From an uncultured Verrucomicrobiales bacterium (GTDB taxonomy: Bacteria; Verrucomicrobiota; Verrucomicrobiia; Verrucomicrobiales; Akkermansiaceae), in contig CALGMJ010000167.1 in assembly GCA_937958875.1 (NCBI GenBank), positions 1 to 39,107 on the forward strand: DNA of 39,107 nucleotides, read 5' to 3'. Position numbers and translations under genes: made by a program. The notes beneath the pieces are model-generated. The model saw only the letters and a list, made by a program, of their open reading frames with translations, was not told where the DNA came from and did not search any database. Shown one piece after another: positions 1 through 39,107 of this stretch. How positions within the stretch are numbered: the stretch's first letter is position 1; the number at the start of each line of letters is the position of its first letter.

Positions 1-200
1 GCCTTCGCCTTCTCTTCAGCGACCCGCTCAAGCACCCGTTCCCAAAATTTGAAGCTCTGACCATTACTGAGATCCTTTTCTCCAATATCGATCTGGACCA
101 CTTTCCCTGCAAAACTCTCTTCCTCGGCTTTGCCTGGAACAGCGCCCTCAGCTCCAAATAGTTGACCGAGAAAAACAAAAAACAATAGTAGGTGTCTCAT
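1..200 (-). CDS. N-terminal fragment of a secreted/membrane ClpP-class (NfeD-like) serine protease, cut by the window edge
   Basis: A minus-strand frame begins with ATG at 200-198 and stays open to base 1. The first ~17 residues (MRHLLLFFVFLGQLFGA) form a good signal peptide. The following stretch, around 'GKVVQIDIGEKDLS' and then 'FKFWERVLERVAEEKAKA', resembles the first beta strand and helix of the ClpP-like domain in NfeD-family membrane proteases, where a helix of this kind precedes the TPGG motif. The diagnostic motifs lie outside the window, so the family call is inference. It starts 45 bases after the stop of the transglutaminase gene on the same strand, so it probably belongs to the same operon. 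Confidence 0.5.
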   Translation of the reverse strand, partial: MRHLLLFFVFLGQLFGAEGAVPGKAEEESFAGKVVQIDIGEKDLSNGQSFKFWERVLERVAEEKAK

Positions 201-245
201 GCCTGCAAACTAGCGTAAGCTTTCGAGAAGGTCCAGAGACAGACC

Positions 246-2390
246 TCATTCACTGCTAATCTCTTTTTTAAAAGAACGCACAGCCGTCTCCAAATCTGCT
301 CCGTTACTCGCTGGGTCAAATCGGATCGCCTGATATTGCTGCATAAATGAATGCACCTTTCCGGGATAGGCCTGAGTGACCCATTCCGCGAAAGGTGTTC
401 CAGTTGGGCGCGGTCCAATCCGCTTTCTGAGCCATTGCTCAAAATCTCTAATCGTTTGATTTTTTTGGCATCGTTCTGCCCAACCTTTATCAGACACATC
501 GCGATGGGTAGATCGCGTCGTCCAGAGTCGATAAATGATCCAAGCCACTAAACCCAGCACGAGAAGAGCCATCACCACTTTCGTAATTAAGGCGACGAGA
601 GGACGCCCAAACCATAGCACCGTATCTTCCGCAAACAGTTGCCACCAATCTTTAAACTGCTGAAAAGCGCTCGTATTGGGTCGATCTTTTTTCAGCCAAT
701 CTGGAGGAGTTAAGTCAAAAGTCACCCATTCCCCACCTCGACAGCGCCAGACTAATTTCTTCTTAGCAATGGGAGACTGCTCAAGACGCCAAGTCCCACC
801 AACATAAGCCTGCGCCCAAGCATGAGCATGCTTCCCTCGCATGAGCCACTCGCCATCCTCGGATGAATATTCATCCATGGCATAGCCTACAACATATCGC
901 GCCGGAATGCCTAAACGACGTAAAAGCAATGTGGTCGAACTGGCAAAGTATTCGCAATGCCCACTCGGGTTGTCATTAAGAAACTGAGAGACATGGGGCT
1001 TCCCTTTTAAAGGGCGCAATTGAAGAGTATAGCGGAAATCTTTCTGAAAAATACCGCCAAGCTTGCCACGAAATCGGAGCGCTTCCTCTTGATTCATCCC
1101 CTGTTCCATCGCCACCACAGGTAGCTCGTCACTCCAACTCCAGGGCTTCAAATCAAAGCCCTGTTTTTCTAAAAATTCACTCACTCCTTTGAGTTCGTCC
1201 GAAGGGATTTCTAAATCACGCTGAGCGGGATCCTCCTCCATCACTCGTGTGAAATCACTACGCACTTCCACCGCAATAGCACTTTGCTCTGGTTCACTCA
1301 CCTTCGTAGTTCCCAGCGCATTCACATTGAGAGCATCTGCAGCTAGAGTCGGAAAAAGACGGGAGGTCTCAGGAAGAGGAAGAAGTGATTCATCATTCAC
1401 CCGACCTCGAACAATGCCGCTAGAGATAAAATCCCCACCAAAATCTTCGGACTGAAAGGCATGATCCTTCCGTAAGCCATCGCCATCAGAAAATAAAACT
1501 GCTATCCCAGCACCTGCACTGCGTTCTTCCGGAATCACCTCTCGGGCATTAGCCTGGATACCTCCCTGCCATTTTCCACCGCCAAAGATATTGTAAGTCG
1601 AAAGCCGTAAACGGGATGGACGTTCACCAGTCAGGTGCTGATATCTCCAGTGAATCTTAGACTCTAACTTGAGATCCCGAACTTCCCCTAACGAAGTCCT
1701 TACTTCACGAGAATTATCGGGCTCAAAGTCATCCAGCATTTTGGTATACTTCCCATAAGCCCAATAAGTGCCCGCGACCATCCCCGCTCCTAGGACATTG
1801 GCAACCACGAAGGCAGCACTCCAGGCAAAGGGCCTGAGCTTCCCTCGCTTCATTCCACCCAGGGTAAGCCCAAGTAAAATGGTCACTCCTATTCCATACC
1901 AAAGTTGATCCTCACGCCCCAACCCAGAAGAAGCCAACACGAGCCCCATATAAGGAAATCCCAGCTGCATGGGGCGCACCGAAATCGCGCGCCCTTCCTT
2001 ACGATCTTGAGCAAGTTTTCGCCGCGCTACAAAAGAAAAGGTAGTTACCGGAACTCCTCGGTCCGAGGCGTATTGCTGGGCTAACATTAACGGAAGAAAA
2101 ATGAGTGGAAGTGAGGAAAGCACCGCCATGGCGTTTTCAACTCGATCATCATCCGATGACATTCGTACCACTGCCGTGACCAATAGAATTAACACTGAGA
2201 GCTGCCACGCTCTTGCAAAACCTGTTTCACCAAATTTCCAGCGTAAAGACATCCAATGCCGCGCCTCTAAAAGAATCGCAGCGATCAAACCCGCTACTGG
2301 ATTCTCCACCATGGAGCCCCAAAAGATGAGACCAGCTCCAAGAAGAAGGCGCGGTGGCGGTGAGAAAAGCACATCCTCATCCTTCTTCAT
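246..2390 (-). CDS. TgpA-like membrane transglutaminase (DUF3488/transglutaminase-like)
   Basis: A 714-residue membrane protein with several hydrophobic segments in its first ~215 residues, a large extracytoplasmic part, one more transmembrane helix near 610-640 and a cytoplasmic DUF4129-like tail. The transglutaminase catalytic triad is visible: Cys479 in GHCEYFASS, His523 in KHAHAWAQAY and Asp559 in TFDLTPPDW. Its ATG overlaps the TGA of the DUF58 gene by four bases, which indicates translational coupling. MoxR, DUF58 and TgpA genes occur together in many bacteria and are thought to act on envelope or secreted proteins. The substrate cannot be told from sequence. A GGAG lies just before the start, one of few Shine-Dalgarno-like sites in the window. 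Confidence 0.9.
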   Translation of the reverse strand: MKKDEDVLFSPPPRLLLGAGLIFWGSMVENPVAGLIAAILLEARHWMSLRWKFGETGFARAWQLSVLILLVTAVVRMSSDDDRVENAMAVLSSLPLIFLPLMLAQQYASDRGVPVTTFSFVARRKLAQDRKEGRAISVRPMQLGFPYMGLVLASSGLGREDQLWYGIGVTILLGLTLGGMKRGKLRPFAWSAAFVVANVLGAGMVAGTYWAYGKYTKMLDDFEPDNSREVRTSLGEVRDLKLESKIHWRYQHLTGERPSRLRLSTYNIFGGGKWQGGIQANAREVIPEERSAGAGIAVLFSDGDGLRKDHAFQSEDFGGDFISSGIVRGRVNDESLLPLPETSRLFPTLAADALNVNALGTTKVSEPEQSAIAVEVRSDFTRVMEEDPAQRDLEIPSDELKGVSEFLEKQGFDLKPWSWSDELPVVAMEQGMNQEEALRFRGKLGGIFQKDFRYTLQLRPLKGKPHVSQFLNDNPSGHCEYFASSTTLLLRRLGIPARYVVGYAMDEYSSEDGEWLMRGKHAHAWAQAYVGGTWRLEQSPIAKKKLVWRCRGGEWVTFDLTPPDWLKKDRPNTSAFQQFKDWWQLFAEDTVLWFGRPLVALITKVVMALLVLGLVAWIIYRLWTTRSTHRDVSDKGWAERCQKNQTIRDFEQWLRKRIGPRPTGTPFAEWVTQAYPGKVHSFMQQYQAIRFDPASNGADLETAVRSFKKEISSE

Positions 2391-3754
2391 GACTCCATCT
2401 TTCCACTGGTAAGGAGATCTTTATCAATCTGACCGAGACGTAAAAAATGAACTCCGTTCGCATCACTGATTTCCTGATCTGGAGTCACAACGGCGAAGAC
2501 GACCACACTCAGTCCGCTCCGGCGAAGTCTCGCTAAAAAGCGTCGCCTTTCTTCATCCCAGCCGCTCAAAATGATGACGGCGGCAGAGAGGTCCGCAGCA
2601 TAGCGACGCACCAGCTTTTCAAGCGACTCATAACCTCCTTCCCCACTCGCTTCCACTCGAGCGAGCGTTTCCATGAGAATTCCTACCCGTGCCACTCCCC
2701 GACCGGCAGTATAGACCTGTGGCTGATCTCTGATAAACATGAGATCTAACAGGCAACGATCCCGATCCAGAGTTGAAACGAAACTCGCTGCCACCGAAAC
2801 ACATTCCTCGAAGGCATCTGGCCGACTCCCATTGAGATTCGTATCGAGAACCAGGCCATAACGAGCAAAACGGTTTTCCTCATGTTGCTTTACCACAGGA
2901 GTTCCTGTCCGCGCCCAGCTCCGCCAGTGAATTCGCCGCATCGGGTCCCCTGCTCGATATTCTCTTAAGCCCAGAAATTCTCCTCCCTCGCCTCTCACCG
3001 AAGATGCTGTTTCTCCACCTAGTTTAAGCTCCGATTGACCTGCCAAATCCAGAGGAGGAAGAACATACCGTCTCGGCACTACGAGAATTTCCTGCTCTTT
3101 CCCAATTGTCTTCCGGCATCGTTGAAAGAGCCCAAAAGGCTCAGGCAACAAAAGCCGTAAATCGTGGAGAGTAATCATCCAGCGACGCTTTGGCTTCAGC
3201 CGAAGCCTCAACTCTTGTGTTTCGCCAGGTTTAAGAGACAGCATTTCAGAATCGGCAGGAATTTCCCAAGCACCGCCCTGATCCATGAGCCATTTCCAGC
3301 GGTAAAAAACGAAGGTCCGATCAAAGATATTTCGCTTTTCCTCACCCGGCTCTTTGAGATTCATAAACTGCCATTCACCCGGGCGTTGATCATCCTCGCT
3401 TTCTCTCAGAGCCACATCGCGAAGGAGCGTCTTCCCGCGATTAGTCACCCGAACCCGATAGGTCAGCATCTCATCAACTGATCCCTGTTCAGGTAAAATC
3501 CGATTTACCTCCACCACTCCTTTTCGAAAAAGGACCCAGAAAAAACCCACCACGAGAAAGCCCACCGTGAGTGCACTGAGAATAATCACGACGCTCCGAA
3601 TTAAATTCCCGCCAATCACCATGCTCACCCCGAAGAGCCCCATGAGCAGCCAAGCCGTAGCGGTGACTCTCTGATAGACAAAATGGCCCATGCTCGATCC
3701 TTGATAATAGGAACGATACAAGGTGCGGTAAAATCTATCTCCTAGGAGAGGCAT
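2387..3754 (-). CDS. DUF58 domain-containing membrane protein
   Basis: A 455-residue protein with two hydrophobic segments at about residues 28-75. A beta-rich region follows, then the DUF58 signature around residues 260-290 (LREYRAGDPMRRIHWRSWAR). After it comes a von Willebrand A-like part with a DTN motif (GLVLDTNLNGS) that may bind metal. DUF58 proteins are partners of MoxR ATPases. Here the gene lies 16 bases downstream of moxR and overlaps the transglutaminase gene by four bases. The start is ATG at 3754. The hydrophilic region between the membrane segments and the DUF58 signature contains 'VRVTNRGKTLL', like the CARDB/DUF11-type folds often found there. The function is inferred from the family only. 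Confidence 0.9.
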   Translation of the reverse strand: MPLLGDRFYRTLYRSYYQGSSMGHFVYQRVTATAWLLMGLFGVSMVIGGNLIRSVVIILSALTVGFLVVGFFWVLFRKGVVEVNRILPEQGSVDEMLTYRVRVTNRGKTLLRDVALRESEDDQRPGEWQFMNLKEPGEEKRNIFDRTFVFYRWKWLMDQGGAWEIPADSEMLSLKPGETQELRLRLKPKRRWMITLHDLRLLLPEPFGLFQRCRKTIGKEQEILVVPRRYVLPPLDLAGQSELKLGGETASSVRGEGGEFLGLREYRAGDPMRRIHWRSWARTGTPVVKQHEENRFARYGLVLDTNLNGSRPDAFEECVSVAASFVSTLDRDRCLLDLMFIRDQPQVYTAGRGVARVGILMETLARVEASGEGGYESLEKLVRRYAADLSAAVIILSGWDEERRRFLARLRRSGLSVVVFAVVTPDQEISDANGVHFLRLGQIDKDLLTSGKMES

Positions 3755-3770
3755 CGTACAAAAAACTAGA

Positions 3771-4709
3771 TCAAGTCGGGACTGGAAGGGATTCCAGAAT
3801 ATCTGCCACTACACTAGCACCATCACTTCCTGAGTAACGGGCTTCCCCATCTAGAACTAAGCGATGTCCGATGACATCTGGAGCGAGTGACTGAATAGTC
3901 TCAGGAATCACAAATGATCGCCCTTCAAAAAGAGACAGAGACTGCGCAATATGAAGAAGACTCAGGGAAGCTCGGGGACTTGCTGGTAACTTCACATCAG
4001 CATGCTCACGGGTAGCAGCGACGAGACGTACGATGTATTCTTGCAGTGAATCATCAATGCGCACTTCCCGCACTGCTTGCTTAGCCTTCAGTAACTCAGC
4101 GCGCGCCACCTGAGCGTCGATTCCATCGAGCGGGTGACCAGTTTTCTGAGCCTGAAGAATCTTCATCTCCTGCTCGACTGAAACATAACCCAGCGAGCGC
4201 CGAATGGCAAAACGGTCCATCTGAGCTTCGGGCAAAGGAAAAGTACCACGAAGCTCAACTGGGTTCTGCGTCGCGATCACGAAGAAGAGATCTCCCAAAT
4301 CGTGGCGTTTCCCTTCAATCGTCGCTTGGCCTTCTGCCATGGCCTCTAACAACGCACTCTGCGTTCTTGGAGACGCTCGATTAATTTCATCTGCCAGTAA
4401 GACATCGGTCACGATCGGGCCCTGATGAAAGGTAAAAGTCTGAGTCCGAGGATCCAGAATATTGACTCCTAAAATATCAGAAGGGAGAAGATCAGGAGTA
4501 AACTGAATTCGCTGAAACTCGACTTCTCCAATCGAGGAGGCGATCGCTTTTGCCAAAGTCGTTTTCCCAGTGCCCGGATAATCTTCTAACAGTACGTGCC
4601 CCCCAGCTAGCATGGTCGCGAGAACTCGTCTCACAGTTTCCTCCTGCCCTAACATGACTCGCTGCACCGCGCTCTCGAGCCGGTTCACGATTTCCTGAAT
4701 TTCTTCCAT
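3771..4709 (-). CDS. MoxR-family AAA+ ATPase
   Basis: A 312-residue AAA+ ATPase of normal MoxR length. Walker A is at residues 44-50 (YPGTGKT, Lys49), Walker B at 104-110 (LLADEIN, Asp107/Glu108). The MoxR hallmarks RASPRTQSALLEAMAE and ATQNPVE follow, then the lid domain with SPRASL near 245. MoxR proteins are chaperone-like ATPases that help mature or insert metals into partner proteins, often ones with von Willebrand A domains. The DUF58 protein next door is the likely partner. The start ATG lies 8 bases beyond the stop of the upstream gene, so the two are probably cotranscribed. No Shine-Dalgarno is seen. Confidence 0.95.
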   Translation of the reverse strand: MEEIQEIVNRLESAVQRVMLGQEETVRRVLATMLAGGHVLLEDYPGTGKTTLAKAIASSIGEVEFQRIQFTPDLLPSDILGVNILDPRTQTFTFHQGPIVTDVLLADEINRASPRTQSALLEAMAEGQATIEGKRHDLGDLFFVIATQNPVELRGTFPLPEAQMDRFAIRRSLGYVSVEQEMKILQAQKTGHPLDGIDAQVARAELLKAKQAVREVRIDDSLQEYIVRLVAATREHADVKLPASPRASLSLLHIAQSLSLFEGRSFVIPETIQSLAPDVIGHRLVLDGEARYSGSDGASVVADILESLPVPT

Positions 4710-4717
4710 TCGGTTTA

Positions 4718-6928
4718 TTAATTTTTCTTCGCCTTACGCCAATCGTCCCAGGCAACTTGAGCTACCTCGACGTGCTTCTCGAAGAGTTGTTGTAAACCTT
4801 CGAAATTTTCTTTTTCCAACCACTGCTCAGCCAATTCCAATGACTCTTTATTAATCATCTTCTTCCCCCCATTCGTAGGCAGAGAAAGTGAAATATCGAC
4901 CAGAACACGAGGCCCTTTTGCGCTCGGCACTACCAAAAACAAGGGGCAAGCAACCGTCTTTCCTTTCGCTACATCCACTAGTAAAGAAACGCCAGTGAGC
5001 CTCCCCTTTGTCTCACTTTCTAACACTTCGTCAGCTACTTCTGCTTCCATGATTATCCCACTAAGATAACTGAGATCCTCTAGGATTTTTTCATTATTCC
5101 GTTCTGCCTGCGGAGTCAAAGTAGCACTGAGCGGCAAGACCTTCGCGAGTTCTCCAGACCGCAAGGCCATACGCCATTTTTTCACAACTTCCTCGGCCTC
5201 TTTCTTCGGCACGGCGGCAGCAGTTTGATCGACTTCTAAAATCTGAGCCGCTGCTTTCTGACTACTCTCCTGCCGTAACCGTTCCATTAATTCCACATAC
5301 TGATCTTCGAGTTCTTCGACTGCAGCATGCTTCACCTCAGGAAGAACGGTTTTTAATTCACTAAAAGAGTCTCTCAGGAATGTCCCCCACCCTTGTTCTT
5401 CTTGAATCATCCACAACGCGACCGTTTCTTGATCAAGCTTTCCTGGCTGAATATTTCGTCTCAAAACGGCGAGCGCGATGCCATCTTTCTCCAGGATTTC
5501 AACTACCGAAAACTCGGCCCCTTTTCCTTTCCATTTAGAGTAAAATGCACCTGCGGCGACGTAAAGCGGCTGCCGCCATTTCGCGACCAAAGAATCCACA
5601 GCCAATAAATGGTTCTTTGCTCTAGGTAATTCATCATCGCCGTCTCCCCCCAAACCTCCGTCATCTAGAATTCGCTGTAAAATCTCGGGATCGACTTCTT
5701 GCAGCTCTTCAATAGGCAGCTTACCTGCTAGGACATCTTGAAACAATTTCTCGAAATGTTCTCGTCCTCGTTGGTCTTTGACTGCGGCTTCATTTTGGAG
5801 CTTTCTCCGGTATAGCGATTGAAAAAAATCAATCCTCGTTCCGCCTTTCAAAACCCTAAGAACTTGATCTACGAGATCCTTCGGACTCTTTCCATGTTTG
5901 GCAGAAAATTCTTTTTCAAAAAAGATCGCAAACTGATCACTCAGTTGATCGTCCTGATAATCTTGGCTTTCTCGATGCCACTCTCTCTGTTTTCGCACCG
6001 GTTGATCAGCACCACGAAAAAAACCAGGTAGTTCTACCCGCCATCCAGCCGCTGTTTTTAAGATCGTGAACCGAATAGAATGAAAATGCTGATGCTTCAG
6101 ACTAATCTTTTCTGGACTCTGAAAAAGGATGACGTGGCTTGATTCATCTTCGAAAAAATCTTCCTCTGCGGTCACTTGAACGATCTCAGGATCAGTCAGT
6201 AGAGACCAAACTTTTTGTCGATCTCTATTGCTGAGTCCGGCTCGAACGACCCGCCCAATTTCAGGCCAATCTGTCTCAGGGAAATGCTCCTCCTCAAGAA
6301 TGCCTAGCCAGACTAAAACCTCATGCTTTTTCTTTGCCTTAATCGCAGCAAAAAAACGTTCCAAGACCTGTTTTGGACCTAACTCAGCAAGATCCTGTGG
6401 AGATACTTGTTTCTTAAGATTCTTTATAAAGAGGTCGCGCTCACGAGAGCGCAATTCATCACCACCAGTAGCCCGTTGATCCATCATCCAGCTCTCCAGC
6501 TTTCGCACCCGCGTTCTCACTTCAGAATCATAGCTAAGCTGCGCATTATCAAAACGCCCCTCCACTGGAGTAATTTTCCATTCTCCATTGATTTTTCGCG
6601 CTCCATAGAGAAGAACACGAAATTCTTGGTGTCCGAGCCAATTTTTCCCTCCCACCATCACTGCCGCCAGATCACCATCAATCTTTTCCTTTCCTTCAAA
6701 AAACTCAACCTCCTCCTCATTGACCCAGTCTGAGAGAGATTCCCAATCGCCCTCCAGCTGAGCCTTACGCTTAGGCCCGATATGTGGAGAAATAAAGAGA
6801 CCCGGTAATGAATCGATCGAGGTCTGCGGATTCCGAGCATGATCGAGAAGCTCTAATAGCACATCCATCGGAGTGCTCGCGCGCAGAACACCTGCGAGCA
6901 CGAGCCATAGAATCCAGACTTTCATCAT
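4718..6928 (-). CDS. Secreted hypothetical protein with several NTF2-like modules, first gene of the MoxR operon
   Basis: About 736 residues. I chose the ATG at 6928 (ATG 6925 is equally possible) because it puts a signal peptide (MMKVWILWLVLAGVLRA) at the N-terminus. An upstream in-frame GTG at 6964 would add twelve residues of charged leader. The protein seems to repeat an NTF2/SnoaL-like layout of helices followed by strands ending in a 'ngeWki'-type turn. This appears near residues 10-125 (KINGEWKITP), 175-315 (TAAGWRVELPG), 450-545 (EEQGWGTFLRD) and perhaps 575-690. A coiled, charged linker lies between. I do not recognise a named family. As the first gene before moxR, it may be a client or a periplasmic partner of the MoxR/DUF58/transglutaminase set. 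The module reading is inference. Confidence 0.75.
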   Translation of the reverse strand: MMKVWILWLVLAGVLRASTPMDVLLELLDHARNPQTSIDSLPGLFISPHIGPKRKAQLEGDWESLSDWVNEEEVEFFEGKEKIDGDLAAVMVGGKNWLGHQEFRVLLYGARKINGEWKITPVEGRFDNAQLSYDSEVRTRVRKLESWMMDQRATGGDELRSRERDLFIKNLKKQVSPQDLAELGPKQVLERFFAAIKAKKKHEVLVWLGILEEEHFPETDWPEIGRVVRAGLSNRDRQKVWSLLTDPEIVQVTAEEDFFEDESSHVILFQSPEKISLKHQHFHSIRFTILKTAAGWRVELPGFFRGADQPVRKQREWHRESQDYQDDQLSDQFAIFFEKEFSAKHGKSPKDLVDQVLRVLKGGTRIDFFQSLYRRKLQNEAAVKDQRGREHFEKLFQDVLAGKLPIEELQEVDPEILQRILDDGGLGGDGDDELPRAKNHLLAVDSLVAKWRQPLYVAAGAFYSKWKGKGAEFSVVEILEKDGIALAVLRRNIQPGKLDQETVALWMIQEEQGWGTFLRDSFSELKTVLPEVKHAAVEELEDQYVELMERLRQESSQKAAAQILEVDQTAAAVPKKEAEEVVKKWRMALRSGELAKVLPLSATLTPQAERNNEKILEDLSYLSGIIMEAEVADEVLESETKGRLTGVSLLVDVAKGKTVACPLFLVVPSAKGPRVLVDISLSLPTNGGKKMINKESLELAEQWLEKENFEGLQQLFEKHVEVAQVAWDDWRKAKKN

Positions 6929-6986
6929 TTCAAACGGAGTTTCGCACCGCCTTCTTCCTGACACAAGTGTCGGTTTTTCATGAAGA

Positions 6987-9464
6987 TCATTCGTTTGAGA
7001 TTTTCAAAAATGAATCCTCATCAAGAGTAAAGCCCTCTTCAGAAGCAGGAAGAGATGGACTACTTAACACCCCCTTACTTACCAAAAAACCAGGCAACAA
7101 ACGTCCCAAAGTATCCTCCTTCGCCCCAAGCTGCGGAAGCTGCGTAGTCGTATCATAGTCGGGATCAGCCCGAGTAAATGCGACCAGACGCTGCTCGATC
7201 ACATGAAGAGAGTGGGCCTCATCCACGCTTGAATCCATTGAATCCAGCGCCCACACCTCCACCCCTCGCTGGGTGAGCTTTTTCACAAGATTTTTTCGCG
7301 GCATCGCTTCTCTCAAAATCACCACATCAAGGTTTTCCTGACTCACGAGCGCTAAAATTTTCTCCTCTGAAGATCCCGCAGGGACTGGTGCGACGGGCGC
7401 ATGAAGGGCGAGCGGCCACAACACTCCTAAAATTGCGGAAATTCCATCATCATCATCGATTTCCACAAGTATTCGGGAGGCTCGACTGGCAACATGGACC
7501 TGACTGAACTGAAGCGCATTCATCCTCAACTGGCGCCCTCGCTCGTCATCAGCCCATGCCATTTCTCGAAGCTCATTCCATCCCTTCGGCGAGTCAGTCA
7601 AAAGACGAGGCTCACAGGTGATTGCCTTTCGAAAAGCCGGCTCACGATCGACAGTTGTCGTTGCCGAGAGTTCACAAAATGCCGCCTGCAAATCATCCTT
7701 AGACCCCATGGCCTCCCCAAAGGCAACCGAAACCCCATAACGAACAGTGCGAGGACGTTTCCCTAAGAAATTCCCACCCGCAAAGGAGAAAACCGACCCC
7801 CAGAGGCCATCCATATACGCTGGTAAAACCGGAGCTCCAGCCTTCCGAGCAATCATTTGGTAGCCTCTCTGAAGCTGACTTAGCCCTCCGGTTCGAGAAA
7901 GTTGCCCTTCAGGAAAAATGCAAACCACCGCCCCATCTTTGAGCGCTTCCGCAGCCACTCGGATCCCATCTTTAGCCCGAGTGGGAGATATGGGAACGGT
8001 ATCGAAAAATCGCGCTGCTTTCCCGATCCACCGCCGGTCAAAGCAATCAGCAAACATGAGAAACCGAATCGGACGCGGACTTGCCGCAGATAGCACCAGC
8101 CCATCGATATAAGTCATATGATTAGCCACCAGAAGAACGCCTCCTTTAGCTGGCATATTCTCCACCCCCTGCACTCGTATTTTGTAAATCGAACGGAAGA
8201 GCCCCAATACGATCAAGCGCACGAAATCCTTTGGAAGTAGGCGCATCACATAAATCGTCGCGCCCCCGCAAAGCACAGCCATGAAGAGATATTGGAGAGA
8301 AGGAGACAGCGACACTGTCTTTAATAGAAACTGTAGCGCTATCGCCACCACTCCAGCTAAGTTCACGCAAAGATTCGAGGCTGAAACAACGAGCCCACGC
8401 TCACTTTCTGGAGCACGATCTTGAAGAAATGCATTTAGAGGCACGAGAAAGAGCGCTCCCCCTATACCCGAAAGCGCTAAGAAGAAAAAGGAATCAGGGA
8501 TCCATGCGAGTAAGACCATCCCTAGAGTCATCCCCGCCCCTCCAACGACTACGAGACCCAACTCATTACGCCGTTTACAAATCCAGCTCGCCAGCAGACT
8601 TCCAGCCGTGATTCCAACTACTACCGGAACCCATAAACGCACAGTCTGATCCCCCATTCCGGAAGCACCTCCAGTCGCATCTGAGGCAATCTGGATGACC
8701 AAAAACTGCAAAAAACCGCCGAAGCCCCAGAAAAAAGCGATCCCTAGCGTACAACGCCATAAGGCCTCATCTTCTCGGAGTCGCTTCAAATCAGAAAAAT
8801 GACGTAGTAAGAGTCCGCGAGAAAAAACCTCATCACTCTGTCGCGGAGTCTGCCGAATCGAGTAAGAGAGAATTAAGGAAATAATGGCCCCGATGAGAAC
8901 CCAGCGGATGGGAAAAAAAGCAGCATCCCATGGTCCTAAGCCTTGCTGAAGACCCCATGCATCGAACCATTTCGCCCCAATAATTTGACCTAAGAGAATC
9001 GCTAAAATTACCGTCCCCTCCATCACCCCATTGGCAAAGCCGAGACGAGACGATCCCACTAACTCTTTCACCACTCCCATTTTTGCAGGACTGAGAAGGG
9101 CGGACTGCGTCGCTAACAAGAAGAAGGCAAATAGGACCAGATGGATCGATTCTGCCCAGAGGGCAAAGGCCATGAGAGATAGAATCGCAAACTGAAACCA
9201 GGAAGAAAAACGAATGATCTGGCTCTTAGGGAAGCGATCCCCCAGCCACCCTGCGAACGGTGCAAAAAGAACAAAAGGGAGCACCATTAAAAGCCCCAGC
9301 AAATACTCTACTCCCGCCATCACCAGCCCCTGAGACGCAAGGGCCACCCCGAGAGGCATGAGGATAAATTTCGTAAAGTTATCGTTGAAAGCATTGGTCG
9401 TCTGCATTCCCACCAAGCTCCAAAAGGAAGCCCACGCACGTCGACTGGGTTGAGTATCGTTCAC
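6987..9464 (-). CDS. MFS lysophospholipid transporter fused to PlsC acyltransferase, with degenerate ligase tail
   Basis: An 825-residue, three-part protein. Residues ~1-415 are an LplT-like major facilitator with about twelve hydrophobic segments and an early AFNDNFTKF motif. Residues ~430-600 are a PlsC acyltransferase with NHMTYID (448-454; His449 and Asp454 form the HX4D motif) and FPEG (517-520). It probably flips lysophospholipid inward and re-acylates it, as in Aas/LplT systems. Related proteins continue into a full AMP-binding acyl-ligase domain of some 500 residues. Here only ~225 residues follow, keeping ligase-like beginnings (ILGVLWPLALHAPVAPVP) and endings (DTLGRLLPGF, EGFTLDEDSFLKI) without the core ATP-binding motifs. 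The start is GTG at 9464, which gives a normal MFS N-terminus. Confidence 0.85.
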   Translation of the reverse strand: MNDTQPSRRAWASFWSLVGMQTTNAFNDNFTKFILMPLGVALASQGLVMAGVEYLLGLLMVLPFVLFAPFAGWLGDRFPKSQIIRFSSWFQFAILSLMAFALWAESIHLVLFAFFLLATQSALLSPAKMGVVKELVGSSRLGFANGVMEGTVILAILLGQIIGAKWFDAWGLQQGLGPWDAAFFPIRWVLIGAIISLILSYSIRQTPRQSDEVFSRGLLLRHFSDLKRLREDEALWRCTLGIAFFWGFGGFLQFLVIQIASDATGGASGMGDQTVRLWVPVVVGITAGSLLASWICKRRNELGLVVVGGAGMTLGMVLLAWIPDSFFFLALSGIGGALFLVPLNAFLQDRAPESERGLVVSASNLCVNLAGVVAIALQFLLKTVSLSPSLQYLFMAVLCGGATIYVMRLLPKDFVRLIVLGLFRSIYKIRVQGVENMPAKGGVLLVANHMTYIDGLVLSAASPRPIRFLMFADCFDRRWIGKAARFFDTVPISPTRAKDGIRVAAEALKDGAVVCIFPEGQLSRTGGLSQLQRGYQMIARKAGAPVLPAYMDGLWGSVFSFAGGNFLGKRPRTVRYGVSVAFGEAMGSKDDLQAAFCELSATTTVDREPAFRKAITCEPRLLTDSPKGWNELREMAWADDERGRQLRMNALQFSQVHVASRASRILVEIDDDDGISAILGVLWPLALHAPVAPVPAGSSEEKILALVSQENLDVVILREAMPRKNLVKKLTQRGVEVWALDSMDSSVDEAHSLHVIEQRLVAFTRADPDYDTTTQLPQLGAKEDTLGRLLPGFLVSKGVLSSPSLPASEEGFTLDEDSFLKISNE

Positions 9465-9656
9465 TGAGCTAAAATTAGGGTAAAGAGATGATTTTTTGGA
9501 AATCGATTTTCAATCACTGAAACATCGATTCAAACGATCATTGCTAAGTCCCAAACTAGAGTGCCTCATCAAAAACTCGACGCAAAATTCTCCTTTCGTT
9601 CACTTGCTTCGAATTTATTGAGTTTTTCTCACTCTCACCCTTAGAATCAAGTTCCC

Positions 9657-10661
9657 ATGCTGCTCGCCATCGAATCCTCTTGTGACGAAACTGCTGTCGC
9701 CATCATTACTCGCGATGGCCAAAAACCACGGCTGCTGAGCTCACTCATTTCGTCACAAATTGAGATTCACCGCGAATATGGAGGTGTCGTCCCTGAAGTA
9801 GCCTGCCGTAATCATGCTCAGCGAATTCGCCCCCTTGTTGAGCAGGCTCTGCAAGAGGCTGGCATTACCTTAAATGACATCCAGGCCTTCGCCGCCACCC
9901 GTGGCCCTGGCCTCTCTTCTTCATTACTCGTAGGTTTATCGTACGCGAAAGGCTTAGCTACAGCCACTGGTAAGCCATTCTACGGTGTAAATCACATGGA
10001 AGGACATTTACTTTCTCCATTCCTAGAAAGTGAGGAAGAAATTCCCCGCCACCTCGGTCTGGTCGTCTCTGGTGGACACACCCTTCTTATCGAAGTCGAA
10101 GCTTTCCGCCGCTATCGAAAGCTAGGCAGCACCATCGACGATGCTGCCGGCGAAGCCTTTGATAAAGTGGGCCGTATGCTCCAGCTCCCATATCCAGGCG
10201 GACCAGAAATTGAAAAAGCCGCTCGCGAAGGAAACCCCAAAGCCTTCGATTTCCCTCGCGCCATGATCCATGAAGATCATGGTGATGTTTCATTTTCTGG
10301 GCTCAAAACAGCCGTGCTGTATGCCACCCAAAAGCTCGATAATCCTAAAGCACACCTGCCAGATCTGGCAGCCTCTTTTCAAGCCGCAGTTCTGGACACC
10401 CTCGTAAAGAAAACGCTTCGAATGGCTAAAAAACATCATCATGGTCTTATTACCCTCTCTGGCGGAGTCGCTTGCAATAAAGCCCTACAGACGGCGATGA
10501 GCGCGGCATGCCAAACTGAAGGTATTCAGCTACAGCTCACTCCACCTGCACTCACCACCGATAACGCGGCCATGATCGCCTTTACAGGTCTCCTCATGAG
10601 AGAGAAAATCGCCCCTGATCCTTTGACGACCGGCATCAATCCTAACCTTGCCTTAGCCTAG
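9657..10661 (+). CDS. tsaD: tRNA N6-adenosine threonylcarbamoyltransferase TsaD
   Basis: A 334-residue cytoplasmic enzyme of normal family length. It transfers the threonylcarbamoyl group to A37 of ANN-decoding tRNAs, together with TsaB and TsaE, which are not in the window. Visible signatures are ESSCDET at residues 6-12, the metal-binding HMEGH at 113-117, VSGGHT, DDAAGEAFDK, FSGLKTA, LSGGVACN and the closing TTDNAAMIA. The start ATG at 9657 gives the standard MLLAIESSCDETA beginning. There is no Shine-Dalgarno upstream. It is transcribed away from the MFS-acyltransferase gene across a 192-base gap. Confidence 0.97.
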   Translation: MLLAIESSCDETAVAIITRDGQKPRLLSSLISSQIEIHREYGGVVPEVACRNHAQRIRPLVEQALQEAGITLNDIQAFAATRGPGLSSSLLVGLSYAKGLATATGKPFYGVNHMEGHLLSPFLESEEEIPRHLGLVVSGGHTLLIEVEAFRRYRKLGSTIDDAAGEAFDKVGRMLQLPYPGGPEIEKAAREGNPKAFDFPRAMIHEDHGDVSFSGLKTAVLYATQKLDNPKAHLPDLAASFQAAVLDTLVKKTLRMAKKHHHGLITLSGGVACNKALQTAMSAACQTEGIQLQLTPPALTTDNAAMIAFTGLLMREKIAPDPLTTGINPNLALA

Positions 10662-10681
10662 CTCTTTTGACCATGAACTCC

Positions 10682-10701
10682 ATCATCTCCGTGTAGATGA
10701 T
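10682..10701. other. Hairpin in the tsaD-cotH gap
   Basis: ATCATCT and AGATGAT form a perfect 7-bp stem with a 6-base loop, 20 bases after the tsaD stop. No T-run follows, so it is not a classic terminator. It may protect the tsaD mRNA 3' end. Confidence 0.35.
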
Positions 10702-10714
10702 CCATCTTGGCAAA

Positions 10715-10731
10715 AACCATGAATCATGGTT
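10715..10731 (-). terminator. Hairpin with T-run readable on the minus strand
   Basis: AACCATG and CATGGTT form a perfect 7-bp stem with a 3-base loop. Read on the minus strand it is followed by TTTT, as in an intrinsic terminator. No minus-strand gene ends here, so it could block antisense transcription, or the match may be chance. Confidence 0.3.
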
Positions 10732-10786
10732 AACGTATTACATTACTCCAAGTCTCGTAAATCCCCAATGCTTCATCCTTCGTAAC

Positions 10787-13700
10787 ATGCCTTATCTTCT
10801 TATCTGGATTTTCCTTACCATTACTCTGCAAGCAAACGTCGTCATTAATGAGTTTCATTATGATCCAGCGGATGAAACAAGTGCGGAAGAATTTATCGAA
10901 TTACATAACCCCACGAATAGCAGTATTTCGCTTGCTAACTGGTCGGTCAATGACGCCATTTCTTACTCCTTCCCTGCTGACACAGAAATCCCAGCAGGCG
11001 GATATCTTGTGATCTCTGAGGCTCCTGAAGTCATGATGGCTCGCTACGGAGTAGTTTCGCTTGGACCATGGGATGGTGGTCTCAGATCCACTGGAGAACC
11101 GATCGAGCTTCGGGATGGGGCAGGAACGCTCATTGACCGAGTTGACTACGGTGCTGGTTTTCCATGGCCCACAGCTGCCAGAGGAGCAGGCGCATCTTGC
11201 GAATTAATCAATCCCGACCTCGACAATGATCTCGGTGGTTCCTGGAGAAGTTCACTTTTCCCAACCACTGCTAGTCCCAATGCCGGACCTAGCCCAGGGC
11301 AAATCAATGCCTCCTTTTCTACCGTCGCCCCGCCCCAAATCCGGCAGGTAAACCACACCCCAAAGGCGCCCACCTCAAATACCGCCGTGGTGATCTCGGC
11401 GCGAGTTACCGATCCTGATGGAGTCGCTCAGGTGACCCTTCAATACCAGGCTGTCGCCCCAGGTAGCTATCTTGCTCTGGATGACCCCGCTTATAATACA
11501 ACCTGGACTCCGGTCACCATGAATGACAACGGAGTCAATGGCGATGAACTAGCCAATGACGACACCTATACCGCAACGCTTCCCGCCTCTCTCCAAGAAC
11601 ATCGTCACCTCATCCGTTACCGTGTCATCGCAGATGATATGAGCGGCGAGTCGATCACCGTGCCCTACTCGGATGATCAGCAGCAAAATTTCGCCTATTT
11701 TGTCTTCGACCAACTCCCTTCTTACACAGGTTCATTCACCCCTAGCAGCTCTCCTAACACTTTCACCCCTGATCTCATCGATAATTTCCCCATCTATCAA
11801 GTTATTGCTAAGGAACAAGATGTCATCAATTCTCAATACATTTCTGATTTCGATAACGTCCACATGTTCGGCACCTTCGTCTTTGAAGATGAGGTCTACG
11901 ATCATATTGAATTTGAAAATCGAGGAGAATTCTCCACTTACGTTTCTGGAAAGAATAAGTGGCGCATTCACTTCAACCGAGCACGACGATTTACTCCAAA
12001 CGACGACTGGGGCCGCGCTCATGGAGATTCTACCAACACCCTAAACTTCAATGCCTGTGCCTCGCCCTGGGTCCCGATGCACCGAGGGATGGCTGGGATC
12101 GAAGAAGCACTTTCATTTCGCCTCTACGGCCTCGCCGGCAGTCCCTCACCGCGTACTCATTTCTTCTCACTCCGCGTCATCGATGCCGCGGAAGAGACTA
12201 GCTTGGCTAATCAATATGAAGGTGATCTTTGGGGCCTCTACCTCGCGGTGGAGCACCCAAACGGCTCTTTTCTCGACGAACGAAATCTCGCCGATGGTAA
12301 TGTCTATAAAACAGAGAGAGGCGAACCTGACCAAAGAGAGCAAGGCGACACTCAAGTCTCAGATGGGTCCGATTGGAGGGATTTTTTCCGGCGCTCAGCG
12401 AGAGTCAATAACGAGACTTGGTGGCGCAGTAACCTAGATCTTCCTGGATATTATTCTTTCCGCTCCTTGAATCGTTTTTTGGGTAATGTCGATCTCCGAG
12501 AGACAGCCAACCACATGTTCTATCACGAGCCCACAGAAGATAAATGGCATGTCATCCCCTGGGACCTCGATATGATGTTTATAGCTGAGACTCATCAATC
12601 AGGTGTCCTCACTCAAGACAGCTGCTTGCGGATTTCAGTGATAAACACAGAGTTCAAAAATCGTGCTCGCGAAATCCTGGACCTCATGGCCTCTGACTCG
12701 GCTATCGACGGTGGGCAAATCGGCCAACTCATTAATGAGTATGCCGAATTCGTCAACCCTGCCGGACAAGCACTCACTTGGTCAGATCTCGATGCTTACC
12801 ACTGGAATCATCACCCTCGTACGAACGGCACCTTAGGTGTAACTTCTGGTCAGAGAAACCATCTCGGTAACTTTTTTCAAACCCCTTATGAAGATGTCCG
12901 TATTGGAGGAAGCTACGACCGGATCCTCAGCTCCCCGGACCACGAAGGCTTTGTCGACTACATGTTAACATACACTACCGATAATTTCACCGGGGGCACT
13001 TGGCGTCCTGGCAATGGTGTTCCAGCTGGTTACGGTTACGAATATCTCGCACGAGAAGCCACAGATAATGAAATTCCTGAGACACCGAATGCGACCTACA
13101 CCGGCCCAGCAAATTTCCCAGTCGATAACCTTACCTTTTCGTCGAACTCTTTCATGGATCAAAACGATCCCACCAGCTTTGGGAAAATCCGCTGGCGTGT
13201 CGCTCGCATCTCAGCTCCCGGACTGGCTGGTTATCGTGCAGACCGTCCTCGTATCTATGAACTAGAGACTCTTTTCTCAGAAGAAAGTGAGACTTTTAAC
13301 TCTAGCTACACCTTCCCCGCTGATATCTGCACTCCTGGCTTCGTCTATCGAGTCAGAGTCCAGCATGAGGATAACACCGGACGCACAAGTCATTGGTCTC
13401 CCCCTGTTCAATTCATTGCAGGAGAGCCGGATCTTTCTGGCCTACGAGATAACCTTGTCATCTCCGAAATCATGGATCACCCGCCAAACCCAACTGGCCC
13501 GGAACTGAGGGTGAGTGACAATGACGATGATTTTGAATTTATCGAGCTAGCTAACATCTCGACTAGTCAAACGCTCGACCTCAGCGCCATTTCCTTCACC
13601 GATGGCATTGGCTTTAACTTTGGCGAAAGTGATTTTACCGAGCTCGCTCCCGGAGAGCATGTCCTCCTAGTAAGAGATCTCACTGCATTTGAAACCCGTT

Positions 13701-14383
13701 ACGGAGCTAACCTTCCCGTCGCAGGAGAATACTCAGGAGCACTGAGCAATAGTATGGATGAACTCACCCTATCCTTTAGTGAAAACACCACCCTGATCAA
13801 CCTCACCTATACCGACGAAAGCCCTTGGCCAGAGGTAGCAGATGGTGATGGTCCTTCACTCATTCTTCTAAATCCTGATCAAGCCCCCGATCATAGCGTC
13901 GCATCAAACTGGGGCACCAGCAACCTCGTAGGCGGCACTCCCGGATTACCAGAAGACGCCATCGGCTTCTACAACGCATGGCTATCAAGCCATTTCACCG
14001 CTACCGAACAGGAAGATATTGGCTTAGTTGGTTTAAATTCAGATCCAGATGGTGACGGACTGGTCAACCTGATGGAACTTGCCCTTGGAGCTAACCCAAA
14101 TGCTCAGAGTCCCGAACCGCTAATTAGGGGATTCTTAACAAGCGAAGGAGGAGACGATTATCCAGCCTTAAGTTTTGCGCGACTCACCGGAAGCTCAGAC
14201 GTCGCATATTTCGTCCAGACCAGCACGACTCTACAGAATTGGAGCACTCTCGCTGGCACCACTACTTCTGTTATAAACAATGGCAATGGCACTGAAACCG
14301 TGACTATCCGCTCGAATCAACCTGTCGCCAATGCGAGAGAGTTTCTTCGCCTGATGGTCAGACTTACTGAGAATAATGAGTAA
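10787..14383 (+). CDS. Secreted CotH-kinase-like protein with two lamin-tail domains
   Basis: About 1,198 residues. The ATG at 10787 was chosen because it opens a signal peptide (MPYLLIWIFLTITLQA) directly followed by a lamin-tail domain (VVINEFHYDP, residues ~18-130). An upstream in-frame ATG at 10697 would bury the signal peptide. A Big/Ig-like region follows at ~200-320. The CotH part is at ~330-650, with LYLAVEHPNG, NLADGNVYKTE and HVIPWDLDMMF; Asp593 and Asp595 fit the catalytic metal-binding site. A second lamin-tail domain is at ~910-1050, and the tail (GDGLVNLMELALG, about 1090-1195) is a calcium-loop-like motif followed by a beta domain. CotH proteins are atypical protein kinases. 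The target is unknown. Large proteins of this design are frequent in Verrucomicrobiota and Planctomycetota. Confidence 0.88.
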   Translation: MPYLLIWIFLTITLQANVVINEFHYDPADETSAEEFIELHNPTNSSISLANWSVNDAISYSFPADTEIPAGGYLVISEAPEVMMARYGVVSLGPWDGGLRSTGEPIELRDGAGTLIDRVDYGAGFPWPTAARGAGASCELINPDLDNDLGGSWRSSLFPTTASPNAGPSPGQINASFSTVAPPQIRQVNHTPKAPTSNTAVVISARVTDPDGVAQVTLQYQAVAPGSYLALDDPAYNTTWTPVTMNDNGVNGDELANDDTYTATLPASLQEHRHLIRYRVIADDMSGESITVPYSDDQQQNFAYFVFDQLPSYTGSFTPSSSPNTFTPDLIDNFPIYQVIAKEQDVINSQYISDFDNVHMFGTFVFEDEVYDHIEFENRGEFSTYVSGKNKWRIHFNRARRFTPNDDWGRAHGDSTNTLNFNACASPWVPMHRGMAGIEEALSFRLYGLAGSPSPRTHFFSLRVIDAAEETSLANQYEGDLWGLYLAVEHPNGSFLDERNLADGNVYKTERGEPDQREQGDTQVSDGSDWRDFFRRSARVNNETWWRSNLDLPGYYSFRSLNRFLGNVDLRETANHMFYHEPTEDKWHVIPWDLDMMFIAETHQSGVLTQDSCLRISVINTEFKNRAREILDLMASDSAIDGGQIGQLINEYAEFVNPAGQALTWSDLDAYHWNHHPRTNGTLGVTSGQRNHLGNFFQTPYEDVRIGGSYDRILSSPDHEGFVDYMLTYTTDNFTGGTWRPGNGVPAGYGYEYLAREATDNEIPETPNATYTGPANFPVDNLTFSSNSFMDQNDPTSFGKIRWRVARISAPGLAGYRADRPRIYELETLFSEESETFNSSYTFPADICTPGFVYRVRVQHEDNTGRTSHWSPPVQFIAGEPDLSGLRDNLVISEIMDHPPNPTGPELRVSDNDDDFEFIELANISTSQTLDLSAISFTDGIGFNFGESDFTELAPGEHVLLVRDLTAFETRYGANLPVAGEYSGALSNSMDELTLSFSENTTLINLTYTDESPWPEVADGDGPSLILLNPDQAPDHSVASNWGTSNLVGGTPGLPEDAIGFYNAWLSSHFTATEQEDIGLVGLNSDPDGDGLVNLMELALGANPNAQSPEPLIRGFLTSEGGDDYPALSFARLTGSSDVAYFVQTSTTLQNWSTLAGTTTSVINNGNGTETVTIRSNQPVANAREFLRLMVRLTENNE

Positions 14384-14445
14384 GCAAAAATCGATGCCCT
14401 ATTATTTCATTTCACAATCGAGGGGGGTGATTACATTTCTCCCTC

Positions 14446-16896
14446 ATGCGAATTGCTGCCCTGTTTTTCTGTCTCGCCATGATTCTCCATGGCCAAACCA
14501 GGAAATCCTTTAACTCAAACTGGACCTTTCATAATTCGGAAGCTGAAGGAGCTGAACAAACGAGCTTTGACGACTCCCAATGGCGGAAACTAGACCTACC
14601 TCATGATTGGGCAATTGAGGGCCCCTTCGATGTTAAATATAACGCCCGCTCCGGAGGGCTTCCGTTTCACGGAACCGGTTGGTATCGTAAAACCTTTAAC
14701 GCACCTAAATCTTGGCAAGGGAAACGGGTCGCCATCACTTTCGATGGAGCGATGTACGATGCCCACGTCTGGATTAATGGTGTCTTTCTTGGAAATCGCC
14801 CTTTTGGCTATATGGGCTTCCAATACGAACTCTCTCCACATCTAAAAATTGGTGAAAAAAACACCATCGCCGTTCGACTACGCCCAGAAGATTTAAGCTC
14901 TCGTTGGTATCCCGGCGCAGGCCTCTACCGTAACACTTGGCTCCGGGTATCAGATTCTCTTCACCTCCCTCTCTGGAGCACCTTTATCAAGACTCCTCTC
15001 GTTGAAGATCAGAAGGCCGAAGCCGTGGCTCGTGTCGACATCAAAAATAACAGCGGACACACTCGCCACTTCTCCATTGTCCAACATCTCTTCGATGACG
15101 AAGGAAAAGAAATCGCTCACGCTATTCAGACCCGTAAAATCCAAGCTCACAGCGCTCTCACACATAGCTCTGACTTCGAAATTCCAAATCCTCGCCGCTG
15201 GGATCTCGACACCCCACGACTCTACTCCCTGAAAACGTTCCTCCTGGAAAACGGTAAACTTTTAGACCAAGGAGAAACCCACTTTGGCCTACGCACGGTA
15301 GAATACATTGCAGGCAAAGGACTTTATCTGAACGGTAAGGCTGTCGAAATCAATGGAGTCTGCATGCACCATGACCTCGGCCCTCTCGGAGCGGCGGTCA
15401 ACCGTCGCGCCACCGAGCGCCAACTGGAGATTATGAAATCCATGGGCGTCAACTCCATCCGCACTGCCCATAACCCACCTTCTCCTGAGCAACTCGAATT
15501 CTGTGATAAACTCGGGATCCTCGTTCAGGTTGAAGCCTTTGACTGTTGGCAGATGCCAAAAATCCCGAACGGGTATAACAAGTATTTCGACGAATGGCAT
15601 GAGACTGACCTCAGAGACATGATCCGCCGTGATCGGAATCATCCTTCCGTCATCATGTGGTCTATTGGAAACGAGATCCTCGAGCAGGGCAAAAAAGATG
15701 GCTGGAAACTCGCCCGTCGACTCCACCGTATCTGTAAAGATGAAGATCCGACCCGCCTCACCTCGGCTGGCTTTAACTTCTACCCCGCTAGCGTCATCAA
15801 TGGTCTTGCCGCCGAAGTCGACATTCCCGGCTTCAACTATAAGCCCCTTTCGTACGAGAAAACTCTGAGCCAATTTCCCGACTGGCATATCCTAGCCTCA
15901 GAAACATCCTCCTGCACCAGCTCACGAGGAGTCTATCACCTCCCCATCGAAAAATATAAAACTTACACCGATAACCAGGTCACTTCCTACGACCTCATCG
16001 GGCCCGTCTGGGCTTACCCTCCGGACATCGAATTCATGGCTTTGAAAAAAAGCCCTGCCGTCCTTGGCGAATACGTCTGGACTGGCTTCGACTATCTCGG
16101 AGAACCCACCCCATATGGAGGTCGTGATAACTCCACGAACGGATATTGGAATGACGACTGGCCCTCACGGAGTGCCTACTTCGGCACCGTTGATCTCTGC
16201 GGCCTCCCAAAGGACCGCTTCTTCCTCTATCAGAGCCAGTGGACTACCAAACCAATGGTTCACCTCCTCCCACACTGGAACTGGCAAAAAGGCATCATCC
16301 CTGTCTACGCATACACCAATACCGAAGAGGCTGAACTCTTCCTCAATGGTAAGTCACTGGGGCGGAAAAAGAAAGGCATCGATAAAGCCGATGTCATTGT
16401 GAACTTCAATAAGTGGCCTGGCCAAAAAGAAGGAAAACCTGAGAAGTATGATTCCCCGTATCGTCTCCGTTGGGACATCCCTTACGAGCCCGGCGAACTC
16501 AAAGTCATCGCCTATCGTGAGGGAAAACCCGTGGCCGAAAAAATCCACCGGACAGCTTCAGCGCCGGCCAAAATTGCGCTCACTCCTGATCGCACTAGAA
16601 TATCGAGCCTAGACAATGACCTCAGCTTCATCACCGTGGCCATTCAGGATGAAAATGGAACCGTTTGCCCTCGCGCAGATAACCTCGTCCATTTTGAAAT
16701 TGAAGGTCCCGGCGAAATCGTCGCGGTTGGTAATGGTAATGCCGCAAGTGTGGAAAGCTTCCTGACGAACCATCGCCAAGCTTTCTCCGGCCTCTGTATG
16801 GTCATAGTCAAAGGAACTGGAGATTTCACCCTTGTAGCAAAGAGTCAAAACCTCGCTGAAGCCCGCACTCAAATCAGCATCATTCCAACGAAATAA
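14446..16896 (+). CDS. Secreted glycoside hydrolase family 2 beta-galactosidase-like enzyme
   Basis: An 816-residue protein with a signal peptide (MRIAALFFCLAMILHGQ). The GH2 sugar-binding domain is at ~20-170 (LPHDWAIEGPFD, GWYRKTF, DGAMYDAHVWING), followed by the immunoglobulin-like domain and a TIM barrel (HNPPSPEQLEFCDKLGI). The acid/base glutamate is Glu410 in WSIGNE. The nucleophile is probably Glu486 in LASETSS. The C-terminal ~230 residues look like the DUF4982 domain and an Ig-like domain of this GH2 subgroup. The enzyme likely releases galactose or related sugars from polysaccharides outside the cytoplasm. The gene starts 62 bases after the CotH gene and may be cotranscribed with it. 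Exact substrate specificity cannot be read from sequence. Confidence 0.92.
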   Translation: MRIAALFFCLAMILHGQTRKSFNSNWTFHNSEAEGAEQTSFDDSQWRKLDLPHDWAIEGPFDVKYNARSGGLPFHGTGWYRKTFNAPKSWQGKRVAITFDGAMYDAHVWINGVFLGNRPFGYMGFQYELSPHLKIGEKNTIAVRLRPEDLSSRWYPGAGLYRNTWLRVSDSLHLPLWSTFIKTPLVEDQKAEAVARVDIKNNSGHTRHFSIVQHLFDDEGKEIAHAIQTRKIQAHSALTHSSDFEIPNPRRWDLDTPRLYSLKTFLLENGKLLDQGETHFGLRTVEYIAGKGLYLNGKAVEINGVCMHHDLGPLGAAVNRRATERQLEIMKSMGVNSIRTAHNPPSPEQLEFCDKLGILVQVEAFDCWQMPKIPNGYNKYFDEWHETDLRDMIRRDRNHPSVIMWSIGNEILEQGKKDGWKLARRLHRICKDEDPTRLTSAGFNFYPASVINGLAAEVDIPGFNYKPLSYEKTLSQFPDWHILASETSSCTSSRGVYHLPIEKYKTYTDNQVTSYDLIGPVWAYPPDIEFMALKKSPAVLGEYVWTGFDYLGEPTPYGGRDNSTNGYWNDDWPSRSAYFGTVDLCGLPKDRFFLYQSQWTTKPMVHLLPHWNWQKGIIPVYAYTNTEEAELFLNGKSLGRKKKGIDKADVIVNFNKWPGQKEGKPEKYDSPYRLRWDIPYEPGELKVIAYREGKPVAEKIHRTASAPAKIALTPDRTRISSLDNDLSFITVAIQDENGTVCPRADNLVHFEIEGPGEIVAVGNGNAASVESFLTNHRQAFSGLCMVIVKGTGDFTLVAKSQNLAEARTQISIIPTK

Positions 16897-16933
16897 TCAC
16901 GGCCTTCTCGATACCAATACGAGCCACCTTTCT

Positions 16934-16960
16934 CGCTCAAGCCGGCTTCCGGCTTGAGCG
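16934..16960. terminator. Perfect 12-bp hairpin, probable bidirectional terminator between GH2 and trpD
   Basis: CGCTCAAGCCGG (16934-16945) pairs perfectly with CCGGCTTGAGCG (16949-16960) around a CTT loop. It lies 38 bases after the GH2 stop. On the plus strand AATTTCGTTT follows. It overlaps the last codons and the stop of trpD, so the trpD mRNA ends in the same hairpin. The weak T-run lowers certainty. Confidence 0.65.
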
Positions 16961-18019
16961 AATTTCGTTTCCTTCGGAAACCGCAAACTGCTGAAGCTTC
17001 ACGAGACGATCCATGGCCGCACCTGAGTCAATCAACTGCTGTGCCATGGTGAGACCTTCGCCCATACTATCAACAAGCCCGGCACAGGCGATGGCAGCGG
17101 CGGCATTGAGAGCCACCATATCCCGCTTCGGCCCACGATCTTTTCCATTAAGAATTGATTTTAAGATCTCCGCATTTTCCTGTGCATCACCTCCGGTGAG
17201 ATCTGAAAGCTCCGCATGAGCGAGCCCAAAATCACGAGGACGGATCTCCTCATCAACAAGCTGTTGGAAGCTGCCTGATTTACAAATCCGAGTTGATCCC
17301 ATGAGGCTGACTTCGTCCACTACTCTGCCATCTGCAGTCATGCCATTCACCGCCCAGGCACTGTCTCGCCCAAGGCGTTGAAGAATATCAGCAAAGACCG
17401 GACAAAGATTTTTCTCAAAAACTCCCACCAGTTGGCACTCAGGGCGAGCTGGGTTCAGAAGCGGCCCAATTAGATTAAAAATGGTCCGAATCCCACGCTC
17501 AGCGAGTGCCTTTCTTACGGGCACCACCGCTTTAAATGCTGGGTGATACCGAGGAGCAAAGAGGAATCCCACTCCAGCCTCAGAAAGGCATTCGCCCACT
17601 TTCTCCGAAGGAAGTTCGAGATTAATCCCAAGCGCTTCGAGCACATCAGCGCCTCCACTCTTGGAAGTAATTCCGCGGTTCCCGTGCTTCACGACAATTG
17701 CTCCCGCAGCGGCCACGACAAACATGCAAGTCGTGGAAACATTAAAGAGATCAAGCTTATCACCGCCAGTTCCACAAACATCGATAGTAGGCCCCTCAAA
17801 GCTCCAATCAAGAAATGCAGGCTGCACCGCCCTCTCTAAAAAGACTGAAACAAATTCGGCAATTTCAGCAGCAGTTTCCCCTTTATTCGACAGCGATTCT
17901 AGGAGACGTGCCTTTTTTTCCAAACTCGCAGATTCATCAAGCAGAAATTCAGCAGCGACTGTGACTTCGCGAGGATCAAGATCCTCTCCATTGTCCAAGT
18001 GGCGGATCATAGCGTCCAT
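16937..18019 (-). CDS. trpD: Anthranilate phosphoribosyltransferase
   Basis: A 360-residue enzyme joining anthranilate to PRPP in tryptophan synthesis. The phosphoribosyl-binding loop CGTGGDKLDLFNVST is at residues 82-96 and KHGNRG at 111-116, followed by SKSGGADVLEALG. RTIFNLIGPLLNP is the anthranilate-side motif, and DEVSLMGSTRI is the late conserved block. It stands alone here: no other trp gene is in the window. The ATG at 18019 gives the normal family N-terminus. Its last codons and stop are part of a perfect hairpin. Confidence 0.96.
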   Translation of the reverse strand: MDAMIRHLDNGEDLDPREVTVAAEFLLDESASLEKKARLLESLSNKGETAAEIAEFVSVFLERAVQPAFLDWSFEGPTIDVCGTGGDKLDLFNVSTTCMFVVAAAGAIVVKHGNRGITSKSGGADVLEALGINLELPSEKVGECLSEAGVGFLFAPRYHPAFKAVVPVRKALAERGIRTIFNLIGPLLNPARPECQLVGVFEKNLCPVFADILQRLGRDSAWAVNGMTADGRVVDEVSLMGSTRICKSGSFQQLVDEEIRPRDFGLAHAELSDLTGGDAQENAEILKSILNGKDRGPKRDMVALNAAAAIACAGLVDSMGEGLTMAQQLIDSGAAMDRLVKLQQFAVSEGNEIRSSRKPA

Positions 18020-18090
18020 AAGTTTAGATTACCACGGCTGGGGACTCTGAGCCTAGACAAAGTTCTCGCTCATGCTTAAGTTTTCTTGGC

Positions 18091-18594
18091 ATGGATAAGG
18101 AATTCCTCACTAACCCATTCACTCTGGGACTCGCTCTCGGTCTTTTAATTGCTTTCTTTACTTGGAAGTCTGGTTTCGCAGCAAAGCGGAATATTAAAAA
18201 AGAAAACAAGCGCCTCCAAGGCGAACACAACGAACTCCAGCAACACCTCAATACTCAGCTCAAAGTTAACGCAGAAGGAAATGACACACTGCAGAAGAAG
18301 CTCGAGGAACTGCGGGAGCAGAATGAAAATTTACGGGTAAATATTTCCACCCTTCAGAACAAGCCTGGCCGTGCTGAAATCCGTCAGCTTCAGATCATGG
18401 AAAATTCCGTCGCCCTCATGCGAGAACAAGCACCAGGTTTTGCTCAGGCATGGGAACGTGCAATGCAACAGGCTGAGGCTGATCACACCGCCGCCGAAGG
18501 TGGACTCAAAAAGCTGGTCCAAAAAGTTCTCCCCCGCATCAACACCGCTCAGCCCGAAGAAACTGAAGAAGAAACCCCTAAGAAATCTTCTTAA
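18091..18594 (+). CDS. Small membrane-anchored coiled-coil protein
   Basis: A 167-residue protein with one N-terminal transmembrane helix (residues ~8-28, LTNPFTLGLALGLLIAFF). A long heptad-rich helix follows at ~35-90, rich in Glu, Lys, Leu and Gln, which should form a coiled coil. The C-terminal tail is acidic then basic (EETEEETPKKSS). No enzyme motif is present. It is read away from trpD and could share a promoter region with it in the 71-base gap. I do not recognise the family. It may be an anchor or scaffold, but no function is claimed. Confidence 0.75.
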   Translation: MDKEFLTNPFTLGLALGLLIAFFTWKSGFAAKRNIKKENKRLQGEHNELQQHLNTQLKVNAEGNDTLQKKLEELREQNENLRVNISTLQNKPGRAEIRQLQIMENSVALMREQAPGFAQAWERAMQQAEADHTAAEGGLKKLVQKVLPRINTAQPEETEEETPKKSS

Positions 18595-18648
18595 AAAGAC
18601 TCCCCTTCTCATCATCACTATTGGCTATCATTCCATAGTGGAGCGAGC

Positions 18649-18705
18649 TTGACCCGATAGGTCAGGAATTCATAGTTGCGTGAAGCACACCAACACAGGG
18701 TGCTT
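18649..18705 (+). promoter_or_regulatory. Putative promoter and leader hairpin of the fadL-like gene
   Basis: TTGACC at 18649-18654 is followed 16 bases later by CATAGT, a plausible -35/-10 pair. Downstream, AAGCAC (18683-18688) and GTGCTT (18700-18705) form a 6-bp stem in the untranslated leader, ending 14 bases before the ATG. Seen by eye only. Confidence 0.35.
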
Positions 18706-18719
18706 ATCATCAATCGCAC

Positions 18720-19970
18720 ATGAACTTTGCTACAATTTCCCGAGGCCTCAGCGTCACCTTCGTCTCAAGCTCACTTTCATTTGGTGCTGGTTTCCAGCTA
18801 CAGGAAGCATCAGCCGTTGGTCTCGGCCGCGCCTTTTCTGGTGAAGCATCGATCGGGGATGATGCTTCCATACTCGGAGCAAACCCTGCGGGGATGATTC
18901 TTCTCGGAGGGACCAATTATTCTGGCAGTCTTTCATACATTCGCCCTGGTGCAGAAGTCACGGGTGAGTTCACCAGCGCAGCTGCTCCTGGCAGCCCCTT
19001 CCCCGTCAGATCTGACGACGTCGGAGAAGAAGTCGTAGTCCCTGCTTTTTACCTAACTCATCAGCTGAACGAAAAAGTCACCATCGGTATCGGGTCCTTC
19101 ACCACTTATGGTCTCGGCACCAACTATGAGCCCAGCTTTGGAGCGCTCTCTGTCGCTGACCGTAGTTCCCTTCAATCAGTCAATGTCCAGCCCACCATCG
19201 CCTACCGGGTCAATGATAAGTTCTCCGTCGGCGCAGGCTTCAATATTCTCTACGCAAAAGGGAAGCTTAATTCAAGCCTCCCCGGAGGAACAGAAATCCT
19301 AGGCCTGGAAGGTGACGATATCGGCTATGGTTATAATCTTGGCTTCCTCTATCAGTTCACTCCTGACACCCGCATCGGCCTTCACTACCGTTCTAAGGTA
19401 AAGCTCAAACTTGAGGGAGAGACTGATTTCATCGGTAATCCAGCTTTCGGAATCGCTCCGTTAGATGGAGCATCGACCTCCCTATCAGTCGAGCTTCCAG
19501 AAACCCTTCAGCTCAGCGCCTTTCATAAAATCAACCCCTCCTGGGCCATTCATGGTGATGCCAAATGGACTGCCTGGAGCCGCTACGATGGCCTCGCCCC
19601 TCAGATCCCCTCAAGTCCTCAGGTCACTGCGATCTCACGGGCTGATGCAGACTGGGAAAATGCGATGCGTTACAGCATTGGTGTCACCCATTACTACTCT
19701 GACAAGCTGACCCTGAGAGCTGGTATCGCCCATGACGAATCACCAACCTCTAGCGCAGACCGTACTTTACGTATCCCTGATGAAGATCGCTTCTGGCTGA
19801 CCTTCGGTTTCACCTACGCGGTAAACCAGAATATGAACTTCGACTTTGGCTACGCTCATATCTTCATTGACGACGCGGCCCTAAATGATGGCAACGGGAC
19901 CGGCTCTTTCAGGGGAACAGCCTCTGGAGATGTCGATATTGTCTCAGTGGGCATCAGCGGGAATTTTTAG
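18720..19970 (+). CDS. FadL/OmpP1/TodX-family outer-membrane transport protein
   Basis: A 416-residue protein with a cleavable signal (ends near SLSFGAG), then the FadL N-terminal hatch motif: FQLQEASAVGLGRAFSGEA, followed by DDASILGANPAGM. The remainder is alternating amphipathic strands typical of a 14-strand barrel, ending with SVGISGNF, where a terminal Phe is the usual outer-membrane barrel signal. The family takes up long-chain fatty acids or other hydrophobic compounds across the outer membrane. No fatty-acid degradation genes are beside it, so the substrate is open. It confirms a Gram-negative envelope. Confidence 0.93.
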   Translation: MNFATISRGLSVTFVSSSLSFGAGFQLQEASAVGLGRAFSGEASIGDDASILGANPAGMILLGGTNYSGSLSYIRPGAEVTGEFTSAAAPGSPFPVRSDDVGEEVVVPAFYLTHQLNEKVTIGIGSFTTYGLGTNYEPSFGALSVADRSSLQSVNVQPTIAYRVNDKFSVGAGFNILYAKGKLNSSLPGGTEILGLEGDDIGYGYNLGFLYQFTPDTRIGLHYRSKVKLKLEGETDFIGNPAFGIAPLDGASTSLSVELPETLQLSAFHKINPSWAIHGDAKWTAWSRYDGLAPQIPSSPQVTAISRADADWENAMRYSIGVTHYYSDKLTLRAGIAHDESPTSSADRTLRIPDEDRFWLTFGFTYAVNQNMNFDFGYAHIFIDDAALNDGNGTGSFRGTASGDVDIVSVGISGNF

Positions 19971-20058
19971 AAAAAACACCCTTTGTGAATTTCACTGTCG
20001 ATGTAATCAGATCTGCTTTTTTGTTTAGTCTCACCTGATTCTTCGACAGTTTCTTTTT

Positions 20059-21033
20059 ATGCCAGCTGGAGGAAAGCGAAAAGATGTCGAGAATATCTCG
20101 GTCCAAGAATTTCTGGAACGACATGGCGAAGACCTCGGCCTATCAGTGGAGCACCCCATCGTAGGATTAGATAAGAAGATCGAAGAACCTTCCGTAAATC
20201 GTCCTGGCTTGGCTCTAGCTGGATTTACAACCTACTTTGCCAAAAGCCGCATTCAGGTCTTGGGTAATTCAGAAATGTCTTACCTCAAAAGACTTTCTGA
20301 GGCCACTCAATTGGAGCGTTTCCATCAGCTGTGCCAGCAAGACTTTCCATGCATGGTAATTGCGCGGAAACACCGCCTTCCAGAGCCACTCATGGCTATT
20401 GCCCGTGAAAAGAAAATCGCCGTCATCAGCTGCCCCCTCCAGACGATGAATTTCCTGAATCAGGCTACCATACGCTTGGAAAAGGACTTCGCTCCTCGGA
20501 CAAGTCTCCACGGCTGTATGGTCGACTACCGAGGAATTGGGGTCCTTATCATCGGAAAAAGTGGCTCAGGAAAAAGCGAAACCGCCATCGGACTTCTAGA
20601 AAAAGGGGCCGCTTTAGTCGCTGACGATAGTATCAATCTAAGGCAAATCGGGGGTGAACTAATTGCCAGTGCCAAGGATTTTGCGAGAGGCTACCTCGAA
20701 ATGAGAGGAATCGGTGTAATCAACGTCGCTAACCTTTATGGCCTCTCGGCCATCAGCCCTCAAAAACGTCTCGATCTCGTTGTTCGTCTTAAACCTGCCA
20801 GCGATCTTAATAAAGTGGACCGGATCGGGATTAGTCAGCAGACCTTCAAAATCCTCGATTGTGAAATCCCTCTCGTCGAAATCCCTGTGGCTCCGGGCCG
20901 AGACACCGCCCGCCTCATTGGAGTAGCAGCACTCGATCTTCAGTTGAAAAAGCTCGGATATGACATGGCTGATGAATTTAACAAACGCCTCCGAGAGAAG
21001 ATTTCGGGAAATACCCCCCCAAATATCGATTAA
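20059..21033 (+). CDS. hprK: HPr kinase/phosphorylase
   Basis: A 324-residue bifunctional enzyme that phosphorylates HPr on Ser46 and can reverse the reaction. The P-loop GKSGSGKSE is at residues 166-174, preceded by the family motif HGCMVDYRGIGVLI (His151). ALVADDS, the signature LEMRGIGVINV and a late VAPGRDTARL follow. The ~130-residue N-terminal domain is present, so the protein is full length. It lies 99 bases upstream of ptsH. HprK outside Firmicutes usually goes with regulatory, sugar-permease-poor phosphotransfer systems, and that fits this locus. Confidence 0.96.
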   Translation: MPAGGKRKDVENISVQEFLERHGEDLGLSVEHPIVGLDKKIEEPSVNRPGLALAGFTTYFAKSRIQVLGNSEMSYLKRLSEATQLERFHQLCQQDFPCMVIARKHRLPEPLMAIAREKKIAVISCPLQTMNFLNQATIRLEKDFAPRTSLHGCMVDYRGIGVLIIGKSGSGKSETAIGLLEKGAALVADDSINLRQIGGELIASAKDFARGYLEMRGIGVINVANLYGLSAISPQKRLDLVVRLKPASDLNKVDRIGISQQTFKILDCEIPLVEIPVAPGRDTARLIGVAALDLQLKKLGYDMADEFNKRLREKISGNTPPNID

Positions 21034-21132
21034 AATTTAAAAAACCTGTCTTATGGGACTACAAAGAAATGTCTTTTCCCTCCTTAAATCACCATTCAGA
21101 CTCCCTGCGCACTCTCTAAGCGTTTTATCTCA

Positions 21133-21408
21133 ATGCCCCAAAAAGACTTCACCATCACCAATAAGCTCGGAATCCACGCTCGTCCTGCTGCGCAGTTCGT
21201 AAAAATCGCGAACACCTTCTCATGCGAAATCCGCGTAGAGAAAGATGAGGACGAGGTTGATGGAAAGAGCATTCTCGGACTGATGATGCTTGCGGCAGGT
21301 CATGGATCCGTCATTTCAGTCTCTGCCGAGGGAGACCAAGCAGAAGAAGCGCTCCAGGCTCTAGAGGAACTTATTCTCAGGGACTTCGAGGAAGTTTCCC
21401 CCGCCTAA
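21133..21408 (+). CDS. ptsH: HPr phosphocarrier protein
   Basis: A 91-residue HPr. The active-site His15 sits in LGIHARPAA, and the regulatory Ser46 in GKSILGLMMLA. Both phosphorylation sites are intact, matching the kinase HprK upstream and enzyme I downstream. Length is normal for the family. The short acidic stretch EKDEDEVDG just before the Ser46 loop is more charged than usual. Confidence 0.97.
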   Translation: MPQKDFTITNKLGIHARPAAQFVKIANTFSCEIRVEKDEDEVDGKSILGLMMLAAGHGSVISVSAEGDQAEEALQALEELILRDFEEVSPA

Positions 21409-21421
21409 TTTTAATGCCACT

Positions 21422-21485
21422 GCTTCATCTGAAGCGTGCTACTTTTTCACGATGAGCGGGGTTGACCGCGGAGGCTCTCCGCTTC
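21422..21485 (+). promoter_or_regulatory. Structured ptsH-ptsI spacer, possible attenuator
   Basis: GCTTCATCTGAAGC (21422-21435) is a 6-bp hairpin followed seven bases later by TTTTT. GCGGAG and CTCCGC (21468-21482) form a second perfect hairpin with a GCT loop. GAAGCG (21431-21436) can instead pair with CGCTTC (21480-21485), which would open the first hairpin. Mutually exclusive folds of this kind could reduce transcription into ptsI. No function is shown. Confidence 0.35.
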
Positions 21486-21502
21486 AACCTCTTCCCTGAA
21501 CT

Positions 21503-23266
21503 ATGTTAGAGAATTCGCCTGCCGAACAAATTTTCCATGGGACTGCTGTTTCCCGGGGAATTGCGGTCGGGCCAATTCATGTTATCGGACGCGGCTTCAC
21601 CGCTCCAGAGGTCTATAATATCCCAGAAGCATTCGTGCCCGCTGAGCAGGAGCGCTTTAGTAAAGCGCTTCAGATTACTCAGAAACAGCTCGCTGATCTG
21701 CAGGAGCATATGGAATCCCTCTCTGGACACGAGGAAGGTCTCGTCTTTGAGGCCCATAGTATGATCCTTGATGACCCAGGGGTAACGAAAGAAGTACGCC
21801 GAGCCATCGCCGAGCGTCTTCAGAACGCAGAGTATTCGTTCTACGCCGTCATGCAGACGTATCTGGAATCGATGCGTCGCATCTCAGATGCTTACCTCAA
21901 GGAACGCACGATCGATATTGAAGATGTCTGTCAGCGGGTCCTTCGAAATTTCTCCACCGAAGAGGTGCCATCGACTAGCCCAGATCAGGCTCACCTTTTA
22001 GTCACCTATGACCTTACTCCTTCGGATACAGCATCGATGGATCGCTCTAAGATTCTGGGATTTGTCACGGAGGCGGGCAGCGTTAATTCTCACACTGCGA
22101 TTCTAGCTCGAGCTCTCGGAATCCCGGCCATCGTGGGTATTGGAAACGCGATATTAGAAACGACGGCTCTGGCACCTGCGATCATCGACGGGTATACTGG
22201 AACTTTCATTGTCTATCCCACAGAGAAAACGATCGCCCTCTATAAGGTTCTCGCAGCAGAGCGGAAGGCGGCACGCGAAGAGCTAGAGTCCCAGAAAGAC
22301 CAAGCCAGCACCACTCGTGATGGCCGCCACATCACACTCTCCGCAAATATCGAGTTTACCAATGAGCTGGAAACAGTCAGGCAATTCCGCGCGGAAGGAG
22401 TCGGGCTCTTCCGGACTGAATTTTTTCTGCTCGAATCAAACGAACATCCTGATGAGGAAGACCAGACTAAGGTTTACACCGAACTCGCCCTAGGAGTCGC
22501 GCCGAATCAAGGCATCATCCGCACCCTCGACTCTGGGGGGGATAAGCTCCCTGCCGAGCCACTCACCGAGACCGAACCCAACCCCTTCCTCGGCTGGCGC
22601 GGCATCCGGGTCTCACTTGATCGCCAAGAGCTTTTTAAAACTCAACTTCGCTCCATTCTACGTTCCAGTGCCCACGGCAAACTAGGGATGATGTTTCCCT
22701 TCATCTCCGGTCTCACTGAGATCCGCACCTGTAGGAAACTCGTAAAAGAATGCATGGAGGAACTGGACGCCAAGAACCAGCCCTATGATGCCGATCTCGA
22801 AATCGGGGCCATGATCGAAATCCCTTCTGCCGTTCTCGTAGCCGATGAACTCGCAAAGGAGGTCGACTTTTTCTCCATCGGGACGAACGATCTCATTCAA
22901 TACACTGTCGCGGTCGATCGCATAAACCACCGCGTTGCTCAGCTCTATCGTAGCTCTCACCCAGCTGTCATTCGCCTCATTAAAATGACGACAGATGCAG
23001 CAAAGAGAGCTGGAATCTGGACTGGAGTCTGTGGTGAAATGGCCGCTGATCTGAACCTGACTCCGCTCTTACTAGGTCTCGGGGTCGATGAACTTTCCGT
23101 GGGCCCTCACGACCTCGCCCCCGTGCGAAAAGCACTCCGCTCGCTCGACTATTCTAAGTGCCAGGAGCTCGCAGAAAAGGCACTCACCTTACCGACGGCA
23201 AAGGAAATTCTGAAGCTTTCAAAAGATGCAGCTCAAGAAGCCTACCCAGACCTTTTCGATACCTAA
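21503..23266 (+). CDS. ptsI: Phosphoenolpyruvate-protein phosphotransferase (PTS enzyme I)
   Basis: A 587-residue enzyme I that takes phosphate from PEP and passes it to HPr. The phosphohistidine is His197 in SVNSHTAILARALGIPAIVG. The PEP-binding part shows GLFRTEFFLL, GGDKLP, NPFLGWRGIR, MMFPFISGL, IGAMIEIPSAVL, FFSIGTNDLIQYT and the catalytic Cys510 in GVCGEMAAD. All key residues are present, so it should be active. No EIIA, EIIB or EIIC gene follows; the next gene is an LptF/G permease. Its start is 94 bases after ptsH, across a structured spacer. Confidence 0.97.
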   Translation: MLENSPAEQIFHGTAVSRGIAVGPIHVIGRGFTAPEVYNIPEAFVPAEQERFSKALQITQKQLADLQEHMESLSGHEEGLVFEAHSMILDDPGVTKEVRRAIAERLQNAEYSFYAVMQTYLESMRRISDAYLKERTIDIEDVCQRVLRNFSTEEVPSTSPDQAHLLVTYDLTPSDTASMDRSKILGFVTEAGSVNSHTAILARALGIPAIVGIGNAILETTALAPAIIDGYTGTFIVYPTEKTIALYKVLAAERKAAREELESQKDQASTTRDGRHITLSANIEFTNELETVRQFRAEGVGLFRTEFFLLESNEHPDEEDQTKVYTELALGVAPNQGIIRTLDSGGDKLPAEPLTETEPNPFLGWRGIRVSLDRQELFKTQLRSILRSSAHGKLGMMFPFISGLTEIRTCRKLVKECMEELDAKNQPYDADLEIGAMIEIPSAVLVADELAKEVDFFSIGTNDLIQYTVAVDRINHRVAQLYRSSHPAVIRLIKMTTDAAKRAGIWTGVCGEMAADLNLTPLLLGLGVDELSVGPHDLAPVRKALRSLDYSKCQELAEKALTLPTAKEILKLSKDAAQEAYPDLFDT

Positions 23267-23309
23267 CAAGAATCTCGCCCTTATTTTTTGATTACTCCCA
23301 CCCCAAAAG

Positions 23310-24437
23310 ATGCCTAGCCGAATAGACCGCTACATCGTCAGGCAGGTGCTTTTTGGCACCCTGTTTGCCATGCTCGTGCTCTGTGTCGTGCTCGTTCTAG
23401 GGAATATTTTCAAAGAGATTCGCCCTTTTTTGGTTGAAAGAGGTATGTCGATCACCTTTGTCGGAAAATTCATCGTCTACCTCCTCCCGTTTACCCTAGT
23501 CCTGATCATTCCTTGGAGCTTTCTGGCCTCCGTCCTCTTGATTTTTGGGAAACTCTCGAGCCATCAGGAGATCACTGCCATGCGTAGTAGCGGCCTTGGA
23601 CTCTTTCGTATCGCCACTCCCGTCTTCGTCCTTGGACTTTTCTTCTCTGGTATCTGCCTCTGGCTAAACGGAACAGTCGCCCCTCATTCAAAATTTAAGC
23701 TCAAGGAGATGGTCTATCAGGAAGCGCTGGGCCAGCCGATGCGCTTCTTCGATCCTGGCGTCGTGCAGGCCCGGATTCCTGAGCATCGTGTCTATATCAA
23801 TGCACGCGATGGGGAAAATTCTGTGCGGGGATTTCACGCCTATCAAATCACAAAAAAAGGAGAGGAAGCTGCGCCTCAAGTTTACTTCTACGCCAATGAA
23901 ATGGATTTCGAAATCGATCGCGACAAGCGACGTTTTGACCTGAGATTAAAAAAGGCTTACGCGGAATTTTATAAGGAAGATGGCACCATCGAGCGAGTCT
24001 ACGCCGACGAAGCTCAGCCGTGGATCATTCCCTATGCGCAAGATGGACCACGCCGAATTAAGCCTGATCAATACGATAACGCTCAAATCCGAGACCTCCT
24101 CAATGACCCTTCCAAGCAACTCGCTGAAGGGAGTATCAAACCAGAAAAGCTGCCAGATTTTGCCTTCGAACGCATTCGCCGCTACTCTTTTTCTTTTGCA
24201 CCTCTAGCGCTCGCAGTGATCGCCATTCCTCTCGCGCTCCAGTCGCGCCGCCGCGAGTCATCTGCTGGTCTTGCTTGGACCATCTTCATCGCCTTTGCCT
24301 ACTTCATCGCCATGGAAGTCGCCGAGGAATTCCACGAGGATAATCCAGCCATCTCACCATTCACGGTCTGGCTTCCAAACATCGTTTGCCTCGCACTCGG
24401 ACTCTTTCTTTTCCGGCGGGCTGCGCAGCGCAGTTAG
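23310..24437 (+). CDS. LptF/LptG family lipopolysaccharide export permease (YjgP/YjgQ)
   Basis: A 375-residue permease. It begins with RIDRYIVRQVLFGTLFAMLVL, the classic YjgP/YjgQ opening. Transmembrane helices are near 12-32, 52-82, 98-120, then 290-310, 315-335 and 348-368, with a periplasmic beta-jellyroll-like region between (~125-280). The family extracts LPS from the inner membrane with LptB. Only one of the LptF/G pair is here. It follows ptsI by 43 bases and may be cotranscribed. Its stop overlaps the stop of the convergent SRPBCC gene by four bases. Confidence 0.92.
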   Translation: MPSRIDRYIVRQVLFGTLFAMLVLCVVLVLGNIFKEIRPFLVERGMSITFVGKFIVYLLPFTLVLIIPWSFLASVLLIFGKLSSHQEITAMRSSGLGLFRIATPVFVLGLFFSGICLWLNGTVAPHSKFKLKEMVYQEALGQPMRFFDPGVVQARIPEHRVYINARDGENSVRGFHAYQITKKGEEAAPQVYFYANEMDFEIDRDKRRFDLRLKKAYAEFYKEDGTIERVYADEAQPWIIPYAQDGPRRIKPDQYDNAQIRDLLNDPSKQLAEGSIKPEKLPDFAFERIRRYSFSFAPLALAVIAIPLALQSRRRESSAGLAWTIFIAFAYFIAMEVAEEFHEDNPAISPFTVWLPNIVCLALGLFLFRRAAQRS

Positions 24438-24904
24438 GTGAGCCTTTCAGCAGGGAATTTCTCAGCCAGCTTTTCGCGCCGATAGTCAAAAACTCGTTTT
24501 AAACGAGGCGCTACTACGACTTTATTTAAAATCTCTCCCAAAAGCCAGTAACCGGGACTGTAGTGAATGTGATCTTTCATCAGAACCCCGCCATCTTTTT
24601 CCTCAATCGAATGTCGATGATGCCAGTATCGATTTGGCCCAGAAATCTGATCATCCACGAAACTCTTCCCAAGATCGACAGCCTTAATCTCGCTCACCCA
24701 AGGCCACCAAATCCCAGGTGCAATCTTGACCTTATAAGTGATGATTTCTCCCTCATAAAGCTCTTCAGACGGTAAGCTGACGATCTCGAAACCCATTTCA
24801 GGAGGAGTGAGATCTTCAAGATTTCGGGGTGAGGTGATAAAGTCCCACGCCTCTTCCATGGTAAGCGGAAGCCATTGTTCCTGCTTGAGTTGATGCAGCT
24901 TCAT
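24434..24904 (-). CDS. SRPBCC-fold ligand-binding protein (polyketide cyclase-like)
   Basis: A 156-residue protein without signal or membrane segment. The pattern MKLHQLKQEQWLPLTMEEAWDFITSPRNLEDLTPPEMGF is split here as an initial strand, then the AWDF helix with 'SPRNLEDLTPP', typical of the 'coenzyme Q-binding/SRPBCC' cell-division-inhibitor-like group. Later 'DDQISGPNRYWHHRHSI' and 'GVLMKDHIHY' fit the curved sheet. Such proteins bind hydrophobic ligands. It converges on the LptF/G gene with a 4-base overlap of stops and lies downstream of the AsmA-like gene. Confidence 0.85.
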   Translation of the reverse strand: MKLHQLKQEQWLPLTMEEAWDFITSPRNLEDLTPPEMGFEIVSLPSEELYEGEIITYKVKIAPGIWWPWVSEIKAVDLGKSFVDDQISGPNRYWHHRHSIEEKDGGVLMKDHIHYSPGYWLLGEILNKVVVAPRLKRVFDYRREKLAEKFPAERLT

Positions 24905-24925
24905 AAATTTTGCTGCAAGCTACTG

Positions 24926-26437
24926 CTATTTTTCTGATGAGCCTCCAAAAAGTTTAAAAAGTGTGCCCACACCCTCTTGAATGACTTCATTTTTCAACTG
25001 GTCGGCAGCCTCTGGCACCCCGGGAATGGCCGGAAGCCCACGCTCCTGGAGCAATTTTTTAACTGAACCTCCCAGAGCTTCGGTCCCGTATTTAAGAACC
25101 AGCTTTCCGGTCCCAGCCGCTTTTTCAAACATCCGTAACCCAGCCGCCCGAATGAGACGCTCACTAAGATCCTCCTCAGGCTCATCGAGAGTTCCACTGA
25201 TCAACACCTCCGTCCACAGAAGCCCATTTTTCCCACGCTGAAAGACCTTAGTCTCCGCACCCGGTAAATGCGCCAGAGTTCCAGGAGTGATTCCAACTTG
25301 AAATTTCCCCTGCCGAATACTTCTACCAGAAATCACAAGTCCCCCTTCGACCTGCACTAAGCCTTCACTTGCAAGTCGAACCTTATTCAGCTCAAGCCGT
25401 CCCCCTTCATAACGGTAGCTCAAACTCGCTTCACTAAAGACTAGACGTCGAAAACGAGCAGTATTCGCATACGCCGCAATCCGATCTAAGACCGGGAGCG
25501 CTGTCAACACGCCCTGATCGAGAGTCAGCTCTCCCCGGATCACTGGAGCATGTTCAAGATCTCCTCGGACATCAAACTCACTCTTCACCACCCCTTGTAA
25601 ACGTTGCTTCCAATTTTCTGAAACTAACTCCTCACACCGTGCTCCAGCGAGAACCCCTTTGATATTCCAACTGTTAGCCTCACTCGCCAGTTCGTATCTT
25701 CCCTCAGCAGTAATTGTCGCCTCCTTAAAAAGAGTTCCCTCTGAATTAAGTAAAAAGAGACTCCCATCTGCCACCCGAGCTTTAGCGGACGAAAGCCGTA
25801 ATTCGGGAACCAACTCGAGTGGAGTCTTGATCTCAGCTTGCCTCAGATGAATATCGTAAATGGCTGCCTTTAAATCTGGCTCAACTTCGAGACTCGCCTC
25901 ATCCCAAGACCAGCCCCCAGCCTCAGTGATAATCTCACCTCGCAAACGTTCTACGAGCACTTGATCCACCTCATATTCATCAGGTAAATAGTCCGCAAGA
26001 AAACTACGTTCCCGCTTTCTAACCGGTGGAGCCTCTCCCCGCTCTTTTGTGAGATCAGCAGTCACCTCGACATCACGAACCCGAATCGCTGAGATGTCAT
26101 AAGTCCCTCCGAGAGCCGCAGAAATATTCACCTGAGCCTCGATCGTTTCCGCATTAATCTGCTGAACTTCATTGGTATCGTATGCCTTCACCCCTGAAGT
26201 CCGGGCCGTCCAGCCATCCCACTCAAATGGCTCCACAACGACATGTGCTTCAAGTCGCTCACTTGCGCGATCAGTCACTAATTCACGAAAATCTTCGCTT
26301 TTAAGGTAATTCCTCACCGCTCGATAACTCAGCACTAAGCCGATCACACAAACCAACAGGAAAACTCCTCCTAAAAGACTCAATTTTTTTCCGAAACGCT
26401 TACCCTGCCGTGCCCTGCGCCGTCTACGACTTGCCAT
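24926..26437 (-). CDS. AsmA/TamB-like single-span envelope protein
   Basis: A 503-residue protein with a very basic N-terminus (MASRRRRRARQGKRFGKK), one transmembrane helix at ~20-40 and a long periplasmic part of beta strands. Features like 'AHVVVEPFEWDGWTARTSGVKA', 'INAETIEAQVNISAALGG' and 'ISAIRVRDVEVTADL' are typical of AsmA-like bridge proteins thought to carry lipids between membranes. The C-terminal part contains 'VQVEGGLVISGRSIRQGKFQVGI', a common late AsmA motif. It is short for TamB. It sits near LptF/G and SRPBCC genes, which would fit an envelope-lipid role, but this is inference. Confidence 0.75.
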   Translation of the reverse strand: MASRRRRRARQGKRFGKKLSLLGGVFLLVCVIGLVLSYRAVRNYLKSEDFRELVTDRASERLEAHVVVEPFEWDGWTARTSGVKAYDTNEVQQINAETIEAQVNISAALGGTYDISAIRVRDVEVTADLTKERGEAPPVRKRERSFLADYLPDEYEVDQVLVERLRGEIITEAGGWSWDEASLEVEPDLKAAIYDIHLRQAEIKTPLELVPELRLSSAKARVADGSLFLLNSEGTLFKEATITAEGRYELASEANSWNIKGVLAGARCEELVSENWKQRLQGVVKSEFDVRGDLEHAPVIRGELTLDQGVLTALPVLDRIAAYANTARFRRLVFSEASLSYRYEGGRLELNKVRLASEGLVQVEGGLVISGRSIRQGKFQVGITPGTLAHLPGAETKVFQRGKNGLLWTEVLISGTLDEPEEDLSERLIRAAGLRMFEKAAGTGKLVLKYGTEALGGSVKKLLQERGLPAIPGVPEAADQLKNEVIQEGVGTLFKLFGGSSEK

Positions 26438-26586
26438 AAGGCAGATTAACGTCTTTTCGGCAGTGCTGAAATCGAGAAAAAGAGAAATATCGATTAAAAC
26501 GACAAAGCGATGAGGCTTGTTAGCTTCTCAAAACGTCATAAATTTCGCCAACTGTCGTATTCAAAAATAAAATTTCATTTAATCCA

Positions 26587-26931
26587 ATGTCAACTCCTTA
26601 TCAATCACCAAGCCCACCAAAACAGAGTTCGCTGCCTCCCAGCCTCCCAAAACAGAAATCTCTTGGTGATGACGTCGGCATGAGAATGCTCTTGCCCGTT
26701 GGGCGTTCGGGCTGGGCGATAGCGGCAGGCTACCTCGGTCTATTTGGACTCATCGTCTTTCCTGCTCCCTTAGCATTAATCGTGTCAGTTATCGCGATTC
26801 GAGACATCCTAAAGAGTAAAAACAGTTCGAAACCAAAGCGAGGTCTCGGTCGTGCCATCTTTGGATTAATCGTCGGCATCGTTGGAACGGCAGCTTTGAT
26901 CTTTATTCTATCCAATTCCTACAGCCAGTAG
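26587..26931 (+). CDS. DUF4190-like small membrane protein
   Basis: A 114-residue protein with a Pro/Ser/Lys-rich cytoplasmic head (~1-38) and two transmembrane helices near 47-72 and 90-110. The pattern 'AIAAGYLGLFGL...PAPLALIVSVIAIRDI' followed by 'GLGRAIFGLIVGIVGT' is the usual DUF4190 layout. Such proteins are widespread and of unknown role. It lies 150 bases from the divergent AsmA-like gene. Confidence 0.7.
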   Translation: MSTPYQSPSPPKQSSLPPSLPKQKSLGDDVGMRMLLPVGRSGWAIAAGYLGLFGLIVFPAPLALIVSVIAIRDILKSKNSSKPKRGLGRAIFGLIVGIVGTAALIFILSNSYSQ

Positions 26932-26970
26932 CCTAAATAAAAGTTCTGATACAAAAACTGAGGTACAAAG

Positions 26971-27279
26971 ATGAAATTTGGCAATAATCCAAGGCTGGAA
27001 ACACCTGTAAAAAAGGAAACCTCTGATAACTTATTAAATCACGCCGACTTACCATTCGTCATTTTATGGATGACGATAACAATACTAGGAAGTATTTGGT
27101 CATCCTTTCTAAGTTACCAGAGATATGAAATTACGATCTCAAACCATCATATATACTACATCTTGATACAAATTATCGGTATTTTAAACGCCAATGAAAA
27201 AATTCGAAAAAAAATCGGATACTCCCTAGTTTTCTTCTGGATTGCATTAGATTTTGCCCATGTCTTTATGGAGATTTAA
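26971..27279 (+). CDS. Small hypothetical membrane protein, AT-rich
   Basis: A 102-residue frame from ATG at 26971 with three hydrophobic segments at about 28-48, 58-74 and 83-99. Codons are clearly more A/T-rich (Ile as ATA/ATT, Lys as AAA) than in the flanking housekeeping genes, which suggests recent acquisition. It starts 39 bases after the DUF4190-like gene. No family is recognised. Confidence 0.5.
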   Translation: MKFGNNPRLETPVKKETSDNLLNHADLPFVILWMTITILGSIWSSFLSYQRYEITISNHHIYYILIQIIGILNANEKIRKKIGYSLVFFWIALDFAHVFMEI

Positions 27280-27634
27280 AAAAAGAACTCAATTGATGAT
27301 TCCGCAAAGCATTCTCTTGAACCTCGATCGAATTTCAATCGACTAAAAATATCATTTCATTGTGATCAACTGAAATATCATCTCTGATTAGATCAGGAAA
27401 TTGGCGCTTATTCTTAGTATTTTTGCGAAATGACTTCTACAGAATTCATCTAAAAAGGCCGAGTACCTTCGTGGACGTTAAGTTCAAATCCAGCACCATC
27501 AGGAGCGCCAAATGCCCATAGTTTTTGCAGATGATACTGGGAGAACCACCGGAACTCCCCTCACCGCAGTTACCAAAGCCTGGAGGATCAGGGTAATCCG
27601 CTTTTAAGAAAATTCGCTCAAGGGACTCAGGGGT
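27280..27634. other. AT-rich intergenic stretch with no convincing gene
   Basis: No supported gene is present. A minus-strand frame of ~36 codons (27560-27450) ends in 'GAPDGAGFELNVHEGTRPF' and a stop. It has no start and is closed upstream by a TGA at 27563-27561, so it may be the end of a decayed gene. GGCGCT at 27403 and AGCGCC at 27504 are inverted matches, but no tRNA fold results. The next segment carries the palindromic repeat. Confidence 0.4.
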
Positions 27635-27841
27635 CTACACAAGGGAGCTACCCAGACTAAAGTAAGCGTAATTGCCTTAAAGATCGTTTTTAAAACCACT
27701 GATTACTCTGATTACCCTGATTTCACTGATGCCGAGATTACGGAACCTGAGAAAATCAGGGTAATCAGAGTAATCAGTGGTTTTCTTACGCAACACCTCA
27801 AATTTCGCCCTGCCTATGCTCTGAATTTCTCCCTTGTGGAC
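27635..27841. repeat. MITE-like palindromic repeat, copy A, with a 32-bp perfect hairpin core
   Basis: The ends carry inverted CACAAGGGAG (27638-27647) and CTCCCTTGTG (27829-27838), each followed inward by five bases and CAGA. The core is a perfect 32-bp inverted repeat (27692-27723 against 27753-27784) with a 29-base loop. Each arm consists of 9-base units around CTGATTA (27697, 27706, 27715, 27724). A second copy begins at 39023. No transposase is nearby. An open minus-strand frame (74 codons, 27901-27677) and an open plus frame run through it but are probably artefacts of the 9-base period. Confidence 0.75.
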
Positions 27842-28033
27842 ATAGAGCTCGACATACAGTGGGCCTGCAAGAAGTAGTGAAAGCGCAAATATTTTAGGCA
27901 CTAAGGAGTAACACCCCTCAATCGCAGTTTTAGCACCTTACGAATCTCGCGTATTCTACCAATTCTGCTCGAGACGATTTCCCCACACTTACGCTTGCGT
28001 GTCGCTGCAGCATCACCTCTAATCCGCGCTGCC
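27842..28033. other. Leader region of carA
   Basis: No gene or clear terminator is seen between the repeat and carA. There is no ATG in the carA frame here; an in-frame TTG at 27995 is an alternative carA start. No convincing promoter was found. Confidence 0.3.
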
Positions 28034-30464
<2,431 letters not shown>

Positions 30465-30473
30465 ACCTTTTCT

Positions 30474-31184
30474 ATGTCATCTGCCGCCACAGTTCCGCGC
30501 CATATTGCCGTCATTATGGATGGCAATGGTCGCTGGGCCAATGCGCGTGGCTTACCGAGAAAAGCCGGTCACCGTGCCGGAGCGGAAGCCGTCCGCGAAG
30601 CCGTTGAAATCTGCCAGGACCTCAAGGTCGACTACCTCACCCTCTACGCCTTTTCTTCAGAAAACTGGAACCGGCCCGAAGAGGAAGTGAAGTCACTCAT
30701 GAAGCTGCTCGAGCGTTTCCTGAAGACGAAAGCCCGCGAAATCACGAAGAAAAATGTGCGCCTACAGGCCATCGGAAGACTCCACCTTCTGCCGGACCAT
30801 GTCAGGCGCGAGTTAGATCAAGTGATCTCTGACACACGTGAGAACGATGGCCTCACGCTGGTTTTAGCCCTTTCCTACGGAAGCCGAGAGGAACTCGTCG
30901 ATGCTACCCGGGCCATTGCCAACAAGGCCGCTGCGGGAGAGATCTCTCCAGATGAGATTGATGGCGAGCTTGTCAGCCAGCACCTCTACACCAGAGATTG
31001 TCCAGACCCTGACCTCCTCATCCGAACTTCTGGAGAACTCCGTCTTTCGAACTTTCTCCTCTGGCAGCTAAGCTACGCTGAAATTTTCATTTCTCAGAAA
31101 AATTGGCCTGATTTTCGCAAAGCTGACTTCGAGGAAGCAGTCGCTGAATACGCTCGCCGGAACCGGAGATTTGGCAAAGTCTAA
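30474..31184 (+). CDS. uppS: Isoprenyl transferase (undecaprenyl diphosphate synthase)
   Basis: A 236-residue cis-prenyltransferase that makes the lipid carrier for peptidoglycan and O-antigen. The diphosphate-binding motif MDGNGRWA is at residues 15-22 with Asp16. GHRAGAEAV, LYAFSSENWNRP and the late RTSGELRLSNFLLWQ and YAEI motifs are all present. The start ATG lies 9 bases after purA. In many bacteria uppS is followed by cdsA, but here the next gene is a regulator. Confidence 0.97.
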   Translation: MSSAATVPRHIAVIMDGNGRWANARGLPRKAGHRAGAEAVREAVEICQDLKVDYLTLYAFSSENWNRPEEEVKSLMKLLERFLKTKAREITKKNVRLQAIGRLHLLPDHVRRELDQVISDTRENDGLTLVLALSYGSREELVDATRAIANKAAAGEISPDEIDGELVSQHLYTRDCPDPDLLIRTSGELRLSNFLLWQLSYAEIFISQKNWPDFRKADFEEAVAEYARRNRRFGKV

Positions 31185-31205
31185 CGCCACCCCATTTTAA
31201 AAACC

Positions 31206-32579
31206 GTGAGCACACCACAGTTACAAAACATTCTCCTAGTCGATCCAGACCACGATTATCTCGACTGGGCCACAAAGCATCTCGATGCTGAGAGTGTCAA
31301 AATCCTTCGCTGCGATGATGCCGATAAAGCCATAAAAGTGGTTGGTAAAGCTGAAATCGACCTCGTTATTTGTGACTTAAAGCTCACCCCTTTTAATGGT
31401 TTAGAGCTTCTTGATAAAATTCGTGCCAGCTCACCGAACACGGTTGTCGTACTTACCGCAGCCTTTCCCACCACAGGCCAAATTATCGAATCGACCCAAC
31501 GTGGCGCGCACGAAGTTCTCCGCAAGGAAGCGCTCGCCTTCGAACTACGTGGCGTAGTGGAAGCAGCCCTCCAGCTTGTCGATCAACGGCGAGAATCATC
31601 CCCAAATGATGATGAAAGACAGGTCGCTGGGAAAAATGCCATCATCGGAATTTCACGTCCCCTTCAAGACGTGCTCAAAGTCGTTGGACGTGTGGCACAG
31701 TCAGACGCTCCCGTCCTCGTCACTGGAGAGAGTGGCACCGGTAAAGAACTGGTCGCTAAATCAATTCACGACTACAGCCCGCGCCGAAATAACGAAATCC
31801 TCATCATCAACTGTGGCGCCATCCCGGATAATCTTCTCGAGTCCGAGCTCTTCGGGCATGAAAAGGGATCGTTTACGGGCGCGATGGCACGCCGAGCAGG
31901 CCGCTTTGAGGAATGCCACGAAGGGACTCTCTTTCTCGATGAAGTCGGAGACCTCCCACCTAGCGTCCAAGTGAAGCTTTTACGAGTTCTCCAAGATGGC
32001 AGCTTTTCCCGTGTGGGAAGTAATGAAGTTTTAAAAACAGACGTCCGCATCGTCACCGCCACTAACAAAGATCTAGCTGCTGAAGTCACCGCTGGTCGCT
32101 TCCGAGAAGACCTCTACTACCGGCTCAATGTCGTAGAAATCACGCTTCCCCCACTCCGTCACCGTCAGGAAGACATCCCTCTTCTAGCAGAGTTCTTCCT
32201 CGACCGCATTGCCCGACGTAATAATCAGGGGCGTTACCAGCTTTCTCATGAAGCCGTTCAGCACCTGAAGGATCATCGCTGGCCGGGGAATGTCCGTGAA
32301 CTCGAAAATACGATGACGAGAGCCTGTGCTCTCGCCTCCAATGAGCTTCTCCTCCCTGATGACATCCCTCTCGGTCGTGCCCCCACCGCAGCAGTCGGCA
32401 CGATGGATGATGCCCTAAAGCTAATCACCGAAACCTGCTCTCGAGATGGAATGAATGCTCTCTCATCGTCCCGCAAGGAACTCATCAACTACGCCCTGAA
32501 ACAATGCGATGATGACTTATCGCAAGCAGCTGAATTACTTGGTTGCTCGGTAAAAGAGCTTAAAAAAGAAACGACTTAG
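31206..32579 (+). CDS. NtrC-type sigma-54-dependent response regulator, orphan
   Basis: A 457-residue regulator, GTG start at 31206. The receiver domain (~8-125) has the phospho-acceptor Asp57 in VICDLKL. The AAA+ domain shows Walker A GESGTGKE at 174-181 and the sigma-54 contact loop GSFTGA at 221-226 (consensus GAFTGA, with Ser for Ala). LFLDEVGDLP is Walker B and RFREDLYYRLNV follows. The C-terminus has a Fis-like helix-turn-helix ending in 'QAAELLGCSVKELKKE'. It should activate sigma-54 promoters. No histidine kinase is encoded in the window, so its signal and targets are unknown. Confidence 0.94.
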   Translation: MSTPQLQNILLVDPDHDYLDWATKHLDAESVKILRCDDADKAIKVVGKAEIDLVICDLKLTPFNGLELLDKIRASSPNTVVVLTAAFPTTGQIIESTQRGAHEVLRKEALAFELRGVVEAALQLVDQRRESSPNDDERQVAGKNAIIGISRPLQDVLKVVGRVAQSDAPVLVTGESGTGKELVAKSIHDYSPRRNNEILIINCGAIPDNLLESELFGHEKGSFTGAMARRAGRFEECHEGTLFLDEVGDLPPSVQVKLLRVLQDGSFSRVGSNEVLKTDVRIVTATNKDLAAEVTAGRFREDLYYRLNVVEITLPPLRHRQEDIPLLAEFFLDRIARRNNQGRYQLSHEAVQHLKDHRWPGNVRELENTMTRACALASNELLLPDDIPLGRAPTAAVGTMDDALKLITETCSRDGMNALSSSRKELINYALKQCDDDLSQAAELLGCSVKELKKETT

Positions 32580-32647
32580 CAACGCTTCAGCGCTCCCTAC
32601 CATCATGTCGCTGGACCTTGCTCCAGCAGTCCCTTACAAGATAACGA

Positions 32648-33133
32648 ATGCAAACTGCTGTCTACGCTGGAAGCTTTGACCCCCTCACCAATGGTCATCT
32701 ATGGATGATTCGGGAGGGCTTGGAACTCTTTGAGCGCCTAGTGGTGGCGATCGGGAGTAATCCTTCTAAAAACTACACCTTTTCCATCGAAGAACGCCTC
32801 GAACTTCTCCGGGAGTCCATCCCTTCTTGCGAGCGATTAACCATTACCCATTTTGATAACCGATATCTCGTTGATTATGCCAAGGAGATGAATGCAGACT
32901 TTATCCTGCGCGGCATCCGCTCACCCCAAGATTATGAATATGAGCGTGTCATGCGACATATCAATGGCGATATGGCACCTGAAATTCAGACCGTTTTCCT
33001 CATGCCTCCGCGCGATATCGCAGAACTTTCCTCAAGTATGATCAAAGGGCTCATTGGACCAGAAGGCTGGCAAAAAACTGTCCGCCGCTACGTCCCTCAG
33101 GCTGTCTTTTCAAAACTCGAAACCGTCAGCTAA
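32648..33133 (+). CDS. coaD: Phosphopantetheine adenylyltransferase
   Basis: A 161-residue enzyme converting 4'-phosphopantetheine to dephospho-CoA. It begins [14 protein letters not shown], with the nucleotidyl-transfer motif TNGH at 14-17. It contains [14 protein letters not shown] and ends with the SSSMIKGL block that binds ATP. The length is typical of bacterial CoaD. It lies 68 bases after the regulator gene and 10 bases before cstA. Confidence 0.97.
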
Positions 33134-33143
33134 CAAAAACACC

Positions 33144-34952
33144 ATGGCTACCCTAGGCATCGCTCTCGCATCATTGGTGCTCTACTTCGTAGCTTACCAT
33201 ACTTATGGAAAGTGGCTGGGAGCAAAACTCTTTCGGCTCGACCCAAAAGCGAAAGTCCCCTCCATCGAACTCGAAGACGGAAAGGACTACGTCCCCAGTG
33301 ATAAGAAGGTTATCTTTGGGCACCACTTTACCTCCATTGCTGGCACAGGCCCCATCGTTGGCCCAGCCCTAGCCGTCATCTGGGGATGGGTTCCAGCTCT
33401 CCTATGGGTGCTTTTTGGATCAATTCTGATCGGCGCCGTTCATGACTTTGGATCGCTTGTTGTCTCCTTACGAAACAAAGGCCAAACCGTAGGTGACATC
33501 GCTGGCCGCGTCATCACAAAGCGCACTCGCCTCCTCTTCCTCTCCCTCCTCTTTCTCGCCCTAACCATCGTCTTGGCGATCTTCGGCTTAGTCATCGCAG
33601 CGGTCTTTCGCATGTATCCGCAGTCGATCTTTCCCTGCCTCGTTCAGATCCCTCTCGCCCTCGGAATTGGTATCTGGATTCATCGAAAAGGCATCAACCT
33701 GCTCCTTCCTTCCATCATTGCCCTCTTGGTGATGTTGGCCTCGATCGCTCTCGATCTCCGCTCCATTGAAACCTTCAATGCGACCTTAGCACAGTGGAGT
33801 CACCTCCAGTGGTCTGCAGTCCTCTTGGGTTATTGTTTCTTTGCCTCAGTGCTCCCAGTCTGGACCCTGCTTCAACCTCGAGATTATATTAACGCCCTTC
33901 AACTCATCGCGACTTTAGGACTTGTCGTACTTGGCTTAATCGTAGCCTCATTTATCGGTAGCGACGGGAGAGAGCTCAAGATTGTCGCTCCCGCTTTCCG
34001 CTGGAATCCAGAAGGAGCCCCCCTCATCTTCCCCTTCCTCTTCATCACCATCGCCTGTGGCGCGATCTCTGGCTTTCACTGCCTCGTCTCTTCTGGGACT
34101 TCTTCCAAACAGCTGAAATGTGAAACCGACGCCACCTTCATCGGCTTCGGTTCTATGCTTACGGAAGGCTTTTTAGCCGTCCTCGTCATCCTCGCCTGCG
34201 TTGCCGGTCTTGGCCTCGGTGTGCAAGCAGGTGATGGCATGCTCTTTGGAGAACAGGCTTACCAAGCCCGCTATGAAAGCTGGAATTCAGCCCAAGGGCT
34301 AGGAGCAAAAGTAGGAGCCTTTGTCGAAGGCAGCGCAAACTTTCTCAAAGCACTGGGATTACCTGCTAGCTTTGCCATCGCTATTATGGGGGTCTTTGTA
34401 GCCTCATTCGCAGCGACCACTCTGGACACTGCCTGTCGATTACAGCGCTATGTTGTCCAGGAACTGGCAGCCACACTCTCTCCTGCCGACCCTAAAAAAT
34501 GGAATCCTTTCCGTTGGCTTACAAACCGATATGGAGCCACTCTTTTTGCCATCGTCGTGGCCTTTCTCATCGCCCGACTCCCAGGAGCAGACGGAGTCCC
34601 GGGAAAAGGAGGCACCCTTCTCTGGCCTCTCTTCGGAGCAATCAATCAACTCCTCGCAGGACTCGCCTTTCTCGTCATAACGTTTTGGCTAAGACGCCGC
34701 CGCCTATCCCGACTCATCACCATCATCCCCGGAGCGCTCATGCTCCTCCTCCCCGCCATTGCCATGGCCATGAATCTACGAAACTTCGCCCAAGATAGCC
34801 AATGGCTCCTCTTCGGAATTGGTTTTGCCACCATCCTTCTCGAAATCTGGATGATTCTAGAAGCAGCCTCAGTCTGGAAAAGTGTCAAAGGCGTCCTTGA
34901 AGAAGAACCTTCGGATATTTCTACTCAGTCGGAAGCCGGTCGCTCCTGTTGA
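33144..34952 (+). CDS. cstA: Carbon starvation protein CstA family transporter
   Basis: About 602 residues from ATG 33144. An in-frame ATG at 33054 would lie within coaD and add a hydrophilic leader, so it was rejected. The protein is a polytopic membrane carrier with about sixteen hydrophobic segments. The family signature GHHFTSIAGTGPIVGPA is near residues 55-72, and PVWTLLQPRDYIN, FHCLVSSGTSSKQL and ATTLDTACRLQRY are further conserved blocks. CstA proteins take up pyruvate or peptides under carbon limitation. It is followed by a peptide transporter of the POT family, so the pair may serve peptide/carboxylate uptake. Confidence 0.95.
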   Translation: MATLGIALASLVLYFVAYHTYGKWLGAKLFRLDPKAKVPSIELEDGKDYVPSDKKVIFGHHFTSIAGTGPIVGPALAVIWGWVPALLWVLFGSILIGAVHDFGSLVVSLRNKGQTVGDIAGRVITKRTRLLFLSLLFLALTIVLAIFGLVIAAVFRMYPQSIFPCLVQIPLALGIGIWIHRKGINLLLPSIIALLVMLASIALDLRSIETFNATLAQWSHLQWSAVLLGYCFFASVLPVWTLLQPRDYINALQLIATLGLVVLGLIVASFIGSDGRELKIVAPAFRWNPEGAPLIFPFLFITIACGAISGFHCLVSSGTSSKQLKCETDATFIGFGSMLTEGFLAVLVILACVAGLGLGVQAGDGMLFGEQAYQARYESWNSAQGLGAKVGAFVEGSANFLKALGLPASFAIAIMGVFVASFAATTLDTACRLQRYVVQELAATLSPADPKKWNPFRWLTNRYGATLFAIVVAFLIARLPGADGVPGKGGTLLWPLFGAINQLLAGLAFLVITFWLRRRRLSRLITIIPGALMLLLPAIAMAMNLRNFAQDSQWLLFGIGFATILLEIWMILEAASVWKSVKGVLEEEPSDISTQSEAGRSC

Positions 34953-35135
34953 TCAGATTTTGGAGATATCACCTATTCGTATTGTGACCCCCTAAGAACG
35001 CTTGATCAGAATGCGAAAATCAACATCTGAGAGGACAAATAGCAAAATCCCGACTACCCACGACGACCCATCTTATGGGAAATTTTAATGAGACTTCTGC
35101 TCATGAGTGAAGTCCTTCATTGACCACACCGCAGA

Positions 35136-37013
35136 GTGCGCTCAAATGACAAGATCTTGAGCACAGAATATCGATCCACACCCACCGACACCGCGGGAAT
35201 GCCAAAAGGCATTCCCTACATTATCTGCAACGAGATTGCTGAACGCTTCAGCTTCTACGGCATGAAGGCCGTTCTCACGATCTTCATGGCTCAGTATCTC
35301 TGGCTCATGGGCGACGTGCCGATGGAACAGATGTCTGAAGTCGAAGCGAGCGCGAATTATCACAAATTCAATAAATGGGTCTATCTGACGCCCTTCATTG
35401 GAGCCCTTCTCGCAGATATTATTTTTGGAAAATATAAGGTCATTATCTGGCTTAGCTTGGTCTATTGCATGGGCCATGCCTGTCTTGCCTTTATGGGAGT
35501 CACCGGATCTGCTGGTTGGTGGCTTTTTGCTGGACTTGCCCTGATTTGTCTCGGGTCAGGCGGGATCAAACCATGTGTCTCAGCGCATGTCGGTGATCAA
35601 TTTGGACCTAAAAATCAAGACCTACTCACTAAGGTGTTTAACTGGTTTTACTTTGGCATCAACCTTGGCTCCTTCGTTTCAACTCTCCTCACTCCATGGC
35701 TCTTAGAGTGGTATGGACCTCACTGGGCTTTCGGCGTCCCTGGTGGCCTGATGGCACTAGCCACGATCTTTTTCTGGATGGGTCGGAATAAGTTCATTCA
35801 TATCCCACCAGGTAAAAACGACTTTGCTGAAGAGCTTTTCAGTAAGGACGGCATGATGGCCATCGCTCGACTTCTCCCACTGTATCTCTTCGTGGCATTT
35901 TTCTGGGCTCTCTTTGACCAAACTGGATCTTCATGGATTTTTCAGTCACAAGATATGAATCGCCAGTTCTTAGGAAGAGAATGGCTCCCCTCTCAGATTC
36001 AGGCTATCAATCCCATTTTAATCCTGATCCTCGTCCCAATTTTCTCTCTCTTCATTTACCCGCAGATTGGCAAGCTGGTTCGACTCACCCCTCTTCGAAA
36101 AATCGGAGCAGGCTTATTTCTTACCGTGGTGTCATTTGCCATGATTGCAATGATCCAGCTTTCCATTTCAGCTGGTAGCACTCCCAACATCGGGTGGCAG
36201 CTTCTAGCCTATCTCGTTATCACCGCAGCCGAGGTTCTCGTCTCGATTGTCTGCCTAGAGTATTCTTACACCCAAGCCCCGAAGAATTTAAAATCCTTCA
36301 TCATGGCTGTCTTCTTCCTCTCCGTCTCTTTCGGAAACCAGATCACGGAATCGGTGAACAACTTCATTCAAATTGAAGACCCTACCGTAAAGTTCTTATC
36401 TGATAAAAAAGAAGGCCTACACCGTCATCCCGGTTTTGATCAAAAAGCTGATACTACGGATGACATTATCTTCACTCTCGAGGAAGGAAAAGTCACTGAA
36501 ACAGTCTTACCAGCGCAAAGCTCACTTGATGAAGCGGTGAAAATCCTAACCCAATGGGCTCAAAACAATGGAAACACCCTTCCCACGACTGAAGAGGCCA
36601 GCTCGATGATTACGGCCCTCAAAGATCCTTGGGGACAGCCTCTCCAATATACGCGCCTCGCGAGTAAAACCTCACGCCTCACAAGTATCGGTCCGGATAA
36701 AGAAGCGGAGACACCATGGGATCAAGGGTATATCTTGACGATCGCCGCACCCGAAACTCCGACTGAGAAAAAGCCCACCAAGAAAACCTGGCTCGAAAAG
36801 CGCAAAGCTGAGCTAGGAATCAAAGATGAAGCGAGCAAAAGCAGTGAACTAATTTCGACAAAAGTCTTCACTGGAGGTCAGGCAAAGCTGGAAGGTCCAG
36901 CCTACTACTGGTTCTTCACAGGTCTCATGCTAGCAGCTGCTATTATCTTTATTCCTTACGCGATTTTCAGTAAGGAAAAGTCCCATATGCAGACTCAGGA
37001 ATCAACTGACTAA
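35136..37013 (+). CDS. POT family peptide:proton symporter with a pseudopilin-like extracytoplasmic insertion
   Basis: A 625-residue MFS protein. The POT signature ExxERFxxYG is at 32-42 (NEIAERFSFYG), followed by about eleven helices. Between the helix near 388-408 and the last helix at 589-612 is an insertion of ~175 hydrophilic residues. This stretch contains NGNTLPTTEE and DPWG at 497-500, then SIGPDKEAETPWD. That order matches the C-terminal domain of type II secretion pseudopilins (GspG: helix, DPWG, then a calcium-loop 'GaDg' motif). Start choice is uncertain: GTG 35136 was used, with ATG 35199 and TTG 35157 as alternatives. The transporter probably imports di- and tripeptides. Confidence 0.88.
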   Translation: MRSNDKILSTEYRSTPTDTAGMPKGIPYIICNEIAERFSFYGMKAVLTIFMAQYLWLMGDVPMEQMSEVEASANYHKFNKWVYLTPFIGALLADIIFGKYKVIIWLSLVYCMGHACLAFMGVTGSAGWWLFAGLALICLGSGGIKPCVSAHVGDQFGPKNQDLLTKVFNWFYFGINLGSFVSTLLTPWLLEWYGPHWAFGVPGGLMALATIFFWMGRNKFIHIPPGKNDFAEELFSKDGMMAIARLLPLYLFVAFFWALFDQTGSSWIFQSQDMNRQFLGREWLPSQIQAINPILILILVPIFSLFIYPQIGKLVRLTPLRKIGAGLFLTVVSFAMIAMIQLSISAGSTPNIGWQLLAYLVITAAEVLVSIVCLEYSYTQAPKNLKSFIMAVFFLSVSFGNQITESVNNFIQIEDPTVKFLSDKKEGLHRHPGFDQKADTTDDIIFTLEEGKVTETVLPAQSSLDEAVKILTQWAQNNGNTLPTTEEASSMITALKDPWGQPLQYTRLASKTSRLTSIGPDKEAETPWDQGYILTIAAPETPTEKKPTKKTWLEKRKAELGIKDEASKSSELISTKVFTGGQAKLEGPAYYWFFTGLMLAAAIIFIPYAIFSKEKSHMQTQESTD

Positions 37014-37044
37014 GCTACCTAGCTAGGGACTCGGAATTACTCAT

Positions 37045-37137
37045 GGACAGAGAGTTTAGCAACACGCAATCTCCAACTCAGAAACGGAAAGAACAGGTAG
37101 ATTGAGCTAAAACCGTGATATTAATAAAACTGTTCTG
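37045..37137 (+). repeat. Promoter-like repeat, copy 1 (upstream of PEP-CTERM gene)
   Basis: This ~93-base stretch matches 38259-38354 at roughly two-thirds of bases. Shared blocks are GGACAGAGAGTTT, AAC.CGCA.TCT, ACCG.GATA.TAAT and ACTGTTC. CAATCT pairs with AGATTG, and GAACAG (37091-37096) pairs with CTGTTC (37130-37135). Copy 2 keeps the pairing with changed bases. Confidence 0.6.
37102..37130 (+). promoter_or_regulatory. Putative promoter of the PEP-CTERM gene
   Basis: TTGAGC (37102-37107) and TAAAAC (37125-37130), 17 bases apart, lie inside repeat copy 1, at the place where copy 2 has CTGACC and TATACT. Weak by itself; the shared position adds support. Confidence 0.35.
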
Positions 37138-37182
37138 AAAAAAAAAGATTGCGTATATTAATTGTAGTTACATTGTGTTTAT

Positions 37183-37839
37183 ATGCGAATTCTTACAAGT
37201 CTCTGTGGCCTGCTCATATTTGCGGGGGGATTGCCAGCTGCTATCATCATTGACAACTTCAATACTGGTAGTCTTGATTTTAGCTCCTCTGATGTGATTT
37301 CACAACAAGGGCTGGATGCCAATTCGGTATTAAGTGCTAATCGCACGGTGAGCGGAAGAGCATTAGGCTCCGCATCAATGGATGTGCGAGTCAATACAAC
37401 TGAAAGTACTTTTTCCTTCTCGAGCAGCAATTTTGGCTATTTTGCGATTACGTATTCCTTCAACTTGGAGAACCAAGTTGACCTTCTCGCGAACGGTGAC
37501 ACTTCCTTCCTTTTGAACTTTGCCTATGTAGATCCTGGGTTTTGGCGTGGACGATACGGGTTCACCGTCGATGGCGTTCGTTATAGTCTTGCGAGAGAGC
37601 TATTCGAATTGAACGGGTCTGGAACGATTGAGGTTCCATTTTCGGCGTTCACGAGTGCAGCATCTTTCACTCCAACTGAGATTATCTTTTCCGCAGATCG
37701 AGTTGAGCCAAACTTGCGACTCGAGCTTTCATCGATCACGACTATCCCAGAGCCTCGGCTGCCTGTCCTTCTTGTAATTGGTGCAGTTTGTACCGCAATA
37801 AATTGCAGAACAAGACGTCGATCTCATGAGAACACCTGA
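37183..37839 (+). CDS. PEP-CTERM sorting-domain protein
   Basis: A 218-residue secreted protein. The signal peptide is MRILTSLCGLLIFAGGLPAA. The middle is rich in Ser, Thr, Asn and Phe with a beta pattern. The C-terminus has IPEP (188-191), a hydrophobic helix (LPVLLVIGAVCTAI) and the basic end CRTRRR: the PEP-CTERM signal cut by exosortase. The exosortase gene is not in the window. Codon choice (more G/T-ending) differs from the preceding housekeeping genes, suggesting transfer. Its end overlaps the start of the next broken frame by 14 bases. The molecular role is unknown. Confidence 0.85.
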   Translation: MRILTSLCGLLIFAGGLPAAIIIDNFNTGSLDFSSSDVISQQGLDANSVLSANRTVSGRALGSASMDVRVNTTESTFSFSSSNFGYFAITYSFNLENQVDLLANGDTSFLLNFAYVDPGFWRGRYGFTVDGVRYSLARELFELNGSGTIEVPFSAFTSAASFTPTEIIFSADRVEPNLRLELSSITTIPEPRLPVLLVIGAVCTAINCRTRRRSHENT

Positions 37840-38194
37840 GTGGTGCGCGTTTGCCGATGATTGGTATTACACCGTCTATAATTCTAAGAAGACACGAGCT
37901 AGAGTCGAACGACTTGCCAAGAGTTTCGAAGTATTGCGGCTTGTGGTGGGTGATTCTGATGACTCTTATGCCATTTATCACTATCGGGATGGTATTTTGC
38001 GTCGTGGAGTTGAACTGAACGCTTGAGACTTAGAGCCTCCTCGGGTAGAGCTGGATGTCGGAACTCCTTTCGCTTGGGAATGCCCAATAAGAAAGGGGGA
38101 AGATCCTTGGGAGTTATTGATGGATGTCGCAGCCGAACTCGGAGTGGATATGCTCGACCTAACTGAGTCGCGCAAAACTTTCGTGCTTAGATAA
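37826..38194 (+). pseudogene. Small gene split by one in-frame TGA (would encode ~122 residues)
   Basis: From ATG 37826 the frame reads MRTPEWCAFADDWYY to a TGA at 38024-38026, then continues in the same frame without another stop to TAA 38192-38194. The second half (DLEPPRVELDVG, then KGEDPWELLMDVAAELG) looks as protein-like as the first. A Trp codon (TGG) changed to TGA would explain it: the joined text reads VELNA-W-DLEPP. It could be a recent pseudogene, a sequencing error or, less likely, recoding. The product would be a small soluble acidic protein, of a type often seen as immunity or orphan cassette genes; no family is recognised. It overlaps the PEP-CTERM gene by 14 bases. Confidence 0.55.
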
Positions 38195-38258
38195 ACAGAA
38201 TCGGGTCCCCGTCACTGACTAACGCCAGCCATCGAATAAAGCGCCCCTGATTCATTCT

Positions 38259-38354
38259 GGACAGAGAGTTTTAGAACCCGCAGTCTTCACCCTTGGCGCG
38301 GGAAAAGCAGCTAAACTGACCTGAAACCGGGATACTAATTATACTGTTCGGCTG
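38259..38354 (+). repeat. Promoter-like repeat, copy 2 (upstream of P-loop kinase gene)
   Basis: Second copy of the element at 37045-37137. It runs from GGACAGAGAG to CTGTTCGGCTG and ends 7 bases before the kinase ATG. CAGT and ACTG replace the first bases of the CAATCT/AGATTG stem of copy 1, a compensating change. GAAC/GTTC bracket the element. Confidence 0.6.
38316..38345 (+). promoter_or_regulatory. Putative promoter of the P-loop kinase gene
   Basis: CTGACC (38316-38321) and TATACT (38340-38345), 18 bases apart, are a fair -35/-10 pair. They lie 17 bases before the ATG at 38362, so the untranslated leader would be very short. Confidence 0.4.
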
Positions 38355-38361
38355 AAGAAGA

Positions 38362-38886
38362 ATGCGTGTTCCGATATTATATATTTTTGCGGGACTCCCA
38401 GCTTCAGGTAAATCGACTCTAGCGAAAATGTTGGCGGTTCATAGTCATGCGGCATATGTTCAAGTCGATACCGTAGAGCAGGCTTTGAGAGATTTATGTG
38501 ATTGCGATGTCTATGGTGAGGGGTACGAGCTTTCTTACCGAGCGGCATCGGATACTTTGTCGGTGGGAGTTAATGTTGTAGCGGATTCCTGTAACACGAT
38601 AGAACTCACAAGGTCTAAGTGGATGTCAGTAGCTACCCATATCGGCGCACGATTTGTGAATATCGAGGTGGTGTGCTCTGATCTTATGGAGCACCGAAGA
38701 CGTTTGGAAACTCGCCGAGATGATATTAAGAACTTGCCGCAGCTTTCATGGGATAGCGTAGTTAATCGAGAGTGTGATGAGTGGTTATCTGAGAGGATTG
38801 TGGTGGACACAGCTGGAGTGAGTGAGTCTCAGGCTTTTGGGATGCTTTCACGAATGCTTAGCGAGCTTGCACAAATTGCCAAATAA
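38362..38886 (+). CDS. P-loop NTPase, small-molecule or zeta-like kinase
   Basis: A 174-residue soluble protein. The P-loop GLPASGKST is at residues 11-19 after a hydrophobic strand. 'QVDTVEQALRDL' follows, with Asp in the acceptor-binding position. 'VVADSCNTIELTRSKWMSVA' matches the second strand of the AAA_33/zeta/chloramphenicol-phosphotransferase group, and 'RRLETRRDDI' supplies lid arginines. Such enzymes phosphorylate small molecules. Without an antitoxin partner, a toxin role is not supported. Codon use (many TTG, GTT, GCG) is unlike the housekeeping genes. A GAAGAAG just before the ATG may act as a weak ribosome site. Confidence 0.85.
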   Translation: MRVPILYIFAGLPASGKSTLAKMLAVHSHAAYVQVDTVEQALRDLCDCDVYGEGYELSYRAASDTLSVGVNVVADSCNTIELTRSKWMSVATHIGARFVNIEVVCSDLMEHRRRLETRRDDIKNLPQLSWDSVVNRECDEWLSERIVVDTAGVSESQAFGMLSRMLSELAQIAK

Positions 38887-39022
38887 GTCGCTGCTCCCGA
38901 CGTCTAACAGCTTCTTGGGTTCTCGGGGCGTTTATGTAGTTTGTGAGTGTCTCTTTGGTGACGGAGCTTCTCGGTAGTTCGAGTTAACCACCAGAGAGCT
39001 CAAACGTTGGGGTCCAGGGCTC

Positions 39023-39107
39023 CTACACAAGGGAGTAATGCAGACTAAAATCTTGCTAGAGTGATCGCCATTACTTGGAAAATCGTTTTAAAAACCACTG
39101 ATGCCTA
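39023..39107. repeat. MITE-like palindromic repeat, copy B, truncated by window end
   Basis: CTACACAAGGGAG (39023-39035), CAGACTAAA and ATCGTTTT then CCACTGATGCC (39095-) match copy A at 27635 in the same order, with about 11 extra bases between. The core hairpin, if present, lies beyond the window. The stretch 38887-39022 before it holds no gene. Confidence 0.7.

Follow-up and report, generated by a model that had tools for sequence, protein, structure and literature searches.

What kind of genetic element is the palindromic sequence, built from 9-base units, that lies in a contig of an uncultured Verrucomicrobiales bacterium, and how might it have come to be there? The window analysed here is the whole stretch of 39,107 nucleotides presented above, which is contig C167 of a 253-contig assembly that is 77% complete. 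A first-pass annotation had described a non-coding palindromic element with inverted ends, and had offered two readings for it, namely a dispersed miniature element or a transcribed structured RNA. The features that we recognise in the window are as follows.

27628..27849, forward strand: MITE copy, 222 bp, an old copy, defined by a search of its own genome, alignment of ends and comparison with the consensus
27628..27647, forward strand: left terminal inverted repeat, CAGGGGTCTACACAAGGGAG
27692..27723, forward strand: left arm of the palindrome, in 9-base units, CCACTGATTA CTCTGATTA CCCTGATTT
27724..27752, forward strand: loop, 29 nt, gene-free
27753..27784, reverse strand: right arm of the palindrome, pairing with the left arm at 32 of 32 positions
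27829..27849, reverse strand: right terminal inverted repeat, with only CTCCCTTGTG recognisable and the outer bases decayed
39015..39107, forward strand: second MITE copy, young type, which ends inside the palindrome at the contig end

Much of what had been read by eye from the letters proved accurate. The core is indeed a 32-bp perfect inverted repeat, at 27692-27723 and 27753-27784, and shuffling the window element 60 times gave no perfect inverted repeat longer than 9 bp. The CTGATTA-type 9-base units were likewise borne out, as just two 9-periodic stretches occur in the whole window and both are MITE copies. Inverted ends are present as described, although the element begins at 27628, with CAGGG, and not at 27635. 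The warning that a period of nine leaves open frames that can pass as a gene was also justified: these frames are a by-product of the period, no conserved gene was seen, and a protein-coding element was rejected. Two other candidates were set aside, since the region holds no terminator or promoter beyond chance, and weak Rfam matches at E values up to 0.1 (mostly to microRNA models) are hairpin look-alikes below gathering scores.

The element is far from confined to two copies. A search of its own genome returned 66 matching pieces, and all 39 further loci that were fetched carry the MITE, which together with the two in the window makes at least 41 copies with shared, defined ends. The outcome named at first pass as a refutation, two copies alone with no shared boundaries, is not what we see. 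They are short, lack a transposase gene and measure about 226 bp, with inverted ends of the form CAGGG(C/T)(C/T)CCTACACAAGGGAG. Full copies are 223-232 bp long, with the exceptions of L032 (208 bp) and L037 (367 bp, with extra DNA). Over whatever part is present, most copies have 94-100% identity with the family consensus, and an older group has 76-90%. The main copy in the window is 78.6% identical (over 27628-27838), and the second, which had been spotted at first pass and runs from 39015 to the contig end at 39107, is 98.9% identical across 88 bases. Contig ends are reached by 12 of the 41 copies, as is usual for repeats. Two copies of 143-144 bp (L044 and L046) are without the palindrome and look like deletions that retained part of the left arm; among the copies examined, none has a clean gap in the place of the palindrome.

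Target duplications in the ISAs1 family of insertion sequences are 8-10 bp long. Both ends are present in 17 copies of the MITE, of which L011 is without a left flank, leaving 16 testable copies; a row for L046 at 253 bp had paired the wrong ends and was left out. A 10-bp duplication with at most one mismatch flanks 8 of these 16. The 10-mers at the exact ends are identical in four copies (L010, L013, L044 and L046) and match at 9 of 10 positions in three more (L019, L032 and L037), and in L015 a 10/10 duplication is shifted by one base. A clean 10-bp duplication is absent from the other eight, the window copy included, through decay or recombination. No target duplication was found at the window copy, which has lost its right end to decay beyond CTCCCTTGTG; L012 has a near-match duplication displaced by a few bases. 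When flanks were mispaired as a control, 1 of 272 pairings gave 8 or more matches, and this one had joined two rows from a single locus.

To see where the copies insert, we deleted the MITE and one duplication in silico, joined the flanks and sought open reading frames of at least 150 codons. Of 14 copies, 2 have such a frame running across the joined flanks, compared with 88% of 300 positions drawn at random from the window, and thus the copies are mostly intergenic. One of the two exceptions is close to the beginning of a MoxR-like ATPase frame (recognised by eye), and the frame in the other was not recognised.

A candidate partner element is found in the same genome. The inverted ends of the MITE also bracket positions 2338-3613 of contig C206, whose protein matches the ISAs1 family transposase model NF033564 with an E value of 2.4e-102, as well as Pfam PF13808 and PF01609. 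The sequence CAGGGTCCCTACACAAGGGA(G) is found at the right end of the MITE, at both ends of the C206 interval (20 bases) and in a genus-mate (G020). The frame on C206 has a C-terminal end unlike that of the genus-mate and continues past the right end into the neighbouring gene, and therefore this IS copy looks damaged. It has no target duplication, and no further full-length copy of the IS was found in this 77%-complete genome, the other nine among the matches listed being partial. The genus-mate holds an intact IS with the same ends, except for one base at the right end, which encodes a transposase of 395 aa and has GTTGCCTAAC on both sides as a 10-bp duplication. Some match to the IS is present in 14 of 27 genomes of the genus, this one included. 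What MITE and IS have in common is the 20-22 bp ends alone, and the interior of the MITE is unrelated to the IS. For comparison, ISArsp11, a published IS of the ISAs1 family, carries the CAGGG end CAGGGCTGATGCAAAGTCG and makes a duplication of 10 bp (PMC6305408).

This genome has another ISAs1-family transposase, intact and 386 aa long, which lies near a contig end (L049, positions 20-1180 of contig C51) and is without MITE-type ends. Part of the approximately 150 bp of extra DNA inside the L037 copy, on contig C17, resembles the sequence beside this second transposase.

The locus is an ISAs1-family MITE, with terminal inverted repeats like those of the IS and with target duplications in the 8-10 bp range at the level of the family, unlike the window copy itself. 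The earlier suggestion of a dispersed miniature element is thus well supported by copy number, shared ends and duplications, and the further idea that it might be mobilised in trans agrees with the presence of IS elements with matching ends, both in this genome and in its genus-mates. A related IS of the same cell or lineage would provide, in trans, an ISAs1-family transposase that binds the CAGGG...ACACAAGGGAG ends, moves the MITE and leaves the 10-bp duplication. The portion of the MITE and ISAs1 literature covered by our search yielded no description of an ISAs1-family MITE with such a core.

The 9-base core is a different matter. It is not derived from the IS and belongs to a separate, pan-bacterial class of palindromes, a distinction that the first-pass annotation overlooked. 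In this genome every match to the CTGATT nonamer belongs to a MITE locus, and the pattern is absent from 13 other genomes sampled from the genus. Across the family, however, patterns of the CTGATT type occur in 27 of 117 genomes (this one included), some of which have 20-39 matches, compared with at most one match per genome for a reversed-pattern control. Among 240 genomes of the phylum, the strict pattern is found in one and a looser pattern in 16. Hairpins are present at 14 of 30 related loci in the family, and no paired ISAs1 or MITE ends were found around these hairpins; weak one-sided matches to MITE ends at L408 and L411 look like chance. The motif of the core, CCAC.GATT.CAC.GATT flanked by AA/TT, forms hairpins free of ISAs1 ends both among family-mates and across many phyla.

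A pattern scan of named genomes recovered at least 120 stretches, from Planctomycetota, Verrucomicrobiota, Bacteroidota, Alpha- and Gammaproteobacteria, Acidobacteriota, Chloroflexi, Desulfosporosinus, Treponema and others. A hairpin forms within 550 bp at 65 of the 120 stretches listed, compared with none when the arm was reversed without complementing it. The arms of the window core have the make-up that defines the class, being inverted tandem units of 8-11 bases with an outer end of (A)ACCAC or TCCAC. No match was found to the core in plasmids, nor to one strict form of the nonamer pattern in viral contigs. We found no description of nonamer palindromes or of the six arm sequences looked for in the literature searched, which excluded most subscription journals. 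One genome (G262) carries many times a nonamer block, CCGCAGATTACGCTGATGACGCAGATT, with a conserved left flank (L303-L318); no inverted partner of this block was found, and it appears to be a one-armed relative.

Nonamer repeats of this kind lie, we assumed, near genes for GxxExxY proteins. A first trial on 80 of the 120 listed nonamer loci gave such a gene at one of the 80. When all 120 were considered, five were found to hold a GxxExxY gene (L128, L203, L222, L227 and L236), in every case directly between inverted nonamer arms, and the other 115 have none in the stretch examined. A 9-periodicity scan covered 33 GxxExxY loci, with some control contigs chosen for nonamers or for a GxxExxY gene.

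The converse test began from the genes. From 59 GxxExxY loci in the phylum, three with short flanks were dropped, and a bracket was scored when an 18-bp inverted repeat with at most three mismatches had an arm no more than 150 bp away on each side. Such a bracket is present at 47 of the 56 remaining loci, counting as a miss one locus (L359) whose right flank is shortened by a contig end, compared with 0 of 56 for control windows shifted approximately 735-900 bp outward. These loci are a non-random sample, being the best-scoring among 135 of 240 phylum genomes plus 15 nonamer-holding genomes. Outside the phylum, among records from a plasmid collection, five of eight loci are bracketed and none of eight controls. 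Taken together, the bracketing test and the full set of 120 listed loci settle the link between GxxExxY genes and nonamers. Sequence and period differ greatly among the bracketing arms, and only some of the arms belong to the GATT nonamer type seen in the window. In one genome (G192), positions 167-578 of L319 comprise arms that match at 20 of 20 positions and enclose just the GxxExxY gene, for a total of 412 bp. The same arrangement is found in a family-mate (L419:1095-1530), where the hairpin enclosing the gene is one of the 30 related loci mentioned above.

Several individual loci deserve mention. A GxxExxY gene is held tightly between inverted nonamer arms at L128:3436-3941 and at L098:1463-1905. 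In Sphingomonas parapaucimobilis (NZ_CP155749.1, L368:490-2654), an armed GxxExxY gene lies between fabD and fabG, as if the unit had been inserted into a fatty-acid synthesis operon. On a Fusobacteria bacterium plasmid (CP102406.1, L371), the gene is accompanied by a direct, non-inverted repeat of approximately 22 bp, CAGATTTAATCCGTGTACCTAT.

The protein itself is both common and poorly characterized. Matches to GxxExxY occur in 135 of the 240 phylum genomes sampled, which is over half, and the family is listed as TIGR04256 in NCBIfam and as PF13366 (PDDEXK_3). In an alignment of 16 GxxExxY proteins, D63, K75, Q87 and Y91 are invariant and E73 is nearly so, and D...ExK...QxxxY is the pattern of RecB/Cas4-type PD-(D/E)XK nucleases. 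Cas4 models of PADLOC weakly match two of three GxxExxY proteins, with E values of about 0.003. Judged by these motifs, GxxExxY is probably a Cas4/RecB-like protein of the PD-(D/E)XK type and a putative nuclease. A sequence comparison of one GxxExxY protein with solved structures gave nothing convincing (best E value 0.61), and a search with one such protein in phages gave no match. We found no description of this class of genes and palindromes in the literature searched, insofar as its text was accessible.

Units of the class can be present or absent at a given site, and can lie one within another. In one genome (G237), a unit with arms ACCACAGAGGACACAGAG is situated between two conserved genes that look by eye like gatA and gatB. 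The DNA flanking it matches two genus-mates (G296 and G202) at 83-88%, and the unit is absent in both. In G296, the site (L391, C12:270300-271600) has in its place 109 bp that form a palindrome of another sequence, and in G202 it has 564 bp with another frame. The arms of the G237 unit recur across all three genomes, and 8 of the 18 places fetched are two-armed hairpins. Two of these eight (L388 in G296 and L399 in G237) have differently armed palindromes nested inside them.

Given these findings, we consider it very probable that the feature is an old copy of a non-autonomous ISAs1-family MITE whose core is a captured, gene-less palindrome. The MITE would have taken up a gene-less palindromic element as a passenger, and transposition of the MITE would then have amplified what it had captured. 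The capture step is itself proposed rather than seen, as no clean palindrome-free copy of the MITE exists among those examined. The loop of the core holds no GxxExxY gene, the genome holds no gene-bearing copy with the same arms, and the three GxxExxY genes that it does hold (L051-L053) have arm sequences unlike the core. Thus, the most fitting reading of the core is a copy of the class that lacks the gene, and it can be called so by arm type alone.

A broader reading, for and against which we see about equal weight, makes the core one of the members without a gene in a class of selfish palindromes, pan-bacterial and so far undescribed, that could be termed 'GxxExxY elements'. The complete unit would be one small PD-(D/E)XK gene held tightly between inverted arms of 8-11-base units, often situated inside an operon, between its genes. 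Hairpins that share these arms but lack the gene would spread in the same genomes, presumably through action of the GxxExxY nuclease on fold-back DNA, by analogy with RAYTs, which are thought to spread REPs. Palindromes of this type might also hitch-hike inside other mobile elements, as would be the case here with the ISAs1 MITE.

The most serious alternative is that the 222-bp unit is indivisible. The palindrome would have evolved within the MITE, for example as a hairpin that blocks transcription or regulates transposition, and its likeness to sequences elsewhere would reflect convergence of simple 9-base repeats. This is what one might expect from a genome in which nonamers reside at MITE loci, from a genus whose 13 other sampled genomes lack them, and from a failure to find the MITE cleanly free of its palindrome. 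However, hairpins with the same motif occur in family-mates and many phyla away from ISAs1 ends, with controls at or near zero, and palindromes of the class nest in each other elsewhere, as at L388 and L399. We therefore regard an indivisible unit as unlikely.

A REP-like palindrome moved by a Y1 (HUH) transposase is far less probable still. A gene linked to palindromes that are scattered through intergenic DNA does recall the REPtron arrangement, and the reported hosts of REPs include a Verrucomicrobium and Planctomycetes (PMC3733652). In contrast, the element in the window has ISAs1 ends and belongs to a family with 10-bp duplications, and the gene found between arms of this kind is of the PD-(D/E)XK type and not a Y1 transposase.

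A transcribed structured RNA or a regulatory hairpin under selection, the second of the original proposals, is equally hard to credit: the predicted fold is strong (z scores of -9.6 as DNA and -9.0 as RNA) and the window arms are perfect despite 22 differences from the consensus at 136 aligned body positions, but no Rfam family reaches its gathering score (0 matches in the window) and no terminator was found in the region, which leaves the palindrome alone. Nor is pairing kept in general, as other old copies have arm mismatches at four (L027), five (L029) and three (L030) of 28 positions; the comparison of body divergence leaves out L013 and L018. The two window arms are identical to each other, differ from the consensus at the same 4 of 28 positions and both carry one additional 9-base unit. 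This pattern suggests that they were homogenised by templated repair across the fold-back.

As a MITE, this element is ordinary in kind. Its ISAs1-family ends appear to have driven its multiplication in the genome of one of the Verrucomicrobiota, where it has reached at least 41 copies and breaks the assembly. The class of genes and palindromes is the more novel part. GxxExxY proteins are common in the phylum and carry nothing but the name of a motif. The frequency of brackets (47 of 56 loci versus 0 of 56 controls) and the existence of gene-less hairpins with the same arms give rise to a testable idea, namely that these proteins might be mobile-element nucleases found together with their substrate. 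If true, this would account both for a common protein family and for many of the 9-base-repeat palindromes in bacterial intergenic DNA.

Comparison with known systems places the two parts of the element differently. With the ISAs1 family, the MITE has in common inverted ends that start with CAGGG, 10-bp duplications and an NF033564-type IS in the same genome and genus. It differs in that these ends are all that it shares, its interior being a palindrome of 9-base units. The nonamer class resembles the REP/REPIN and RAYT systems (REPtrons) in having intergenic palindromes, an arm-flanked gene and scattered gene-less copies. In REPtrons (PMC3733652), however, the gene is a Y1 HUH transposase rather than GxxExxY, and the palindromes are GTAG-tagged REP hairpins rather than arms of 8-11-base tandem units. 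In other genomes, the GxxExxY gene is enclosed by inverted nonamer arms that agree in type with the window core, whereas the window loop of 29 nt is gene-free. Finally, the fold-back MITEs of Anabaena sp. 90 are likewise short, multi-copy, mostly intergenic and strong in secondary structure (PMC3542288); they are recorded there as having no matching IS in their own genome, whereas the MITE in the window has one.

Follow-up and report, generated by a model that had tools for sequence, protein, structure and literature searches.

A predicted GspG-type pseudopilin domain between the last two helices of a Verrucomicrobiales POT peptide transporter

The window analysed here, a 39,107-nucleotide stretch of DNA from an uncultured Verrucomicrobiales bacterium, carries on its (+) strand a 625-residue open reading frame with a GTG start. 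The PF00854 (POT/PTR2) profile scored this frame at 269 bits against a curated cut-off of 27, and its best solved relatives are PepTSo, PepT2 and PepT1. An alternative in-frame ATG at 35199 would give a protein of 604 residues, in agreement with the starts of some relatives. A full-length AlphaFold2 model, built from 65 sequences (the window's own and orthologues from named public genomes), had a mean pLDDT of 87.9 and 12 transmembrane (TM) helices, with TM11 at residues 383-411 and TM12 at 587-611. The core of this model aligned with PepT2 over 411 residues (Z 44.1, 2.0 Å), and the motif ExxERFSFYG (33-42), K145 and E375 were invariant in all 65 orthologues. The 12 modelled helices, the Z of 44 to PepT2 and the invariant ExxERFSFYG are those expected of the MFS fold, and from its sequence we assign the protein as a proton-coupled oligopeptide transporter, apparently an intact importer. 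The features of the gene and of the insertion that it contains are as follows.

35136..37013 (+), POT/PTR2 peptide transporter ORF, 625 aa, GTG start (PTR2 6.3e-80)
35211..36368 (+), TM1-TM11, transporter core, residues 26-411 (AlphaFold2 helices; invariant columns in 65 orthologues)
36369..36893 (+), insertion of ~175 residues (412-586) between TM11 and TM12, predicted periplasmic (comparison with relatives that lack it; folded in the model)
36414..36506 (+), N-terminal beta hairpin, strands 427-431, 444-449 and 452-457, around HPGFDQKADTTDD (AlphaFold2)
36426-36464 (+), first calcium-loop-like motif HPGFDQKADTTDD, residues 431-443 (conserved Asp; hhalign)
36516..36746 (+), GspG-type globular domain: helix 461-477, helix 485-492, strands 504-507, 512-517 and 530-536 (hhalign, AlphaFold2, VIA-align)
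36579..36596 (+), LPTTEE (482-487), counterpart of GspG PTTEQG (hhalign alignment)
36624..36635 (+), DPWG (497-500), counterpart of GspG DPWG (Pfam, PDB profile, hhalign; D497 98%, W499 96%)
36684..36722 (+), SIGPDKEAETPWD (517-529), counterpart of the GspG calcium loop (alignment; Trp528 at the first Asp of GspG DD)
36789..36812 (+), conserved helix WLEKRKAE (552-559) after a flexible linker, Trp552 invariant (orthologue columns, AlphaFold2)
36852..36893 (+), strand 573-579 and conserved GGQ..LEG segment leading into TM12 (mean identity, AlphaFold2)
36894..36968 (+), TM12, residues 587-611 (AlphaFold2)

Relatives that lack the insertion have 1-17 residues at the same place, mostly 1-6, whereas the insertion ranges from 118 to 188 residues among the members that carry it. 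If, as in other POTs, the N-terminus faces the cytoplasm, the insertion lies in the periplasm. A first-pass annotation, made from the letters of the window, had described an insertion of ~175 residues between the last two POT helices (36372-36900), had stated that ordinary POT proteins have no such loop, and had read within it a helix, LPTTEE, DPWG and SIGPDKEAETPWD in the order found in GspG. Our boundaries differ from these by a few bases, and the four elements stand in the order given, at 461-477, 482-487, 497-500 and 517-529. A further GspG-like calcium-loop motif, HPGFDQKADTTDD, sits just N-terminal of the domain and had been overlooked.

The two loop motifs differ in how closely they follow GspG. 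The loop at 431-443 has the full G-x-D-x4-T-x-D-D pattern, and D435, D442 and D443 are conserved in 96-97% of 91 insertions. When the part of the insertion profile containing this loop was aligned by hhalign to the C-terminal loop of GspG, the match probability was 83.6% and the best of 60 shuffles reached 1.6%; the loop may have arisen by partial duplication of the C-terminal part of a pseudopilin, or may be a calcium loop reached by convergence. In the loop at 517-529, D521 and D529 are kept in 97% of insertions, but 98% have Trp528 in place of the first aspartate of the DD pair. From these sequences we infer calcium or other metal binding by the two predicted loops, although binding at the second is doubtful because Trp528 disrupts the aspartate pair of GspG. 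Other residues conserved across the 91 insertions are G433, G500, R514, S517, G519, W552, G580 and G581. Mean identity is 0.56 in the GGQ..LEG segment next to TM12 versus 0.36 for the whole insertion. One sub-clade (L028-L032 and L047) has a shorter insertion of 118-122 residues without the N-terminal hairpin motif; it retains the canonical GspG-like DD and offers a useful minimal version of the domain.

The first-pass annotation had proposed a pseudopilin domain of GspG type, and had named two outcomes that would speak against this, namely the lack of a pseudopilin match in profile searches and a disordered loop. We found pseudopilins in each kind of profile search. A profile of the 91 insertion sequences aligned by hhalign to 24 verrucomicrobial GspG proteins with 97.7% probability over 70 columns, the helix, PTTE, DPWG and S-x-GPD loop being collinear, while the best of 40 column-shuffled profiles gave 1.3% and the reversed profile 0.2%. 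The Pfam family T2SSG (PF08334) was matched singly at E<=0.1 by 37 of 65 orthologues (best 2.8e-6), and any other Pfam family by at most 2 of the 65 orthologous insertions. T2SSG was the sole, weak match of the window's insertion alone (17.1-17.3 bits against a cut-off of 21, E 0.005), and POT frames in other genomes exceeded the cut-off with 27.2, 23.5 and 21.5 bits; automatic Pfam annotation probably shows PTR2 and T2SSG together in some orthologues. Searched against the PDB, the insertion profile matched GspG chains only (best E 0.017), and a sequence search of the PDB with the single insertion returned chance matches only (nitroreductase and Cas7-11, E 0.56-0.73). Across 384 genomes of the phylum, the strongest non-POT matches that we inspected were pseudopilins of GspG type and anchored proteins that share the block. 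The closest free-standing relatives were small pseudopilins with an FTLME signal (E 5.9e-11 and 9.8e-11).

The insertion is also folded in the full-length model, with pLDDT of 84-95 over most of its length, and predicted alone (pLDDT 77) it formed the same elements. Its order of helix, helix and three strands gives the helix on an antiparallel meander that characterises the pilin fold. By Foldseek alone the domain model had no significant match, the best being the pilin PilE at E 0.91. When the Foldseek candidates were re-aligned with VIA-align, ranks 1-17 were all pilins or pseudopilins and the first unrelated row had Z 4.6. The top four, EHEC GspG, Vibrio cholerae EpsG, PulG and Vibrio vulnificus GspG, had Z 7.4-7.1 and 20-24% identity over ~85 residues; a Z near 7 is not strong alone, and its weight comes from the run of pilins together with the sequence evidence. 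With regard to Ig domains of the PepT1/PepT2 type, the best re-aligned structures were pilins among the candidates that were listed, which are not an exhaustive set. Taken as a whole, these data make it very probable that the insertion is a folded, pseudopilin-derived domain.

Compared with GspG, the insertion shares the helix, PTTE, DPWG, the three-stranded meander and the S-x-G-P-D...T-x-x-D loop, but the loop from PTTE to DPWG is shorter, Trp stands for the first Asp of the DD pair, and there are an additional N-terminal hairpin with its calcium-loop-like motif and an additional C-terminal helix and strand. The prepilin signal (GFTLxE), and with it the prepilin peptidase site, and the hydrophobic alpha1-N are absent from the insertion, in which the domain is internal, preceded by TM11 and the beta hairpin, and held between two TM helices. 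The genuine GspG of the window's own genome carries the prepilin signal. The insertion is thus derived from the globular domain of GspG, yet, lacking both the prepilin signal and the helix, it does not count as a pseudopilin.

A scan of genomes yielded 296 relatives. The best 80 of these 296 are all from Verrucomicrobiota, most carrying the name Verrucomicrobiales or that of a genus or family within the order, and they include the cultured Roseibacillus persicicus, Rubritalea profundi, Rubritalea marina and Persicirhabdus sediminis. In a set of 281 genomes, comprising those of the order Verrucomicrobiales at 90% completeness or more plus the window's own, we counted the insertion at E<1e-20 in 148 by our own count of rows. 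Carriers in this set belong to families f1, f2 and f6 only; none was found in families f3 and f4, nor in genus g3 of the same family. In a phylogeny of the core, from which the insertion columns were left out, presence of the insertion changed a single time (SH-aLRT 90), compared with a mean of 14 changes when shuffled; this was a quick tree with some long branches. A single origin is therefore favoured, and the possible lineage feature suggested in the first-pass annotation becomes one gain on the POT tree, within one order. The dN/dS of the insertion was 0.06-0.30 in all pairs with estimable dS but one divergent pair (0.5), and that of the core was 0.01-0.10 (0.27 for the divergent pair). 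The insertion is under purifying selection that is looser than that on the core, and at the protein level it evolves ~3x faster. In Rubritalea profundi (L134:5740-6831) the transporter frame is open over its second half only, reflecting a frameshift or an assembly error.

The GspG-type block occurs in several settings in the phylum: besides true pseudopilins and the POT transporters, it is present in a lipoprotein and in single-TM proteins that have no prepilin signal. The window's own genome has three single-TM proteins of this kind without a prepilin signal (L093, L230 and L231). Together with L228, L229, L237 and L240 these form a family of ~160-260 aa (L093:836-1363 is on contig C87 of the window's own genome) that ends in DRWGTPYxFHxLSxxxxEIRSAGPDKxLxTxDDL, has no prepilin signal and is widespread in Verrucomicrobiota. 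L239, a frame of 330 residues on the (−) strand, is a lipoprotein with a signal ending LAGCGGG and a GspG-like globular body; it is without the pilin helix and adjoins a genuine pseudopilin gene. The anchored proteins (L093, L228-L231, L237 and L239) share with the POT insertion the DxWGxP...SAGPDK..T.DD block and the lack of a prepilin signal, but unlike it they are free-standing, ~130-260 aa long and not transporters. Among uses of the globular pseudopilin fold outside filaments, the POT insertion is one example. Other long T2SSG-matching frames in the phylum were considered as further fusions, and the inspected cases were mostly GC-rich read-through upstream of ordinary pseudopilins or anchored proteins rather than new fusions to transporters.

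Clustering of the genes neighbouring ~80 POT loci was spoiled by shadow frames in GC-rich genomes, and we saw no conserved neighbour gene among these loci or in six that were inspected by eye. Those six contained no T2SS gene and no obvious peptidase gene near the POT gene; a TatD-like gene lay just downstream in three and a HAD-type phosphatase upstream in three. The insertion had no match in plasmids. GspG scored above cut-off in 38 of 40 insertion-bearing genomes tested and secretins were found in all 40; families f3 and f4, which lack the insertion, have GspG as well. In two fairly complete but fragmented genomes the insertion was present and GspG was not found.

Large outward domains have precedent in mammalian members of the family. 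In PepT1 and PepT2 (SLC15A1/A2), the segment between TM9 and TM10 forms an extracellular domain of two Ig-like units that binds trypsin and whose removal does not appreciably reduce transport (PMC4597091). Like PepT1 and PepT2, the POT described here has a large folded domain in an outward loop, but it lies between TM11 and TM12 rather than TM9 and TM10 and is predicted to be of pseudopilin rather than Ig-like type. The different loop and the different predicted fold indicate that the two arose independently and are analogous, not homologous. PepTSo, PepTSt and DtpA-D have the same transporter fold and signature motifs as this protein but no large TM11-TM12 domain, and the extra helices HA/HB found in a subset of prokaryotic POTs (PMC4597091) are missing here. 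A large extracellular domain has been stated for mammalian POTs only, as a difference between mammalian and bacterial transporters (PMC4597091); despite this, a whole clade of bacterial POTs has an outer domain. In the open-licence literature we found no described periplasmic domain in bacterial POTs, and with respect to that literature the combination of a POT with a pseudopilin-type domain is unreported. It provides a second, independent system for asking what an outer domain does for a peptide transporter, and an instance in which an unrelated membrane protein has taken up the globular pseudopilin fold. Cultured hosts (Rubritalea, Roseibacillus and Persicirhabdus) are available for tests.

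We propose that in an ancestor within Verrucomicrobiales the TM11-TM12 loop of a POT was replaced once by a GspG-type globular domain with an added beta hairpin. Anchored by its two ends to the periplasmic side of the importer and outside any filament, this would form a metal-stabilised accessory domain. Its most likely activity would be to dock a partner from the periplasm, for instance a peptidase or an envelope structure, close to the site of peptide entry. Normal processing and packing into a pseudopilus would be impossible because there is neither a prepilin signal nor a hydrophobic helix, and we infer that the domain therefore serves the transporter locally. We consider this explanation as a whole, a pseudopilin-derived, metal-stabilised docking domain, to be reasonably probable, and docking as the role of the domain to be a tentative assignment, short of an even chance; the sequence speaks neither for nor against the substrate-capture or partner-binding role that had been suggested at first pass. 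Weighing against the explanation are the lack of a conserved neighbour gene and of linkage to peptidase or T2SS genes in the loci inspected, the faster protein evolution of the insertion, the non-significant Foldseek E-values and Trp528 in the second loop. A more specific version, which we consider doubtful, would make the domain an independently evolved bacterial counterpart of the PepT1/PepT2 extracellular domain: a pseudopilin removed from filaments and fixed on an importer, with its two calcium-loop motifs governing the attachment of a protease or another periplasmic partner, which would thereby feed peptides to the transporter. The main rival to docking is a purely structural or gate-modulating role: the domain would keep the transporter stable or correctly oriented, or tune its gate on the periplasmic side, with calcium as a structural ion and no partner. 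This would suit the placement of the most conserved part of the insertion (identity 0.56) against TM12, the invariant Trp552 and Gly580-581 at the transporter-proximal end, and the stabilisation of GspG pseudopilins by calcium (Korotkov et al. 2009, as cited in PMC5131608 and PMC6692295). Within the order there are POTs that do without the insertion, however, and it is far more variable than the TM core, so that a mainly structural role is possible but on the unlikely side.

Coupling of the importer to the T2SS through contacts of the pilin-pilin type, with the pseudopilus or its platform, would bring import to the places at which secreted proteases liberate peptides. The domain does retain the globular fold of GspG, and GspG and secretins accompany it in nearly all the genomes tested (38/40 and 40/40), but the presence of GspG in f3 and f4 means that there is no specific co-occurrence. 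The two genomes in which GspG was not found, the missing N-terminal hydrophobic helix for filament packing and the lack of T2SS genes nearby in the loci inspected also weigh against such coupling, which we regard as quite unlikely. The insertion could instead be a tolerated relic of the lineage, an accident kept by descent with no selected function, as its single origin, its high variability (118-188 residues) and the lack of linked genes found might suggest. That reading is disfavoured by purifying selection (dN/dS mostly 0.06-0.30) and by retention of the Asp, Trp and Gly residues and of the domain itself across 148 genomes, and is improbable. Finally, the likeness to pseudopilins might reflect chance or convergence of calcium loops in an unrelated or disordered loop, given that the single-sequence scores are marginal (17.3 bits, E 0.005), that GxDxxxxTxDD is a common kind of motif and that Foldseek alone was not significant. 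The collinear match of 70 columns extends beyond the loop to the helix and PTTE and is not reproduced by shuffled or reversed profiles; the model is folded, and pilins head the list of structures re-aligned to it, all of which makes a chance likeness highly improbable.

Some genes adjoining the transporter deserve mention in their own right. A TatD-type DNase gene begins within a few bases 3' of the POT gene, as if in one operon with it, at L114:6793-7593 (PF01026 confirmed), L095:6784-7596 and L104:6797-7594 (the latter two by similarity), and is absent in the window. Directly upstream of the POT gene in the window, on the same strand, 33054-34952 encodes a CstA-family transporter (PF02554, 450 bits). 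As CstA is another peptide/pyruvate transporter family, two such transporters are adjacent here, an order not seen in the relatives inspected. Downstream, 37183-37839 encodes a 218-residue protein that has no Pfam match and carries a secretion signal and a PEP-CTERM-like C-terminus (IPEPRLPVLLVIGAVCTAINCRTRRRS).
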